This document shows, piece by piece, positions 1 to 64,000 of a DNA stretch of 64,000 nucleotides (position 1 is the first letter of the stretch; each line of letters begins with the position of its first letter). The DNA lies in assembly GCA_913056125.1 (NCBI GenBank), contig CAJXNC010000014.1, forward strand, positions 1 through 64,000, written 5' to 3'. A model generated the notes under the pieces. That model ran no database searches and had not been told where the DNA came from. It saw only the letters and a program-made list of their open reading frames with translations. Source of the DNA: an uncultured Altererythrobacter sp. Its GTDB lineage: Bacteria > Pseudomonadota > Alphaproteobacteria > Sphingomonadales > Sphingomonadaceae. The position numbers and the translations under genes were made by a program.

Positions 1-1686
<1,686 letters not shown>

Positions 1687-1729
1687 TCACGGGCGAATGC
1701 AAGTCTCCCCCGAACGCGCGGGTTAGGCC

Positions 1730-2827
1730 ATGTTCGGAGGGGAGCAGGTCAAGACCATCGAACGCGGCGGTTTCCTGCTGTTCCTCGCCCTGGTGACCCT
1801 TGCCATGCTGGCAGTGGTCTGGCCCTTCGCCGCCCCGCTGCTCTGGGCAACCCTTGCGGCAATCATGTTCCAGCCGCTCTACCAGCGCATGTTGGCATGG
1901 CGGAAAGGACGCGAAAACCAGGCCGCCCTGCTCGCCCTGCTGATCATCACCATCGCGGTCGTCATTCCTTCGCTGATCATCGGCAGCATGGTGGTGGATG
2001 AGGCAATCGGTGTGTTCAACGCGTTCCGCCAAGGGCGCATCGACGTTGCAGCCGAGATCAACCAGGTCGTCGCAGCGCTGCCTGCAAGCGTGCAATCGGT
2101 GCTCACCGATAACGGCTTTGGCAATTTCGCAGCCTTGCGCGAGCGGGCACAGGAGTTTGCCGAGGAAAGCGTCGGCCTTATCGCGCGGCAGGCGGTGGCC
2201 ATTGGCGGGGGCGTGTTCGGCTGGGTGCTGGCCTTCGGAATCGGCCTCTACGTCACCTTCTTCCTGCTTCGGGACGGCAAGGCGATCGGCCCCAGGATCG
2301 TATCCGCCCTGCCGATGGCCGACGACATTGCCGCCCGCATGGCGGAACGTTTCCTCACCATCGTGCGCGCCACGATCAAGGGGTCTATGGTGGTCGGACT
2401 GGTGCAGGGGGCGCTGGGCGCGGTCACTTTCTGGATCGCGGGCGTACCCTCGGCAATTCTGTTCGGCCTGATCATGGCAATCTGCTCACTGCTGCCTGCA
2501 CTCGGCCCCGCGCTCGTCTGGGCTCCGGCCGCGATCTACCTGCTGGCGGTAGGCGAGATATGGCAGGGCGTGCTCGTTATCATTTCGGGCGTGGCGGTAA
2601 TCGGTATGGCCGACAATGTGTTGCGACCGATCCTGGTGGGCCGCGACACCGGTATTCCCGACTGGATGATCCTGGTGACCACGCTTGGTGGCATCGCCAT
2701 GTTCGGCCTGTCGGGCATCGTCGTAGGTCCGCTTATCGCGGGCCTCTTCATCACCGCCTGGAAAGAACTGGCGGCACAGCGCGGCGAGCGCGGGGCAGAG
2801 GAAGAGGCCGAAGCCGGAGGCGCCTAG
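1730..2827 (+). CDS. AI-2E family (PerM/UPF0118) permease
   Basis: A 365-residue protein with about seven or eight hydrophobic segments: a pair near the N-terminus (residues 10-50), one near 65-85, and a cluster from about 150 to 350. A hydrophilic stretch (roughly 90-145) lies between the groups, as in the AI-2E/PerM family. Members are proposed to export small molecules (autoinducer-2 in E. coli TqsA) or to act as Na+/H+ antiporters; the substrate here cannot be told. It follows gyrB by 43 bases in the same direction. The C-terminus is Glu/Ala rich and overlaps by 4 bases the end of the convergent hydrolase gene. Confidence 0.85.
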   Translation: MFGGEQVKTIERGGFLLFLALVTLAMLAVVWPFAAPLLWATLAAIMFQPLYQRMLAWRKGRENQAALLALLIITIAVVIPSLIIGSMVVDEAIGVFNAFRQGRIDVAAEINQVVAALPASVQSVLTDNGFGNFAALRERAQEFAEESVGLIARQAVAIGGGVFGWVLAFGIGLYVTFFLLRDGKAIGPRIVSALPMADDIAARMAERFLTIVRATIKGSMVVGLVQGALGAVTFWIAGVPSAILFGLIMAICSLLPALGPALVWAPAAIYLLAVGEIWQGVLVIISGVAVIGMADNVLRPILVGRDTGIPDWMILVTTLGGIAMFGLSGIVVGPLIAGLFITAWKELAAQRGERGAEEEAEAGGA

Positions 2828-3921
2828 TCCTCCGGTAGCCGGAGTTCTTCCGAGGGCATGCGCTCGACATTGTCCGACGCAGCCTCAAGTTCCTCGATCG
2901 CGTTCTCCCGGGCCTCTTCCGTCAATTCGGGCGCTTCCTGCCTCGGCTCGAAACGCGCTTCGTCCAGGCACAAGGTCGCGTGCAAGGCGAAGTGATCCGA
3001 GCCGACATCGGGTCCAGTCTCGAAAGCAAGGACACCGAAATCGTCCGTATGGAATACATGATCGAGCGGCCACCGCATAAACGGGTTGGTCGCATCGAAG
3101 CTGGCATAGAAGCCGCGACCGCGACGAGGATCGACAAGCTGGCCGACGCGCTGGAAAGTCTCGACTACGCGCGACCAGGGGACATCGTTGAAGTCGCCGA
3201 TAACCAGTGTTGGCCTTCCACTCTCGCGCACGAGGTCCGCGAGCAGGATCAGCTCTGCATCACGTTGACTGCTGCTCTGACCCGGTCGCGGTGGCAGGGG
3301 GTGGACTGCAAAGAGCGCGGGCCTTTGCCCTGAAGGCATTTCCACCCTCGCGCGGATCAGCGGAGTCTCGTCGCCCGCGAGTTCGATGTCCTCCAACTCG
3401 GTCAGCGGTAGTCGCGACCACAGTGCCATGCCGTAACTGTTCGAGAGCGGGATCTTGCGGCCATGGGGATATTGCGCTTCGAGCGGCGACAAGGCCTCCA
3501 CCCATTCGGCATCGGTTTCCATCGCCAGGATTATGTCTGCATCGGCGTCTTTCAGATATCCGAGCATGCGTCCGTAATCGCGATTGCTTTGGAGGACATT
3601 CACCGAAAGCAGGGCAAGTCGGTTCGCTTCACTGCACCTGGCCGCTGCGACTGCCTGCTTCGCCACCAGCGGACTGTACGGATAAAGCTGGAAAAGCTGG
3701 AAGCCGAGTGCCAGCAGGCCAAGCCCGCCCCAAAGCCAAGGCTTGCCTGTCCGAAGCACAAGCAAGAGCGCCATGGCAAGGACGATAACCAGCACGAATT
3801 GGAGGCGCGGAAAGTCGAATACGCGGATCCACCATGCATCCACCGCGACAAGGCCGACAAAGGTGGCCAGGATCATCGCGGCGAGAACGACGAGAGACAG
3901 GCGAATTGCCCATTTGCGCAT
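2824..3921 (-). CDS. Membrane-anchored endonuclease/exonuclease/phosphatase-fold protein
   Basis: 365 residues. Three hydrophobic segments fill the first 90 residues, followed by an EEP (DNase I-like) domain. The EEP motifs are visible: LLSVNVL at the domain start, the metal-binding METD, GDFND, LDHVF, and the terminal GSDHF. This layout, membrane anchor then a periplasmic or cytoplasmic EEP domain, is common in proteobacterial proteins annotated only as EEP family hydrolases; whether the substrate is nucleic acid, phospholipid or inositol phosphate is not shown. The tail after the catalytic domain is Glu-rich. It lies 74 bases downstream of mccB and converges with the permease gene. Confidence 0.85.
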   Translation of the reverse strand: MRKWAIRLSLVVLAAMILATFVGLVAVDAWWIRVFDFPRLQFVLVIVLAMALLLVLRTGKPWLWGGLGLLALGFQLFQLYPYSPLVAKQAVAAARCSEANRLALLSVNVLQSNRDYGRMLGYLKDADADIILAMETDAEWVEALSPLEAQYPHGRKIPLSNSYGMALWSRLPLTELEDIELAGDETPLIRARVEMPSGQRPALFAVHPLPPRPGQSSSQRDAELILLADLVRESGRPTLVIGDFNDVPWSRVVETFQRVGQLVDPRRGRGFYASFDATNPFMRWPLDHVFHTDDFGVLAFETGPDVGSDHFALHATLCLDEARFEPRQEAPELTEEARENAIEELEAASDNVERMPSEELRLPED

Positions 3922-3995
3922 GGTTCGGATTTCCCAGTCGATCTCACAAAATCGGGTTCGAATAGGTAACGTGCCCGACTGTATTTGGGTCCGGG

Positions 3996-5597
3996 CTACA
4001 TCCTGAACACACCGAAGCGCGGGCGATCGGGGATCGGCGCTTCGAGGCAGGCCGCCAGCGACAGGCCCAGCACGTCACGCGTCTGGACCGGGTCGATCAC
4101 CCCGTCATCCCAGAGCCGCGCAGTGGCATAATAGGGATTGCCCTCATCCTCATATTTCTGGCGGATCGGGGCCTTGAAAGCCTCTGCCTCTTCCTCGCTC
4201 CAGCTATCGGCATCGCGGTGCACCGTGGCGAGCACGCTGGCGGCCTGTTCCCCGCCCATCACACTTATGCGCGCATTGGGCCAGGTGAAGAGGAAGCGCG
4301 GGCTATAGGCCCTGCCCGCCATGCCGTAATTGCCCGCGCCGAACGATCCGCCGATCACCACGGTGAGCTTGGGCACCTGCGCGGTCGCCACTGCGGTCAC
4401 CAGCTTGGCGCCGTGCTTGGCGATCCCTTCCGCCTCGTACTTCCCGCCGACCATGAAGCCGGAGATATTCTGGAGGAACAGCAGCGGTATGCCGCGCTGG
4501 CAGGCAAGTTCGATGAAATGCGCCCCCTTCGCCGCGCTTTCGGAAAACAGCACGCCATTGTTCGCAAGGATTGCGACGGGCATGCCCCAGATATGCGCGA
4601 AGCCGCAGACCAATGTGGAGCCGTAATGCGCCTTGAATTCGTGGAACTCGGAGCCGTCGACCAGCCGCGCAATCACCTCATGCACGTCATAGGGAGCGCG
4701 GACATCTTCGGGCACCAACGCATAGAGATCCTCGGCATCGAATTGGGGTGAAACCGGATTCCTCAAGTTAACTTGACCCTTTGGGGATAAACCCAGATTC
4801 GAAACTATGTCGCGCAAAATGGTGAGCGCGTGCTCGTCATTCTCGGCGAGGTGGTCGACCACGCCCGATTTCTTCGCGTGCAGCGCCCCTCCACCAAGGT
4901 CTTCGGCGGAAATCTCCTCTCCCGTCGCCGCCTTCACCAGCGGCGGTCCGGCAAGGAAGATCGTCCCCTGCTCGCGCACGATCACGCTTTCGTCCGACAT
5001 CGCCGGGACATAGGCCCCGCCCGCCGTGCAGCTGCCCATGACGCAGGCGATCTGCGGAATGCCGAGCGCGGACATGTTCGCCTGGTTGAAGAAGATGCGG
5101 CCAAAGTGATCGCGATCGGGAAAGACCTCGGCCTGGTGCGGCAGGTTCGCCCCGCCGCTATCGACGAGGTAAAGGCATGGCAGGCGGTTCTCCTGCGCGA
5201 TCTCCTGCGCGCGCAGGTGCTTCTTCACCGTCATCGGGTAATAGGTGCCACCCTTCACCGTCGCATCGTTGGCGGCAATCATGCATTGGCGGCCTGAAAC
5301 GCGGCCGATACCGGCAATCAGTCCGGCCCCCGGCACTTCGTCATCATACATGCCATTGGCGGCAAGCTGGCCTATCTCGAGAAAGGGCGAGCCCGGATCG
5401 AGCAGGCGCTCGACCCTTTCGCGCGGCAGGAGCTTGCCGCGTTCGACATGCCGTTCGCGTGATCGCTCCGATCCGCCGAGCGCGGCCTTGGCGACCCTGT
5501 CGCGTAACTCCTGCGTCAGCGCACGATTATGGCTGCTGCGCGCCCGCGCCTCCTCGCTATCGAGGTCGATCGAAGAAGTGAGGACGGGCGCGGTCAC
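3996..5597 (-). CDS. mccB: Methylcrotonyl-CoA carboxylase beta (carboxyltransferase) subunit
   Basis: 533 residues, the usual length. It carries the two crotonase-like carboxyltransferase halves; [13 protein letters not shown] and the [11 protein letters not shown] and [14 protein letters not shown] blocks are characteristic of the MCC beta subunit. It transfers CO2 from biotin to 3-methylcrotonyl-CoA in leucine breakdown, the step after isovaleryl-CoA dehydrogenase (ivd at 7755-8915, same strand). The start is GTG at 5597; a nearby ATG is out of frame. The biotin-carrying alpha subunit (mccA) is not in the window: downstream is an unrelated hydrolase. Its upstream neighbour is an esterase gene only 12 bases away, suggesting co-transcription. 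Confidence 0.93.
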
Positions 5598-5609
5598 TGC
5601 ATCTCCGGA

Positions 5610-6647
5610 CTATTCGCCCATATCGAGATGTTCGGCCATGAAGGGCAGAACGACGCTGCTGAAACGCGGGCCGATCTTGTCGGTATGCGTGCCTTCATAG
5701 GTCTCGAAAATGTGTTCGATACCGAACTTCTCCAGCTCTTCATGGATCAGCGTATCGTCGCGAATGAGGCCATCCATCGTACCGACATCCGAACCGATCG
5801 CATCGAAGCTTTCGAGTTCGGTGATGTGACTGGAAACCATGGCGAGCGGCGAATTGTTGGCCCAGCGTGCGATCACGTACTGGTCGACCGAACCATCTTC
5901 CGCGAGAGGCCAGTCGACGAAGAATGGCGGCTTGTTCGGGTTGGGCGACCAGGCCACCGCCGATGCGAGGCCTGCGAGAACGCCAAAATTGCCGCTATCC
6001 ACCGTCTCCTGCGTGGCCGAGGCCATGGCAGCAGCGCTTTCGGGTGTCTCCATGCGCGGGCTGACGCAGCAGGCGCTCTGCGCCCAGATCGAATCGAACA
6101 CTTCGGGGTGCTCCATCGCCACCACCCAGGTGCCGTAGCCGCCCATGGAATGGCCGGCGAGACCGCGGCCTTCGCGCGTCGGGATGGTGCGGTAATTGGC
6201 GTCGATGAAATTGACGAGGTCGGTTGCCACGAAATCGCGGAAATTGCCGGTGGTGACCGAATTCGAATACATCGAACCGCCCATCTTCGTCAGGCTATCG
6301 GGCACCACGACGATGAATTCGCGGCCTTCTGCGGCATTTGCCGCCACGGCTGCGGGGACATCCATGAAATTGTAGAAATTGCGCCCGGTGATAAAGAAGC
6401 CGTGCAGGTAATAGACCACCGGGAAGTGACGTTCCGGGTCGGTCGCATAGCTCGGCGGCAGCACCACCATCACTTCGCGCTCCACCGCATTGCCTTCCAG
6501 ATTGCCCTCCAGCGTCGCGCCATGGACCATCGGCGCTTCGACGGTGATCCCGGCCGGGATTTCGGGGGCGGGGGCGGTGATCTGTGCGGCGGCGGGGGTG
6601 GCGATGAGCGCCAGCAGGGCGGCGCCGGCAAGGGCAATGGACTTCAT
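5610..6647 (-). CDS. Secreted alpha/beta-hydrolase esterase (esterase D/PHB-depolymerase-like), copy 1
   Basis: 345 residues from the ATG at 6647, chosen because it starts a clear signal peptide (charged MK, hydrophobic stretch, ATPAAAQ cleavage region) and is preceded by a GGAGAG-like ribosome site; the longer open frame lacks these. The mature part is an esterase D type alpha/beta hydrolase: YYLHG oxyanion region, nucleophile elbow GHSMGG, and the late His in YEGTHTDK. It probably hydrolyses an ester in the periplasm or outside the cell. It is a tandem paralogue of the next gene (6733-7740): the two share the order of all motifs, the conserved SACC after the elbow and the terminal LPF-AEHL. 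Located inside the leucine cluster. Confidence 0.85.
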   Translation of the reverse strand: MKSIALAGAALLALIATPAAAQITAPAPEIPAGITVEAPMVHGATLEGNLEGNAVEREVMVVLPPSYATDPERHFPVVYYLHGFFITGRNFYNFMDVPAAVAANAAEGREFIVVVPDSLTKMGGSMYSNSVTTGNFRDFVATDLVNFIDANYRTIPTREGRGLAGHSMGGYGTWVVAMEHPEVFDSIWAQSACCVSPRMETPESAAAMASATQETVDSGNFGVLAGLASAVAWSPNPNKPPFFVDWPLAEDGSVDQYVIARWANNSPLAMVSSHITELESFDAIGSDVGTMDGLIRDDTLIHEELEKFGIEHIFETYEGTHTDKIGPRFSSVVLPFMAEHLDMGE

Positions 6648-6700
6648 GGGGGATCTCTCTCCGTTAGGAACTCGCTTCTGCGTCATGGGCTGACCCAGAA

Positions 6701-6720
6701 AATTGTTTCGAGCAACAATT
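6701..6720. repeat. Perfect 7-bp inverted repeat between the tandem esterase genes
   Basis: AATTGTT and AACAATT flank a 6-base spacer. On the minus strand the hairpin lies just after the stop of the upstream esterase (6733) and is followed by TTTTCT, so it may act as a weak terminator. It also lies 54 bases upstream of the ATG of the second esterase and could be an operator. The A/T-rich arms stand out from the surroundings. Confidence 0.45.
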
Positions 6721-6732
6721 ATTTCATAGCTA

Positions 6733-7740
6733 TCAATCTCCGTCGAGGTGCTCGGCGAAGAATGGCAGGACATGGGTAGGTATGCGCCCGGCGATCTTGT
6801 CGCCATGTCCGCCTTCATAGACCTCGTAAGTGTGCGTGATACCGAAACGGTCAAGCTCGGCATGCAGCGCGTCATTGTCGGTCTTGAGGCCGTCTTCATT
6901 GCCGACATCCAGGGCAATCGCATCCATGGCACGCAGCGAAGGCAGATATTGCGGCAGCATGGGTATGATCGAATTGGCAGCGATGCGCGCCATCACTTCG
7001 GGATCGATCGTGCCGTCATCGAGCAGCCCGGTCTCGAACTTGTGCGGCGCATCCGGATCGGGCGACCATGCCGAGAGGAAGGGCGCCGCACCGAGCGTGC
7101 CGAATGAAGCCTCGGCCACTTGCTCGTCGGTCAGTGCATCTGCGGCCTGTGCATCCTCGATAGAATAGGGACGCACGTTGAAGCAGCAGGCACTCATCGC
7201 ATAGACGCTGGAGAAGACGTCGGGGAATTTCAGCCCCAGCCGCATCGCGCCGTAACCGCCCATGGAATGGCCCGCGAGCCCGCGCGATTCCCGTCGCGGC
7301 AGTGTGCGATACATGGCATCGACCTGCGCCACGAGGTCGCGCGCGATATAGGTCTCGAAATCGCCCGTGGTCGGCGAATTGGAATAGAAGCTGCCGAGCA
7401 TGCGCGAATATCCATCGGGCATGACGAGAATGAACTCATTGCCTTCGGCCGCAGCAGCGTCGAGCGCTTGCTCGAAATGGACGAGGTCCTGGTACATCTG
7501 CGTGGTCGCACCATAGCCGTGCAGGAAATAGACCACCGGATAACGGCGCTCCGGGTGCTCGTCATAGCCTGGCGGCGTGAACACCATTGCGGTACGGACA
7601 GCGGGGCTGCCTTCCCAGTTTCCTTCGAGCGCCTCGCTATGGAATGTCAGTTCGTTGATCCGCGCGTTTTCCTGCGCGGCAGCCGGCAGCGCCAGCAAGG
7701 CCATGGCGGCGGCGAGCGCGCCAGTCAGGCATTTCAGCAT
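6733..7740 (-). CDS. Secreted alpha/beta-hydrolase esterase, copy 2
   Basis: 335 residues with an N-terminal signal peptide (MLKCLTGALAAAMALLALPAAAQ) and the same esterase D-like fold as its downstream neighbour: YFLHGYG, elbow GHSMGGYG, SACC, late His in YEGGHGDK. Substrate unknown; sequence alone cannot distinguish carboxylesterase, feruloyl esterase or S-formylglutathione hydrolase-like activity, though secretion argues against the last. It begins 14 bases after the ivd stop, so it is probably read with ivd. The pair looks like an old tandem duplication, diverged well beyond nucleotide identity. Confidence 0.85.
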   Translation of the reverse strand: MLKCLTGALAAAMALLALPAAAQENARINELTFHSEALEGNWEGSPAVRTAMVFTPPGYDEHPERRYPVVYFLHGYGATTQMYQDLVHFEQALDAAAAEGNEFILVMPDGYSRMLGSFYSNSPTTGDFETYIARDLVAQVDAMYRTLPRRESRGLAGHSMGGYGAMRLGLKFPDVFSSVYAMSACCFNVRPYSIEDAQAADALTDEQVAEASFGTLGAAPFLSAWSPDPDAPHKFETGLLDDGTIDPEVMARIAANSIIPMLPQYLPSLRAMDAIALDVGNEDGLKTDNDALHAELDRFGITHTYEVYEGGHGDKIAGRIPTHVLPFFAEHLDGD

Positions 7741-7754
7741 GTCTCTCCCCTTTG

Positions 7755-8915
7755 CTACCGGCCGATCAGTTCGCGGCCTATCAGCATGCGGCGAATCTCG
7801 TTGGTTCCCGCGCCGATGTCCAGAAGCTTTGCATCGCGCAGGAAGCGCTCGACCGGCCAGTCGGTGGTGTAGCCCGCCCCGCCCAGCGCCTGCACCGCCT
7901 CACCCGCGACGCGGAAGGCATTCTCGCTGGCGAGCAGGATTGCGCCTGCCGCATCGAAGCGCGTGGTCTGGCCGGCATCGCAGGCGCGCGCCACCGCATA
8001 GGCATAGGAGCGCGCCGATTGCAGCGCGACATACATGTCCGCCACCTTGGCCTGGATCAGCTGGAAAGACCCGATCGGTTTGCCAAACTGCTCACGTTCT
8101 CGGACATAGGGAATGACCGTATCGAGACAGGCCTGCATGATGCCGAGCTGCACGCCCGAAAGCACGGTGCGCTCATAATCGAGCCCGCTCATCAGCACTT
8201 TCACGCCCTCGCCCACTTCGCCCAGCACGTGAGAGTCGGGCACCACGCAGTCGCTGAAAACCAGTTCGGACGTCGGCGAGCCCTTCATGCCCATTTTGCC
8301 AATCTTCTGGCCCGGCGCGAACCCCTCGAAGCCCTTCTCGACAATGAGGGCGGTGATGCCCTTCGATCCTGCATCCATGTCGGTCTTGGCATAGACCACC
8401 ACCACATCGGCCTCGTGGCCATTGGTGATCCAGAACTTGGTGCCGTTGAGTTTCCACCCGCCATCGACGCGCTCGGCGCGCATTTTCATCGATACCACGT
8501 CCGATCCTGCGCCCGGCTCGCTCATCGCCAGCGCGCCGACATGCTCGCCCGAAATCAGCCGGGCAAGGTGCAGCGTCTTCTGCTCCGTCATACCCCAGCG
8601 GGCGATCTGGTTGATGCAGAGGTTGGAATGGGCACCATAGGACAGACCGACAGCGGCGCTGGCGCGGCTCACTTCCTCGACCGCAATCGTGTGTTCGAGG
8701 TAGCCCAGGCCGAGCCCGCCATCTTCCTCCGCCACTGTGATGCCATGCAGGCCGAGCTCGCCCATCTCCGGCCACAGATCGCGCGGAAAGGCATCCTCGC
8801 GGTCGATTGCCTCGGCACGCGGAGCGATCCGCTCATCGGCGAAACGACCCACGGTCTCGCGGATCATCTCCGCATTTTCACCAAGGCCGAAATGGAATTC
8901 GGGCGTTGCGCGCAT
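7755..8915 (-). CDS. ivd: Isovaleryl-CoA dehydrogenase
   Basis: 386 residues, a full acyl-CoA dehydrogenase. Signature 1 is seen as ALAMSEPGAGSDV and signature 2 as the QALGGAGYTTDWPVERF block near the C-terminus. The Glu in LDYERTVLSG (about residue 247) lies where isovaleryl-CoA dehydrogenases place their catalytic base, unlike short- and medium-chain enzymes, so IVD is favoured. The FAD enzyme oxidises isovaleryl-CoA to 3-methylcrotonyl-CoA, the substrate of the MccB complex encoded downstream. It is the first gene of the minus-strand run 8915-3996 (ivd, two esterases, mccB). Confidence 0.92.
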   Translation of the reverse strand: MRATPEFHFGLGENAEMIRETVGRFADERIAPRAEAIDREDAFPRDLWPEMGELGLHGITVAEEDGGLGLGYLEHTIAVEEVSRASAAVGLSYGAHSNLCINQIARWGMTEQKTLHLARLISGEHVGALAMSEPGAGSDVVSMKMRAERVDGGWKLNGTKFWITNGHEADVVVVYAKTDMDAGSKGITALIVEKGFEGFAPGQKIGKMGMKGSPTSELVFSDCVVPDSHVLGEVGEGVKVLMSGLDYERTVLSGVQLGIMQACLDTVIPYVREREQFGKPIGSFQLIQAKVADMYVALQSARSYAYAVARACDAGQTTRFDAAGAILLASENAFRVAGEAVQALGGAGYTTDWPVERFLRDAKLLDIGAGTNEIRRMLIGRELIGR

Positions 8916-9087
8916 GTCAGGCTCTCCTCAGCCTTGGCATTAGCAGGCGAGCAAGCGCCGCGAAAGAAGTTGCGTCTGAAACCGTACCGAACAGGATTTG
9001 TGTATGTTCGCACCGGGACGGGGCAGCTATAACCACGCCAAGGGATCAGGGAATTTGCACAGATCGGATTCAGATTTGCAGGCATCC

Positions 9088-10611
9088 ATGCCGCGACCCT
9101 CGCCCGACTTCCTGTCGGACGAGGCAGGCCGCCTGCGCGTGATCGAGGATTATGATCCCGATGCGCTGGAAGACGATCCCGAACTCAATGCGATCGTGAA
9201 ATTCGCCGCCCGCCTGTGCAACGTCCCTGTAGCGCAGGTGACCCTGGTGGAAGAGGAACGGCAACGCTTCCTTGCCCGCGAGGGAATAGAGGAGCGCGAA
9301 ACACCGCGCAGCGTCTCCTTTTGTGCGCATACCATGCTGCAACCGGACATGCTCGAAGTGGTCGACGCCACGCAGGATCCACGCTTTGCCGACAACCCCT
9401 TGGTGCAAGGCGATCCCTTCGTGCGCTATTATGCAGGCCAGCCACTGGTCTCGGTCGAGGGTGCGCCACTCGGCTCGATCTGCGTTGTCGACCTTGCCCC
9501 GCGCGAAAACGGACTCAGCGAAATGCAGCGAGAAGGGCTGCAGGTGCTGGCCCAGGCCGTCATGCGGCGGCTGCAATCGCGGAGGGAAGGCCTCGCCGCG
9601 ACGCGCGAGATCGAGCGAAGCGAAGCACGCTTCCGCGCCTTGGCGGACTCCATGCCCGACATCGCCTTTTCCGCCAATCACGAGGGCCAGTTCGATTATT
9701 TCAACCAGCGCTGGCACGAATATACCGGCCTTACCGGAATCTTCGACCAGGAGGCCTCGCAGCAGGTTCTCCATCCCGACGAATATGACGGGATAATGGA
9801 GCATTGGGCCAAGTGCCTTGCCAGCGGCAAGCCCTACGAAAACGAGAACCGGCTGCGGCGCTCCGATGGCACATGGCGCTGGGTGCTGGTCCGCGCATTG
9901 CCGGTAACCATCAACTCGAGCGGGCGGTTGCGCTGGTTCGGAACGATCACCGATGTGGACGAGGCGCACAAGCTCTCCGAAAGCCGCGACATGCTGGCCA
10001 AGGAGCTGTCGCACCGGATCAAGAACATCTTCGCCGTAGTGACGGGACTGGTCTCGCTGCAATCGCGCAAGGCGCCCGAGCACAAGGGCTTTGCCGACCA
10101 GTTGATCGGCACGCTCCACGCGCTTGGCCGTGCTCACGATTTCGTCCGCCCGGCAAGTGGCTCGACGCGGGAAAGCCTGCTCGGCCTGCTCGACGTGCTG
10201 TTTGCACCCTACCGCACGGGGACGGACGATGCGCGCATTCGCGTAAACGGCGCAGATGCCTCCATATCCCCGCGCGCGGCAACGCCGCTGGCGCTGGTCT
10301 TCCACGAACTGGCGACCAACTCGGCGAAATATGGCGCGCTCTCAGTCGATGAGGGCCATGTCGACCTGGCGGTGACGGACAAGGGCACGGATATCCTTCT
10401 CCGCTGGACCGAAAGGGGCGGGCCCGAACCGGAGGAATCAGGCGAGACCGGCTTTGGCTCGCGCATGGTCGAAATGGCGGTAACGGGCCAGCTGCAGGGA
10501 AGCTGGGAGCGCCATTTCGAGAAGGAAGGCCTGGTCGTCGAACTCGTTCTGCAGAAGAAGGCTATCGCCCCTAGCGAGGAATCCGCCGAACTGGAGCCTA
10601 TTCAGGGTTGA
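9088..10611 (+). CDS. Soluble GAF-PAS sensor histidine kinase of the HWE family
   Basis: 507 residues from the ATG at 9088; the frame is open further up and TTG starts at 9055 or 8998 are possible. Order: GAF domain (about 25-165), PAS domain with PAC (about 180-305), then an HWE kinase module. The phospho-acceptor is in ELSHRIKN, the N-box reads FHELATNSAKYGALS, and the G1 region has LRWTERGGP, which supplies the W-x-E signature of the family; GFGSRMV follows. No membrane segments are visible, so it is cytoplasmic. HWE kinases in alphaproteobacteria often feed the general stress response or light and redox signalling. No response regulator is adjacent. It converges with midA and overlaps it by 14 bases. 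Confidence 0.88.
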   Translation: MPRPSPDFLSDEAGRLRVIEDYDPDALEDDPELNAIVKFAARLCNVPVAQVTLVEEERQRFLAREGIEERETPRSVSFCAHTMLQPDMLEVVDATQDPRFADNPLVQGDPFVRYYAGQPLVSVEGAPLGSICVVDLAPRENGLSEMQREGLQVLAQAVMRRLQSRREGLAATREIERSEARFRALADSMPDIAFSANHEGQFDYFNQRWHEYTGLTGIFDQEASQQVLHPDEYDGIMEHWAKCLASGKPYENENRLRRSDGTWRWVLVRALPVTINSSGRLRWFGTITDVDEAHKLSESRDMLAKELSHRIKNIFAVVTGLVSLQSRKAPEHKGFADQLIGTLHALGRAHDFVRPASGSTRESLLGLLDVLFAPYRTGTDDARIRVNGADASISPRAATPLALVFHELATNSAKYGALSVDEGHVDLAVTDKGTDILLRWTERGGPEPEESGETGFGSRMVEMAVTGQLQGSWERHFEKEGLVVELVLQKKAIAPSEESAELEPIQG

Positions 10612-11653
10612 AGCCGGCCCCATCGGGCCATTCCGGGGCGCACAGGCCCATGACCTTGAACAACTCGCCCATCTGGTCTGCATCGACCAGCCGGTCGCGC
10701 GCCGACATCAGCGCCTCCCGGTGCTCTGGGGCGAACTCGGCCAAAGCATCGGCGCGCTGCTCGATGCCAAGCGCCTTGAGCCATTGCCCCTGCGTGGTGG
10801 TGCCCATCCACTTGGCGCCGCGCGACAAGGCAATCTGCTTCATCTGGTCGAAATCGACATGCGCGGTGAGGTCGGCCTCCCCTGGCGCGGCAAGCGGATC
10901 GAGCTTCTTGTGCGCCCGCACGGCCTGCAATGTCGATCCGTTGCGAGGGGCGACATGGCCGTAATCGATGAAGAGTGCCGCACCGCCCTGGTTGGTCAGC
11001 CTGCCTGCCACTTCGAACATGGTAGCAGCCGCTCCCGGACAGGTCTCGATCAGCGTTCCGACCTCGGCCTCCCGGCGCGTTTCGGGAACGGCCGAATCCA
11101 TGCGCTGCTGGCCCGGCACCAGCGCGAATCCGTCCTCCCCGACGCCGACCATGATCTCGCGCCAGCCTTCCTCGGTCATCACCAGCTGCCGCACCGGAAG
11201 GGCATCGAGAAATTCATTGGCGACCAGCAGGACCGGCCCTTCCATCGGCACGGTGGACAGGTCGTTATGGAAGATGGCCCCTGGCACCTGCCGCAATTGC
11301 TCGTCGCGCAGCCGGACCGATCCTTCGACGAGGTGCATCCGCGGTTCGAGCCCGTAGCGCTTCATGGCACGGGCGGCATCGCGGGCAAGATAGCCGCGCC
11401 CCGGACCCAGTTCGACGAAATGGACCGGCTCGGTCTTGCCGGCACGGATCCACAGATCGGCTAGCCACAGCCCGATCAGTTCCCCGAACATCTGGCTGAT
11501 TTCGGGAGCAGTGATGAAATCGCCCTCTGCGCCCAGCGGGTCACGGTCCGAATAATAGCGGAGGTTGGATTCGCCCATGAAATGCATCAGGCTGATCGGA
11601 CCCGTGGAGGCAATCAGCCTCTTGAAGATATCCGAAAGACTGCCTTCGCTCAT
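10598..11653 (-). CDS. SAM-dependent methyltransferase of the MidA/NDUFAF7 family
   Basis: 351 residues from ATG 11653, 7 bases after the lgt stop; an upstream in-frame start would overlap lgt. The family pattern is clear: the SLMHFMGESNLRYYSD entry, DFITAPEISQMFGELIGLW, the SAM-binding VELGPGRGYLARD, and LVANEFLDALPV. In mitochondria the homologue dimethylates an arginine of complex I subunit NDUFS2 during assembly; the bacterial substrate is not established. Together with lgt it forms a two-gene minus-strand operon divergent from glnD. Confidence 0.88.
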   Translation of the reverse strand: MSEGSLSDIFKRLIASTGPISLMHFMGESNLRYYSDRDPLGAEGDFITAPEISQMFGELIGLWLADLWIRAGKTEPVHFVELGPGRGYLARDAARAMKRYGLEPRMHLVEGSVRLRDEQLRQVPGAIFHNDLSTVPMEGPVLLVANEFLDALPVRQLVMTEEGWREIMVGVGEDGFALVPGQQRMDSAVPETRREAEVGTLIETCPGAAATMFEVAGRLTNQGGAALFIDYGHVAPRNGSTLQAVRAHKKLDPLAAPGEADLTAHVDFDQMKQIALSRGAKWMGTTTQGQWLKALGIEQRADALAEFAPEHREALMSARDRLVDADQMGELFKVMGLCAPEWPDGAGFNPE

Positions 11654-11660
11654 GCGCGCG

Positions 11661-12560
11661 TCATGCTCCCGCCTGCTTCTGGCCGCTAGCCAATGGTGCC
11701 CTCGTAAGCGCCCATACCACAAGCGCGAGCGCGGCGACGATAAGCGGAATGGTCAGCCATTGGCCCATGGACAGGCCCGTCTGCTGGGCAAATTCGGCAA
11801 GCTGCGCATCGGGCTCGCGGTAGAATTCGACGATGAAACGCCCGCTGGCGATCAGCGCGGTGAAGACCCCGACCAGCAGGCCCGGGCGATAGCGGGCGCG
11901 TGTGTACCAGAACAACGGCAGCATGATCAGGATCACCAGCAGGCCTTCCAGTCCGGCCTCGTAGAGCTGGCTGGGATGGCGCGGTTCGGGTCCCGCTCCC
12001 GGAAAGGTCATGGCCCATGGAACATCGCTCGATACCGGGCGTCCCCACAATTCTCCATTGATGAAGTTGGCCAGCCGCCCGAACAACATGCCGAAACCGA
12101 CATTGACCGAGATGTAGTCGCACACGCGGATGAAGGAGAGCTTCCCGCGCCAGGACACGAACGCAATGGCCAGGGTCACCCCGATCACCCCGCCATGAAA
12201 ACTCATCCCGCCATCCCACAGCCGGATCAGCTTCCAGCTGATGAAACCCTCGCCCGAGAAATCGGTCCAGAGATTGGGAATGCCGGTATCGCCGCCAGTA
12301 TAGAAGGTCGCATAGCCGAGCCTGCCGCCCAGGATCACGCCGATCATGCAGTAGAAGAAGAGGTCGTCGGCATGGCGCTGCGCCATCGGCGCACCGGGTG
12401 ACTTGATCATGCGCGAGAGGTGCCAATAGCCCAGCACCAGCCCGGCAAGGTAGGCGAGCGAATAGTAGCGCAGGTTGAAAAAGCCGAGGTCGATACCGTT
12501 CCTCAGGCCGAAATCTTCCCAGTGCAACGCCTCTGCCGAAGCTGCCAGAATATCGAGCAT
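11661..12560 (-). CDS. lgt: Phosphatidylglycerol-prolipoprotein diacylglyceryl transferase
   Basis: 299 residues from ATG 12560. About seven membrane segments, and the Lgt signature region around HGGVIGV and the GRLANFINGELWGRP block, where the Arg/Asn/Glu residues bind phosphatidylglycerol. Lgt adds diacylglycerol to the lipobox cysteine of prolipoproteins in the inner membrane. At least five candidate substrates are encoded in this window (S41 peptidase, PstS, three small acidic lipoproteins). It is first in an operon with the MidA-like gene and divergent from glnD. Confidence 0.95.
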   Translation of the reverse strand: MLDILAASAEALHWEDFGLRNGIDLGFFNLRYYSLAYLAGLVLGYWHLSRMIKSPGAPMAQRHADDLFFYCMIGVILGGRLGYATFYTGGDTGIPNLWTDFSGEGFISWKLIRLWDGGMSFHGGVIGVTLAIAFVSWRGKLSFIRVCDYISVNVGFGMLFGRLANFINGELWGRPVSSDVPWAMTFPGAGPEPRHPSQLYEAGLEGLLVILIMLPLFWYTRARYRPGLLVGVFTALIASGRFIVEFYREPDAQLAEFAQQTGLSMGQWLTIPLIVAALALVVWALTRAPLASGQKQAGA

Positions 12561-12633
12561 GCTAACCCTGCCTCCCGTCGCGGGCGGCAATGGCACAGGC
12601 CCGCGCCGGGTGGAACCCCGAAGACGCATTGTG

Positions 12634-12646
12634 GCTTGCTGCAAGC
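12634..12646. promoter_or_regulatory. Palindrome in the lgt/glnD divergent region
   Basis: GCTTGC and GCAAGC arms separated by one base, located between the divergent lgt and glnD starts. It may be an operator for either gene. No regulator can be assigned. Confidence 0.3.
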
Positions 12647-12688
12647 TAGATTTTGCACATTCGGCCCGCTCCGCCTAAGTGCCTCTGC

Positions 12689-15460
12689 GTGTCACAGCCA
12701 GCAATCCCCAATCAGCGCCAGATCGTCGACCGCCGTGCGCTTGCAGCAGCCATCGCGGACGCCGTCGAGGACAAGGGTGCCGAAGCCGCGCGCCCGCAAA
12801 TCGTCTCCTTGCTCAAGGAAGCCCTGGCTGCCGGCCGCAAGGAACTCACCAGACGGCTGAGCGAAAAGCCCGCCGCCGGTCACGAGATCACCACCGGCTA
12901 TGCCTTCTTGATCGACCAGCTGATCCGGCTGGTCCACGACCACGTGGTGAACGACCTCTACCCGGTCGCCAACCGATCGAGCGGCGAGCGCCTCGCCCTG
13001 ATTGCCGTGGGCGGATATGGGCGCGGCGAGATGGCGCCCTATTCGGATGTCGATATCGCCTTCATCACGCCCGACAAGCCGACCTCATGGTGCGAGCAGG
13101 TGATCGAGGCCATGCTCTATTTCCTGTGGGACCTCGGCCTCACGGTGGGCCATTCGAGCCGCTCGCTCGACGAGATGGTGAGCATGGCCAAATCCGACCT
13201 GACCATCCGCACCGCGCTGCTCGAAGGGCGCTATCTCTGGGGCGACAAGCAGGTCTTCGAAATGGCGCAGGACCGATTCTGGGGCGATGTCGTGCCCGGC
13301 TCGGAACAGCAATTCGTGACCCAGAAACTGGCCGAGCGGGACGAACGGCACAAGCGCATGGGCGATTCGCGCTATGTCGTCGAACCCAATGTGAAAGACG
13401 GCAAGGGCGGCCTGCGCGACCTGCAGACGCTCTACTGGATCGGCAAATATGTGCACCGCGTGCACAGCGCCGCCGAACTGGTCGAGAAAGGCCTCTTCAC
13501 GCCCGAGGAATACCGCACCTTCCGCCGCGCCGAAGGGTTCCTCCTGGCCGTGCGCTGCCACCTGCACACTATCGCCAAGCGCGGCGAGGACCGGCTGACC
13601 TTCGACCTGCAACGCGAAGTGGCAAAGCGGATGAATTACGCCGACAGGCCGGGCAAGAGCGCGGTCGAACGCTTCATGCAGTTCTATTTCCTGCAGGCTC
13701 AGCAGGTCGGCAATCTGACCGGAATCTTCCTCGCTTCGCTCGAAGAGCAGAGCGCCGCCAAGCGCCGCCGCGCCAGCCTGTTCGGCTCCTTCCGCGGCAA
13801 GCGCAAGCAGACCGTGGACGGATATACGATCTCGGGCGGCAAGATTTCCGCGCCCACCGACGAATGGTTCCGCAAGGATCCCGCTCGCCTGATCGAAGTG
13901 TTCACCGTGGCCGAGCGCGAAGGGATGGAAATCCATCCCGAGACCATGCGCCAGGTCCGCCGCGATGCCAGCCTGATCCACCGCGAAACCCGCGAGGACG
14001 AGCGCGCCAATGCGCTGTTCCTCGAGCTGCTGGCGGGCAAGAACGACCCCGAAACCGTGCTGCGCTGGATGAACGAGGCTGGCGTGTTCGGCCGTTTCGT
14101 GCCCGATTTCGGCAAGGTCAACGCGCAAATGCAGTTCGACATGTACCACCACTATACGGTGGACGAGCACACGATCCGCGCCATCGGCCTGCTCAACAAG
14201 ATCGAGAAGGGAGAGCTGGAGGAAGACCATCCGCTCGCCACCAATATCATTCCCGGCCTGAAATATCGCCGCGCGCTCTATGTTGCCACGCTGCTGCACG
14301 ATATCGCCAAGGGGCGAGGCGGCGACCATTCGGTCCTCGGCGCGGAAGTCGCCCTCGAACTGTGCCCGCGCTTCGGCATGACCAAGGCAGAGACCGAGCT
14401 GGTCAGCTGGCTCGTGCGCTATCACCTGTTGATGAGCGCGACCGCCTTCAAGCGCGACCTGTCCGATCCCAAGACGATCGAGGATTTCGTCGAGGAGATC
14501 GAGGACACCGAGCATCTCGGCCAGCTCACCGTCCTCACCATCGTCGATATCCGGGCAGTCGGCCCGGGCATCTGGAACAGCTGGAAGCGCCAGCTGCTGG
14601 GCGATCTCTACAAGCTGGCGGAAGAGAATTTGCGTCTCGGCGAAGATGACGAGGAACGGCGCGAGAAGCGCTATCAGGCCAAGCGCAAGGAAGTGGCTGA
14701 ACTGCTCGGCCCCGAGCGTGCGCATCTGGTCGAGGAATTGGATAGCCGTCTCGACCGCGATTACTGGATGGCCGAACCGGCCGACATCATCGCCATCAAC
14801 CTGCCGCATTATGCAGCCGCCAAGAGGCTGGAACACAAGCTCTCGATTCACGCCGAATACTACCCGGCGCGCGGCGCGACGCTGATTACCTTCATCGGCG
14901 AAGACCATCCCGGCCTGTTCTTCCGCATTGCCGGCTCGATCCACCTCGCTGGCGCCAACATCATCGACGCGCGCATCCACACCAGCAAGGTGGGCAAGGC
15001 GGTCGACAATTTCCTAGTACAGGACCCTTTCGGCAAGCCATTCCAGGAAGCCACCCAACTCGCCCGACTCAAACAGAAGATCGAGGACGGCCTGCTCGGC
15101 AAGATCGACATGGTGGAAAGCCTCGCCGCAAGGCCGCTGCCGCGCACGCGCGCAGAGAATTTCCGCATCGCCCCGCTGATCCTGTTCGACAATGAGGCAT
15201 CGGACCGTTTCACCGTGATCGAGGTCAACGCCACCGACCGGCCGGCTTTGCTCAACCGTCTGACCAGAGCCATGTTCGAACAGAGCCTGATCATCAATTC
15301 GGCACACATCACCCAATATGGTGAGCGCGCAGTCGATACCTTCTATGTCACCGACCTGCTGGGCCAGAAGATCTACAGCGAGGACAGGCTGGGCAAGGTC
15401 GAGCGGGCATTGCTCGACGCGATTGCTGCGGGCGAGGCCGAAGCCGAAGCGGCTGAGTAG
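12689..15460 (+). CDS. glnD: [Protein-PII] uridylyltransferase/uridylyl-removing enzyme
   Basis: 923 residues from a GTG start at 12689; the frame is open to a TTG at 12653. Full domain set: nucleotidyltransferase motif GGYGRGEMAPYSDVDIA (about residue 107), PII-UR linker, HD domain with LLHDIAKGRGGDHS (about residue 535), and two C-terminal ACT domains (about 727 and 840). It senses glutamine and uridylylates or deuridylylates PII proteins, setting nitrogen regulation. The gene is single, divergent from lgt, and converges with an S41 peptidase gene. The length fits alphaproteobacterial GlnD. Confidence 0.96.
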   Translation: MSQPAIPNQRQIVDRRALAAAIADAVEDKGAEAARPQIVSLLKEALAAGRKELTRRLSEKPAAGHEITTGYAFLIDQLIRLVHDHVVNDLYPVANRSSGERLALIAVGGYGRGEMAPYSDVDIAFITPDKPTSWCEQVIEAMLYFLWDLGLTVGHSSRSLDEMVSMAKSDLTIRTALLEGRYLWGDKQVFEMAQDRFWGDVVPGSEQQFVTQKLAERDERHKRMGDSRYVVEPNVKDGKGGLRDLQTLYWIGKYVHRVHSAAELVEKGLFTPEEYRTFRRAEGFLLAVRCHLHTIAKRGEDRLTFDLQREVAKRMNYADRPGKSAVERFMQFYFLQAQQVGNLTGIFLASLEEQSAAKRRRASLFGSFRGKRKQTVDGYTISGGKISAPTDEWFRKDPARLIEVFTVAEREGMEIHPETMRQVRRDASLIHRETREDERANALFLELLAGKNDPETVLRWMNEAGVFGRFVPDFGKVNAQMQFDMYHHYTVDEHTIRAIGLLNKIEKGELEEDHPLATNIIPGLKYRRALYVATLLHDIAKGRGGDHSVLGAEVALELCPRFGMTKAETELVSWLVRYHLLMSATAFKRDLSDPKTIEDFVEEIEDTEHLGQLTVLTIVDIRAVGPGIWNSWKRQLLGDLYKLAEENLRLGEDDEERREKRYQAKRKEVAELLGPERAHLVEELDSRLDRDYWMAEPADIIAINLPHYAAAKRLEHKLSIHAEYYPARGATLITFIGEDHPGLFFRIAGSIHLAGANIIDARIHTSKVGKAVDNFLVQDPFGKPFQEATQLARLKQKIEDGLLGKIDMVESLAARPLPRTRAENFRIAPLILFDNEASDRFTVIEVNATDRPALLNRLTRAMFEQSLIINSAHITQYGERAVDTFYVTDLLGQKIYSEDRLGKVERALLDAIAAGEAEAEAAE

Positions 15461-15465
15461 CCTGA

Positions 15466-15483
15466 CGCCGGCAGCGACCGGCG
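15466..15483. terminator. Hairpin between convergent glnD and S41 peptidase genes
   Basis: CGCCGG and CCGGCG pair perfectly around a 6-base loop just after the glnD stop. No T-run follows, so it would be at best a non-canonical or transcript-end-stabilising hairpin. Confidence 0.35.
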
Positions 15484-15541
15484 CCAGCCCGAAAGCGATG
15501 CTGCTCCGCGCTCGGGAAGGGCCCGCAAGCCCACAGGTCGA

Positions 15542-16990
15542 TCAGGCGGTCGGTTGGTCCTCGCCCACAATCCGCACAACTTCCTCGACCGCGCGCCAGT
15601 GGCCGCCGACAGGATTGCCCGCGGGATAGATATCCATGTCTATCTCGGGGGCGATGCCGGTTTCCTCGAACACCGTTCCATCGGGAGCAGCGAAGACTTC
15701 GTTCGAGAGTTCAAGAAGCCAGCCATTGGGCAGGCGCTTGGACAGTGGCGTGGAAAATGCCCCGCGGGTCGTCCGCCCCACCTGGGTCACGCGCGAATTC
15801 TGCCGCAGGGCCAATGTCGCCAGCTCGCCACCGCTCACCGTTACGTCGCTGGTCATCAGATAGACCGGGCCGGTGAAGCGCGGACCATCCGCCGGCGCAA
15901 TCTCATGCGGGAAGGGCGCAAGGCCGGAGCCGCGAGCCTGCGTGGTGAAACCGGTATAGGCCTCATCGGTGAAGCGGCCGGGCAGCGCTTTCGCCACCCG
16001 GTCCCAGCCCCCGCGATTGTTCGACAGGTCGAGCACGACGGCATCGAGCCCTTCGAAAGCGGCAAAGGCCTCGTCCAAGATGCGGTTGAACTCGGCCATC
16101 TCGGTCTCGGCCCAGCCATCGCTGCCGAAGTCCTCACGTGTGGTGAAGCCGCCCATCTGGAATATCTGCAGATAGCCGACGCGCCCGTCGATCACCCCCC
16201 AGACGATGCGGTCCTGTCCATCGTGATGAGCCGTGTCGCCAAGTTCGCCGAGTGTCTGCTCGATAAGGCCGATCAGCCATGCCATCTCTCCGCCTTCGCT
16301 TGCGCGCATGCGCGGCAGTGTCTCGCCCTGCCCGTCCTGTACGCGGCGCTGCTCTCCGTCCACTTCGCCGATCAGCTTGGTGTGGCTGTCGGAAAGGCCA
16401 TCCATATAGGATGCCAGCGCATCCCACAGCTCGGCATCGCTCATATCCGGCCGGATTGCCGCCCTGACTCGCTCGGCGCGCTCGTCATGACCGGGCGGGC
16501 GGCGATCGAAGAAGGCATAATGCCGCTCGAAGATATCGAGAAATGCATCGGCCACCGCCTCCGGATCGGCATCGGGCCCGGCAACGCAATTGTCCGGCAG
16601 CTCCTCCAGCCTGTCGAACACGACATTGGTATCGCCGCGCAGAAGCTGGAATATCGCCGCATCGCCTCCCGGCAGAAGGCGGAAGAAGCGGTAATCGACC
16701 GAATCCATCTCTGTCTGCGCTCCGCCGACGCGCGGCGGCAGGTAGCACGATCCGTCTTCCTCGAAGCGGGTTAGACCATCCTCCTGCACCAGCAACAGGC
16801 GCCCATAACCGCGACTGCGCCAAACACCGCGAATCTCGGGAATGGTCGTGCCGTCGGCCGTGACGATTTCCTGCAATTCCCCGGCGAGGAGCCAAGGGCG
16901 ATCGCCTTCGTCCTCGGGAGCGGAAGCGGAGCAGGAAACCAGGGCAATCCCGGCCAGGCCCGGAAGCAGCACTTTCGAAATCTTGTTCAT
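15542..16990 (-). CDS. S41 family peptidase, lipoprotein
   Basis: 482 residues from ATG 16990, chosen because it begins a lipoprotein signal (MNKISKVLLPGLAGIALVSC, lipobox LVSC). The C-terminal half has the tail-specific/tricorn-type protease core: LDLSNNRGG, then the nucleophile region TSDVTVSGGE. A long N-terminal domain (residues 25-190) precedes it and contains repeated acidic segments. It would act at the outer membrane or periplasm; the target is unknown. It stands alone, 54 bases from the YggS-type gene on the same strand. Confidence 0.85.
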   Translation of the reverse strand: MNKISKVLLPGLAGIALVSCSASAPEDEGDRPWLLAGELQEIVTADGTTIPEIRGVWRSRGYGRLLLVQEDGLTRFEEDGSCYLPPRVGGAQTEMDSVDYRFFRLLPGGDAAIFQLLRGDTNVVFDRLEELPDNCVAGPDADPEAVADAFLDIFERHYAFFDRRPPGHDERAERVRAAIRPDMSDAELWDALASYMDGLSDSHTKLIGEVDGEQRRVQDGQGETLPRMRASEGGEMAWLIGLIEQTLGELGDTAHHDGQDRIVWGVIDGRVGYLQIFQMGGFTTREDFGSDGWAETEMAEFNRILDEAFAAFEGLDAVVLDLSNNRGGWDRVAKALPGRFTDEAYTGFTTQARGSGLAPFPHEIAPADGPRFTGPVYLMTSDVTVSGGELATLALRQNSRVTQVGRTTRGAFSTPLSKRLPNGWLLELSNEVFAAPDGTVFEETGIAPEIDMDIYPAGNPVGGHWRAVEEVVRIVGEDQPTA

Positions 16991-17045
16991 GGCCGCCGCG
17001 ATGACCTTTCGTGCTTGTCCGGGCAAGTTCCGCTTCGACGAATGG

Positions 17046-17705
17046 CTAACCGCGTTCCCCGAACAGCGCGGTACCGACGCGGATATGCGTCGCGCCGAGC
17101 ATGATCGCGGTCTCGTAATCGCCGCTCATGCCCATGCTGCGGCCATCGAGGCCGTTATCGCGGGCCATCTTGTCGAGCAGGGCGAAGAAGGGCGCAGGCT
17201 CGATTCCGAAGGGCGGTACGCACATCAGCCCGGCCAGCGGAATATCTGCGCCGCGGGCCTGTTCGAGCAGGCCGGGCACATCGGCAATTGCGCATCCGCC
17301 CTTCTGCTCTTCCGCGCCGATATTGACCTGCACGAAGCAGGGGATGCGGCGGCCAGCCTTGTCCATCGCCTTGGCCAGCCCCTTGACCAGCGAAGGCCGG
17401 TCGAGCGAGTGGATCGCATCGAACAACGCAACCGCATCATCCGCCTTGTTCGACTGCAACTGCCCGACAAGGTGCAGTTCGATGCCGTCATAGCGCTCTT
17501 TCAGCGCGGGCCACTTGCCCTGCGCTTCCTGCACGCGGTTTTCGCCGAAAACGCGCTGCCCCGCATCGAGCAGCGGAACAATGGCATCGGCTTGGTGCGT
17601 CTTGCTGATGGCGATCAGCGTCACCTCGTCCACTTCGCGGCGGGCGATCTTGCAGGCCTTGGCAATATCGGCCTGAACTTCCTGAAGGGCTGCATTTGCA
17701 ATCAT
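17046..17705 (-). CDS. YggS/PLPBP family pyridoxal-phosphate homeostasis protein
   Basis: 219 residues from ATG 17705. TIM-barrel PLP protein without known enzymatic activity. Visible family marks are LIAISKTH (PLP lysine), VFGENRVQEAQGKWP, HLVGQLQSNK, and the late MGMSGDYETAIMLGATHIRVGTALFG. Members keep free PLP in balance and affect amino-acid metabolism. The start lies only 20 bases from the ATG of the divergent thiamine-synthase-like gene, so the two must share overlapping promoters. Confidence 0.93.
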   Translation of the reverse strand: MIANAALQEVQADIAKACKIARREVDEVTLIAISKTHQADAIVPLLDAGQRVFGENRVQEAQGKWPALKERYDGIELHLVGQLQSNKADDAVALFDAIHSLDRPSLVKGLAKAMDKAGRRIPCFVQVNIGAEEQKGGCAIADVPGLLEQARGADIPLAGLMCVPPFGIEPAPFFALLDKMARDNGLDGRSMGMSGDYETAIMLGATHIRVGTALFGERG

Positions 17706-17725
17706 GCAGGCGCTATAGCGGTGCC

Positions 17726-18265
17726 ATGCCTGCAATCCAGCCTTTCCCCGAGATCTGGCTCATTTCCGACGAGCGAAACGATGCGCAACTGGAAGCAGCG
17801 CTAAGAAGCCTGCCGCGCGGATCGGGCTTCGTCTATCGCCATTATCATTTGCCGCCCGAAGAGCGTGTGGCGCGCTGGTTTGCCTTGCGCCGCATCGCCC
17901 GGGGGAAGGGCCATGTGATTGTCCTGGCCGATTCTTCACTGACGGCTCTCGAATGGGGTGCGGACGGTATATATGGCGCGCCGCGCAGCCTCTACCCGCG
18001 CCGCGACCTGCTGATGCTGGCCACCGCGCATAACCTCACCGAAATCGGCGAGGCGAACCGCATGGGCGCCGATGCCGTGTTGCTGTCACCCGTATTCCCA
18101 ACAAACAGCCACCCGGGCGCGGCATCGCTTGGTCCGGAGCGTTTCCGCATGCTCGCTACCCACGCGAAAATGCCCGTCATCGCGCTGGGCGGTATGGACG
18201 CGAAAAGGGCGCGTGGAATCCATTGGCCACACTGGGCCGCAATTGACGGTCTCTCCGGCTCCTGA
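17726..18265 (+). CDS. Thiamine phosphate synthase-like (ThiE/TenI) protein
   Basis: 179 residues from ATG 17726. Features of the ThiE/TenI TIM barrel: a Ser-His run (ATAHN) after DLLMLATAH, the GADAVLLSPVFPTNSHPGA block corresponding to the pyrophosphate-binding loop, and IALGGMD near the end. It is short for ThiE (about 210) and ends at AIDGLSGS, a TenI-like finish. It could make thiamine phosphate or, like TenI-type aminomutases, work beside it. No other thiamine genes are near. Transcribed toward ftsK, with the ftsK promoter directly after its stop. Confidence 0.75.
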   Translation: MPAIQPFPEIWLISDERNDAQLEAALRSLPRGSGFVYRHYHLPPEERVARWFALRRIARGKGHVIVLADSSLTALEWGADGIYGAPRSLYPRRDLLMLATAHNLTEIGEANRMGADAVLLSPVFPTNSHPGAASLGPERFRMLATHAKMPVIALGGMDAKRARGIHWPHWAAIDGLSGS

Positions 18266-18297
18266 TTCTTGACGCCGAGTCCGCGGGGACTCATTAT
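18264..18297 (+). promoter_or_regulatory. ftsK promoter with three GANTC sites and a palindromic spacer
   Basis: A sigma70-like pair TTGACG (18269-18274) and CATTAT (18292-18297) has a 17-base spacer. Three GANTC sites occupy 30 bases: GATTC at 18264, GAGTC at 18278 and GACTC at 18289. The latter two lie in a GAGTCC-GCGG-GGACTC palindrome in the spacer. In alphaproteobacteria GANTC is methylated by CcrM and read by GcrA at cell-cycle promoters; that use here is inferred. Confidence 0.55.
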
Positions 18298-18330
18298 GCA
18301 TCCTCGCGGGACGAAGAGGGAACATATGCC

Positions 18331-20667
18331 ATGGCGTCGAGCGCCCGTAGCAAAGGCAACACTGTCGACTGGAAAGCGGCGTTTCGCCGTTCGCTCGCGC
18401 GCATATTGCAGCGTTCGGGCGCCATCATCCTTTTCGCACTCATGCTGTTCCTCGCGCTTGCGCTGGTCAGCCATGCGCAAAGTGACCCTTCGCTTTCGAC
18501 TGCTGCGGGCGAGGTTGTCCGAAACTGGATGGGCATTGCCGGAGCCTACGCCTCGGACCTCGCACTGACCGGCTTCGGCGTCGTTTCGATCCTCCTGCTG
18601 CCGCTCTTCTATGCTTTCGGGCGCCGTCTGTGGCTCGATTCCTCGGACGAGGATGAAGAGGAGGTCCGCAGCAAGTGGTGGCACACCGTGCTGCTCCTGC
18701 TGCTGGCCATGGCGCTGCTTTCGACTGTGCTCGCATTGGTCAGCGATCCGGCGAATTCCTCCTATCCCGCGGGCTATGGCGGGCTAGCCGGTCTGCTCGG
18801 CGAAGGCGGATTGCAGGCTCTCGCCGGGCGATTGCCCGAAGCCGCGCAATTCTGGACCGTTCTGGCCGGCGGGTTGCTGAGCTTGTTTGGCGGCGCCTTC
18901 CTCGCAGGCAAGGTCTTCGCACTGGACTGGGCAGGCTTGCTGACCCTGCCCGAATGGGCCCGCCGCGCGCCCAGCCTGCCGGGTAAGCCGAGCAATCCCT
19001 TCAAGCCGACAGCGGAGCGCCGCAAGACCGAGAAGAAGAAATCCGAGCCGGTCACGCTCCCCCAATCCGATCGCAAGCCGCCGGAAATCTCCGATCCTTC
19101 CGCCCCGCCGCGCCCCGCCAAGCCGAGCAAGGGCAAGCAGAAGGACCTGTTCGCAGAATTCGACCTGCCAAGCCTCGACCTGCTCGAGGACCGGCCGGAA
19201 AACACCGCGCACAAGCTCGACAAGCTGGCACTGGAGAGGAATGCCCGCTTGCTCGAAAACGTGCTCGACGATTTCAACGTGAAGGGCGAGATCACCGCCG
19301 TACGAACCGGGCCGGTGGTAACCATGTACGAGCTGGAACCTGCGCCGGGCATCAAGGCCAGCCGCGTGGTCGGCCTCGCCGAAGACATTGCCCGCAACAT
19401 GTCTGCCATCTCCGCGCGCGTCGCGCCGATCCCGGGCAAGACGGTGATGGGTATCGAGCTGCCCAATGCCGACCGCCAGACGGTCAGTTTCAAGGAGCTT
19501 GCCGCGTCGGAAGCCTTCGTCGATGCCAAGGGCAATCTCCCGATCATCCTTGGCAAGGATATTGCCGGCGAACCGATCGTCGCAGACCTCGCCGCCATGC
19601 CGCATCTGCTGGTCGCGGGCACGACCGGCTCGGGCAAGTCGGTCGGCCTCAACTGCATCCTGCTCTCGCTGCTCTACCGCTTCAGCCCGGCCGAATGCCG
19701 CATGATCCTGATCGATCCCAAGGTGCTCGAGCTCAAGAGCTATGACGATATCCCGCACCTCCTCGCGCCGGTGGTGACCGAGCCGCACAAATCGATCCGC
19801 GCCTTGAAATGGGCGGTCGAGGAGATGGAGCGGCGCTATCGCATGATGAGCGATATCGGCGCGCGCAACCTCACCGGCTTCAACGACCGGGTGAAAGCCG
19901 CCGCCGCCAAGGGCAAGCCGCTCGGCCGCCGCGTGCAGACCGGCTTCGACCCCGAGACGGGCGAGGAACTGTTCGAGGAAAAGCAGCTCGATTACGAGGT
20001 CATGCCGCAGATCGTTGTGATCGTGGACGAGCTGGCCGACCTCATGGTCACTGTCGGCAAGGAAATCGAGGTGCTGATCCAGCGCCTGGCGCAGAAAAGC
20101 CGAGCCGCGGGCATCCACCTGATCATGGCGACCCAGCGCCCCTCGGTCGATGTCATCACCGGCGTGATCAAGGCGAACCTGCCCACCCGCATCGCCTTCA
20201 ACGTCACCAGCCGCATCGATTCCCGCACCATCCTTGGCGAACAAGGCGCCGAGCAGCTGCTGGGCAAGGGTGACATGCTCTACAAGCCTACCAGCGGCGC
20301 GCTGAAGCGCGTACACGGCCCCTTCGTCTCGGACGAGGAGGTGGAGAAAGTCGCGGTCCATTGGCGCGGCCAGGGCGAGCCCGATTACATCGACTCGGTC
20401 ACAGAGGAGCCCGAGGATGGCGGCTTTTCTTTCGAGGACGAGTTCACCGCTTCGGACAATCCGGAGGAGCGGCGCTATCGCCAGGCCTGCCAGATCGTGT
20501 GGGAGAACCAGAAAGCCTCGGGCTCATGGCTCCAGCGACAGCTTGGCGTGGGATACAACACCGCCGCCAAGCTGATCGAGCGGATGGAGGAGGACGGGCT
20601 GGTCGGTCCTGCCAACCATGTTGGCCGCCGCGAAATCTACCGCGACCGGGACGGCAACCCCTTGTGA
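18331..20667 (+). CDS. ftsK: DNA translocase FtsK
   Basis: 778 residues. About four membrane segments in the first 200 residues anchor it at the septum, then a short Pro/Lys-rich linker (about 215-275), shorter than in E. coli. Motor domain: Walker A TTGSGKS near residue 432 and Walker B VIVDELADLM near 564. The gamma winged-helix domain (about 713-770) that reads KOPS sequences ends the protein. FtsK pumps chromosome dimers to dif and activates XerCD during division. The final codons (from 20626) are duplicated at 21996, and the stop TGA overlaps the GTG start of the immunity gene downstream. A GANTC-rich promoter lies just upstream. Confidence 0.97.
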   Translation: MASSARSKGNTVDWKAAFRRSLARILQRSGAIILFALMLFLALALVSHAQSDPSLSTAAGEVVRNWMGIAGAYASDLALTGFGVVSILLLPLFYAFGRRLWLDSSDEDEEEVRSKWWHTVLLLLLAMALLSTVLALVSDPANSSYPAGYGGLAGLLGEGGLQALAGRLPEAAQFWTVLAGGLLSLFGGAFLAGKVFALDWAGLLTLPEWARRAPSLPGKPSNPFKPTAERRKTEKKKSEPVTLPQSDRKPPEISDPSAPPRPAKPSKGKQKDLFAEFDLPSLDLLEDRPENTAHKLDKLALERNARLLENVLDDFNVKGEITAVRTGPVVTMYELEPAPGIKASRVVGLAEDIARNMSAISARVAPIPGKTVMGIELPNADRQTVSFKELAASEAFVDAKGNLPIILGKDIAGEPIVADLAAMPHLLVAGTTGSGKSVGLNCILLSLLYRFSPAECRMILIDPKVLELKSYDDIPHLLAPVVTEPHKSIRALKWAVEEMERRYRMMSDIGARNLTGFNDRVKAAAAKGKPLGRRVQTGFDPETGEELFEEKQLDYEVMPQIVVIVDELADLMVTVGKEIEVLIQRLAQKSRAAGIHLIMATQRPSVDVITGVIKANLPTRIAFNVTSRIDSRTILGEQGAEQLLGKGDMLYKPTSGALKRVHGPFVSDEEVEKVAVHWRGQGEPDYIDSVTEEPEDGGFSFEDEFTASDNPEERRYRQACQIVWENQKASGSWLQRQLGVGYNTAAKLIERMEEDGLVGPANHVGRREIYRDRDGNPL
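20626..20651 (+). repeat. Direct repeat copy 1 (within ftsK 3' end)
   Basis: 26 bases identical to 21996-22021, encoding RREIYRDR in the ftsK frame. It is the left boundary of the putative island. Confidence 0.85.
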
Positions 20668-20960
20668 ACTCGCTCGATTGGCTGATGCAGTGGTACGCTT
20701 CCCAGTGCAACGGCGTGTGGGAGCATGGTCATGGGGTCGACATCACAACGATCGACAATCCGGGCTGGCAATTGACCATTCACACCATCGGCACGCACTG
20801 GGAAGGCGTGACGATGGATGAGATCAAGCACGACTATGATCACGAAACCGAGTGGTTCACCTGCAAGGCCAATGGCAATGCATTCACCGGCTTCGGCGGT
20901 CCGGGCCAGCTTGGCGCCATGATCGAGGTTTTTCGCGGATGGATCGAAGAGAGTAGCTGA
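20664..20960 (+). CDS. Immunity protein 53 (Imm53) family protein
   Basis: 98 residues starting at GTG 20664, whose last two bases are the first two of the ftsK stop (GTGA overlap), so translation is probably coupled to ftsK. The pattern matches Imm53: an early WL--WY---C----WEH run, the invariant DNPGW, EWFTC in the middle, GFGGPGQL, and a final F--W. Imm53 proteins are found as immunity partners in polymorphic toxin systems. No toxin gene is adjacent, so this is an orphan. It lies inside the segment bounded by the ftsK-end repeats and is lower in GC than ftsK. The assignment is by remembered family pattern, not by search. Confidence 0.75.
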   Translation: MNSLDWLMQWYASQCNGVWEHGHGVDITTIDNPGWQLTIHTIGTHWEGVTMDEIKHDYDHETEWFTCKANGNAFTGFGGPGQLGAMIEVFRGWIEESS

Positions 20961-20996
20961 GATGACCACACTGGAGCGGCACGCCCTGCCTCCAGT

Positions 20997-21920
20997 CTAT
21001 TCCTCCGGGATTCGAAAGAAGCGCTTGGCGTTGCCACTCAGAATCGCCGTGCGGTCTTCTTCGGTCAGCCATTCGATACGCTCCATGCGTTCCAGAATCT
21101 GGCTTACCGGCACATTGTCACTGCCGAACATGATCCGGTCGGCAAATCCGGCATCGAACAACCGCCGCATGGCCGCCTCATATTGCTCGAACGGCATCAC
21201 GCCATTGGTGATGGACAGGTCGAGATAGACCCCGGGATAGTCGCGCAGCAGCGCCAAGGTCTCATCCCAGAACGGACCGCCAACCGCCGGTCCTGCGCCG
21301 ACATGCTGGATCCACACGCGCATGCCCGGATGGCGATCCAGCACCGGTCGTAGCAGCGCCGGGTTGCCCATGGCGGGATCGAAATTGGGGCAGCAGCCCT
21401 CGAAGCGGTTCCCCTCGTTCGGGCCGCGCTGGGTGTGGAAACCGACCGGAATGTCATAGCGCTCGGCGAGCGCAAAATAGGGTTCCAGCCTCGGGTTGGA
21501 AGGCGAGAGGCCGAGATATTGCGGGGCGACCTCCTGAAGCACGCCGATGCGGCCGGAAGCGACATTCTCTTCGAGCCAGTCGAAATCCGCCCAGCCCTCG
21601 CTCTCGGGAAAGCAAATGAATGTGGGCTCCACGGAATTGCGGGGGCAAGCGGCCAGCACAATGCCCACGATGATGGAAGCGCCCTGCCAGGCATCGACAT
21701 CCTCTTTCGTGGAGACGCCGATCACAGCCCCTGTCACCCCGTCAGCCTCCATCGCCTGCAACTGGGCGGCGCGAACCTCCTCAAAGTCCTCGAACGAATA
21801 TCGTCCGTGCATATGGACATCGATGATTTCCCGCTCGGCCTGGGCGTAAACGAGACCCGGTGCTGCCAAGAGTCCAAGACAGACGGCAAATGACGCAAAG
21901 ATCCTGAATTGTCCGCTCAT
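20997..21920 (-). CDS. Secreted amidohydrolase family protein
   Basis: 307 residues with a signal peptide (MSGQFRIFASFAVCLGLLAAP through YAQA). Amidohydrolase-2 type TIM barrel: DVHMH gives the HxH metal site near residue 38, further His in GFHTQRGP and WIQHVGAG, and the conserved Asp in FGSDN near the end. Such enzymes hydrolyse or decarboxylate ring acids and esters; the substrate is unknown. It points against ftsK and the Imm53 gene, with 36 bases between stops, and lies in the segment bounded by ftsK-end repeats. It is visibly lower in GC than the SulP gene beyond. Confidence 0.85.
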   Translation of the reverse strand: MSGQFRIFASFAVCLGLLAAPGLVYAQAEREIIDVHMHGRYSFEDFEEVRAAQLQAMEADGVTGAVIGVSTKEDVDAWQGASIIVGIVLAACPRNSVEPTFICFPESEGWADFDWLEENVASGRIGVLQEVAPQYLGLSPSNPRLEPYFALAERYDIPVGFHTQRGPNEGNRFEGCCPNFDPAMGNPALLRPVLDRHPGMRVWIQHVGAGPAVGGPFWDETLALLRDYPGVYLDLSITNGVMPFEQYEAAMRRLFDAGFADRIMFGSDNVPVSQILERMERIEWLTEEDRTAILSGNAKRFFRIPEE

Positions 21921-21995
21921 TTGGCCCCCAAGTTCGATGCAATCAGCCTCGCGACCACTATTCGCGATTTCGTGGCAGGAGGCAATGTGGCCGGT

Positions 21996-22037
21996 CGCCG
22001 CGAAATCTACCGCGACCGGGATGGTAATCCGCTATAG
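21996..22037 (+). pseudogene. Remnant of a second ftsK 3' end
   Basis: Encodes RREIYRDRDGNPL and a TAG stop, identical in protein to the last 13 residues of FtsK at 20626-20667. The first 26 bases are identical; the remainder differs only at synonymous positions (GAT/GAC, GGT/GGC, AAT/AAC, CCG/CCC, CTA/TTG). Upstream of it (NVAG against NHVG) the resemblance fades within a few codons. It has no start of its own and is read as the displaced original end of ftsK or an imported one. Confidence 0.7.
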
Positions 22038-22082
22038 GCTGGGCATACCGCCACCCATCTTCCTCCCGAGTCCCGGGGCATA

Positions 22083-23312
22083 ATGAAACCAAAACTGCTG
22101 ACCACGCTGGCGACCTACGATCGCAGGCAATTCTCCGGCGATGCCATTGCCGGGGCCACGGTCGCGCTTGTCGCGCTGCCGCTGAGCATTGCCATCGCCA
22201 TCGCCTCGGGCGCGCCGCCCGCAGCCGGGCTGGTGACTGCCGTCGTTGGCGGGTTCCTCATTTCCGCGCTGGGCGGCAGCCGGGTGCAGATCGGCGGGCC
22301 GACCGGCGCCTTCATCGTGGTGGTCTATTCGGTGATCGCCAATCACGGTTTCGAGGGCATGCTGCTGGCGACGATCATGGCCGGCATATTGCTGGTAATC
22401 GGCTGCTTGCTGCGCGCCGGAAGGCTGATCCGGCTGATCCCCGAAGCGGTGATCGAAGGCTTCACCGTGGGCATCGCGGTGGTGATCGCTACCAGCCAGC
22501 TCAAGGACCTTGCCGGGCTGCAAACGGGCAGTCTCCCCGCCGAATTCCTGCCCAAGATCGAAGGGCTGTGGGCCGCGCGCGCTTCGCTAGACTGGCCTTC
22601 GCTGCTGCTTGGGCTGGGAACGATCGCCGGGATCGTGCTGCTGCGAAAGCTGGCGCCAAAATTCCGCGCCCGCGCCGTTATCGTGCTCGTCACCAGCGCG
22701 CTGGCGGCGTTCCTCATCCCGAGCGCCGAAACGGTCGCCTCGCGCTTCGGCGAATTGCCGCATGGCCTGCCCATCCCTTCGCTGCCACCCATTTCGATCG
22801 ACCTTATCTTGGAATTGCTGCCCTCGGCGCTGACCATTGCCGTGCTGGCGGGAATCGAATCCTTGCTGTCCGCGCTGGTTGCCGACCGCATGATAGGAGG
22901 CGCGCATCGCACCAGTGCGGAATTGCTGGCGCAAGGCGCGGCCAATATTGCCTCGCCCCTGTTCGGCGGGCTTCCGGCAACCGGCGCAATCGCGCGCACC
23001 GCCACCAATGTCGATGCCGGGGGGCGTACTCCCGTCGCTGGCATCATCCACGCGCTGGTCGTTCTGCTGGCCATGATCGCCCTCGCCCCGCTGGCGGGCG
23101 AACTGGCGCTGCCCGCGCTGGCCGGCCTGCTCGTCATCACCGCCTGGAACATGTCCGAGCCCGAGCGCTGGTGCGAGCGCATGGAGCTGCCGCGCATGCA
23201 GCTGGCGCTGCTTGTCCTCACCGCCGCACTGACCGTGCTTGTCGACCTGACCGTGGCGATCGGCGTGGGCACGGTAATCGGGCTGGCGCTCAAATGGCAC
23301 GAACGCAGGTGA
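22083..23312 (+). CDS. SulP family anion transporter lacking a STAS domain
   Basis: 409 residues, almost all in about 10-12 hydrophobic segments. SulP marks: an entry near DAIAGATVALVALPLSIA, GGSRVQIGGPTGAF near residue 75, and PATGAIARTATN near residue 300. SulP proteins move sulfate, bicarbonate or dicarboxylates. The protein stops right after the last membrane segment, so the cytoplasmic STAS domain found in most SulP members (550-600 residues) is absent; shorter members without STAS are known. It starts 46 bases after the ftsK remnant, so its promoter probably lies in or upstream of the remnant region. Confidence 0.88.
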   Translation: MKPKLLTTLATYDRRQFSGDAIAGATVALVALPLSIAIAIASGAPPAAGLVTAVVGGFLISALGGSRVQIGGPTGAFIVVVYSVIANHGFEGMLLATIMAGILLVIGCLLRAGRLIRLIPEAVIEGFTVGIAVVIATSQLKDLAGLQTGSLPAEFLPKIEGLWAARASLDWPSLLLGLGTIAGIVLLRKLAPKFRARAVIVLVTSALAAFLIPSAETVASRFGELPHGLPIPSLPPISIDLILELLPSALTIAVLAGIESLLSALVADRMIGGAHRTSAELLAQGAANIASPLFGGLPATGAIARTATNVDAGGRTPVAGIIHALVVLLAMIALAPLAGELALPALAGLLVITAWNMSEPERWCERMELPRMQLALLVLTAALTVLVDLTVAIGVGTVIGLALKWHERR

Positions 23313-23349
23313 CGCACATGTCCTCTCGGCCATTCGCGTCAGTCCTAGC

Positions 23350-23376
23350 GGAGTGATGAGCCGGGAGTTACACTCC
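23350..23376. terminator. Stem-loop after the SulP gene
   Basis: GGAGTG and CACTCC pair around a 15-base loop, 37 bases after the SulP stop. Only a short T/C stretch follows. It may end the SulP transcript or lie in the leader of the next gene. Confidence 0.4.
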
Positions 23377-23404
23377 TTCCCAAAAGACAAGGAGAGGAGC
23401 CCCC

Positions 23405-24034
23405 ATGGCCAGCAAATACGAACAGCAGGTCTATGACTGCATGAACCCGACGCTCGACCTGCTCGAGCGCACGGAGAACCCGCTGCACCGCGCGATCCTG
23501 AAGAACTACTGCCGCCACGTGCACCTCGAAGGCGCGGCCATGTTCGAGGAGATCACCGCGCCCGACATGATGGCCGACGATCCGGTCTATCACATCACCT
23601 GGGGAGACAGCCCGTTCCAGGTCAAGGGCCGCCAGGGCGTGTTCGATTTCTACTCCTCGATCGGCGATATCGTGCTGTGGAACTCGGGCGACCTCGTCGC
23701 TGTGGCCGACTGGGGCATTGCCGACGAAATGTGGTTCCACCAGATGTCGACCGGCGCCGAATTGAAGAAGCTCGGCCACAAGGTGGAAAAGGATGAAGGG
23801 CTCTACCTCGTCCATTCACTGCAGGCCTTCATCTGGCCCTATGACGAAAATGCCCTTCTGAAGGGCGAGCACCTCTATGAGGACAAGTCGACGCTGAAGA
23901 TCGAGGAGATCGACCCGGCGGATTACATGACGCCGCAGCGCGTGCGCGAGATTCACAAGGAATGCCTCGCCGACCTTGAGCAACGTTGGGGCGCGAATTA
24001 CTGGGTCTATAATCGCGAAACAGCGAACGCCTGA
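23405..24034 (+). CDS. Unrecognised soluble protein, 209 aa
   Basis: I do not recognise the family with certainty. 209 residues, no signal peptide or membrane segment, strong ribosome site (AAGGAGAGGAG) before the ATG. It is rich in Trp, Tyr and acidic residues. The alternation of an N-terminal helix (YDCMNPTLDLLERTEN), a FYSSIGDIV segment and a beta-rich middle with DLVAVADWGIADEMWF resembles NTF2/SnoaL-type small cone folds, where such proteins bind or isomerise hydrophobic ligands; this is a shape impression only. The GDSL hydrolase gene starts 14 bases downstream, so the two are probably co-transcribed. Confidence 0.8.
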   Translation: MASKYEQQVYDCMNPTLDLLERTENPLHRAILKNYCRHVHLEGAAMFEEITAPDMMADDPVYHITWGDSPFQVKGRQGVFDFYSSIGDIVLWNSGDLVAVADWGIADEMWFHQMSTGAELKKLGHKVEKDEGLYLVHSLQAFIWPYDENALLKGEHLYEDKSTLKIEEIDPADYMTPQRVREIHKECLADLEQRWGANYWVYNRETANA

Positions 24035-24048
24035 GGGAGGGAAAGGCT

Positions 24049-25296
24049 ATGCGGATGAGGATCACCGGACTGGCGTTTGCCGGCGCAGCACTTGCCATGG
24101 CCGCACCCGCCTTTGCCGACCATCACGAAGAGGGCATGTGGGTCGGCAGCTGGACGGCATCGCCGCACGCGCCGCTATCGACCGACGGGCCATTCGCTGC
24201 CGCTTCCTATGAGAATGTCACGATCAGCCAAATTGTGCGCCTTTCCGAAGGCGGCACCAAGCTGCGCGTGCGCTTCACCAATCGCTACGGCCCCGCCCCG
24301 CTCGCCATTGGCGAAGCGCGCATTGTGCTGCTCGATGCCAATGGCAACGACCTGCCCGGCAGCAGCCGTCCGCTCACTTTTGGCGGCGAAGCGGGCGCAG
24401 TGATCCCGCGCGGCGCGCCCTTCGCCAGCGACGTGGTCGAACTCGATACAGAGGACTTCCAGAAGGCCAGGATCGAGTTCTACCTGCCCAATGATACTGG
24501 TCCCTGCACCTGTCATCTGACCGGGCTCGACACGCTCGCCGTGTCGCCGCCGGGCAACCATGTGGGCGAGGCATTCGAGCCGGTTGAGACCGCGCAGCAC
24601 CGCGCCTTCCTGCATACTGTCGAAGTATTCTCCGACGATGCCATGGGCACGATCGTCGCCTTCGGAGACTCGATCACCGATGGTGTCGGCTCGACCGCAG
24701 GCGAAGACCGCCGCTGGCCCGACGTGCTGGCCGAGAGGCTGGAAGCGGCCGGCATGGAATATGCCGTTGCCAATGCCGGCATCAGCGGCAATCGCGTGCT
24801 CAGCCCCGGCATGGGCGAGAGTGCGCTCTCGCGTTTCGACGAGGACGTGCTGAGCCTGCCCAATGTCACCCACATGATCATCTTCGAAGGCGTCAACGAT
24901 ATCGGCAACGCCTTCGGTCCGCAGCAGGGCGGCGTTGGCGGCCTGACCATCGACCAGCCTCAGATCGACGCGGCGCAGATGATCGCCGGCTACCGCCAGC
25001 TCATTGCCCGCGCGCATGAGAAGGGCATCAAGGTCTATGGCTCGCCCATCGGGCCTTACAAGGGCGCCAGCTACTGGTCCGAGGAAGGCGAGGCAGTGCG
25101 CCAGGAAATCACTGACTGGATGCTCAATTCGGGCGAATTCGACGGCATCGTGCGCATCGATTTGGCCTTTGCCGAACCGGACGATCCTTCGACCATGCGC
25201 GATGGCTATCACATGGGCGATTTCCTGCACGGTTCGGATGCGGGCCTGCGCGCAGTGGGCGAGAGCATCCCGCTGGAGCTGTTCCAGCCGGAATAA
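24049..25296 (+). CDS. Secreted SGNH/GDSL hydrolase
   Basis: 415 residues with a signal peptide (MRMRITGLAFAGAALAMAAP, cut near AFA-DHH). The C-terminal two thirds form an SGNH hydrolase: block I FGDSITDG near residue 205, block II Gly in NAGISGNR, block III in EGVNDIG, and the last block DFLHGSDAG, giving Ser, Gly, Asn and Asp/His in order. The N-terminal 180 residues form a beta-rich extra domain as in the SGNH esterases of the secreted GDSL-like lipase group. It likely de-esterifies a polysaccharide or lipid outside the cytoplasm. Read with the upstream 209-residue protein. Confidence 0.88.
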   Translation: MRMRITGLAFAGAALAMAAPAFADHHEEGMWVGSWTASPHAPLSTDGPFAAASYENVTISQIVRLSEGGTKLRVRFTNRYGPAPLAIGEARIVLLDANGNDLPGSSRPLTFGGEAGAVIPRGAPFASDVVELDTEDFQKARIEFYLPNDTGPCTCHLTGLDTLAVSPPGNHVGEAFEPVETAQHRAFLHTVEVFSDDAMGTIVAFGDSITDGVGSTAGEDRRWPDVLAERLEAAGMEYAVANAGISGNRVLSPGMGESALSRFDEDVLSLPNVTHMIIFEGVNDIGNAFGPQQGGVGGLTIDQPQIDAAQMIAGYRQLIARAHEKGIKVYGSPIGPYKGASYWSEEGEAVRQEITDWMLNSGEFDGIVRIDLAFAEPDDPSTMRDGYHMGDFLHGSDAGLRAVGESIPLELFQPE

Positions 25297-25374
25297 GCTC
25301 CCGGCGGTCGCAAACGCTGGATAACTGGCCGCCCGCGCCTTTCCGCAAATGGCCGGGCTGCTAGTTTCGCACCC

Positions 25375-26877
25375 GTGAGGGCGCAAATCGAAATTGGCCG
25401 GGATTCGGGCGGCAATGCCGTCCAGATCGACGTGGAGGAACTGCTCGCCACGCGCCTTCTGGTGCAGGGCAATTCGGGCAGCGGCAAGTCGCATCTGTTG
25501 CGCCGCCTGCTCGAAGAGAGCGCCGGCCTCGTCCAGCAGGTGGTGATCGACCCCGAAGGCGATTTCGTCAGCCTTGCCGATCATTTCGATCACATCGTGA
25601 TCGATGGCGGCAGCTATACCGAACGCGAAATCGTCGCGTTGGCGGCGCGCATCCGCCAGCACCGCGCTTCTGTCGTGCTGGCGCTGGAAGAACTCGAGGT
25701 CGAGCAGCAGATCCGCTGCGCAGCGCAATTCCTCACCGCGCTCTTCGATGCTCCGCGCGAACACTGGTACCCGGCGCTGGTGGCGGTGGACGAGGCGCAG
25801 ATGTTCGCGCCCTCCGTCGCGGGCGAAATTGCCGAAGACACGCGCCGCATGACGCTGTCGGCCATGACCAACCTCATGTGCCGCGGGCGCAAGCGCGGCC
25901 TGGCCGGGATCGTCGCGACGCAGCGCCTCGCCAAGCTGGCCAAGAATGTTGCTGCCGAGGCATCAAACTTCCTGATGGGGCGCACCTTCCTCGATATCGA
26001 CATGCAGCGCGCGGCGGACCTGCTGGGCATGGAACGCAAGCAAGCCGAGAGAATTCGCGATCTTGAACGCGGCCATTTTCTCGGCCTCGGTCCGGCGATC
26101 AGCCGCAAACCGGTGGCAGTGAAGATCGGCTCGGTCAGAACCGGCGGCAAAACCGCCGCGACCGGACTGATGCCCCTGCCTTCTGCTCCTGCCGGAGAGA
26201 TGGAAGCCCTGCTGCACGATTCCCTCGCGGAGGAAGCCGCCAATCCCGCGCCTGCCCGGCCTACCCCGCCTGTCACGGCCGTTCCGGCCATGCAGGAGTT
26301 GGAAGAGGCGATAATCCAGCAGGCGGAAGTGGAAGCAGAGCCGGCTGAGCCTGAAGCCGAGGATACGCAGGATGAAACGGCTGCGGACTCGGCGCCTGCA
26401 CCGCAGGAGCGCAAGCAGGGTAGGGTCGCCGCATTGTTGCAGGAAATGGCCGCCGAAGACGGCGCCACTTTCCAGCCCGCCGCAACCCTGTTCCGCGAAT
26501 TCGCCATCCGCACGCGCGAACGCGGCATTCCTTCGGCGCATATCGACATGACGCAGTTCAACCGGCTCTTTGCTGTCGCCGTGGCCCGGCTCGACAGGCT
26601 GGAAGACAGTCAACGCGAGGCGATCGAACAGCTTGCAAAGAATGTGTCGGACGATGTGCTGGCGCCCTATTTGTGCATCGCTGCCGCCGCCGCGCAGGGC
26701 ATGAGCGCACCGGATGAAGAGGAACTGGCGCGCGTCTATGGCACCTCGTCGCCCGGTCGCATACGCCGCCTGCTCGATCACCTCGAAAGGACTGGCCTGA
26801 TCGTCGTTCGCGAGGATTTCGGCGGTGGCCGCAGCATCAGCGTTCCCGGGCTGGAAAGCTTCGCCGCGCAGCATTGA
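25375..26877 (+). CDS. HerA-like/DUF87 P-loop ATPase with acidic linker and C-terminal wing
   Basis: 500 residues, GTG start. Residues 1-250 hold a HerA/FtsK-type ATPase: short beta entry, Walker A GNSGSGKS near residue 35, DPEGD, Walker B LVAVDEAQMF near 140, and ATQRLAKL. Residues 260-340 are a Pro/Glu/Ala-rich linker. The rest looks helical and ends in a winged-helix-like segment (GRIRRLLDHLERTGLIVV). HerA proteins translocate DNA, usually with NurA; no nuclease gene is adjacent, so a repair, plasmid-type or regulatory role remains open. A second, unrelated HerA-like ATPase (DUF853) is at 38605-40143. Confidence 0.82.
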   Translation: MRAQIEIGRDSGGNAVQIDVEELLATRLLVQGNSGSGKSHLLRRLLEESAGLVQQVVIDPEGDFVSLADHFDHIVIDGGSYTEREIVALAARIRQHRASVVLALEELEVEQQIRCAAQFLTALFDAPREHWYPALVAVDEAQMFAPSVAGEIAEDTRRMTLSAMTNLMCRGRKRGLAGIVATQRLAKLAKNVAAEASNFLMGRTFLDIDMQRAADLLGMERKQAERIRDLERGHFLGLGPAISRKPVAVKIGSVRTGGKTAATGLMPLPSAPAGEMEALLHDSLAEEAANPAPARPTPPVTAVPAMQELEEAIIQQAEVEAEPAEPEAEDTQDETAADSAPAPQERKQGRVAALLQEMAAEDGATFQPAATLFREFAIRTRERGIPSAHIDMTQFNRLFAVAVARLDRLEDSQREAIEQLAKNVSDDVLAPYLCIAAAAAQGMSAPDEEELARVYGTSSPGRIRRLLDHLERTGLIVVREDFGGGRSISVPGLESFAAQH

Positions 26878-26907
26878 TTGCGCGGCTAGCGTTGAACCGC
26901 CCCTGCC

Positions 26908-27990
26908 CTATTCGCCGCTGAGGTCAGCTTCGGTCAGCACAGTCATGTTCGCCGCCCTGTCGGCCATGGCCGCACGTTGGTCATCATGCGCGGGGATGAA
27001 GCCGATATTGGCAAGCGGCCCGCTGCCGTCCCAGCTCGCGACCCATGCGGCGACATAGGGCTGCAGGCCCGGTACGGCCTCGACACGCGCCTTGTTCACA
27101 TAGATGTACAGCGGACGCGAAGCGGGATAGGCGCCGCTGGAGATCGTCTCCTCATTGGGTTCCACGCCGCTGAAGGTCATCGCCTGCACGATGTCCTGAT
27201 TCTCCTCGAACCAGGAATAGCCGACCACTGCCAGGGCCCTTTCGTTATTGGCGACCTTGCGCACGATCAGGTCGTCATTCTCGCCCTGGTCGAGAAAGCC
27301 CGAATCCGTGCGCAGCGACGAACAGACTTCCGCGTAGCGTTCCGGCTCGCTCAACTCGAGACCGGCCAGGCTGCGGTTCTCGGCGCAGCCCACTTCCAGC
27401 ACGAGTTCGAGCAATGACTGGCGCGTGCCCGAGCTAGAAGGCGGGCCGTAGACCTCGATAGCCTCATTGGGCAGCGAGGAATCGACATCGGACCAGTTCA
27501 GATTGGCCTGCTCCTCGCCAAAAGGCTCTGCCGCCAGCGCCGTGTAGACCACGCGCGGAGTAAGGTTCATCGACAGGCCGCCATCACTTGCCGAAACAAA
27601 GACCACACCATCCGTGCCCACGCGCAGTTCGACGATATCGGTCACGCCATTGGCCTGGCAGGTGGCAAATTCCTCTGCCGTCATACGCCGCGAGGCATTG
27701 ACGCTATCGGGAACAGGCGAAGCAGCCGCATCCTCGTCTCCCTCGACAGGAATGGGCGCGCCTGCGCAGAACGCCGCAATGCCGTCTGCCGTACCGGTCG
27801 AACGGACACGGATCTGCACCTCCGGGTTGGCTTCCATGGCCGCATTGGCCACCGCCACGGAGAAGGGATAAACCGTTGACGAACCAACGATGTGCAGAGT
27901 GGTATCGGCGGACTCTGCTTCGCTGCTGCCGCAGGCAGAAAGAGCCAGAAGCGGCAGCGCCGCAAGCATGAGTTTGTGTGTACGGCGCAT
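26908..27990 (-). CDS. Phosphate-binding lipoprotein of the PstS family
   Basis: 360 residues. Lipoprotein signal MRRTHKLMLAALPLLALSAC, then VGSSTVYPFS, the phosphate-binding entry loop of PstS, followed by the two-lobed type II binding-protein layout with SSSGTRQSL near the middle. It would capture phosphate in the periplasm. No pstC, pstA, pstB or phoU gene is in the neighbourhood, so it is an orphan or serves a distant transporter. A Pho-box-like sequence lies 49 bases upstream (28040-28057). It is divergent from ald. Confidence 0.85.
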   Translation of the reverse strand: MRRTHKLMLAALPLLALSACGSSEAESADTTLHIVGSSTVYPFSVAVANAAMEANPEVQIRVRSTGTADGIAAFCAGAPIPVEGDEDAAASPVPDSVNASRRMTAEEFATCQANGVTDIVELRVGTDGVVFVSASDGGLSMNLTPRVVYTALAAEPFGEEQANLNWSDVDSSLPNEAIEVYGPPSSSGTRQSLLELVLEVGCAENRSLAGLELSEPERYAEVCSSLRTDSGFLDQGENDDLIVRKVANNERALAVVGYSWFEENQDIVQAMTFSGVEPNEETISSGAYPASRPLYIYVNKARVEAVPGLQPYVAAWVASWDGSGPLANIGFIPAHDDQRAAMADRAANMTVLTEADLSGE

Positions 27991-28039
27991 GGTCTCTACC
28001 TTCGTGAAGTTTTCGCGCCGTGACCCCTAGGCCCGGCGC

Positions 28040-28057
28040 TTGACAGGCAGATGACGC
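28040..28057 (-). promoter_or_regulatory. Candidate Pho box upstream of pstS-like gene
   Basis: Read on the minus strand the halves are GCGTCAT and CTGTCAA with a 4-base gap. Against the PhoB consensus CTGTCAT-N4-CTGTCAT they match 5 of 7 and 6 of 7. Position and orientation fit activation of the PstS-like gene. Confidence 0.45.
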
Positions 28058-28099
28058 GGCGGCCACAGCCATCCGCACCTGCATCGCAAGGAGAATCCC

Positions 28100-29215
28100 A
28101 TGCGCATCGGCTGCCCGCGCGAAATCAAGAACCGCGAATATCGCGTCGGCCTGACGCCGGAGAGCGCCAAGGAGCTCGTCCGACACGGCCACGAAGTCTG
28201 GATCGAAAGCGGGGCGGGCCTTGGCATTGGCGCAACCGATGCCGAATACCGCAAGGCGGGCGCGCAGATCGTCGAAGGGCCAGAAACAATCTTCTCGACC
28301 TGCGAAATGGTGGTGAAGGTCAAGGAACCGCAGGCGGATGAGCGCGCGCAACTGCGCGAAGGGCAGATCCTCTACACCTATCTCCACCTTGCGCCCGATC
28401 CGGAGCAGACCGCAGACTTGGTGAAGTCGGGCGTCACCGCCATCGCCTATGAGACGGTGACCGGGCCGGGTGGCACGCTGCCACTGCTCAAGCCGATGAG
28501 CCAGGTAGCCGGGCGCATGAGCGTGCATGCCGGGGCCAATGCGCTGGAAAAGGTGCATGGCGGGCGCGGCGTGCTGATCGGCGGCGTGCCCGGCGTCCTG
28601 CCGGCAAACGTGGTCATCATCGGTGGCGGTGTGGTTGGCTTCAATGCGGCGCAGATCTCAGCCGGAATGGGCGGCCAGACGACCATCTTGGACCGCGATC
28701 CCGAAGTGCTCGAACGCGTCGGCACGCATTTCGAATCCCGCGCCAGTACGCGCTTCTCGAATGAGGCGAACCTGTACGACGCGGTGTGCCAGGCAGATTT
28801 GGTGATCGGCGCCGTGCTGATCCCGGGCGCGGCGGCGCCCAAGCTGGTTACGCGGGACATGCTGAAGGACATGAAGCCCGGCGCGGTGCTGGTCGATGTT
28901 GCCATCGACCAGGGCGGCTGCTTCGAGACGAGCAAGGCAACCACGCATGACGACCCGACCTATATCGTCGACGAGATCGTGCACTACTGTGTCGCCAACA
29001 TGCCGGGCGCGGTGGCGCGCACCAGCACCTATGCGCTCAACAATGTGACCCTGCCACACGCACTGAGGATCGCCGATCTGGGCTGGAAGGAAGCCATGCG
29101 GGCCGACCCGCATCTGGCGCAGGGGTTGAACGTCCATGCCGGCCGGGTGACTTACCCCGCCGTGGCCCGCGAGCTGGGCTACGACCTGCTCGAGCTTGCC
29201 GAAGCGCTCGCCTGA
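28100..29215 (+). CDS. ald: Alanine dehydrogenase
   Basis: 371 residues, typical length. MRIGCPREIKNREYRVGLTP entry, substrate Lys in VKVKEPQ, His in SVHAGANALEKVHGGRG, and the NAD-binding VVIIGGGVVGFNAA. It interconverts L-alanine and pyruvate plus ammonia with NAD(H), in the cytoplasm. Good ribosome site (AAGGAG) 8 bases before ATG. It is alone, divergent from the PstS-like gene, followed 60 bases later by the diguanylate cyclase gene. Confidence 0.96.
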   Translation: MRIGCPREIKNREYRVGLTPESAKELVRHGHEVWIESGAGLGIGATDAEYRKAGAQIVEGPETIFSTCEMVVKVKEPQADERAQLREGQILYTYLHLAPDPEQTADLVKSGVTAIAYETVTGPGGTLPLLKPMSQVAGRMSVHAGANALEKVHGGRGVLIGGVPGVLPANVVIIGGGVVGFNAAQISAGMGGQTTILDRDPEVLERVGTHFESRASTRFSNEANLYDAVCQADLVIGAVLIPGAAAPKLVTRDMLKDMKPGAVLVDVAIDQGGCFETSKATTHDDPTYIVDEIVHYCVANMPGAVARTSTYALNNVTLPHALRIADLGWKEAMRADPHLAQGLNVHAGRVTYPAVARELGYDLLELAEALA

Positions 29216-29236
29216 GCCGCAAAAACACAAGCTCGG

Positions 29237-29250
29237 TTAACGGCTTTTAA
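29237..29250 (+). promoter_or_regulatory. CtrA-like double half-site upstream of diguanylate cyclase
   Basis: Two TTAA half-sites separated by 6 bases (CtrA consensus is TTAA-N7-TTAA), 26 bases before the ATG of the GGDEF gene. One base short of consensus, so only suggestive. Confidence 0.3.
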
Positions 29251-29275
29251 GGTGCTTTTGCCCTAAGGTTGAGGC

Positions 29276-30982
29276 ATGACTTGGGGACGTAATAACTTAC
29301 TGAAATTATTGTTTTGTTCGATGCTTTGCCTGCTCATGGCGAAGCCCGCCGATGCGCATGTGCCGTCCGGCTCTACCTGCCACGCATATTCGGACGCTGT
29401 CATGACCATCGAAGCGGCCGTGCAGGAGCTGGCATGGAACTGCGAAGATACCGGCTGGGAAGACGGCCGGGGTGTCACCTGGCTGCGCTTCGACAATTGG
29501 GACAAGGAAGAGCCGCCGCTGGTCTTCGTCAGCCGCCCGACCGTGTTCGAAACGGCTGCGATCTTCGTCCTGGGCAATGATGGTTCGATCCGCGGCGACA
29601 CGTTCGATTCCGGTGACGTCACGCTGCTCAAGGCAGGGCCGCTCTTCTCGCTGCCGCTTCCCGAGCTCACCGAACAAAGCCGGTCAGTTGTAGTGATGAT
29701 CGAGAGCCCGCATTCGGTGACCGTCGCCAGCGAGGCACAGCTCGCGCTCGACCCGGAGAATGCCGAGGGTGCGCTGACCCCGGCACTACTGCTGGCGATG
29801 GTTGCCGGGATGCTAGTCATGCCGTTGCTGTTCGATTGCCTGTTCTACATGGTCCTGCGCGAACGCTTCGTGCTGCTTCATGCCGCCATGGCGATCTCGA
29901 TGCTGACCTACGTTCTCACCGCAGGAGGGGTCATCACCGCCTTCATCGCCCTGCCGAACGACCTGATCGCGCGTACCGCTTCGCTTTCCTGGGTGAGCGG
30001 TTCAGCCTTTGGCGGCCTGTTCCTCGCCAGCTTCCTCGAACCGCACGCCCTGCCGCGCCGCGTGCGCAAGGCGCTCGTCTTGTGCGCTCTATGGACGTTC
30101 CTGGTGCCCGGCTTTGCCGGACTGCAATTCGATTTCTCGCAATCGTTCGACAACCGGCTATTTTTCTATGCCTTCCTGCCGGTCGTGCCGCTCTATTCCG
30201 GGGCGATTATCCTCGCCCTGTTCCGCGGCAGCCGCAGCGCACGCTTCCTCGCGCTGGCATGGCTGCCTCTGATTACGGCATCGATCGATCGCATGCTGCG
30301 CGGCATGGGCCTTTACACCGCGCCCGACTCGATCGACCGCGCGTTGTTCGTGGCGCTGGCTCTGGAAGTCATCATCGTGGCGCTGGCCGTTGCCGACCGC
30401 TTTATCGCGATCCGTCGAGAGCGCGACCTCGCCCGCACCGCCGCGCGCAATTTTGCGCAACTGACCGAGCGCGACCCGCTCACCGGACTGCTCAACCGCC
30501 GCGCGCTGGAGGACCGTTTCGAGACGCTCCGAGCGGAGGGCTACTGCACACTGGCGATCATCGATCTCGATCACTTCAAGACGATCAACGACTGTTACGG
30601 CCACGTGGTCGGCGATACTGTGTTGCGCACGGTTGCCGAAGCGCTCGAAACGCGAGACGATGACACGCAGGCCTACCGCGTGGGCGGCGAGGAGTTCATC
30701 CTCATGTTGCGCGGCCGGAACACCGTCGCACGTGCCGAAAAGCTGCGTGACACGATCCGCAAGAAAACTGCCGACCATGCCGGGATGGACGGGCCGGTGA
30801 CCGCCAGCATGGGCATCGTCGATGCTCCCCATGACGTGCTGCCGCATGCCGATTTCCATATGCTCTACAACCGCGCCGACCAGCTGCTCTACGAGGCCAA
30901 GGCTGCCGGAAGAAACCGGACGATGAGCGAAAAGCTCAAGGTTTTCAGGCCGCGAGGACGCGACAAGAAGGTGGCGGCCTAG
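29276..30982 (+). CDS. Membrane diguanylate cyclase with 7TM-DISM-type sensor
   Basis: 568 residues. Signal peptide (cleavage near AKPADA), a periplasmic beta-rich domain (about 25-165), seven hydrophobic segments (about 170-370) as in 7TMR-DISM receptors, then a GGDEF domain (400-560). The active site is RVGGEEF, with DPLTGLLNRR and DLDHFKTIND before it, so cyclic-di-GMP synthesis is expected. An RDDD lies six residues before GGEEF; the inhibitory RxxD site normally sits five before, so feedback control may be lost or shifted. The gene is alone and overlaps the convergent thioesterase by 4 bases. Confidence 0.9.
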   Translation: MTWGRNNLLKLLFCSMLCLLMAKPADAHVPSGSTCHAYSDAVMTIEAAVQELAWNCEDTGWEDGRGVTWLRFDNWDKEEPPLVFVSRPTVFETAAIFVLGNDGSIRGDTFDSGDVTLLKAGPLFSLPLPELTEQSRSVVVMIESPHSVTVASEAQLALDPENAEGALTPALLLAMVAGMLVMPLLFDCLFYMVLRERFVLLHAAMAISMLTYVLTAGGVITAFIALPNDLIARTASLSWVSGSAFGGLFLASFLEPHALPRRVRKALVLCALWTFLVPGFAGLQFDFSQSFDNRLFFYAFLPVVPLYSGAIILALFRGSRSARFLALAWLPLITASIDRMLRGMGLYTAPDSIDRALFVALALEVIIVALAVADRFIAIRRERDLARTAARNFAQLTERDPLTGLLNRRALEDRFETLRAEGYCTLAIIDLDHFKTINDCYGHVVGDTVLRTVAEALETRDDDTQAYRVGGEEFILMLRGRNTVARAEKLRDTIRKKTADHAGMDGPVTASMGIVDAPHDVLPHADFHMLYNRADQLLYEAKAAGRNRTMSEKLKVFRPRGRDKKVAA

Positions 30983-31386
30983 GCCTCCTGCGGCGCCAGG
31001 AAAGGGGCAGCCACTTCCGGCGGCACACGCAGCAGCCGGCCGCTGGCCCGGTCGATCATCGCCCAGGTCGTCTTTGCCTTCACGATCGGCTTGCCCGCTT
31101 CATTGCTGAAGGTGATGTGCCGGTCGAACCGTGCGCCCGACGGACCTTCGCGGATCTCGGTATGTGCAGTCACGCAGTCGCCCTCGCGTACATTGCCGCG
31201 ATAGTCGATTTCATGCCGGGTCACGACCCAGGCATAGGCCGCCACATGTGCAGGATCGCCATCCTTCATCCAGTGCGCCGTAGCGACTTCCTCCATCCAG
31301 CCGACCCACACCGCATTGTTGACGTGACCCATCTCGTCAATGTGCTCGGCTCCCGCCGTGAAGTGCATGGTGAAGCTGTTGGCCAT
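30979..31386 (-). CDS. Hotdog-fold acyl-CoA thioesterase (4HBT type)
   Basis: 135 residues from ATG 31386. The 4HBT motif is clear: HIDEMGHVNNAVWVGWMEE, with the catalytic Asp three residues before GH. It would hydrolyse an acyl-CoA in the cytoplasm; chain specificity cannot be read. It begins 10 bases after the oligopeptidase stop, so the two form an operon. Its end overlaps by 4 bases the stop of the diguanylate cyclase gene. Confidence 0.88.
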   Translation of the reverse strand: MANSFTMHFTAGAEHIDEMGHVNNAVWVGWMEEVATAHWMKDGDPAHVAAYAWVVTRHEIDYRGNVREGDCVTAHTEIREGPSGARFDRHITFSNEAGKPIVKAKTTWAMIDRASGRLLRVPPEVAAPFLAPQEA

Positions 31387-31396
31387 GGCCGTGCTT

Positions 31397-33562
31397 CTAC
31401 TCCGCGATGCCCAGCTGCCAAAGGATGAAGGCAGCTTCCTCCGCATCTTCGTAGAGACCGGCAAAGCGGCCCGAGCGACCGCCATGGCCTGCACCCATAT
31501 TGGTCTTGAGAAGCAGGATATTGTCGTCGGTCTTGTAGGTCCGCAGCTTGGCGACCCACTTGGCAGGCTCCCAATAGGTCACGCGCGGATCGTTGAGCCC
31601 GGCGGTGACCAGCATGGGCGGGTAGTCCTGCGCAATTACCTGATCATAGGGCGAATAGCTGAGGATGAAGGAGAAATCCTCCTTGCTGGTCACGGGATTG
31701 CCCCATTCGGGCCACTCGCCGGGAGTCAGCGGCAGGCTCTCGTCGAGCATGGTGTTGAGCACGTCGACAAAGGGCACACCCGCCACGATGGCGCCGAACA
31801 GCTCGGGCGCCTGGTTGACCACAGCGCCCATCAACTCGCCACCGGCCGAACGGCCCGCCGCGCTGATCTTCCCTTCGCTGGTATGGCCGAGCTCGACCAG
31901 GCCGCGCCCGACATCGACGAAATCGTTGAAGGTATTGGTGCGCTGCTGGAGCTTGCCCTGGAGGTACCATTCGCGGCCCAGATCGTCGCCGCCGCGGATA
32001 TGCGCGATGGCATAGGCCATGCCGCGATCGACCATGCTGAAACGAATGGTGGAGAAGCCTGGCGGATAGGCAAAGCCATAGGCGCCGTAAGCATAGAGAT
32101 GGAGCGGGCCGCCCATTTCGCGGTCCTTGCGATAAAGCAGGGTGACGGGGACCATGGCCCCGTCGCGCGCTTCCACTTCGATGCGCTCGACCGTGTACAG
32201 CGAGGGGTCGAAACCCGAGGGGATTTCGAGGACCTTGAGCGTTTCGAGCTGCTGCTGCGCGATGTGGTAGTCATAGACCGTGTCCGGCGTGATCGGCGAT
32301 TCATAGCCGATGCGCAGCGTGTCCACCGCCCATTCGGGATTGCTGCCGAGCCCCGCCGCATAGCTCGGCTCGGGAAAGTCGATCGTTTCGACGCGCGAAG
32401 GATCGTCGTAAGAGCGCAGCTGGATCTGGTCGAGGCCGCGCAGGCGCCCCTCGGTGACATAGAAGTCCCGGAAGAGCGAGAAATCGGTCAGGTAGAAATC
32501 GTCCGATCCTGCAATCAGCGTCGTCCAGCTGCCCGGATCGGACAGCGGCGCGGTCGCGAGGCGGAAATTGACATGCTCGTCATTCGTCAGGACGAAGATC
32601 GTCTCGTCCTTCACATCGACCGCATATTCGACGCCGGTCTGCCGCGGACGGACAAGGATCGGCTCGGCCAGCGGATTGCTCGCAGGCAGGAGACGGACTT
32701 CCGAGGTTTCGTTGTCGCCCGCGCCGATAATCAGCCATTCGCGATTGGCCGAGAGGTCCGGGCTGGCAGTGAAGCCGAGTTGATCCTCGTGATAGAGCTC
32801 GACATCGTCCGAAGCGTCGGTGCCAATGCGGTGCACGCGGATGCTCTCGACGCGCCAGTTCTCGTTCACATGGCCATAGACGAGCATGCTGTCATCGGCC
32901 GCCCAGATCAGGCTCGAATTGGTCTCGATGATTTCGTCGGGCAGGTATTCGCCGGTCTCGAGGTCGACGATGCGCACGGTGTAACGTTCGGCCCCGCTGG
33001 TATCCACGCCATAGGCGAGGTAGCGGCCGTTCTCGCTCACCGAGATATCGCTGATGCTGATATAGTCGTGCCCCTCGGCGAGGGCAGGCACGTCGAGATA
33101 GAGCTGCGCCTCACCGCCAGCCACCGGCTTGCGGTAATATTTGCGATATTCCGCACCCGGCTCGAATTCCGACCAGTAGGTGTAGTCGCCATCCTTCACC
33201 GGAACGGTCGAATCGTCCTCCTTGATGCGCGCGCGCATCTCGGCGAACAGCTCGTCCACCAAGGGCTGGTGCGGCGCCATCTGCGCTTCGAACCAGGCAT
33301 TTTCCTCGCGCACATAGTCGAGCACATCCTCGTCATCGATCACCGGGTAGGACTGGTCCTTCAACCAGTGCCAGGGATCCGAAATCGTGATGCCGTGCCG
33401 TGTATAGGAATAGGGCCGCTGCTCGGCCACGGGCGGCGCGCTGGGAGTGGTTTCGCTCACGCTGGTCATCTCGTCTGTCTGGGCGATCGCCGGTGCACCG
33501 GTTGCGAAGAGCATGGCAGCGGCAAGTCGGATGGTAAGGTTCATTGGTGCGACCCGTTTCAT
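31397..33562 (-). CDS. Secreted S9 prolyl oligopeptidase family peptidase (oligopeptidase B-like)
   Basis: 721 residues, with a signal peptide after either of two starts (33562 or 33544; cleavage near APAIAQ). An N-terminal beta-propeller (about 60-430) is followed by the alpha/beta-hydrolase domain: nucleophile in GRSAGG, and His in GAGHGGRSGR near the C-terminus. S9A enzymes cleave short peptides after Pro or basic residues. The signal peptide places it in the periplasm. It is divergent from aminopeptidase P (33671), suggesting joint peptide use, and the spacer holds two palindromes. Confidence 0.9.
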   Translation of the reverse strand: MKRVAPMNLTIRLAAAMLFATGAPAIAQTDEMTSVSETTPSAPPVAEQRPYSYTRHGITISDPWHWLKDQSYPVIDDEDVLDYVREENAWFEAQMAPHQPLVDELFAEMRARIKEDDSTVPVKDGDYTYWSEFEPGAEYRKYYRKPVAGGEAQLYLDVPALAEGHDYISISDISVSENGRYLAYGVDTSGAERYTVRIVDLETGEYLPDEIIETNSSLIWAADDSMLVYGHVNENWRVESIRVHRIGTDASDDVELYHEDQLGFTASPDLSANREWLIIGAGDNETSEVRLLPASNPLAEPILVRPRQTGVEYAVDVKDETIFVLTNDEHVNFRLATAPLSDPGSWTTLIAGSDDFYLTDFSLFRDFYVTEGRLRGLDQIQLRSYDDPSRVETIDFPEPSYAAGLGSNPEWAVDTLRIGYESPITPDTVYDYHIAQQQLETLKVLEIPSGFDPSLYTVERIEVEARDGAMVPVTLLYRKDREMGGPLHLYAYGAYGFAYPPGFSTIRFSMVDRGMAYAIAHIRGGDDLGREWYLQGKLQQRTNTFNDFVDVGRGLVELGHTSEGKISAAGRSAGGELMGAVVNQAPELFGAIVAGVPFVDVLNTMLDESLPLTPGEWPEWGNPVTSKEDFSFILSYSPYDQVIAQDYPPMLVTAGLNDPRVTYWEPAKWVAKLRTYKTDDNILLLKTNMGAGHGGRSGRFAGLYEDAEEAAFILWQLGIAE

Positions 33563-33600
33563 GGCAGGGGATGGTGAAGCTGGAAAGCCCGTGCCCCTTC

Positions 33601-33648
33601 CCCTATTCTGGATAGGGAGATAGTCTCAAGCATTATTATATCGCTTGA
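33601..33648. promoter_or_regulatory. Two inverted repeats between divergent peptidase genes
   Basis: CCCTAT-N5-ATAGGG at 33601-33617 and TCAAGC-N11-GCTTGA at 33626-33648, both perfect, in the 108 bases between the divergent oligopeptidase and aminopeptidase P starts. The second brackets an A/T-rich core that could be a -10 region. Candidate operators; no regulator identified. Confidence 0.45.
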
Positions 33649-33670
33649 AACCATAACAGGATGCCCGTGA

Positions 33671-35476
33671 ATGTTGATGCAAACCCATGAATCCCGCCTT
33701 TCCGCCCTGCGCGAAGAGCTGTCGCGCCGCGGGCTGGACGGGTTCGTGGTTCCCCTCTCTGACGAACACCTTTCCGAATATGTCGGCGCATACGCCCAGC
33801 GCCTTGCCTGGCTGACCGGTTTTGGCGGCTCTGCCGGAAGCGTGGCGATCCTCAAGGATAGAGCGGCAATCTTCGTCGACGGACGCTACACGCTGCAAGT
33901 GCGCGACCAGGTCGACGGCAAGCTCTACGAATACAAGTCAGTGCCCGAGGATTCGATGGCGGACTGGCTGGCAGAGAATGCACCCAAGGGCTCGCGCATA
34001 GGCTTCGATCCCTGGCTGCATACGCAAGCTTGGGCGCAGACGGTTGCCGAAAGGCTGGAAAAGGCCGGCAGCGAACTTGTCGGCACTGACAGCAACCCGA
34101 TCGATTCCATTTGGGAGGACCAGCCCGAACCTTCCGCCGCGCCGGCCTTCCTGCAGGATGAAAGCCTCGCCGGCAGATCCAGCGCAGACAAACGCGGCGA
34201 GATCGCCGAATGGCTGAAGGAAGAGGGACTCGACGCCGTCATTATCTCGGCACTCGATTCGGTGGCCTGGGTGCTCAATATCCGCGGCAGCGATGTCGAT
34301 CGCACGCCCGTCGCCCTGTCCTATCTCACCATCCATGCGGACGGCACGGCGGACTGGTTTATCGCACCCGAGAAGGTTCCCGCCGAGGTCGCAGCGGCGC
34401 TGGGCAATGCTGTGCGCATTCGCGACCGCGCCGAATTCGAGGCAGCATTGGACGAGTTTGGCGGCAAGACCGTCTCCACCGATCCGCAGCGTTCGGTGGC
34501 AGCGATCTTCGAAGCGCTCGAAACGGGCGGCGCAAAGGCCCTGAAGCACCAGGACCCCGCCGTGCTGCCCAAGGCGATCAAGACGCCAGCGGAACAGGCG
34601 GGGCATCGCGCAGCACAGGCCCGGGACGGTGCGGCAGTCTCCAACTTCCTCCACTGGCTTTCACTCGAAGGTCCCAAAGGCGCGGTGGACGAGCTTTCCG
34701 CCGCCGCCAAGCTACAGGCCTGCCGCGAGGCATGCGGCGACCTGCGGGATCTCAGTTTCGACACGATCTCCGGCGCAGGTCCCAATGGCGCCATCGTCCA
34801 TTACCGGGTGAGTGAGGAAACCAATCGCGCGCTTGAGCCTAACAGCGTCTACCTGGTCGATAGCGGAGGGCAGTACCCCGATGGCACGACCGATATCACG
34901 CGCACCGTCTGGATCGGGCCCGGCGCCCCTTCGGACGAGGTCAAGGATCGCTATACGCGCGTGCTCAAGGGCCATATCGCGCTCGCAACGCAAAGCTTCC
35001 CCAAGGGTTCAATCGGGTCGCAACTCGACACCCTGGCACGGCAATTCCTGTGGCGGGCAGGCGTCGACTACGCCCATGGCACTGGCCATGGCGTCGGCTC
35101 CTTTCTCTCGGTCCACGAAGGGCCTCAACGCATCGCCAAACCGCGTGGCGGGCAGGCCGGTGGCGAGCAGGAACTGCTGCCGGGCATGATCCTTTCCAAC
35201 GAACCCGGCTATTACAAGACTGGCGAATACGGCATCCGCATCGAGAACCTCGTGCTGGTGGAGAGCCGCGAAATCGATGGCAGCGAAGGCGAATGGCTCG
35301 GCTTCGAGACGCTCACCCTCGCCCCGATCGATGCAGCGCTGGTAGAATGCAGCCTGCTTTCTGCCGACGAGATTGCCTGGTGGAATGCCTATCACGCGCG
35401 CGTGCTTGATGTGGTGGCACCGCAGCTCGAAGGAGAAGCACTTGCTTGGCTCAAGACGGCCTGCAAGCCGCTGTGA
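33671..35476 (+). CDS. pepP: Xaa-Pro aminopeptidase (M24B, long form)
   Basis: 601 residues, the length of the three-domain long form rather than the 440-residue E. coli PepP. Two creatinase-like N-terminal domains (about 1-300) precede the pita-bread catalytic domain. Metal ligands: Asp in LVDSGGQYPDGTTDITRT, His in HGTGHGVGSFLSVHEGP, Glu in LSNEPGYY and in IRIENL. It removes N-terminal residues ahead of proline in the cytoplasm. It is divergent from the S9 peptidase gene. Confidence 0.93.
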   Translation: MLMQTHESRLSALREELSRRGLDGFVVPLSDEHLSEYVGAYAQRLAWLTGFGGSAGSVAILKDRAAIFVDGRYTLQVRDQVDGKLYEYKSVPEDSMADWLAENAPKGSRIGFDPWLHTQAWAQTVAERLEKAGSELVGTDSNPIDSIWEDQPEPSAAPAFLQDESLAGRSSADKRGEIAEWLKEEGLDAVIISALDSVAWVLNIRGSDVDRTPVALSYLTIHADGTADWFIAPEKVPAEVAAALGNAVRIRDRAEFEAALDEFGGKTVSTDPQRSVAAIFEALETGGAKALKHQDPAVLPKAIKTPAEQAGHRAAQARDGAAVSNFLHWLSLEGPKGAVDELSAAAKLQACREACGDLRDLSFDTISGAGPNGAIVHYRVSEETNRALEPNSVYLVDSGGQYPDGTTDITRTVWIGPGAPSDEVKDRYTRVLKGHIALATQSFPKGSIGSQLDTLARQFLWRAGVDYAHGTGHGVGSFLSVHEGPQRIAKPRGGQAGGEQELLPGMILSNEPGYYKTGEYGIRIENLVLVESREIDGSEGEWLGFETLTLAPIDAALVECSLLSADEIAWWNAYHARVLDVVAPQLEGEALAWLKTACKPL

Positions 35477-35717
35477 CCGCCGGAAAACGTGCCAGAATGA
35501 GGGCTCGCTGACAGCGGGCTGACATTTCCATTTCCACCCGATGAACGGGCTTGGAAACGGGCGACAAATTGCGACACAAAACCCCCTACCCGGCATAAAG
35601 CTGCGACATTGCGCCCATAGAAATCCGATTGTGGGTGGCGGGGCGCCGCAATCCTCCTCCTTCCCCCTTCTTGTAGGCGCCCCGTTGCTCTAGCATCCCG
35701 ACAAGGAGATGGATGAA
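35477..35717 (+). promoter_or_regulatory. Regulatory region upstream of the EF-hand/two-component locus
   Basis: The 241 bases between pepP and the EF-hand gene hold no gene. They contain a 15-bp tandem box (35561-35575), a half-copy near 35613, a GGGGCGCC/GGCGCCCC inverted repeat (35640-35647 and 35676-35683) and an AAGGAG ribosome site at 35703. The inverted repeat could form a leader hairpin. Confidence 0.5.
35561..35575 (+). promoter_or_regulatory. Tandem GCGACA box, copy 1
   Basis: GCGACAAATTGCGAC: two GCGAC half-sites 10 bases apart, the form bound by OmpR-type regulators. The same 15 bases recur at 45398-45412. It lies 143 bases before the EF-hand start, in front of a locus that encodes an OmpR-type regulator. 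Confidence 0.5.
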
Positions 35718-36305
35718 ATGCGAAAGACAATTGCCCTCACCCTCGCCACCGCCGCGCTGATCGCTGGCGGTACCGCGCTCGCGCAGGACGCCCAGCGCCC
35801 GCAGCGTGTTGAGCGCCCAGCCGAAATGACCCGCGATGCGGTAGAACAGCGTGCCAATGCCGCGTTCGAACGTCTCGATGTCAACAAGGACGGTACGATC
35901 GATGCTGCCGATCGCGAAGCGCGCGTCGAGCAGGTCGCACGGACCCGTTTCGATGCCGCCGATGCAGATGGCGATGGCGCAATTTCCTACGACGAATTCG
36001 CCGCGCTGCGCGAGGTTCGCAAGGACCGACGCACAGACCGCCGTGCCACGCGTGTAGAGCGCCAGGCCGCTCGCGGCGAAGGCCTGCGTGGACCGGCAGC
36101 GCGCGGAGATCGCCGCGGCCCCGGCCGAGGTATTGCCCGCGCGATGATCGGACAGGACGGCAGTGTTTCGAAGGCCGACTTCATCGGCGACGCCTTGTCG
36201 CGCTTCGATGCCGCCGATGCCGATAGTGACGGCGTCGTCACCGTCGAAGAACGTCGCGGCGCCGCACGCGAAAACATTCGTGCAAGGCGCGGGCTTAGCG
36301 GCTAG
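35718..36305 (+). CDS. Exported EF-hand protein
   Basis: 195 residues from ATG 35718, which has AAGGAG at the right distance; ATG 35709 touches that site and is less likely. Signal peptide (MRKTIALTLATAALIAGGTALAQ). Three EF-hand-type loops are seen: DVNKDGTIDAAD, DADGDGAISYDE and DADSDGVVTVEE, plus a weaker GQDGSVSKADF. The remainder is Arg/Ala-rich. It would bind Ca2+ in the periplasm. It is followed 29 bases later by an OmpR-type regulator and an EnvZ-type kinase, so it may be part of, or a target of, a metal-sensing system. Confidence 0.85.
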   Translation: MRKTIALTLATAALIAGGTALAQDAQRPQRVERPAEMTRDAVEQRANAAFERLDVNKDGTIDAADREARVEQVARTRFDAADADGDGAISYDEFAALREVRKDRRTDRRATRVERQAARGEGLRGPAARGDRRGPGRGIARAMIGQDGSVSKADFIGDALSRFDAADADSDGVVTVEERRGAARENIRARRGLSG

Positions 36306-36334
36306 GCTGTTGTGAAATTGGGGGCATTTAACGG

Positions 36335-37071
<737 letters not shown>

Positions 37072-37072
<1 letters not shown>

Positions 37073-38454
37073 TGCGCCGCTTCCTGCCGAAGAGCCTGCT
37101 CGGGCAGATGCTGCTGTCCGTCGCGCTCGCGCTTCTGGTGGCGCAGGGCCTGTCGGGCCTTCTGCTGTTCCGCGCCGAGGAACGCCGCCGCGAGACCGGG
37201 CTGATCAACAACCTTGCCTTCCAGCTCGTGTCGGATCCGCGGATCGACTATCGCGCCGGCGATGGCGAGGACGGGAGGCCTAGCCGCACCCGCCGCCTGC
37301 GGATCGAACGTGCACTCACTTCTCCGCTCATGTCGGACGAAGTGTCCGACGATGACCGCGAGGAGCGTCTGCAGGAAGTGCTCACCGAACAGGGCGTCGA
37401 GATCGAGGAGCTGGTCGTGCTGGTGCGCCCCGTCGCACGCGATCCCTACATCAATGAAGGTGCGCAACGTCGCCCGCGCGAAGGCTGGGACCCCGAGGGC
37501 AGGGTCGTTCTCGCCGGCCTCAAGCGAGCGAGCGAGGACCAGTGGCTCGTCGCGCGTGTACCACTCGGCGGGCCGGAGCCGCGCAGCTATTCCGGCCTCA
37601 TCACCCAGACGCTGGTTCTATACTTCGTACTGGTCGGAGGCCTCGCCTTCCTGCTGCGGCGTATCACCAGGCCGCTTGCCGCGCTGACCGAGCGAATGGA
37701 ACGATTTGCCCAGACGCGCGAGGCCAGCGGCCAGCTCGAACCGACAGGCCCGTCCGACACGCGGCGCCTCATTGCCGCGCATAATGCGATGGAGGCACGC
37801 ATTGCCGCGCTGATCGATGAGAAGGACGTGATGCTGGGCGCCATCGGGCACGATCTCAAGACGCCGCTCGCTGCCTTGCGCGTGCGCATCGAATCGGTGG
37901 AAGACGATGCCGAACGCGATCGTATGGCGGCCACGATCGAGGACATTACCAGCTCGCTCGACGACATCCTCTCGCTCGCCCGCGTCGGTCGCCCGAGCGA
38001 CCCGCTCGAACGCACCGAACTGTCTGCACTAGTCGATTCGGTGGTCGAGGAATTCGAGGACATGGGCAAGGACGTGACGCTCGGCACCACAAACCGTGTC
38101 GCCATGCCGCTGCGCGCCACCTGGCTGCGCCGGGCATTGCGCAACCTCGTCAGCAATGCCGTGCGCTATGGTGAGCGAGCGCGGGTTTCGGTCACGCGCG
38201 AGGACGGTGATGCGGTTATCCGTATCGAAGATGACGGGCCCGGCATTCCCACGCAGGACCTTACCGCAATGCTCGAACCATTCACCCGTGGCGAAGCATC
38301 GCGCAACCGCGAAACAGGCGGTGCAGGTCTGGGCCTGACGCTGGCCCGCGCCATTGCCGAACAGCATGGCGGAACGCTGACCCTGTCCAATCGCAAGGAT
38401 GCATCCAACAAGGTCGAAGGCCTGATCGCGGAACTAAGGCTGCCGCTTAGCTAG
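37072..38454 (+). CDS. EnvZ-type sensor histidine kinase
   Basis: 460 residues from ATG 37072. Two membrane segments (about 10-30 and 180-200) frame a periplasmic domain rich in Arg and Asp/Glu. HAMP follows, then the H-box GHDLKTPLAALRVR (about 260), N-box RNLVSNAVRYG, and ATP sites DDGPG and GAGLGLTLA. It is co-translated with the response regulator. The acidic sensor domain and the EF-hand partner hint at divalent cations or envelope charge as signal; this is inference. Confidence 0.94.
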
Positions 38455-38489
38455 CCGGATCCCCGATCGTCGGAACTGGCGTGTGTGAG

Positions 38490-38543
38490 CGTCAGCGAAA
38501 ATCGTTGCTGACGAGAACCCGCGCGCAGCGTGCTTGATGCACG
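38490..38543. terminator. Two hairpins between convergent genes
   Basis: CGTCAGC/GCTGACG (38490-38513, 10-base loop) and CGTGC/GCACG (38529-38543, 5-base loop), both perfect, lie between the kinase stop (38454) and the end of the DUF853 gene (38605). No T-run follows the first; likely bidirectional transcript ends. Confidence 0.5.
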
Positions 38544-38604
38544 AGAGCACCGGAAGCGCAGCCGGCAGAGATTTGCAGCAAGCTCACGCGGGCCAGAACG
38601 GCGA

Positions 38605-40143
38605 TCAACGCATCAGGCCGCCAATTATATTGCGCACGAAGGCATTCGTGCCCGTTCGCACCGGGTCCGCGCTCGACCTTCGGCCCAGAGCCTTGGCCAC
38701 GCCAATCGAGACAAGCGAACCGACCGCGGCCTTGACGCCTGCCTTGCCTGCCTTGCCGAGATCGATACCCCACAGGCTGGTCGATTTGCGCTCGCGCTTG
38801 CGAACCTCTTCTTCGCCCTTTTCCTCGACCTCTTTCGCGGTCTCGGCGGCGTCCAGGACCTTCTGCGCCAGGATCTCTTCCGCACTGTGGCGGTCGACCA
38901 GTTCGTCATACTTGCCGTCGAACGGACTGACCGAGGAGATGATCGCACGCTCCTTCTTGCTTACCGGACCAAGGCGGCTGCGCGGCGGCTTGATCAGAGT
39001 GCGCTCGACAATGCTCGGCGCGCCATCTTCCATCAGCGTGGAGACCAGCGCCTCGCCCACGCGCAATTCTGTAATGGCGGTTTCGACATCGAGATCGGGA
39101 TTGATGCGGAAGGTTTCCGCCGCAGCCTTGATCGCGCGCTTGTCGCGCGGGGTGAAGGCGCGCAGCGCATGCTGCACCCGGTTGCCCAACTGGCCGGCCA
39201 CTTCCTCGGGGATGTCGATCGGGTTTTGTGTTACGAAGAACACGCCCACGCCTTTCGAACGGATCAGGCGAACGACCTGCTCGATCTTGTCTTCCAGCGC
39301 CTTGGGCGCATCGTCGAACAACAGGTGGGCCTCATCGAAGAAGAAGACCAGCTTGGGCTTTTCCGGATCGCCCACTTCGGGCAGGCTTTCGAACAATTCG
39401 GCGAGCAGCCAGAGCAGGAAGGTGGCGTAGAGCTTGGGGCTGCGCATGAGCTTGTCGGCGGCGAGCACGTTGACATAGCCACGCCCCTGCTCGTCCAGTT
39501 TCAGGAAATCGTCGATCTCCAGCGCCGGCTCGCCGAAGAACAGGTTCGCGCCCTGGCTTTCGAAGCTCAGCAATTGCCGTTGAATGGCGCCGACGCTGGC
39601 CTTGGAGACATTGCCGTAATTGCCCGAAAGCTCGCTGGCATTGTCCTGCGCCCAGGCGAGCACCGATTGTAGATCCTCGAAATCGAGCAGCAGAAGCCCT
39701 TCATCGTCGGCATGGCGGAAGATGATGTTGAGCACGCCTTCCTGCGTCTCGTTGAGGTCGAGCAGGCGAGCCAGCAGCAACGGGCCCATTTCGGAAACGG
39801 TGGTGCGGACTGGATGGCCCTGTTCGCCATAGAGATCCCAGAAGATGACCGGATTGTCCGAATAGGCATAATCATCCATGCCCAGTTCCTTCGCCCGGCC
39901 TTCCAGCTTGTCGGCATGCTTGAAAGTGGGCGAGCCCGGCATGGAAATGCCCGAGAGATCGCCCTTCACATCGGCAACGAAGACCGGCACGCCTTCAGCC
40001 GAAAAGCTCTCCGCCATGCCCTGCAAGGTCACCGTCTTGCCGGTGCCGGTAGCACCCGCGATCAATCCGTGGCGATTGGCCCGGCCAAGATTGAGCGCCT
40101 GCACATCGCCGTCGAGGTCCTTGCCGAGGAAAATTTCACCCAT
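38605..40143 (-). CDS. DUF853 family HerA-like ATPase
   Basis: 512 residues. Entry [12 protein letters not shown], Walker A GATGTGKT near residue 30, DVKGDLSG, Walker [13 protein letters not shown] near 230, and the sensor TQNPIDIP. The C-terminus is Lys/Glu-rich. DUF853 proteins are broadly conserved in proteobacteria; their role is not established beyond resemblance to HerA/VirB4-type translocating ATPases. It is divergent from pabB (104 bases between starts) and stands alone. Confidence 0.88.
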
Positions 40144-40246
40144 GTCGCGTCGCTATCCCTGTCAAATCCGTGCCGATTACCGTGGCGCAGGCCCCTATCG
40201 GCGGTCAAGCGATAGACATGAAGGGAATTCCGGCTAGAGCGGGCGG

Positions 40247-42058
40247 ATGGACGGTCACCAGCCCTTCATATTGCTCGACGATGCCCGTGCGGAAGGTGCA
40301 AGTGCGGCGCAATTGTTCGAAAATCCGCGCGAGATCTTCGTGGCGCATCGCCCCGGGGAAGTCGCCGCCGTGCTCGAAGCTGCAGAGGCAGCGCGGGTGG
40401 CAAGCGGCGGGACGCTGGCCGGCTACCTTGCCTATGAGGCAGGTCTGGCGCTCGAAGAGAGGCTCATGCCGCTGGCGGACGAACGCAGCGGCGCAGCCGG
40501 ACCGCTGGTCTGGTTCGGCCTGTTCGACGAGGTGCAGCACATCCCCTCTGCCGAGGTGCCTGCCTGGCTGGAAGAGCGTGGCGGGAGCGAGCGCGCCTCG
40601 ATCGGCCCGCTTGAACACCAGCTTTCGACCGGTGCCTATATCGCTGCTTTCGACCGCTTGCAGGAAGCGATCCGCGCTGGCGATATCTACCAGGCGAACC
40701 TGACCATGCCCCTGGCAGGTGCCGCCACGGGTAATCCGCTGGCGCTCTATCGAGAGATTCGTCCGGCCGCCAATGCCGGCTATGGCGGGGTGATCTTCGA
40801 CGGATCGCACTGGCTGCTCTCTTTCAGCCCGGAACTGTTCTTCACGCTGAGGGACCGCTCGGCCAAGGCCAAGCCGATGAAGGGCACGCGTCCGCGTGGC
40901 ACTTCGCCGGAAGAGGATGCGCAATTGCGCGCCGAACTGGACGCTTCGATCAAGGACAAGGCCGAGAATTTGATGATCGTGGACCTGCTGCGCAACGATC
41001 TCTCGCGCGTGTCCGACGCAGGCAGCGTGCAGGTAGATGACCCCTTCACGATCGAAACCTATCCCACGGTGCACACCATGGTCTCCACGATCCGCGCCGA
41101 ATTGCAGGAGGGCAAGGGCGCAATGGACGTGATCCGCGCGATTTTCCCCTGCGGCTCAATCACCGGAGCGCCCAAGATTCGCGCGATGGAACTGATCCAC
41201 GAAGTCGAGCGCGATGCGCGCGGTCCCTATTGCGGCGCTATCGGGCGCATCGGCACGGACGAGGACGGCAAGCTCGATGCTGCCTTCAACGTCGCGATCC
41301 GCACCGTTCGGCTGACTCCGGGCGAGAACCAGCGCCACAAGGTCGTGGTCGGCGTGGGCGGCGCAATCGTCGCCGACAGCAAGGGTATGAGCGAATGGCG
41401 CGAATGCCTGGTCAAGAGCAGTTTCCTGCGCCGCGAGGCATCGGGCGCGGACTTGATCGAAAGCATGCTTTTCGATCCCGAAAAGGGCATCGAGCTGCTT
41501 GAACTGCACCTCGAACGGATGAAGGCGAGCGCGGCGGAACTGGGCTTTGCCTTCGATCGACACGATACGCGCAACCGCATCCAGGCATTGTGCTTCGAAC
41601 TGGAGGAGGCGGCCAAACTGCGCATCCTTCTTTCGCGCGGTGGCGAAACCACCCTGCAGGCCGTGCCGCTGGGCGCGGGCGCGCTGCCCGATCCGGTGCG
41701 CTGCAAGGTCATGCCGCTGCCCGTGGTCACCGGGGACTGGCGCCTGCGCCACAAGACGACCGACCGCAGCTTCTACGATTTCGGCCGCTTGGCCGCGCAG
41801 CGCGAAGGCGCAGACGAAGTGTTATTCATACGCGATGACGGTTTGCTAACCGAAGCGAGCCACTCCAATATCTTCGTGGAAAGGGATGGCAAATTGCTCA
41901 CGCCCCCGGCCACGCTCGGGCTGCTGCCTGGCGTACAGCGCCGCCATTTGATCGAGGAAGGCCGCGCGGTAGAGGCGGAGCTGCGGATAGAGGATTTGGC
42001 GGACGGATTCCTGCTCGGAAACTCGGTCCGCGGACTGATGAAGGCGATACTCGCATGA
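40247..42058 (+). CDS. pabB: Aminodeoxychorismate synthase component I fused to aminodeoxychorismate lyase
   Basis: 603 residues, longer than PabB alone (about 450). Residues 1-370: chorismate-binding domain with KPMKGTRPRG, IVDLLRNDLSRV and GSITGAPK. Residues about 395-600: class IV aminotransferase fold (PabC) with HKTTDRSFYD, which carries the PLP lysine, SNIFVE and GLLPGV. The fusion would take chorismate to 4-aminobenzoate for folate, needing glutaminase PabA, which is not in the window, or free ammonia. The stop overlaps the next ATG (ATGA), so the aminotransferase is coupled. Confidence 0.92.
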   Translation: MDGHQPFILLDDARAEGASAAQLFENPREIFVAHRPGEVAAVLEAAEAARVASGGTLAGYLAYEAGLALEERLMPLADERSGAAGPLVWFGLFDEVQHIPSAEVPAWLEERGGSERASIGPLEHQLSTGAYIAAFDRLQEAIRAGDIYQANLTMPLAGAATGNPLALYREIRPAANAGYGGVIFDGSHWLLSFSPELFFTLRDRSAKAKPMKGTRPRGTSPEEDAQLRAELDASIKDKAENLMIVDLLRNDLSRVSDAGSVQVDDPFTIETYPTVHTMVSTIRAELQEGKGAMDVIRAIFPCGSITGAPKIRAMELIHEVERDARGPYCGAIGRIGTDEDGKLDAAFNVAIRTVRLTPGENQRHKVVVGVGGAIVADSKGMSEWRECLVKSSFLRREASGADLIESMLFDPEKGIELLELHLERMKASAAELGFAFDRHDTRNRIQALCFELEEAAKLRILLSRGGETTLQAVPLGAGALPDPVRCKVMPLPVVTGDWRLRHKTTDRSFYDFGRLAAQREGADEVLFIRDDGLLTEASHSNIFVERDGKLLTPPATLGLLPGVQRRHLIEEGRAVEAELRIEDLADGFLLGNSVRGLMKAILA

Positions 42059-43227
42059 CGGGACAATTGAGCCAGGCTTTGCAGCGGATCGAGGCTTCGC
42101 CGACCACGGCGATGACCGACCGTGCAACCGAACTGCGCGAACAGGGCAAGGACATCATCTCGCTTTCGGTGGGCGAGCCGGATTTCGCCACGCCTCGGCA
42201 TGTGATCGAAGCGGCCAAGGCCGCGCTCGATGCCGGCAAGACCAAATACACGCCGGTGACTGGCACGTTGGACCTGAAAAAGGCCGCCGCGCTGCACTTC
42301 GAGCGCGATCTCGGCATTGCCGCCGATCCGGCGAACATCATCATTTCCGCAGGCGGCAAGCAAGCGCTGTTCGAAGCCATTGTCGCCACTGTCAGCGAGG
42401 GCGACGAGGTGATCGTCCCTTCGCCCTGGTGGGTCTCCTATCCGCAAATGGTGCGCTTTGCCGGAGGCAGCGTGGTGCCGCTGCGCACCCATGCCAGCCG
42501 CAATTTCCGCTTCGATCCGGGCGAGCTCGCATCGCTGATTACGCCGCGTACCAACTGGGTCATGCTCAATTCGCCGGGCAATCCGACAGGCGCAGTCTAT
42601 CCTTCGGACATGCTGCTCGGCATTGGCGAGGTGCTGCGTCGCCATCCGCAGGTCATGGTGCTGTCTGACGATATCTACGCGCCGCTCAACTATACGGGCG
42701 AGCCCCATGAAAGCCTGGCCGCGCTCTGTCCCGACCTTGCCGACCGCATCTGCACCGTCTCGGGCGTTTCCAAGAGCCATGCGATGACGGGCTTCCGCAT
42801 CGGCGTGGCGCATGGGCCGAAATGGCTGATCGATGCCATGGGCAAGCTGCAGAGCAATTCTTCGGGGAATCCTTCTTCGGTCAGCCAGGCCGCTGCCGTG
42901 GCTGCATTCGAAGGCCCGCAGGACTTCCTGTGGCAATGGCGCGAGATCTTCCGCAAGCGCCGCGATCTCGTGGTCGAGGGGATCAACGCGATTGGCGGCC
43001 TGTCGACGCCCACGCCCGATGGCGCGTTCTACGTCTTCGTTGACGCCAGCGACTGGATGGACCGCTTCAAAACCGACAATGCGCTGGCACTGCACCTGCT
43101 CGAACATGGCGTGGCCGTGGTCGCCGCCAGTGCCTTTGGCGGCAAAGACGGGTTCCGCATCTCCTTCGCCACCGACGAGGTTACGCTGGAGAAGGCCATC
43201 GCCCGCATTGCCGGCGCCCTGTCATGA
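42055..43227 (+). CDS. PLP-dependent aminotransferase, aspartate aminotransferase type I-alpha/I-gamma
   Basis: 390 residues. SVGEPDFATP entry, NSPGNPTGAVY, and PLP lysine in VSGVSKSHAMTGFRIG. The family includes aspartate, alanine and aromatic aminotransferases; the sequence fits aspartate aminotransferase best but specificity is not proven. It overlaps pabB by 4 bases and is followed 10 bases later by the pseudouridine synthase gene, so pabBC, this gene, rluA-type and arfB form one plus-strand run. Confidence 0.88.
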   Translation: MTGQLSQALQRIEASPTTAMTDRATELREQGKDIISLSVGEPDFATPRHVIEAAKAALDAGKTKYTPVTGTLDLKKAAALHFERDLGIAADPANIIISAGGKQALFEAIVATVSEGDEVIVPSPWWVSYPQMVRFAGGSVVPLRTHASRNFRFDPGELASLITPRTNWVMLNSPGNPTGAVYPSDMLLGIGEVLRRHPQVMVLSDDIYAPLNYTGEPHESLAALCPDLADRICTVSGVSKSHAMTGFRIGVAHGPKWLIDAMGKLQSNSSGNPSSVSQAAAVAAFEGPQDFLWQWREIFRKRRDLVVEGINAIGGLSTPTPDGAFYVFVDASDWMDRFKTDNALALHLLEHGVAVVAASAFGGKDGFRISFATDEVTLEKAIARIAGALS

Positions 43228-43237
43228 GGGATTTCCC

Positions 43238-43897
43238 ATGAGCGAGATCCCGATCCTGTTCGAGGATGGCGAAGCGCTGGTGATCGACAAGCCGGGCGGC
43301 CTGCCGATCGAGACGCCGCGCAAGGGCGGGCCCAGCCTTGAAGACCAGATCGAAGACTTGAAGCTCGGCTTCCAGCGCGCGCCCGTACCCGCGCACCGGC
43401 TCGATACCGATACGTCGGGCTGCCTGTTACTGGCGCGCAATCCCAAGGCGCTGAAGCGCTTCAACCGCGCCTTCGAGGAAAAGCTGGTCGAAAAGACCTA
43501 TCTCGGCGTGCTCGCCGGCATTCCCGATGAGAAAGAAGGCATTGTCGCGCTTTCGCTGTCCAAGATCAGCAGTGCCGAAAAGGGCTGGCGCATGATCCCG
43601 GCGAAGAAGGGCAAGCCTTCGGTCACGCACTGGCGGGTCGTGGCCGAGAATGGCGGCAAGGCGCTGGTCGAGTTCAAGCCCGAGACCGGTCGTACGCACC
43701 AGATCCGCGTCCACGCCGCCAGCGGCATCGGCATCCCTCTGCTGGGCGATCCAGTCTATGGCTCAAGCGCAGGGGCTGCGCGCACCATGCTGCATGCCAG
43801 CGCCATTACCCTCCCGCGCGAAAACAAACCGCCGATCGAGGCGCAAGCGCCGTTTCCAGCCGATTTCACCGCGCTTGGATTCTCCGGGGCGTTCTGA
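43238..43897 (+). CDS. RluA family pseudouridine synthase
   Basis: 219 residues from ATG 43238. Catalytic Asp in HRLDTDTSG and the GRTHQIRVHAA block define RluA. No S4 domain, so it resembles the short members (RluA or TruC-type) that modify 23S rRNA and tRNA. Target uridine cannot be read. It lies between an aminotransferase and arfB, with 2 bases to the latter. Confidence 0.9.
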   Translation: MSEIPILFEDGEALVIDKPGGLPIETPRKGGPSLEDQIEDLKLGFQRAPVPAHRLDTDTSGCLLLARNPKALKRFNRAFEEKLVEKTYLGVLAGIPDEKEGIVALSLSKISSAEKGWRMIPAKKGKPSVTHWRVVAENGGKALVEFKPETGRTHQIRVHAASGIGIPLLGDPVYGSSAGAARTMLHASAITLPRENKPPIEAQAPFPADFTALGFSGAF

Positions 43898-43899
43898 TC

Positions 43900-44304
43900 G
43901 TGGGCCGCATCCTCGAGCGCGCGCAGGAAATCGCCGAGGAGAGCTTCATCGCCGCCTCCGGCCCGGGCGGGCAGAACGTCAACAAGGTGGCGACTGCGGT
44001 ACAACTGCGCGTCAATATCTACGCGCTCGGCCTGCCGCCGCAGATATTCCATCGGCTGAAGGACCTTGCCGGCAGCCGCCTCAACCAGGCGGGCGAGATC
44101 GTCATCGATGCGCGCAACCACCGCACGCAGGAGGCCAATCGGCGCGAGGCGCGCGAGCGGCTGGCCGAGCTGATCGACAAGGCCTGCAAGCCGCCGAAGA
44201 AGCGCGCCAAGAGCCGGGTAAACCGCATCAACAAGACCAAGCGGCTCGCCAACAAGAAGGAGCATGGCCAGAAGAAGGCCCTGCGCGGCAAGATCGACTG
44301 GTAA
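43900..44304 (+). CDS. arfB: Alternative ribosome-rescue peptidyl-tRNA hydrolase ArfB
   Basis: 134 residues, GTG start 2 bases after the previous stop. GGQ motif in SGPGGQNVNKV, as in release factors, and a basic C-terminal tail (KKRAKSRVNRINKTKR onward) that enters the empty mRNA channel. The protein frees peptide from ribosomes stalled at the end of non-stop mRNAs. The length matches the YaeJ family. Confidence 0.94.
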   Translation: MGRILERAQEIAEESFIAASGPGGQNVNKVATAVQLRVNIYALGLPPQIFHRLKDLAGSRLNQAGEIVIDARNHRTQEANRREARERLAELIDKACKPPKKRAKSRVNRINKTKRLANKKEHGQKKALRGKIDW

Positions 44305-44445
44305 CCCCCTCGTTTGTGACGCCCTTCAAATATTGACTTTCGGGTGATTCTCGCCCATTGGCGCCCGCTCTAGGGGCGGCGCCTGCGCGTCGCCTGTTGT
44401 TTTTCGGGCAGCAACTGCCCTCACAAGACCTTTGGGAATAACGAG

Positions 44446-44610
44446 ATGGCGAAGCCCGCAACCATCAAGATCCGTCTGAACTCGACCGAGTCGGGTCACT
44501 TCTACGTGACCAAGAAGAACCCGCGTAACCAGACCGAGAAGATGTCCTTCCGCAAGTACGATCCCGTCGTGAAGAAGCACGTCGAGTACAAGGAAGGCAA
44601 GATCAAGTAA
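44446..44610 (+). CDS. rpmG: 50S ribosomal protein L33
   Basis: 54 residues: [20 protein letters not shown] onward, the standard L33 sequence ending in EGKIK. The form without the four zinc-binding cysteines. It is missed by longer-ORF searches because of size. It has 141 bases of upstream spacer with TTGACT at 44334 as a possible -35, and is followed by a GC-rich hairpin. Confidence 0.97.
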
Positions 44611-44638
44611 CTGAACGCTCGGATCGATCCGGGTTCAG
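44611..44638. terminator. Hairpin after rpmG
   Basis: CTGAAC and GTTCAG close a stem directly after the stop of rpmG, with the palindrome CGGATCGATCCG inside. No T-run; probable transcript end or processing hairpin. Confidence 0.45.
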
Positions 44639-44673
44639 TGACAGTTCAATGCTCCGTCGCTAGGAATGGGAGC

Positions 44674-45369
44674 ATGAACCTCTTGCATCGCATCACCGCC
44701 CTGAATCGTTTTTTGACCAGGCCGCTGGGCGCCGCTTTTGCCGGCGCCCTTGCCGTTTGTACGCCTCTTGCTCTCGTCCTGCCTACCGCGCCTGCCATGG
44801 CGCAACAGGGCGACCGTGCTACGCTCGACCGAGCGATCCGCGCGATGCGCGCCATCACCACCATGCAAGCGGATTTCACGCAGACCGACCGCAACGGCCA
44901 GGTCGTGTCGGGAAAGCTGACCTGGAAGAATCCCGGTAGAATCCGCTTCGAATATGGCGAGGATGCCGACCTGCTCGTTGTATCGAACGGCAGCGCCCTG
45001 ACCTTTGTCGACTACGACGTGCGGCAAGTTGAGCGCTATCCAATCGGCGATACGCCGCTTGGTGCGCTGCTCGATCCCGAAGCGAACCTCGCGCAATATG
45101 GACAGGTCCGACCAAGCAATGCCGCCAACGTGGTGAGCATTGCCGTGTCCGACCCGGACAAGCCCGAGTTTCCGGAAATCACGCTGATCTTCCTGGAAAA
45201 CCGCTCTGCTCCGGGCGGGCTGGAACTGGTCAGCTGGGTGGCGCTCGATTCGCAGAACATCCGCACCACCGTCCGGCTGCGCAATCACCGCTACGGGATG
45301 AACATTCCCAACAGCGCTTTCACCTTTCGCGATCCCCGACCCTCGGCTGCATCCCGTCGGCCCGGCTGA
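44674..45369 (+). CDS. lolA: Outer-membrane lipoprotein carrier protein LolA
   Basis: 231 residues from ATG 44674, with ribosome site AGGAATGGGAG. Long signal peptide ending near TAPAMA-QQ. The mature part matches LolA: ITTMQADFTQTDRNG, GKLTWKNPGRIRFEY, and later RNHRYGMNIPNSAFTFRDP. LolA ferries lipoproteins across the periplasm from LolCDE to LolB. The lipoproteins made by Lgt (11661) are its cargo. Confidence 0.92.
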   Translation: MNLLHRITALNRFLTRPLGAAFAGALAVCTPLALVLPTAPAMAQQGDRATLDRAIRAMRAITTMQADFTQTDRNGQVVSGKLTWKNPGRIRFEYGEDADLLVVSNGSALTFVDYDVRQVERYPIGDTPLGALLDPEANLAQYGQVRPSNAANVVSIAVSDPDKPEFPEITLIFLENRSAPGGLELVSWVALDSQNIRTTVRLRNHRYGMNIPNSAFTFRDPRPSAASRRPG

Positions 45370-45397
45370 ACGCTTCGCCGCCGAACGTTCGCCGGCT

Positions 45398-45412
45398 GCG
45401 ACAAATTGCGAC
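45398..45412 (+). promoter_or_regulatory. Tandem GCGACA box, copy 2
   Basis: Identical over 15 bases to 35561-35575. It lies 29 bases after the lolA stop and just before a CATATA-type -10 region (45420) and the probable small RNA. Confidence 0.5.
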
Positions 45413-45424
45413 TGCTCATTCATA

Positions 45425-45584
45425 TACCTGACAGGCTGGGTGGGGTAGAAATTCTCCTACAGCGACGCGAAGGATCGGGTTTCCCCCCTGTTGCCCATTC
45501 TTCCAGATGCGGAGCTGTAAAGCGTGACGAACGCTAAAACCGAACCCTCGTCCCATTTGCCCCCGGGACGGGGGTTCCTTTTTT
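45425..45584 (+). ncRNA. Probable small RNA between lolA and xthA
   Basis: 277 bases separate lolA from xthA. They hold a regulator box, an A/T-rich -10-like stretch near 45420, about 120 bases with an AGCGT-GACGA-ACGCT hairpin and pyrimidine-rich stretches (around 45480-45510), and a very strong terminator. No ORF longer than a few codons is seen. No match to 6S, 4.5S, tmRNA or RNase P was recognised. The 5' end is estimated. An alternative is a long lolA 3' UTR with a strong terminator. Confidence 0.45.
45542..45584 (+). terminator. Strong intrinsic terminator
   Basis: A 13-bp GC-rich stem (45542-45554 with 45565-45577, one G-U pair) followed by six Ts (45579-45584). The clearest rho-independent terminator in the window. 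Confidence 0.9.
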
Positions 45585-45646
45585 GGGTGGTGGGTGGCCG
45601 TCCTCATCACCTTGCTGATGCGGGTCTTCGCACCTAGAGACTTCCC

Positions 45647-46441
45647 ATGATCTCGATAGCCAGCTGGAACATCAATTCTGTCCGCCTGCGGATGCCCATC
45701 GTCGCGGACTTCCTCAAGCAGGAGGCGCCCGACATCCTCTGCCTGCAGGAAATCAAGTGCCAGGAGCACCAGTTTCCCTTCAAGGCGTTCGAGGAGCTGG
45801 GATACAACCACTTCGCGATCCACGGGCAGAAGGGGTATCACGGCGTCGCCACGGTCAGCCGCATCCCGATCGTGCCCTTTTCCAAGCATGACTGGCAGGA
45901 TAATGGCGAAGCGCGCCATGTTGGCGTGATCGTGCCTGGCGCAGGCGGCGACATGGTGCTGGAAAATGTCTACGTACCCGCTGGAGGTGATGAACCCGAC
46001 CGCGAAGTAAACCCCAAGTTCGGCCAGAAACTCGACTTCCTAGAGCGCATGACGCGCTGGGCGGAAAAGATAGACCGACCGACCATGATCGTGGGCGATT
46101 TCAATATCGCCCCGCTCGAAAGCGATGTGTGGAGCCACAAGCAGCTGCTCAAAGTCGTCAGCCATACGCCGATCGAGGTCGAGACCTTGCAGCGCTTCAA
46201 GGATGCACATGGCTGGACCGATATCGGGCGCGAGTTCATCCGCGATCCGGAACGCTATTATTCGTGGTGGAGCTACCGCTCGAAGGACTGGAAGGTGAAC
46301 GATCGCGGGCGGCGTCTCGACCATATGTGGGCCAGCCCCGAACTGGCGAAACAGGCCAGCGGCCACCGCATCCTTGAGGCTGCGCGCGACTGGGAAAAGC
46401 CGTCCGACCATATCCCGCTCATCACGGAGTTCGCTCTCTGA
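45647..46441 (+). CDS. xthA: Exodeoxyribonuclease III
   Basis: 264 residues. EEP fold with SWNINSVRLR, the metal Glu in LCLQEIKCQE, VGDFNIAP, RLDHMWAS and PSDHIPL. It is the major AP endonuclease and 3'-end cleaner in base excision repair. First of a run with ribA and the acetyltransferase: its stop overlaps a CTG that could begin ribA. Confidence 0.95.
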   Translation: MISIASWNINSVRLRMPIVADFLKQEAPDILCLQEIKCQEHQFPFKAFEELGYNHFAIHGQKGYHGVATVSRIPIVPFSKHDWQDNGEARHVGVIVPGAGGDMVLENVYVPAGGDEPDREVNPKFGQKLDFLERMTRWAEKIDRPTMIVGDFNIAPLESDVWSHKQLLKVVSHTPIEVETLQRFKDAHGWTDIGREFIRDPERYYSWWSYRSKDWKVNDRGRRLDHMWASPELAKQASGHRILEAARDWEKPSDHIPLITEFAL

Positions 46442-46470
46442 GCCGGCAGCCCGCCTCGCCTTCCCGCAAT

Positions 46471-47508
46471 GTGGCGCAGGCGGTCGATGCACTGCGCCAT
46501 GGCTGGCCGGTCAAGATAGGCGAGGCGCCCGTCCTGCTGCCGGTGGAAACGGCATTCGGCAAGGCGGCACGCTCCGACAGGCTGCTGATTTCCGCTGCCC
46601 GCGCGGCAACGCTCAAGCTGGCCAACCAGAAAGAAGCGGCAGACCTGCATTCGCCCGTGCTGATCCGTTCAGCCGAACCGCTGGGGCTGGAGGAAGCGCG
46701 TCCGATTGCCGATCCCGCGCTCGACCTCGTCGTGCCCCTCAAGGGGCCCTTCGTGGCAGAGCCGATTGCCTGCACGGAGGAAGCCGAGGCAGCGATGGAG
46801 CTGGCGCGGATCGCCGGGATCCTCCCTGCCTTCCTGTTCGGTCCCGAAGGCGTAGACAATCCGGTCACGCTCGAGGCTGCGGATCTCGGAGCCTGGGCGG
46901 ACAGCGATCGGCTGGAAATCGCCACGAGGGCGCGCCTGCCGATCTCGGCGGAGGAAGAGGCGGAGATCGTCGCCTTCCGCAAGCCAGACGATATGCGCGA
47001 ACATGTCGCCTTGGTGCTCGGCACGCCCGACTACGACCGCGTGCCGCTGGTGCGGCTGCATTCGGAATGCCTGACGGGCGATATTTTCGGCAGCCTCAAA
47101 TGCGATTGCGGGCCGCAGCTCGACGGCGCGCTTGCCGCCATGGCCGAAGAAGCCGCGCAAGGCGGATGGGGCGTTCTGCTCTATTTGCGGCAGGAAGGGC
47201 GCGGCATTGGCCTGATCAACAAGCTGCGCGCCTATCGCCTGCAGGATGCCGGGATGGACACGCTGGAAGCCAATGCGCGGCTCGGCCTGCCCGAGGAAGC
47301 ACGCGACTTCCCCACCGCTGCAAAGATGCTCGACCTGCTCGGTGTGAACGCCGTGCGCCTGCTGACCAACAATCCGGACAAAGTTGCGGCGCTGGAGGCT
47401 GAAGGCGTCACCGTCACCGAACGCGTTGCGCATGAGCTGCCCGCCAATCCGCATAATGCGCGATATCTCGCGACCAAGCGCGATCGCGCGGGACATTTGC
47501 TCAAGTGA
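46471..47508 (+). CDS. ribA: GTP cyclohydrolase II
   Basis: 345 residues from GTG 46471. The catalytic half (about 150-345) shows the zinc cysteines in LHSECLTGDIFGSLKCDCG and YLRQEGRGIGL, so GTP to the first riboflavin precursor is expected. The N-terminal 150 residues are an extra domain without the DHBP synthase active site. An in-frame CTG at 46438, overlapping the xthA stop as CTGA, would add 11 residues (LSRQPASPSRN) and is a possible rare start. The stop overlaps the next gene (GTGA). Confidence 0.9.
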   Translation: MAQAVDALRHGWPVKIGEAPVLLPVETAFGKAARSDRLLISAARAATLKLANQKEAADLHSPVLIRSAEPLGLEEARPIADPALDLVVPLKGPFVAEPIACTEEAEAAMELARIAGILPAFLFGPEGVDNPVTLEAADLGAWADSDRLEIATRARLPISAEEEAEIVAFRKPDDMREHVALVLGTPDYDRVPLVRLHSECLTGDIFGSLKCDCGPQLDGALAAMAEEAAQGGWGVLLYLRQEGRGIGLINKLRAYRLQDAGMDTLEANARLGLPEEARDFPTAAKMLDLLGVNAVRLLTNNPDKVAALEAEGVTVTERVAHELPANPHNARYLATKRDRAGHLLK

Positions 47509-48044
47509 TTTCCATCAGGCACGAGCGCGAAAGCGACGCGGCGGCAATATTCGCCGTGACCGAGGCCGCCTTTGCCGATCATCCGCACAGCGAAGGCACC
47601 GAGCCTTATATCGTCGACAAACTACGCGAGGATGGCCACTTGCTGCTTTCGCTTGTAGCCGAAGACGATGGGGCCGAAGACGATGGGCAAGTGGTCGGCC
47701 ATGTCGCCTTCTCTGCGGCATTCCTGTCGGATGGCAGCGAGGATTGGATGACATTGGGACCGATTTCGGTCGCTCCGGACCGGCATGGCGAGGGGATCGG
47801 CCGCGCCATGATCGAAGAAAGCGCGCGGCTGCTGCGCGAACAAGGCAAGAAGGGTATCGTGTTGCTGGGAGATCCGGCGCTCTATGGTCGCTTCGGCTTC
47901 AAACAGCATACGCCGATGGAACTTGAAGGCCCGCTGGCGAAGTATTTGCAGGTGCTGAGTTTCGGCGCGGACATCCCGGCAGCCAAGGTCACATTCGCCC
48001 CGGCATTCTCGCTCGTTCGCGTGAAGAAGGATTCGCCCTTCTAG
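47505..48044 (+). CDS. GNAT family N-acetyltransferase
   Basis: 179 residues, GTG start overlapping the ribA stop. Acetyl-CoA site in LGPISVAPDRHGEGIGRAMIEE (Q/RxxGxG/A region) near residue 95, then VLLGDPALYGRFGF, as in the YhbS-type group. Substrate unknown. It ends 4 bases inside the convergent beta-helix gene. Confidence 0.88.
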   Translation: MISIRHERESDAAAIFAVTEAAFADHPHSEGTEPYIVDKLREDGHLLLSLVAEDDGAEDDGQVVGHVAFSAAFLSDGSEDWMTLGPISVAPDRHGEGIGRAMIEESARLLREQGKKGIVLLGDPALYGRFGFKQHTPMELEGPLAKYLQVLSFGADIPAAKVTFAPAFSLVRVKKDSPF

Positions 48045-49036
48045 CGGCTTTCGTATCGCGCCAAGCCGCGGCCAAGGCGATTCTCGCCAATCTGCGTCAC
48101 TTCGCCCGACCAGTCTGCCACGAAAGCGGAATTGCGATCCACGCCCGGCGCAAAGCGCGCATCGTTCGCCACAACCACCAGTCCGGCGGAGCTGTGCTCA
48201 CTGCCTTCGGCGGCAACCGCGATGAAGGCAGAGTAGTTTTCCTTGTCGCGGCCCTGCACAAACCAGTTGTTGGAGATCTGACCGCTGGCCCCTTCGGGCA
48301 GGTCGATCATGTAGTTGGTCTCATGCCCATTCGAATCGTCGAAGCTGCAGCTGGCAATGTCCGCGCGGCCAGCGCGAATCTTGACGTAGTGGCCTCCCAT
48401 GCCGCGCTCGAAGCGGCTGTTGGTAATCCGTACCAGTCCGTAATTGCCGGTGTAGATCGAATGCGCGCATCCACCCGATCCCTCGCACGTGCCGAGGCCC
48501 GAAAAGGTCGAACGATCCACCACCAGTGTCGAAGACGGGTCGCTGGCGGTGAGGATGCCCTGCTGGCTGTCACGGAACCAGCTTTGCGCCACGGTCAGGT
48601 CTCCGGCTTCGAGGCGGATACCAGCGCCGTTATAGTCGGACACGGCGATATTCTCGAATACGAGGCCCGAAACCTCGGCCCGGCGTCCGCGCAGGACGAG
48701 CGCCGCCTTGCCCTCGCAGGCAACGCCATCGAACACGGCTTCTCCCGGAGTGGAGGCGAGATAGGACACATCGCCCGACACCTGCACTGCGCATTGGCGA
48801 TAGATGCCCGGCGCAATGGCAATAGATCCGCGGTCATCGCCGATCGCATCGACAGCGTCCTGCAGGCTCTCAAAGCCCTGACCGGTCTCCATCACGGTGA
48901 AGGAGGCGCTGCGCTCCTGCGCCAGCAGCGCAGTCAGCGGGATGGCCGCCACGGCAATCGCCGCCACCGCCGCGAAAAGGCGCAGCGGCTTGCGATTGCG
49001 GACAGGAAGAATCTGCGGGTCCATACCTGCGTGCAT
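48041..49036 (-). CDS. Exported right-handed beta-helix protein of unknown role
   Basis: 331 residues from ATG 49036 (ATG 49024 also possible). A single hydrophobic segment (about 18-40) serves as signal or anchor. From residue 65 on, short strands recur about every 22-25 residues (SGLVFENIAVSDYNGAGI, then VDRSTFSGLG, ITNSRFERG, IASCSFDDSN), the pattern of a parallel beta-helix. Such folds occur in pectate lyases, alginate epimerases and phage tail spikes; no catalytic set was recognised. Five cysteines after the signal region may form disulfides. Alone on the strand. Confidence 0.75.
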   Translation of the reverse strand: MHAGMDPQILPVRNRKPLRLFAAVAAIAVAAIPLTALLAQERSASFTVMETGQGFESLQDAVDAIGDDRGSIAIAPGIYRQCAVQVSGDVSYLASTPGEAVFDGVACEGKAALVLRGRRAEVSGLVFENIAVSDYNGAGIRLEAGDLTVAQSWFRDSQQGILTASDPSSTLVVDRSTFSGLGTCEGSGGCAHSIYTGNYGLVRITNSRFERGMGGHYVKIRAGRADIASCSFDDSNGHETNYMIDLPEGASGQISNNWFVQGRDKENYSAFIAVAAEGSEHSSAGLVVVANDARFAPGVDRNSAFVADWSGEVTQIGENRLGRGLARYESR

Positions 49037-49074
49037 TTAGCCGAAACTGGTTAATGGCCCGCAAAGCACGCGTT

Positions 49075-50085
49075 TCAGGCGAAAGCGGGCATGACCTCCG
49101 CGGCGAAGAGCTCGACCGATCGCGTGACTTGGGCGGCCGTCAGGTTGCCGAAGGCGAACTGGCCCAGGAAATAGGTGTAGCCGCCCATTTCGGCATCGCG
49201 CTGCAGGAAGTCGCGCACTTTGACTGGCGAACCGGCGCAGCCCGCCCCTGTGGCCGCGAAGGCATCCCAGTCCTTCGGGAAGTTTGCCACGAAGGGATTT
49301 TCCGCGCCGCGCGCATCCCACAAATGGACGAAGCTGGCGCGCCAGCGATCAAAGGCCGGGCGGGCGAGCGCCAGGGCTTCCTCGTCGCTGCCGGCGACCA
49401 CGACGTGCCGCCCGACGCCGACCAGTGGCATATCCTCCGGCGCACCGCCCGATGCGGAATAGGCGGATTTGTAGCCCTCCAGCATCGCCCGCATGCCTTC
49501 CCCCGTGGCAAGCGTGACCATGTTGAGCCGCTCCTTCGCACAACGCTCGACCGAGCCGGGCGAATTGGTGCCGTACCAGAGCGGCGGATGCGGGCATTGC
49601 GTAACACCCTGCATCATGGGCACGTCGTCAAAATGAAAGAAGCGCCCTTCATGCGAGAGCCGATCGCTCGTCAGGCCCTTCATGACCACCTCGAAGGTCT
49701 CGTCCGCCAGCGCCTGCTGCTCGGCCATGTCGACGCCGTAGAAGCCCATTTCGATCGGCGAAATGCCGCGACCATATCCGAATTCGAGCCGCCCGCCCGA
49801 CAGCGCATCGAGCATGCCGATCTCCTCGATCAGGCGCAGCGGGTGGTATAGAGGCAGGAGGAAGACCAGCGGGCCGAAGCGCAAGGTGCTGGTGCGTTGG
49901 CTCACGGCGGAGAGATAGACTCCGGGCGATGGCGCATGGCCGAGCGGCGTGCCGTGATGTTCCGCCACATGGTAGCAATGGAAGCCCGCCCGCTCATAGG
50001 CCTCGACCATGTCCAGCCGCGCGGCGAAGTGTTCGCTGAGCGGCAGGCCGCTATCGTCGACATGGTCGAACACACCGAATTTCAT
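49075..50085 (-). CDS. LLM class flavin-dependent oxidoreductase
   Basis: 336 residues. Bacterial luciferase-like TIM barrel: MKFGVFDHVD entry, YHVAEHHG, GPLVFLLPLYHPLRLIEEI, GYGRG, and PPLWYGT. Uses FMN or F420; substrates range widely (monooxygenases for alkanes, sulfonates, terpenes). It is alone, with 60 bases to the ribbon-helix-helix gene. Confidence 0.88.
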   Translation of the reverse strand: MKFGVFDHVDDSGLPLSEHFAARLDMVEAYERAGFHCYHVAEHHGTPLGHAPSPGVYLSAVSQRTSTLRFGPLVFLLPLYHPLRLIEEIGMLDALSGGRLEFGYGRGISPIEMGFYGVDMAEQQALADETFEVVMKGLTSDRLSHEGRFFHFDDVPMMQGVTQCPHPPLWYGTNSPGSVERCAKERLNMVTLATGEGMRAMLEGYKSAYSASGGAPEDMPLVGVGRHVVVAGSDEEALALARPAFDRWRASFVHLWDARGAENPFVANFPKDWDAFAATGAGCAGSPVKVRDFLQRDAEMGGYTYFLGQFAFGNLTAAQVTRSVELFAAEVMPAFA

Positions 50086-50145
50086 GGAACCGCCGCTCCT
50101 CTCTCCGCCGCCAGACTAGCGGCCATTCGTGCGGCATCAATGGGG

Positions 50146-50346
50146 CTAGTCGTCTTTCGGCGGGCGGCCGCGCTTGGGCCTCTCGGTAACCGGCACTTCA
50201 ATGCCGCGCTTTGCCAGCGCCTCCCGCAAGAGGATCTCGATCTCGGCATTGACCGAGCGCAGCTCACCCGCAGCGAGGCGCTCCACGACATCGTGGAGCG
50301 CCGGATCGAGCCGCAAGGCAAAGGCTTTGCGCTTGGAAGCAGGCAT
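50146..50346 (-). CDS. Ribbon-helix-helix (Arc-like) DNA-binding protein
   Basis: 66 residues from ATG 50346. KRKAFALRLDPALHDVVERLA gives the beta strand and first helix, SVNAEIEILLREALAKRG the second, the Arc/MetJ-type fold. A basic tail (RPKRGRPPK, an AT-hook-like GRP) follows. It starts 4 bases after the SPFH stop, so the two are one operon. An Arc-like partner next to an SPFH gene is a recurrent pair. It probably autoregulates through the TGATAT-rich sequence upstream of the operon. Confidence 0.85.
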   Translation of the reverse strand: MPASKRKAFALRLDPALHDVVERLAAGELRSVNAEIEILLREALAKRGIEVPVTERPKRGRPPKDD

Positions 50347-50350
50347 GGTT

Positions 50351-51250
50351 CTACTGGTACAGCGTTCCCGCATTGACGACCGGCTGCGCCTCGCGGTCGC
50401 CGCACAGTACCACCATCAGGTTCGAGACCATGGCCGCGCGTCGCTCGTCATCGAGTTCGATCACGCCATCGCTGCTGAGCTTGTTCAGCGCATCCTCCAC
50501 CATGCTCACCGCGCCCATGACAATCTTGGTGCGTGCGGAAATAATCGCTTCGGCCTGCTGGCGGCGCAACATCGCCCCGGCGATTTCCTGGGCATAGGCA
50601 AGGTGGGTCAGACCCGCTTCGTCGACCACGATCCCGGCCACGGCCAGCCGCTCGTTCAGTTCGGCCTGGAGTTCGGAATTGATCACGTCGGCACTGCCGC
50701 GCAGAGTCGTCTGGTCGTCCTCGCTCATATCGTCATAGGGATGGCGCGCGCCAACAGTACGCAGACCCGCCTCGATCTGGATGTTCACAAATTCGCGATA
50801 ATCGTCGACGTCGAACACGGCCTGCGCCGTATCGCGCACCCGCCACACGACGTTGCAGGCGATATCGACCGGATTGCCGCGCAGATCGTTGATCTTCACC
50901 CGCTCCGAATGGATGTTGTGTGCGCGGACGGAGACCTTCTTGCGGCCCATCCACGGCCAGCGCCAGCGCAGGCCTTCCTTGGCATCTGTACCGCGATACT
51001 CGCCGAACAGGGTGATGACCGCCCGCTGGTTGGGCTGGATCATGTAGAAGCCGAGCAGCGTGAAAATGAAGGTTGGTAGCGACAGGATCAGGATCACCGC
51101 GAAAATCGGCCTTTGGGTTTGCACGCCGACGATCAGCGAGCCAATTCCCAGCACGATGATCGCGAGCAGCACCAAGAGCACGCTGTAGCCGCTCTTCGTT
51201 TGAGCAGCGCTTTCCCTGCTACGGGTCATTGTTGAAACCTCATCCGCCAT
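50351..51250 (-). CDS. SPFH (stomatin/prohibitin) domain membrane protein
   Basis: 299 residues from ATG 51250, placed 7 bases after GGAGG; ATG 51256 is too close. Two hydrophobic segments (about 18-65) then an SPFH domain from QPNQRAVITLFGEYRG (about 75) through the Ala/Glu-rich helix (EIAGAMLRRQQAEAI). It would form oligomeric rafts in the membrane and may manage protein quality or membrane order. The operon includes an Arc-like protein, and its promoter region has clear palindromes. Confidence 0.9.
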   Translation of the reverse strand: MADEVSTMTRSRESAAQTKSGYSVLLVLLAIIVLGIGSLIVGVQTQRPIFAVILILSLPTFIFTLLGFYMIQPNQRAVITLFGEYRGTDAKEGLRWRWPWMGRKKVSVRAHNIHSERVKINDLRGNPVDIACNVVWRVRDTAQAVFDVDDYREFVNIQIEAGLRTVGARHPYDDMSEDDQTTLRGSADVINSELQAELNERLAVAGIVVDEAGLTHLAYAQEIAGAMLRRQQAEAIISARTKIVMGAVSMVEDALNKLSSDGVIELDDERRAAMVSNLMVVLCGDREAQPVVNAGTLYQ

Positions 51251-51263
51251 TTTCATCCTCCAG

Positions 51264-51284
51264 TGATATAATTATGATATCATA
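51264..51284 (-). promoter_or_regulatory. TGATAT-type operator upstream of SPFH/RHH operon
   Basis: TGATAT occurs at 51264 and 51275, and its inverse ATATCA at 51277; TATGATATCATA (51273-51284) is a perfect 12-bp palindrome. It is the most A/T-rich stretch of the region, just upstream of the SPFH start. A dimeric ribbon-helix-helix protein would suit such spaced half-sites. Confidence 0.55.
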
Positions 51285-51332
51285 TTTAGGGAGCGCGATG
51301 AAGTGTTTCAAGGGGAGGTCGGCCCGAGAATT

Positions 51333-51352
51333 TGCAGTTTGTTCAAATTGCA
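51333..51352. promoter_or_regulatory. Near-perfect palindrome upstream of small lipoprotein genes
   Basis: TGCAGTTTG and CAAATTGCA are inverted with one mismatch and a 2-base centre, 67 bases before the TTG start of the first acidic lipoprotein. Candidate operator. Confidence 0.4.
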
Positions 51353-51418
51353 CCTTGGGCTAGGTTCGCATCGCGGGCCATCGGGCCCGGACAACGAACC
51401 GGATCATGGGGAACAGCC

Positions 51419-51700
51419 TTGAAGAAACTTGCCCTTGCCACGATCACCGCCACTGCAACGCTGGCGCTTGCCGCATGCGGATCGGCTACCGACGCCTCCG
51501 AAGATGCCATGGCGGACAATGTCGAAATGCCCGCAGACGATGCCATGACCGACACACCTGCGCCCGTAATGGACGATGCCGCATCGCTCGATGCCGAGGA
51601 AGTCGAGATGGATGCGATGGAAGCGGCCGAAACGGCCGAAGCCATGGTCAATGAGGACGTCGAAGCGGCCATAGGCGATGCCGAAGCCGAGATGGAATAG
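51419..51700 (+). CDS. Small acidic lipoprotein 1
   Basis: 93 residues from TTG 51419, with GGGGA 6 bases before; the open frame extends upstream without a signal. Lipoprotein signal LKKLALATITATATLALAAC with lipobox LAAC. The mature 70 residues are almost only Asp, Glu, Ala, Met and a few Ser/Thr/Pro. No fold or enzyme is suggested; metal or cation binding and a structural role at the envelope are possible. Four bases separate it from the next lipoprotein gene. Confidence 0.7.
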   Translation: MKKLALATITATATLALAACGSATDASEDAMADNVEMPADDAMTDTPAPVMDDAASLDAEEVEMDAMEAAETAEAMVNEDVEAAIGDAEAEME

Positions 51701-51704
51701 TGGC

Positions 51705-51920
51705 TTGAACCAACGCTACATGATCGCCTTTGCTGCCTGCGCATTGCTGTGCGCTTGCGGCGAAAGCGACACCGATCCCGGTCCGGGCGGCGTCAGCGTG
51801 GGTGAAGCGCGGGCGCTCGACCAGGCGGCAGAAATGCTGGACCAGCAGCGCTTGCCTGCCGATGCTCTGGGTGATCCTGGAGAGGAAAGCACCGCCGAAA
51901 CTCCGGAAGACGGCGATTAG
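51705..51920 (+). CDS. Small acidic lipoprotein 2
   Basis: 71 residues from TTG 51705 (ATG 51720 would remove the basic residue of the signal). Signal NQRYMIAFAACALLCAC, lipobox LCAC. The mature part is Asp/Gly/Pro-rich with a short helical stretch (EARALDQAAEMLDQQRLP). Function unknown. It is probably translated with the preceding gene and ends before a bidirectional terminator. Confidence 0.65.
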   Translation: MNQRYMIAFAACALLCACGESDTDPGPGGVSVGEARALDQAAEMLDQQRLPADALGDPGEESTAETPEDGD

Positions 51921-51935
51921 ACCGACGCAAAGGAA

Positions 51936-51967
51936 AGGGCCGGCCCCGCAAATGCGGAACCGGCCCT
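51936..51967. terminator. Bidirectional terminator hairpin
   Basis: AGGGCCGG and CCGGCCCT form an 8-bp stem around a 16-base loop between the convergent lipoprotein genes. Short A- and T-rich flanks on both sides allow use in both directions. Confidence 0.65.
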
Positions 51968-51993
51968 CAAATCCGTGCGAAACGGTTCGAAGC

Positions 51994-52218
51994 TTACTCG
52001 GCTGCCTCTTCGACAGTTTCTTCGACCATCTCGGCGCCTTCTTCCATCATCTCGGCGCCTTCTTCCATCATGGCTTCGCCTTCTTCCATGGCTTCTTCCA
52101 TGGCCGGCTCTTCCATGACTTCTTCTTCCATTGCGGGTTCTTCAGCGGCTTCTTCGGCACATGCGACGACGCCAAGGCCCAGAACGGCTGCGGAAGCGAA
52201 AGCAACAATCTTCTTCAT
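51994..52218 (-). CDS. Small acidic lipoprotein 3 with heptad repeats
   Basis: 74 residues. Signal MKKIVAFASAAVLGLGVVAC, lipobox VVAC, so lipid attachment at residue 20. The mature 54 residues are Glu, Ala, Met with a few Gly/Pro/Thr/Val, in 7-residue units such as MEEGAEM. The repeats are also seen in DNA (21-bp units from 52030). A long acidic helix or a cation-binding tail is likely. Similar in make-up to lipoprotein 1 across the terminator, possibly a paralogue. Confidence 0.75.
   Translation of the reverse strand: MKKIVAFASAAVLGLGVVACAEEAAEEPAMEEEVMEEPAMEEAMEEGEAMMEEGAEMMEEGAEMVEETVEEAAE
52030..52092 (-). repeat. 21-bp tandem repeats inside the lipoprotein 3 gene
   Basis: Two exact 21-base units (52030-52050 and 52051-52071) followed by a third, diverged unit. 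Each encodes one MEEGAEM-type heptad. The gene has grown by slippage or unequal exchange. Confidence 0.8.
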
Positions 52219-52295
52219 TACGTATTTCCCCTTCGATATTGGGCGCAGGCACAGCCAGCGCCGAATGAATGGTCTGTCGACCCTTCCATTTCCCT

Positions 52296-52565
52296 TTAGC
52301 GTATTTCGCTGCGGTGCAACAGATTTACTGAAAACAGTGCAAGTGCGGAAACGATAAGCGCCAGCAGCAGCGATTCTATGCGGTAGGACCCGGCCAGCAG
52401 GCCGCCTCCACCAATCAGCGGATCGAACAGCAGGCCACCTGCCAGCGCACCGAGAATGCCGACGCCAAGGTTGCGCATCAGGTTCCGGCTTCTGCGGCTG
52501 TCGCCCACTACGGTGGCAAGCCAGCCGAGAGCGGCCCCCAGCACGAACAGGAATATCAGTCCCAT
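52296..52565 (-). CDS. Small membrane protein of GlsB/YeaQ/YmgE type
   Basis: 89 residues from ATG 52565. Three hydrophobic segments (about 1-18, 32-50, 62-82) with Gly-rich turns (GVGILGALAGGLLF), typical of the transglycosylase-associated stress membrane proteins. An EcfG-type promoter lies upstream, which fits the stress role of this family. Function at the molecular level is not known. Confidence 0.75.
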   Translation of the reverse strand: MGLIFLFVLGAALGWLATVVGDSRRSRNLMRNLGVGILGALAGGLLFDPLIGGGGLLAGSYRIESLLLALIVSALALFSVNLLHRSEIR

Positions 52566-52596
52566 GGCTTCGCCTTGTGTCTCATAACACTGGGAA

Positions 52597-52621
52597 AACC
52601 GGCGAAGTGCTTTCAGGTTCC
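52597..52621 (-). promoter_or_regulatory. Candidate EcfG (general stress) promoter
   Basis: On the minus strand GGAAC (52621-52617), 17 bases, then GTT (52599-52597), with the -10 about 31 bases before the GlsB-like ATG. This is the alphaproteobacterial sigma-EcfG pattern GGAAC-N16/17-CGTT apart from G for C before GTT. Confidence 0.6.
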
Positions 52622-52678
52622 GCGAAGACGTTATCGAACCTGCTCGTTTCGTCGCAAGAACGGAGCGGATTGCAGACG

Positions 52679-53473
52679 TCAGAACAGGGCGAGCAACGCC
52701 ACGCCCATGGCCACGCGATAGATCACGAAGACCAGCATCGATGCCTTCTTCAGAAAGTTCATCAGGAAGGCCATGGTGGCAAAAGCGGCAATGAAGGTGA
52801 GCACGCCAGCGATCAGCGCGTCGAGCTGCATTGCGGCTGTTGCCTCTGCAAGGTCGAGCACCGCCAGCAGTCCGGCGCCCGCCACGGCCGGAATTGCCAG
52901 CAGGAAGGAGAAGCGAGCCGCCTCCACCCGCTTGTAGCCAAGGAAACGCGCAGCCGTCATCGTCACACCCGATCGGCTGGTCCCCGGTATCAGTGCCAGC
53001 GCCTGGGCCAGGCCGACGAGGATCGCATCGCGCAGGGTCACGTCCTCGAAGCTCTTTTCCTGCCGTCCCCAGCGATCCGCCACGGCCAGCAACAGGCCAT
53101 AGGCAATCAGGTTGACCGCCACGAGATCGGTGAAGCGGAAGCTTTCGAGATAGCCGCCGAGCTTGAGGAACAGGCCGAATGCGACCGCCGGGATGGTCCC
53201 GACAAGCACCCACAGGAACAGCCATTTGTGCTCCGGCGCCTGGCCGATCCCGACCGTGGAGAGTCCGCCGCGCGCAAGGCCGAGCACGTCGCGCCAGAAA
53301 TAGATAATGATCGCCACCAGCGAACCGACATGGACCGCAACGTCGATCATCGGGCCCTGGTCGGGGAAGTCGGTCAGGTAGGGAATGAGGATCAGATGGC
53401 CCGACGAAGAAATCGGCAGGAACTCCGTAATCCCCTGGACGACGGCAATCAGCAGCAGCTGGAGGAATGTCAT
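52679..53473 (-). CDS. uppP: Undecaprenyl-diphosphate phosphatase
   Basis: 264 residues, about eight membrane segments. Motifs GITEFLPISSSGHLIL (residues 14-29) and PGTSRSGVTM are the BacA/UppP active site. It recycles the lipid carrier of peptidoglycan and other wall polymers; loss sensitises to bacitracin. It is alone, with a long inverted-repeat structure upstream. Confidence 0.96.
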   Translation of the reverse strand: MTFLQLLLIAVVQGITEFLPISSSGHLILIPYLTDFPDQGPMIDVAVHVGSLVAIIIYFWRDVLGLARGGLSTVGIGQAPEHKWLFLWVLVGTIPAVAFGLFLKLGGYLESFRFTDLVAVNLIAYGLLLAVADRWGRQEKSFEDVTLRDAILVGLAQALALIPGTSRSGVTMTAARFLGYKRVEAARFSFLLAIPAVAGAGLLAVLDLAEATAAMQLDALIAGVLTFIAAFATMAFLMNFLKKASMLVFVIYRVAMGVALLALF

Positions 53474-53500
53474 GCGGTGCGGATCCCCGTAGGCACGAAA

Positions 53501-53547
53501 GCGGTGACCATTGGCCCTCCCAACGGGCGAGGCCGGACGGTCACCGC
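53501..53547. repeat. Long stem-loop between M13 peptidase and uppP genes
   Basis: GCGGTGACC (53501-53509) and GGTCACCGC (53539-53547) pair over 9 bases and enclose a second GGCC..GGCC stem. It may end the M13 transcript or lie in the uppP leader (both on the minus strand). No T-run. Confidence 0.5.
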
Positions 53548-53597
53548 CTCCACTTACACAGGCGGCAAGTCAAGCCTGCCGCGCCGCATTGCGGCAA

Positions 53598-55706
53598 TTA
53601 CCAGATCGAGACGCGCTCTTCGGGCGGCAGGTAAAGCGGATCCTCGGGGCCGACATCGAATGCCTCATACCAGGCATCGACATGGCGCACGGCATTGTTG
53701 AGGCGGAATTGCTCCGGAGGATGGCTGGCGGACACCATCTGCGCCCGCTTTGCTTCGGGACGTTGCATTGCCCGCCAGATTTGCGCGAATCCCAGGAAGA
53801 AGCGCTGGTCGCCGGTCAGCCCGTCGATCACCGGGGCCTCCTCGCCATTCAGCGACATGCGGTAGGCGCGATAGGCCATTTGCAGGCCGACCACGTCGCC
53901 CAGCGTCTCGCCCATGGACTGTCCGGCGCGGAGACAAACATCGCCATCGTCGGTGCAATAGGACTCGAGAAGGGGAGCCAGCTTGGCGGTTTCCGCGCGG
54001 AAGCCTTCGCGATCGGTGTCGGTCCACCAGTTGCGCAGCGTGCCCGTGGAATCGTAGCGCGACCCGCTATCGTCATAGCCATGGCCCATTTCGTGGCCGA
54101 TTACCGCGCCGATACCGCCGTAATTGACCGCGCTCTCGGCCTCGAAATTGAAGAAGGGCGGCTGCAGGATCGCTGCAGGGAACACCACCTGGTTGAAGAC
54201 CGGCGAATAATAGGCATTCACCGTCTGCGGCAGCATGCCCCATTCGGTCTTGTCGACCGGCTGGCCAAGACGGGACAGCGAATCCCGCTGGTTCCAGGCG
54301 ATCGCGCTGATGCGATTGGCAAGCGGCGTATCGGCAGCAACCTCGAGCCCGTCATAGGTCTCGAATTCCACCGGGTGGCCGATCATCGGCATGAAGCTGG
54401 CGAGCTTGGCGCGCGCCTCCGCCACCGTCTCCGGCGTCATCCAGTCGTTTTCGTCGAGGAAACTGCCCATGGCGCGCTGGAGGTTGGCGACCAGCGCATC
54501 CATCTGCTCCTTCGCCTGCGGCGGATAATAGCGATCGACATAGAGCGAACCGAGCTGCTCGCCGAGCAGGCTCTCTACCTCGGAAATCGAACGTTTCCAG
54601 CGCGGCTGCTGTTCGTCACGACCGCTAATGGTCTGGCCGAAAAAGGCGAAATTGGCATCGTCGATCTCGCTCGGCAGGACCGGCGCAAAGCTCGAAAGCA
54701 TGCGCACTGCCATGTAGGCCTTGAGATTGGCGAGCGGGGTTTCGTTGAGCAATTCCATCATCGCCGGCAGGCCGCCGCCCATCAGCGCCATCTGTTCCGG
54801 GGTCAGGCCAAGCTCCTCGATCTCCTCCTCGGTCGGCAGGATCTGCCCGGCGATAAAGGCGTCCTGATCGGCGAAGCCGCCGCTTTCGAGCAGGGTCTGC
54901 ATGGGGAAATCGGGAACGAGGGCGAGCAGTTCCTCGCGCGTGAGCCGGTTGTAGGTCAGCTCCGGGATGCGGAACATTTGGCCGTCCCATTCAAGCTCGG
55001 CCACGCGATGTTCGAAGGCATAGACATGGCGCGCAGCCTCTGCCGGATCGGCATAGCCGGCCTTGTCCAGCATGAAGGTGAGGAACTCCATATAGGCCGC
55101 CCGGATTTCCAGGTTTTCCTCGTTGTCGACCAGGTAATAGTCGCGATTGGGCAGGCCCATGCCGCTGAAACCGACCGAGACGACATAGGCGTTGGGATCG
55201 CGGCGATCGACCGTCACACCTGCGGAAACCAGCGCGGGAAAGCCGGGCCGCTCGAACATGTGGACCAGCGTTTCAAGGTCGGGCGCAGCATAGATCTCGG
55301 CGAGATAGGGATAGATCGGGGCCATGCCCGCTTCGTCGATCGCATCAACATCAAAGAAGGCGTTATAGGCATCGACGATACGCCGCGCGGTGGTGCCGGG
55401 GGCCGGATCGCTGGCAACAAGGTCCCGCACCAGCACTTCGACATCGTGGGTCGATTTCTCGGCCAGCATGTCGAAGGCGCCATAACGCGACCGGTCTGCC
55501 GGCATTTCGTTCTCGGAGACCCATTTGCCGTTCACATAGGCGTCGAAATCCGCACCCGGGTCGATCGCGGGGTCGAGCATTTCGGTGTTCACACCCCAGC
55601 TGCCGAACGACATGGTCGGCGCGCTATTCTCCTCCTGCGCGATGACGGGTGACGACAGGGCAAGCGCCATGACGGAAACGGAAGTGACAAGCAGTTTGCG
55701 GATCAT
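53598..55706 (-). CDS. Secreted M13 family metallopeptidase (neprilysin/PepO-like)
   Basis: 702 residues from ATG 55706, which starts a signal peptide (MIRKLLVTSVSVMALALSSP, cut near VIAQE). Catalytic HEMGH lies in GAVIGHEMGHGYDD, with GETLGDVVGL supplying the third zinc ligand and NAYYSP binding substrate. M13 enzymes cleave peptides on the N side of hydrophobic residues. Periplasmic or extracellular. Alone, with 187 bases to the ABC transporter gene end. Confidence 0.93.
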   Translation of the reverse strand: MIRKLLVTSVSVMALALSSPVIAQEENSAPTMSFGSWGVNTEMLDPAIDPGADFDAYVNGKWVSENEMPADRSRYGAFDMLAEKSTHDVEVLVRDLVASDPAPGTTARRIVDAYNAFFDVDAIDEAGMAPIYPYLAEIYAAPDLETLVHMFERPGFPALVSAGVTVDRRDPNAYVVSVGFSGMGLPNRDYYLVDNEENLEIRAAYMEFLTFMLDKAGYADPAEAARHVYAFEHRVAELEWDGQMFRIPELTYNRLTREELLALVPDFPMQTLLESGGFADQDAFIAGQILPTEEEIEELGLTPEQMALMGGGLPAMMELLNETPLANLKAYMAVRMLSSFAPVLPSEIDDANFAFFGQTISGRDEQQPRWKRSISEVESLLGEQLGSLYVDRYYPPQAKEQMDALVANLQRAMGSFLDENDWMTPETVAEARAKLASFMPMIGHPVEFETYDGLEVAADTPLANRISAIAWNQRDSLSRLGQPVDKTEWGMLPQTVNAYYSPVFNQVVFPAAILQPPFFNFEAESAVNYGGIGAVIGHEMGHGYDDSGSRYDSTGTLRNWWTDTDREGFRAETAKLAPLLESYCTDDGDVCLRAGQSMGETLGDVVGLQMAYRAYRMSLNGEEAPVIDGLTGDQRFFLGFAQIWRAMQRPEAKRAQMVSASHPPEQFRLNNAVRHVDAWYEAFDVGPEDPLYLPPEERVSIW

Positions 55707-55893
55707 TTGTTCAAGGCCTCGTTCGACAGTCCCTGTGCCGGCGCGCGGCACACGAGGTTCAAGTGGTTGGAGCAACCGGTCTAGCGCCCCGCCCGCAAGG
55801 GCGAAGACGTTTGTCGGTTTCACATGTTACTTCGTCGATTAACGAGGCCTTATGGGTGACGCAAGCCGCCCGTTTACGCCTGCTGAGCGGTAT

Positions 55894-57690
55894 TCAGGCG
55901 GCGGGCTGGTCGTCGAATTGCAGCGCTGCCAGACGGGCGTAAAGGCCGCCCTTTCCGGTCAGGCTGGCATGATCGCCCTGCTCGACGATCCGGCCGTCTT
56001 CCATCACCACGATGCGGTCCGCCGCACGTACCGTGGCCAGACGGTGGGCGATGACCAGCGTCGTGCGATTTTCCATCAAATGGTCGAGCGCCTGCTGTAC
56101 CAGCCGCTCGCTCTCGGCATCGAGCGCACTGGTCGCCTCGTCGAGCAGCAGGATCGGCGCATCGCGCAGCAGCGCACGGGCAATCGCCACGCGCTGACGC
56201 TGGCCGCCGGACAGGCGTGCCCCGCCCTCGCCAAGGAAAGTATCGAGGCCTTCGGGCAGGTCGCGCAGGAACTGTTCGGCATTGGCGGCGCGGGCCGCTT
56301 CCCAGATCGCCTCCTCGCTCGCTCCCCAGGCGCCGTAGCGGAGGTTGTCGCGCGCGCTGGCGGCAAACAATATGCCCTCCTGCGGCACCAGCGCCATGCG
56401 ACGACGGATATCTGCGGGATCGGCCTGGGTCAGCGGGACACCATCCAGCTTGATGGTGCCGCTGGCAGGATCGTAGAAGCGCTCGGCCAGCTGGAATATG
56501 GTCGATTTGCCAGCTCCCGACGGGCCGACAATGGCCACCGTCTCGCCAGGCTCCACTGTCAGGTTGAAATCGGCAATCGCCATCTCGTTGGGCCGCGTGG
56601 GATAGGAAAAGGTGACACCCTGGAAAGCAAGGCTGCCGCGCGGCGGTTCAGGCAGCGCCTGCGGACGCGCGGGCGGCGCGATCTCCGGTTCCACTTCGAG
56701 CAATTCGTGCAAGCGGCTGGCGGCGCCTGCACCGCGCAGCAAGTCACCATAGACCTCGGTCAGGGCGCCGAAACCGCCCGCCGTGATCATCCCGCCGGCC
56801 ACGAAGGAGGTAATCGTGCCGCCGGTTATCGTCCCTGTGCTGACCATGATGGCGCCGCGCCACAGCAGCAGGGTGATCGCGCCGAAGATCAGCGTCATGA
56901 CCACTGCGGTCATGACCGCGCGAATCAGGATCCGCCTCTTGGCGACGGTAAAAGTCTGCTCCACAGCTTCGTGGAACCGGCCAGCCTCGCGCTTTTCCTG
57001 GTTGAAGCCTTGCACGATCTTCATCGCGGACAGGATTTCCGTGGTGATCCCGCCGACATCGGCAACGCGATCCTGGCTGGTCCGGCTGACATTGCGCAAC
57101 CGCCGGCCGAATACGGCGATCGGGATGATCACAACCGGAATACCGGCCAGCAACCACACGGTAAGCTGCGGGGCGAGCCAGAAGAGGTAGCCGGTTCCCA
57201 GCACCGCCATGATTGCATTGCGCAGCGCGACCGAAACCGTGGTGCCCACGACTGTTTCGATAATCGCCGTGTCCGATGTCATCCGGCTGGAGATTTCCTT
57301 GGGGCTGTTCTCCTCGAAAAAGGACGGGGAGAGCCGCAGCAAATTGGCATAAACCTTGTCGCGGATATCGGCGACGACCCGCTCGCCCAGCCAGCTGACG
57401 AAATAGAACCGCACGGCCGTGCCGAAGCCCAGCACACCCACCAGCAGGAGCAGGTAGCGGAACCAGCGATCGATATCCCCGTCTCCGCCGAAGCCGCGAT
57501 CGACCACCAGCTTGAGGCCGTAAGGGATGGCCAATGACATCACCGAAGCGGTGACCAGCAGGGCAATGGCCGCCAGCGCGATCTGCAGCGGATATTTTCT
57601 CGCCTCGCGATAGATCATCGCCAGCGGACGAAGGTTCTTGGCCTTCTGCGGCTCGCTCGATGTGCTCAAAGTTTCCTGGGGGGCAGCCAT
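55894..57690 (-). CDS. ABC exporter, fused membrane and ATPase domains
   Basis: 598 residues from ATG 57690. Six membrane segments (about 40-320), then the ATPase with Walker A GPSGAGKS, signature LSGGQRQRVA, Walker B LLLDEATSALD and a switch His. It is a half-transporter of the ABCB/MsbA-like class that works as a homodimer, exporting lipid or drug-like molecules. Divergent from the PHA depolymerase gene. Confidence 0.93.
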   Translation of the reverse strand: MAAPQETLSTSSEPQKAKNLRPLAMIYREARKYPLQIALAAIALLVTASVMSLAIPYGLKLVVDRGFGGDGDIDRWFRYLLLLVGVLGFGTAVRFYFVSWLGERVVADIRDKVYANLLRLSPSFFEENSPKEISSRMTSDTAIIETVVGTTVSVALRNAIMAVLGTGYLFWLAPQLTVWLLAGIPVVIIPIAVFGRRLRNVSRTSQDRVADVGGITTEILSAMKIVQGFNQEKREAGRFHEAVEQTFTVAKRRILIRAVMTAVVMTLIFGAITLLLWRGAIMVSTGTITGGTITSFVAGGMITAGGFGALTEVYGDLLRGAGAASRLHELLEVEPEIAPPARPQALPEPPRGSLAFQGVTFSYPTRPNEMAIADFNLTVEPGETVAIVGPSGAGKSTIFQLAERFYDPASGTIKLDGVPLTQADPADIRRRMALVPQEGILFAASARDNLRYGAWGASEEAIWEAARAANAEQFLRDLPEGLDTFLGEGGARLSGGQRQRVAIARALLRDAPILLLDEATSALDAESERLVQQALDHLMENRTTLVIAHRLATVRAADRIVVMEDGRIVEQGDHASLTGKGGLYARLAALQFDDQPAA

Positions 57691-57787
57691 GTTGCTTGGC
57701 GGGCTAGCCCAAAGGTCGGCGCATTTGAAGCACGCTTTGCGCAATCGCCATTGTCCAAGGCAACAATTGCCCCAGAAAATTCCTTTT

Positions 57788-57800
57788 GTTGCACTGCAAC
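57788..57800. promoter_or_regulatory. PhaR-like palindrome upstream of PHA depolymerase
   Basis: GTTGCA and TGCAAC flank one base, preceded by TTTT. TGC-rich palindromes of this type are bound by the PHA regulator PhaR in related bacteria. It lies 101 bases before the phaZ ATG, in the divergent region with the ABC exporter. Confidence 0.45.
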
Positions 57801-57901
57801 ATCGCCTATTAGGAGTCGGCGCACCAGGATTGAAACCACCTGGATGGCCCTCTAGGTAGCCCGCTGAAGGGGCCGGAAGGGTCCGCTCAGAAGGGACGCA
57901 A

Positions 57902-59125
57902 ATGCTCTATTCCGCCTATGAAATGCAGCGCTCGTTCATGACCAGCGCCAGCAATTGGGCGGCCGTGCAGGCGCAGTTGTGGAGCAACCCCTCCCTTCCC
58001 ATCGGCTATTTCGGCATGGGCCCGGCGATCGCCAGCGCGTTCAAGGTCTTTGCCCATATCTACGAGGAGCGCGGCAAGCCGCTCTTCAATATCGACGATG
58101 TCGAAGTGGACGGAAAGACGTACCCCGTTGCCGAAGACGTGGTGCTGGAAAAGCCCTTCGGCGCGCTGCGTCACTTCCGCCGCGAAGGCCTGCCCGATGA
58201 TGCACCCAAGCTGCTGATCGTCGCTCCCATGAGCGGGCACTATGCCACGCTCCTGCGCGGCACGGTGGCACGCATGGTCGAGAACCAGGAGGTGTGGATC
58301 ACCGACTGGGCCGACGCCAAGCATGTCCCGCTCTCGGTCGGCGAGTTCGATCTCGACGACTACATCGATTACCTGATCGAGTTCCTCCGCTTCATCGGTG
58401 AGGACACGCATATGCTGGCCGTGTGCCAGCCTTCGGTCCCGGCCTTCGCTGCATCAGCCGTGATGGGCGCGGACAAGGATCCCTGCCGCCCGTCCTCGCT
58501 GACCATGATGGGCGGCCCGATCGATACGCGCGCCAGCCCGACCAGCGTCAACGATGTGGCGATGGAAAAGCCGCTCAGCTGGTTCGAGAATAATGTCATC
58601 GCCACCGTGCCGCTCAACTATCCCGGCGCGGGCCGCAAGGTCTATCCCGGCTTCCTGCAGCTGGCGGGCTTCATCTCGATGAACCTCGAAAGCCACATGA
58701 TGAGCCATTACGAGATGTTCAAGCATCTCACCGTGGGCGATCATGAAAGCGCCGATGCGACCAAGAAGTTTTACGACGAATATCTCTCGGTCTGCGACAT
58801 GACGGCGGAATTCTACCTGCAGACGATCCACCACGTCTTCCAGGAGCATTCGCTGCCCAAGGGCGAGTTCGTCCATCGCGGCAAGGCGATCGATCCCGAT
58901 GCGATCCGCGATACCGCGCTGTTGGCGATCGAAGGCGAGCGGGACGATATTTCGGGCATAGGCCAGACCAAGGCCGCGCTCGACCTTGCCGAACACCTGC
59001 CCGATGCAAAGAAGAAATACCTGCTGGCCGAGGAAGTCGGCCATTACGGCATCTTCAATGGTTCGAAATGGCGCGGGCGGATCGCCCCGGTCGTGGAGGA
59101 CTGGTTGCGGGCCAATTCGCGCTAG
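57902..59125 (+). CDS. phaZ: Intracellular polyhydroxyalkanoate depolymerase
   Basis: 407 residues, no signal peptide. MLYSAYEMQRSFMTSASNWA entry, the nucleophile Cys in LAVCQPSVPA (lipase-box equivalent), Asp in GERDDISG and His in VGHYGIFNG, matching the intracellular PhaZ family. It mobilises stored polyhydroxybutyrate from granules. A PhaR-like palindrome lies upstream. It converges with the ligase gene, 16 bases apart. Confidence 0.93.
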   Translation: MLYSAYEMQRSFMTSASNWAAVQAQLWSNPSLPIGYFGMGPAIASAFKVFAHIYEERGKPLFNIDDVEVDGKTYPVAEDVVLEKPFGALRHFRREGLPDDAPKLLIVAPMSGHYATLLRGTVARMVENQEVWITDWADAKHVPLSVGEFDLDDYIDYLIEFLRFIGEDTHMLAVCQPSVPAFAASAVMGADKDPCRPSSLTMMGGPIDTRASPTSVNDVAMEKPLSWFENNVIATVPLNYPGAGRKVYPGFLQLAGFISMNLESHMMSHYEMFKHLTVGDHESADATKKFYDEYLSVCDMTAEFYLQTIHHVFQEHSLPKGEFVHRGKAIDPDAIRDTALLAIEGERDDISGIGQTKAALDLAEHLPDAKKKYLLAEEVGHYGIFNGSKWRGRIAPVVEDWLRANSR

Positions 59126-59141
59126 GCAAAGGGCCTGGCGC

Positions 59142-60509
59142 TCAGGCCTCTGCAGGCTTGGGTACTTCGCTGCCGGGCCTTGTGAAACGCGCCTTTGCAG
59201 GCTTCGCTTCGACCCGCTGGATATAGCTCCACAGCCCGCATTGCAGGCCCACCAGCATGAAGATGAAGGGCTGGTAGGCAATGCCCACGAAGGCCGCACC
59301 GACGAGATAGGTAAGCTGCGCCTGCTGCAACGCCGTCGCCATGCCGTATTGCCAGCTCTTGCGCCCGTTCTCGCGCTTGGCGAAGCGCCAGCGAATGCGC
59401 TCCATCTGCCAGGCGCCGAGTGCGTGCAGCCACAGGAAGATGATCAGGCCCGGCCAGCCCTGCTCGCCAAGCATCTCGAAATAGGATGAGTGATAGGCGC
59501 GCGCCTCTTCGGTCACCTCGGTATAGTCGCGCATGACATTGCCGCCGACTTCGGTGGTCTCGATCGTGTGATAGGTGAAGCTGTTGGCGCGATAGGCATC
59601 GAAGCCGCCGCCCAGCGGGTTGCGCGCGGCATAGTCCAGCGTCCAGCTCCACACGGCGAGGCGGGTGGAGGCGGACTGGTCGCTCTGGTGATTGGTGATC
59701 GTCCCCATCCGGTCGAGATAGCTCTGCGGCAGGAAGGGGATCGCCGCGATCAGCGCGAGCCCGGCAAAACCGGCATAGACGAATTTGTATTTCACCGAAC
59801 GCAGCATGAAGGCGCCAAGGAAGGCGATGCATACCAAGCCCGTGCGCGCCGAGGTGCCGATCGGGATCAGCAGGCAGGCAAACACGAAGGCACCGGCAAA
59901 GGTCCAGACCTTCCACTCCGGTTTGAAGATCGTACCGTGCCGCGCCAGCCACAGGATCAGCGGGATGGTCGCGATGGCTGCGGTGGAGATGATTGAGCCT
60001 TCGTAGAGCCCTGCATTCTCGTCCACCAGCAGCGAGAGCGTGCCGTAGCCGCCACCGCCCAGAACGGTCTTCATCGCGCCATTGATGACGATGGCACCCA
60101 CAGCCAGCGCCATGACGAGGGCGGCAGCTTCGAGCCGCAGCTTGGTACGCAGCGTCAGCGGCAGGAAGGCGGCAAAGATCATCGCTTTCCACACCCAGTC
60201 CCATTTGACCTGCGCGGCCTCGGGGAACTGCGCCATCAGCGTGGTCATCGCGCAATAGGCCAGCAGCAGCAGAATCAGCCCCTGGCGGAAGGTGAAGCGC
60301 GAACCTTGCTTGCTGTCGAGCAGCAGCCAGCCGCAAAAAGCCGCGGCGAATGCCATAAGCGAAAGCGGAAGCGACTGGATGATCCCCCAGCCGACTTTCT
60401 GCGGGGCGACGATGTCGACATAGATGTAGAGCAGCACCCAGATGAAGGGTCGCTTGAGGCCCATCAGCAGGAGCAGGCCGAAAAAGCCGATCAGGGCGAG
60501 GTCAAGCAT
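59142..60509 (-). CDS. O-antigen-ligase-type protein, putative exosortase-A-associated O-glycosylation ligase
   Basis: 455 residues with about 10-12 membrane segments. The N-terminal region (RPFIWVLLYIYVDIVAPQK) is the DUF5935-like entry, then a Wzy_C loop domain (about 200-370) with NPLGGGFDAYR and a large periplasmic loop around the AYHSSYFEMLGEQG block, as in ligases of exosortase-A loci. It would attach or polymerise a polysaccharide on the periplasmic side. The next genes upstream belong to the same type of locus. Confidence 0.78.
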   Translation of the reverse strand: MLDLALIGFFGLLLLMGLKRPFIWVLLYIYVDIVAPQKVGWGIIQSLPLSLMAFAAAFCGWLLLDSKQGSRFTFRQGLILLLLAYCAMTTLMAQFPEAAQVKWDWVWKAMIFAAFLPLTLRTKLRLEAAALVMALAVGAIVINGAMKTVLGGGGYGTLSLLVDENAGLYEGSIISTAAIATIPLILWLARHGTIFKPEWKVWTFAGAFVFACLLIPIGTSARTGLVCIAFLGAFMLRSVKYKFVYAGFAGLALIAAIPFLPQSYLDRMGTITNHQSDQSASTRLAVWSWTLDYAARNPLGGGFDAYRANSFTYHTIETTEVGGNVMRDYTEVTEEARAYHSSYFEMLGEQGWPGLIIFLWLHALGAWQMERIRWRFAKRENGRKSWQYGMATALQQAQLTYLVGAAFVGIAYQPFIFMLVGLQCGLWSYIQRVEAKPAKARFTRPGSEVPKPAEA

Positions 60510-60512
60510 GGC

Positions 60513-60659
60513 TCAGCGCCCTTCTGGACCCTTTGGGCTCTGTTCTGCCTCGCCTGGAACAGGCAAATCCTCGCGATCGAGATTGTCGCGCCAGAGCAGG
60601 CGAAATGCCGCCAGCGCAATCAGGCCGTGCGTCAGGGCAATGGTGAAATAGTCGATCAC
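60513..60659 (-). CDS. Small 48-residue membrane-type protein, GTG start
   Basis: Too short for usual gene finders. GTG 60659, one N-terminal hydrophobic stretch (IDYFTIALTHGLIALAAF), then basic LLWRDN and an acidic, Pro-rich tail ending in GPEGR. The stop lies 4 bases from the ATG of the ligase, which supports a real coupled gene. Function unknown; a small partner or anchor of the ligase is possible. Confidence 0.55.
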   Translation of the reverse strand: MIDYFTIALTHGLIALAAFRLLWRDNLDREDLPVPGEAEQSPKGPEGR

Positions 60660-60742
60660 AGGTGCATTTCCGCCAGTTTGAAATGGCCCTAGCGCAGAGA
60701 AATTGACGCGCCGTTAAGGTTGTCGTGGCAGGGATTCCGCGC

Positions 60743-61972
60743 ATGACACGGGTACTGCACGTCCTCGATCACTCTCTGCCGCTACACAGCGGATACACGT
60801 TTCGCACGCGTGCCATCCTGCGCGCCCAGCAAGCCCTGGGATGGGAGGTGCGCGGCATTACCGGCCAGCGTCACAGTGCCGAAGGTCCGGATACCGAGAT
60901 CGTTGACGGCCTCACCTTCCACCGCACGCCGGGTGAAGCCTCGGGCCCAGCGGGCTTGCGCGAATGGCGCGAGATCGGCGCGCTGGCCGATGCGATTGGC
61001 AAGCTGGCGCAGGAATGGCGCCCCGATATCCTCCACGCTCACTCGCCCGCCCTCGACGGCATGGCTGCAATCCGCGCCGGGCGCCGCCTCGGCATTCCCG
61101 TGGTCTACGAGATCCGCGCCTTCTGGGAAGATGCCGCCGTGGGCAACGGCACGGGCCGCGAGAATTCGATCAAGTATCGCCTGACGCGCGAGCTGGAAAA
61201 CCACGTGGTGCGTGAGGCATCTCACGTGGTGACGATTTGCGAAGGACTGCGGAAGGACCTCGTCGCGCGCGGTTTCGACCCACAAAAGATCTCGATCATG
61301 CCAAATGGCGTCGACCTGGAGATGTTCGGCAATCCCGTTCCGCGCGATCCCGCGCTCGCAGAGAGGCTCGGTCTCGGCGATGGTCCGGTGATCGGCTTCA
61401 TCGGCAGCTTCTACGACTACGAAGGGCTCGACGATTTGATCGCCTGCATGCCCATGCTTATCGAGCGCCATGCCGATGCGCGGCTGCTGCTCGTTGGCGG
61501 GGGACCGATGGCAGATGGGCTGGCCGCACAGGCCAAGGCCTCTCCTGCCGCCCATGCGATCTGCTTCGCCGGCCGCGTGCCGCATTCCGAAGTCGAGAAC
61601 TATTACGCGTTGACAGACATCCTGGCCTATCCGCGCAAGGCCAGCCGCCTGACCGACCTCGTCACGCCCCTTAAGCCGCTCGAGGCCATGGCGCAGGGCA
61701 AGCTCGTCGCCGCGAGCAATGTCGGCGGGCACCGCGAGCTGGTGAGTGATGGCGAGACCGGCACATTGTTTAACGCCGACGATCCGGCCGCATGCGCAAA
61801 GGCCCTGGCCGATTTACTTGACAGGCGCGACGATTGGGACGCCATGCGCGAGGCGGCAAGGCGCCACGTGGCAGAGAACCACGACTGGGCGCGCAATATT
61901 CAACGTTATCAGCTCGTTTACCAAACGCTGTTACCAACCAGTCCGATTGGCCGAGTTCGTGCCGCCGCCTGA
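60743..61972 (+). CDS. Family 4 glycosyltransferase of exosortase-A loci
   Basis: 409 residues from ATG 60743 (GTG 60725 possible). GT-B fold: LHVLDHSLPLHSGYTFRT (acceptor loop), HAHSPALDG, and the donor site MPNGVDLEMF, VGGGPM, and TPLKPLEAMAQGK near residue 320. The entry is like the PEP-CTERM/exosortase-A-associated glycosyltransferases. It transfers a sugar in the cytoplasm. Divergent from the small ORF and ligase. Confidence 0.8.
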   Translation: MTRVLHVLDHSLPLHSGYTFRTRAILRAQQALGWEVRGITGQRHSAEGPDTEIVDGLTFHRTPGEASGPAGLREWREIGALADAIGKLAQEWRPDILHAHSPALDGMAAIRAGRRLGIPVVYEIRAFWEDAAVGNGTGRENSIKYRLTRELENHVVREASHVVTICEGLRKDLVARGFDPQKISIMPNGVDLEMFGNPVPRDPALAERLGLGDGPVIGFIGSFYDYEGLDDLIACMPMLIERHADARLLLVGGGPMADGLAAQAKASPAAHAICFAGRVPHSEVENYYALTDILAYPRKASRLTDLVTPLKPLEAMAQGKLVAASNVGGHRELVSDGETGTLFNADDPAACAKALADLLDRRDDWDAMREAARRHVAENHDWARNIQRYQLVYQTLLPTSPIGRVRAAA

Positions 61973-62016
61973 CAAGCGGACCAAGGCGCAGACGGTGCAG
62001 ATATTGGAATGAGCAA

Positions 62017-64000
62017 GTGGCAAGCATAGCGCAGGACAAGGCAGAGAGCGGAAAGGCGGCCAAGGCCCCGATCAGCACCCATGCAGCCTTCCCCTTCGTG
62101 GTAGCCATCTGGTTCGCCGCCCTGCTGGGCATTGGCAGCCTCGTGGTTCCCGTATCGGTGATCGAGCAGATCGCCACCTCCACCGGCCTTTCTTCCATCA
62201 TTCCCGCCGCCGCGCCGCCGCTCGGTTTCACCGCGCGTGCAATGATCGCCCTGGCCTTTACCGTCCTGGGCGCCGTTGCCGGCCTGCTAATCGCCCGCCA
62301 GGTTGCCAAGGCGCATGGTGCCGACAAGAATCTCAAGCGCGAGCGCTCACTCGGCCGCAAGCCGATCGACGCCCATGCCGAACTGGGCGGCGAAGGCCTC
62401 GGCACCGCTCCCAGGGGCCGCCGCGCCCTTGCCATTACCGATGACGGCGGACCCAGTGAATTCTTCGACCTCGCCCCCTTGCCAGGCGTTTCCCGGCATG
62501 AAGAGGAAGCGGTTTTGGCCGACGAGGCGGAAGAAGAAGTCGAAGTCACCATCGAAGGCACCACCGAATCGGACGAAGAGCCAACGGTGCCGCTCGGCCT
62601 GGCCGAACTCGATCTTGCCGAATTCGGCGAAGACGAAGAGGAAGAGGCCGCAGAATTCGAGCCCGAAACTGACGATGAACCGGAATTTACCGGCCAGCAG
62701 GAATTCGCCCCTAGCGAAGACGAAGACCGATTTGAGGAACAGACAATGAGTGACAGGCAGGACTTCATTGCAGATCGCGAAATGCAGGACGAAGTCGCTT
62801 TGGAGCCTGTCGCCGACAATACAGAATTCGCATCTGCCTGGCTTGAACAGGAAGAGGACGAGGTGATGGAAGCGGCCGGCGATGATGCGCCGCAGAGCTT
62901 TCTCCCTGAAGTGGATGACGAACCCGCCAGCGAAGCAGCTGGCGAGGAGTTTGAAGCTGGCCTGAGCGTAGATCGGAAGGATTCCGAACTGGACGAGATC
63001 GGCCTCGTACAGCTCGCCCAGCGCCTTGGCGCCTCGATCGAGAAGCACCGTGCATTCCGCTCGGCCCGCGCCGCCGCGCTGGCCAGCGCAGCCAAGCCGG
63101 TTGCCAAGCCGCTGGCCGAAGATTTCGAAGTCGCGGAAGCCGACGAAGCTGCGGCCGCGATGGCAAATTTCTTCGGCGGCAATGCCTCGCATGACGAAGC
63201 ACCCGTCGATGAAGTGGCGGACGACGTGCTCGAAACCGAAGAGGTGAGCGCAAAGGAAGAGGGGGAGGAGATCGACGTCACCTTTGCCCGAACCTTCGAT
63301 GCACCTTCGGGCGAATCGGAGAAAGCCGAAGATGAGGCATCTCCCTTCTCCGGCTTCAGCGCCGAGATGTCGGAAGATGATGACCTCGAATCGGAAATGG
63401 ACTCGGAAGAAGTTGCCGAACAGACGGCCGAACCCGTCCAGCCATCATCCACGCCCGCTCGCAGCACGCTTTTCGAGCGCATGGCCGGCCTATCGCGCGG
63501 CGAAGAGACGGAAGTCGATGAAGAGGTTGCCGAGGTCGAGGAAGAGGAAACTCCTGCACCTGTCGACTTGAGCCGCCCTGCCGAAGCCGAGGAAGTGGTT
63601 GAATCTGCGGAAGTCGTGGAAGACGGGGAAATGGAAGCTGGTGTCGAGGACGATGAGCGTCAGGTATTCCAGCCCAGCGCCCCGGCCGAAGACAAGCCGA
63701 CCTACAAGCCCTTCGCGGGCTTCGCCGACATTGCGGCCGAAGAGGACGAGGTAGACGATCTCGCCGCCAGCTTCTCGCTGCCGATCCAGCGCATGCGCGC
63801 CGAGGCTGCACAGGAAGCCACCCAGCAGCCCGCCGCCGATCCCGTCGCAGCCGAGCCGGAAGTTGCGGATGCTGTTCCGCAGGACGATGGCGAGGACTTC
63901 GAAGCTACGCAGGCGATGGACAACCCGTTCAAGCAGAAAGCCGAGAAATTCGTTCGTATCGAGGACGAACCGCAGGACGTTTCGGGCGATTTCGAACCCG
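62017..64000 (+). CDS. Large acidic membrane protein, 3' end outside window (partial)
   Basis: Open from GTG 62017 to the right edge, at least 661 codons without a stop. Basic N-terminus, two hydrophobic segments (about 24-44 and 73-93), then over 550 residues dominated by Glu, Asp, Ala and Pro, with recurring EE(V/A)E units and a small basic island (about 335-355: QRLGASIEKHRAFRSARAAA). Probably an inner-membrane protein with a long, disordered, negatively charged cytoplasmic tail. I recognise no family. It starts 44 bases after the glycosyltransferase and reads the same way. A long antisense frame exists but is a compositional shadow. Confidence 0.7.
   Translation, partial: MASIAQDKAESGKAAKAPISTHAAFPFVVAIWFAALLGIGSLVVPVSVIEQIATSTGLSSIIPAAAPPLGFTARAMIALAFTVLGAVAGLLIARQVAKAHGADKNLKRERSLGRKPIDAHAELGGEGLGTAPRGRRALAITDDGGPSEFFDLAPLPGVSRHEEEAVLADEAEEEVEVTIEGTTESDEEPTVPLGLAELDLAEFGEDEEEEAAEFEPETDDEPEFTGQQEFAPSEDEDRFEEQTMSDRQDFIADREMQDEVALEPVADNTEFASAWLEQEEDEVMEAAGDDAPQSFLPEVDDEPASEAAGEEFEAGLSVDRKDSELDEIGLVQLAQRLGASIEKHRAFRSARAAALASAAKPVAKPLAEDFEVAEADEAAAAMANFFGGNASHDEAPVDEVADDVLETEEVSAKEEGEEIDVTFARTFDAPSGESEKAEDEASPFSGFSAEMSEDDDLESEMDSEEVAEQTAEPVQPSSTPARSTLFERMAGLSRGEETEVDEEVAEVEEEETPAPVDLSRPAEAEEVVESAEVVEDGEMEAGVEDDERQVFQPSAPAEDKPTYKPFAGFADIAAEEDEVDDLAASFSLPIQRMRAEAAQEATQQPAADPVAAEPEVADAVPQDDGEDFEATQAMDNPFKQKAEKFVRIEDEPQDVSGDFEP

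Follow-up and report, generated by a model that had tools for sequence, protein, structure and literature searches.

How do accessory genes come to lie directly behind ftsK, between two copies of that gene's own 3′ end? The question arises in a stretch of 64,000 nucleotides from an uncultured Altererythrobacter sp. (the window), where ftsK (18331..20667, + strand; FtsK_4TM, alpha, FtsK_SpoIIIE and gamma domains) is followed by an immunity-protein gene, an amidohydrolase gene and a second ftsK tail. A first-pass annotation had read this arrangement as the footprint of DNA that inserted at the end of ftsK and restored the gene, perhaps through an integrase or at a hotspot of immunity-gene turnover. 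The insertion itself is borne out below, both near the window species and in two other genera, and the agent and cargo that had been proposed are revised.

The ftsK tail repeat in the window

The tail repeat in the window is real. The 26-bp exact direct repeat described in the first pass was recovered, with copies starting at 20626 and 21996, 1370 bases apart, and it lies within a longer resemblance: the last 45 bp of ftsK (copy A, 20623..20667, + strand) reappear at 21993..22037 (copy B, + strand) with 36/45 identity, the ungapped match being 38 nt at 89%. As a nucleotide match within its own genome the repeat has an E value of 1.3e-7, and upstream of copy B the resemblance to ftsK, judged by eye, ends abruptly. 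Each copy encodes GRREIYRDRDGNPL* in frame (14 residues and the stop), and the earlier claim that the second copy runs in frame to its own stop with synonymous differences only holds for 9/9 of the differing sites (TGA/TAG scored as synonymous), where 25% of random single changes, or 36% of transitions, would be expected to be synonymous. Since all nine differences are of this kind, both copies probably evolved as functioning ftsK ends. Their identity is slightly under the range of 37–43 found among the tails of seven close ftsK genes.

An empty site and the origin of the two tails

It had been proposed that the interval between ftsK and the SulP permease gene be compared across relatives, and this comparison yielded an empty site. 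In G005 (genome completeness given as 69%), 45 bp lie between ftsK and the SulP gene behind it, with a single tail and no second one within the 10 kb scanned. The SulP gene of the window (22083..23312, + strand; PF00916) shares 65% protein identity and 70% DNA identity with that of G005, and copy B keeps the same 45-bp spacing to it; copy B is thus the native ftsK end, now displaced. Copy A has a different partner. Its TGA stop overlaps the GTG start of the Imm53 gene, and an identical overlap occurs in G032, where ftsK and Imm53 are followed by a small ORF, then a tannase-type esterase and a GDSL lipase gene, and where no second ftsK tail was found in 10 kb scanned. Copy A is therefore linked to Imm53 and would be the incoming tail. 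With A tied to Imm53 and B to SulP, it follows that an insertion pushed the native tail aside and brought in a replacement, which restored ftsK. Among further relatives, G008 and G009 carry a homologue of the window gene at 23405 directly 3′ of ftsK, and G034 and G007 have a ~530-aa ORF behind ftsK that by eye resembles the G032 esterase.

The cargo of the window insert

The main ORFs of the insert are two, and neither is a recombinase, as the first pass had noted. The Imm53 immunity-protein gene (20664..20960, + strand) belongs to its family by a PF15580 match well over the curated cut-off (102 bits against 25, E 1.5e-29), and the Amidohydro_2 family gene (20997..21920, − strand) matches PF04909 (93.9 bits against 26.4, E 1.9e-26). 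The cargo could be expressed together with ftsK. Both genes had been called foreign by composition and function. The compositional part of that claim is weak, because their GC contents (57.0% for Imm53 and 61.1% for the amidohydrolase) are only mildly below the 63.0% of the whole window; their distribution makes the stronger case. Imm53 was found in 2/99 relatives, the window's own genome included, and lies directly behind ftsK both times. In a broader set, PF15580 was matched in 6/298 family genomes (own included; G032 is absent from the matches listed), and in three of the five others (G306, G258 and G343) ftsK is on another contig or ~157–160 kb away. The amidohydrolase, at a threshold of 1e-30, occurs in 6/61 genomes including its own, the best other homologue having 49% identity.

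The same structure in two other genera

Different cargo between the repeats, which had been named in advance as support for an integration hotspot, was found in G151 and G065. G151, from another genus, is the cleanest case of an ftsK-tail insertion. Here, a 62-bp ftsK tail is repeated at 61/62 identity, 801 bp apart, and the insert consists of one 238-aa ORF whose ATG lies two bases after the ftsK stop and whose GC content is 47.8%, against 62–63% on either side. Empty sites are present in G226 and G282, both of the same genus as G151, where the tail is followed directly by a DUF389 gene; the same gene adjoins copy B in G151, and a DUF389 homologue starts at most 113 bp past the ftsK stop in 9/15 loci where one was found. 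From the 61/62 identity, the G151 insert looks recent. Its 238-aa product gave no match over cut-off in Pfam and none in PADLOC, NCBIfam, PHROGs, plasmids or IMG/VR; a single PDB match (E 0.86) was judged meaningless. It contains an RxxxxxH-like stretch, which we take to be reminiscent of HEPN RNases.

In G065, a 49-bp tail copy (43/49) lies beyond an S26 signal peptidase gene (PF10502, E 3.4e-25; 61% GC against 67–70% around it), and lolA is next. The empty-site comparison for G065 consists of the ftsK–lolA order in other genera only: lolA stands 78–240 bp behind ftsK in 17 of the 35 loci in which it was identified, G065 itself accounting for two of the 35.

The three ftsK inserts (window, G151 and G065) are 0.74–1.33 kb in size, and in all of them the first cargo ORF begins at the ftsK stop or at most 10 bp from it. 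Each insert lies between direct repeats of the end of its target gene, as an integrated island would, and no main ORF is the recombinase that such an island would be expected to encode. By eye, two of the three tails start at the GRRE codon and the third 17 bp farther upstream. An immunity gene is present in only one of the three, the others carrying a signal peptidase and an uncharacterized protein, which tells against the immunity-gene hotspot of the first pass.

Survey of ftsK loci and of other genes

The DNA behind ftsK was scanned, locus by locus, for a repeat of that locus's tail, at first in 165 of 168 loci (three were too short), then in 19, then in 40; shuffled controls belong only to the 168-locus scan and to the scan that took in G005 and G032. 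The loci partly overlap: 28 come in part from genomes that had been sampled before, L205 is G065 again, and L203 (G151) was fetched since its second tail was already known. The matches were G065 (L107/L205) and G151 (L203). Weak tail matches scoring 29–35 (L065, L047, L219 and L254) did not exceed the scores of shuffled sequence (up to 36) and were discounted. At 16 loci with wider gaps behind ftsK there was no convincing second tail, so insertions at those places would be without a tail mark. The scanned DNA, which reached at most ~18 kb past ftsK, contained no larger element with an ftsK tail at its border.

A tail profile was also searched against 397 whole family genomes, from which 156 with at least two matches were picked by eye and their matches listed. 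Among these 156, stranded tails at E <0.005 were seen only in the window genome, G000 (3.6e-4), and in G151 (6.4e-9). The remaining second matches, assessed from their coordinates and frames alone, looked like paralogues, contig edges, a frame break in G046 or weak hits; one in G377 (E 3.5e-4) lies within a 668-codon frame and was taken for another protein. As the profile missed the divergent tail of G065, and is blind to tails like it, this census is a lower bound. The same profile pointed to no larger element delimited by an ftsK tail among the 397 genomes, for 156 of which the matches were listed.

As a control for other genes, 199 sequences, namely the surroundings of ftsK genes and the window (2.75 Mb in all), were compared with themselves for gene tails repeated 0.25–15 kb downstream. 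Nine candidates emerged, and in four of them unrelated DNA separates the copies: the window, G151, G065 and G479, in which a 108-bp L,D-transpeptidase tail (94%) brackets one alpha/beta-hydrolase gene. L166 resembled a further case and by eye reads as the remnant of a tandem duplication; in L043, in two instances in L241 and at window position 57077, the second copy lies in a long frame or is without a matching stop, and these were presumed to be paralogues. The self-comparison also returned 21 gene-head matches. The footprint is thus rare and concentrated on ftsK, yet not exclusive to it. Three cases at ftsK versus one elsewhere in the 2.75 Mb hint at a target preference; we claim no rate, since the sequences were gathered around ftsK and two of the cases, the window and G151, did not come from blind sampling.

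Proposed homology-anchored integration and its rivals

The window insert has two ftsK tails, each with its own right-hand neighbour; a relative retains the empty site; two other genera repeat the structure; and no main ORF is a recombinase. The recombination route is something that we infer. Our preferred explanation, to which we give a probability of about one half, is that a small foreign DNA, in which accessory genes followed a remnant of a related ftsK tail, recombined into the resident ftsK by homology. In the simplest form, a circularized fragment would have entered by a single RecA-type crossover within the ftsK tail; alternatively, one homologous crossover in ftsK would have been combined with end-joining on the right side. 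The donor tail (copy A) would become the end of ftsK, and the cargo directly behind it could be read along with the gene; the resident tail (copy B) would be left stranded ahead of SulP. Partial duplication of a gene end without a recombinase, as expected from such a route, was found in the window, G151, G065 and G479. The L,D-transpeptidase case argues for a route that is independent of the gene and, together with the non-recombinase main ORFs and the lack of larger ftsK-tail elements in the stretches and profile matches surveyed, favours homology-anchored integration over the dedicated integrase-type agent suggested earlier.

Several observations count against this explanation. The tail copies, at 45, 49 and 62 bp, are near the low limit for RecA, which weighs against a RecA-type crossover, and the shared start codon of two of the three speaks against random breaks; an attachment site would explain both features, and longer tail repeats may have been lost by recombination. 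No donor molecule was found, nor any donor sequence spanning the end of the cargo: the window tail had no match among phage records, two exact degenerate tail patterns had none among IMG/VR contigs, and, of the 48 plasmid records with an ftsK tail, the annotated ones among the 20 listed match an FtsK gene. There is likewise no clear donor breakpoint in ftsK, although here identities to six close relatives are similar along the gene and hence uninformative (G012 and G052, at chance level and evidently on the wrong strand, were left out). Furthermore, one-sided homologous integration is described, in the available portions of PMC5361080 and PMC3240628, as rare and as usually deleting recipient DNA, whereas no loss is apparent at the window insertion.

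The shared start codon, the short tails (45–62 bp) in three genera and the position of the first cargo ORF within 10 bp of the ftsK stop would also fit an ftsK 3′ end that serves as an attachment site, at which a site-specific recombinase encoded elsewhere moves small promoterless cassettes in trans. We consider this unlikely: the footprint occurs at an L,D-transpeptidase gene too, with a 108-bp tail; of the four PF00589 matches in the window genome, one adjoins tRNA-Leu and two fall in Xer-sized frames of 302 codons; and the phage and IMG/VR searches for the tails were empty. Its fullest version, in which the Sphingomonadaceae ftsK 3′ end hosts minimal, recombinase-less, tail-carrying cassettes that are moved in trans and expressed through coupling to an essential gene, seems quite improbable; if true, it would amount to an integron-like strategy without an integron.

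Alternatively, the inserts could be decayed islands, once larger, which used an integrase acting on the ftsK 3′ end and shrank to one or two genes. Gene 3′ ends are commonly targeted by integrases, and streptococcal tyrosine-integrase ICEs have repeats of 12–54 bp (PMC4701971, in part). We find such decay rather unlikely, given that no larger ftsK-tail element appeared among the profile matches in 397 family genomes or in the DNA scanned for up to ~18 kb behind ftsK, and that the apparently recent G151 insert has one gene. It is very improbable that the data reflect a chance resemblance, a tandem duplication at the end of ftsK or an assembly error. Remnants of tandem duplication do exist (L166), and the window contig belongs to a 19-contig assembly; however, the 30 bases 3′ of each tail copy look unrelated in all three ftsK cases, the 26-bp exact core lies in a repeat with an E value of 1.3e-7, and the independent G151 case, with its empty sister sites, speaks against any such general account.

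If homology-anchored integration is correct, an insert needs no transposase or integrase of its own to lodge single accessory genes behind an essential gene, where they may be expressed at once. Were this widespread, whole genomes could be scanned for stranded gene tails as a simple sign that genes had recently been gained without a recombinase. Element finders that rely on integrases would miss such insertions.

Comparison with known systems

Small insertions behind ftsK appear to belong with events already on record, in a form that has drawn little attention. The first-pass statement that no established element uses ftsK needs amending for one end of the gene: some Streptococcus ICEs integrate in the ftsK 5′ end, according to the sections of PMC4701971 available to us. 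For the 3′ end, no use as an insertion target appeared among the open-licence papers listed, PMC4701971 and PMC8905914 included. The Streptococcus ICEs thus share the target gene with the inserts described here, but these are conjugative elements at its 5′ end, with a tyrosine integrase gene of their own. As with the streptococcal 3′-end elements at rplL and guaA (PMC4701971, same sections), short repeats of the gene end flank the insert and the gene is intact; unlike them, our inserts show no recombinase, span 0.74–1.33 kb and lie at the ftsK 3′ end.

In E. coli, partial gene-end duplications of 109–950 bp have been ascribed to a single crossover of a trimmed circular molecule (PMC3240628, as excerpted). 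The same excerpts describe homology-facilitated illegitimate recombination (HFIR) as using 3–10-bp microhomology and as rare. Common to these events and ours are foreign DNA anchored by homology, a partially duplicated gene end and no need for a recombinase gene. However, the laboratory duplications are longer than our tails, and HFIR proper usually deletes ~1 kb of recipient DNA, with none apparent here. Finally, in Vibrio T6SS clusters, old 3′ ends have been shifted and immunity genes retained (PMC5361080, in the portion available). There, as behind ftsK, the former 3′ end comes to lie downstream of a newly arrived module; in the Vibrio arrays the displaced gene encodes a T6SS effector, whereas here it is ftsK, and an immunity gene accompanies one insert in three.

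Tail duplications and Imm53 genes at genes other than ftsK

The duplication of a gene's 3' end is also seen at an L,D-transpeptidase gene, in locus L268 of genome G479, where two copies of the tail (4181-4288 and 5817-5924; 108 bp, 94% identity) enclose a single alpha/beta-hydrolase gene.

Imm53 was also found behind a gene other than ftsK. Orphan Imm53 genes overlap the end of a SufB/D-family gene (PF01458) in L288 (genome G196; 1453-1794) and lie about 100 bp behind one in L289 (genome G343; 1447-1797, the start being set mechanically), so that the 3' side of a core gene is again the location of Imm53. No gene-tail repeat was present near either gene in these two 3.3-kb loci.

Other repeats at gene ends

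Within the window, the gene-tail self-comparison returned an imperfect 185-bp repeat at a gene end (69%; minus strand, reverse-complement coordinates 57077-57258 and 58197-58378; on the plus strand 6062-6205 and 7179-7322 or nearby), which probably represents paralogous neighbours. In locus L166 (approximately 6080-7259, reverse complement), the tail of a HAD-like gene is repeated 1138 bp downstream, and the duplication apparently takes in part of the next gene too (genes named by eye); this reads as a tandem-duplication remnant.

The low-GC ORF behind ftsK in G151

The 238-aa ORF of low GC content behind ftsK in G151 (locus L203) had no match above the cut-off in Pfam, PADLOC, NCBIfam or PHROGs. 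It contains an RxxxxxH-like stretch, which we take to resemble that of HEPN RNases.
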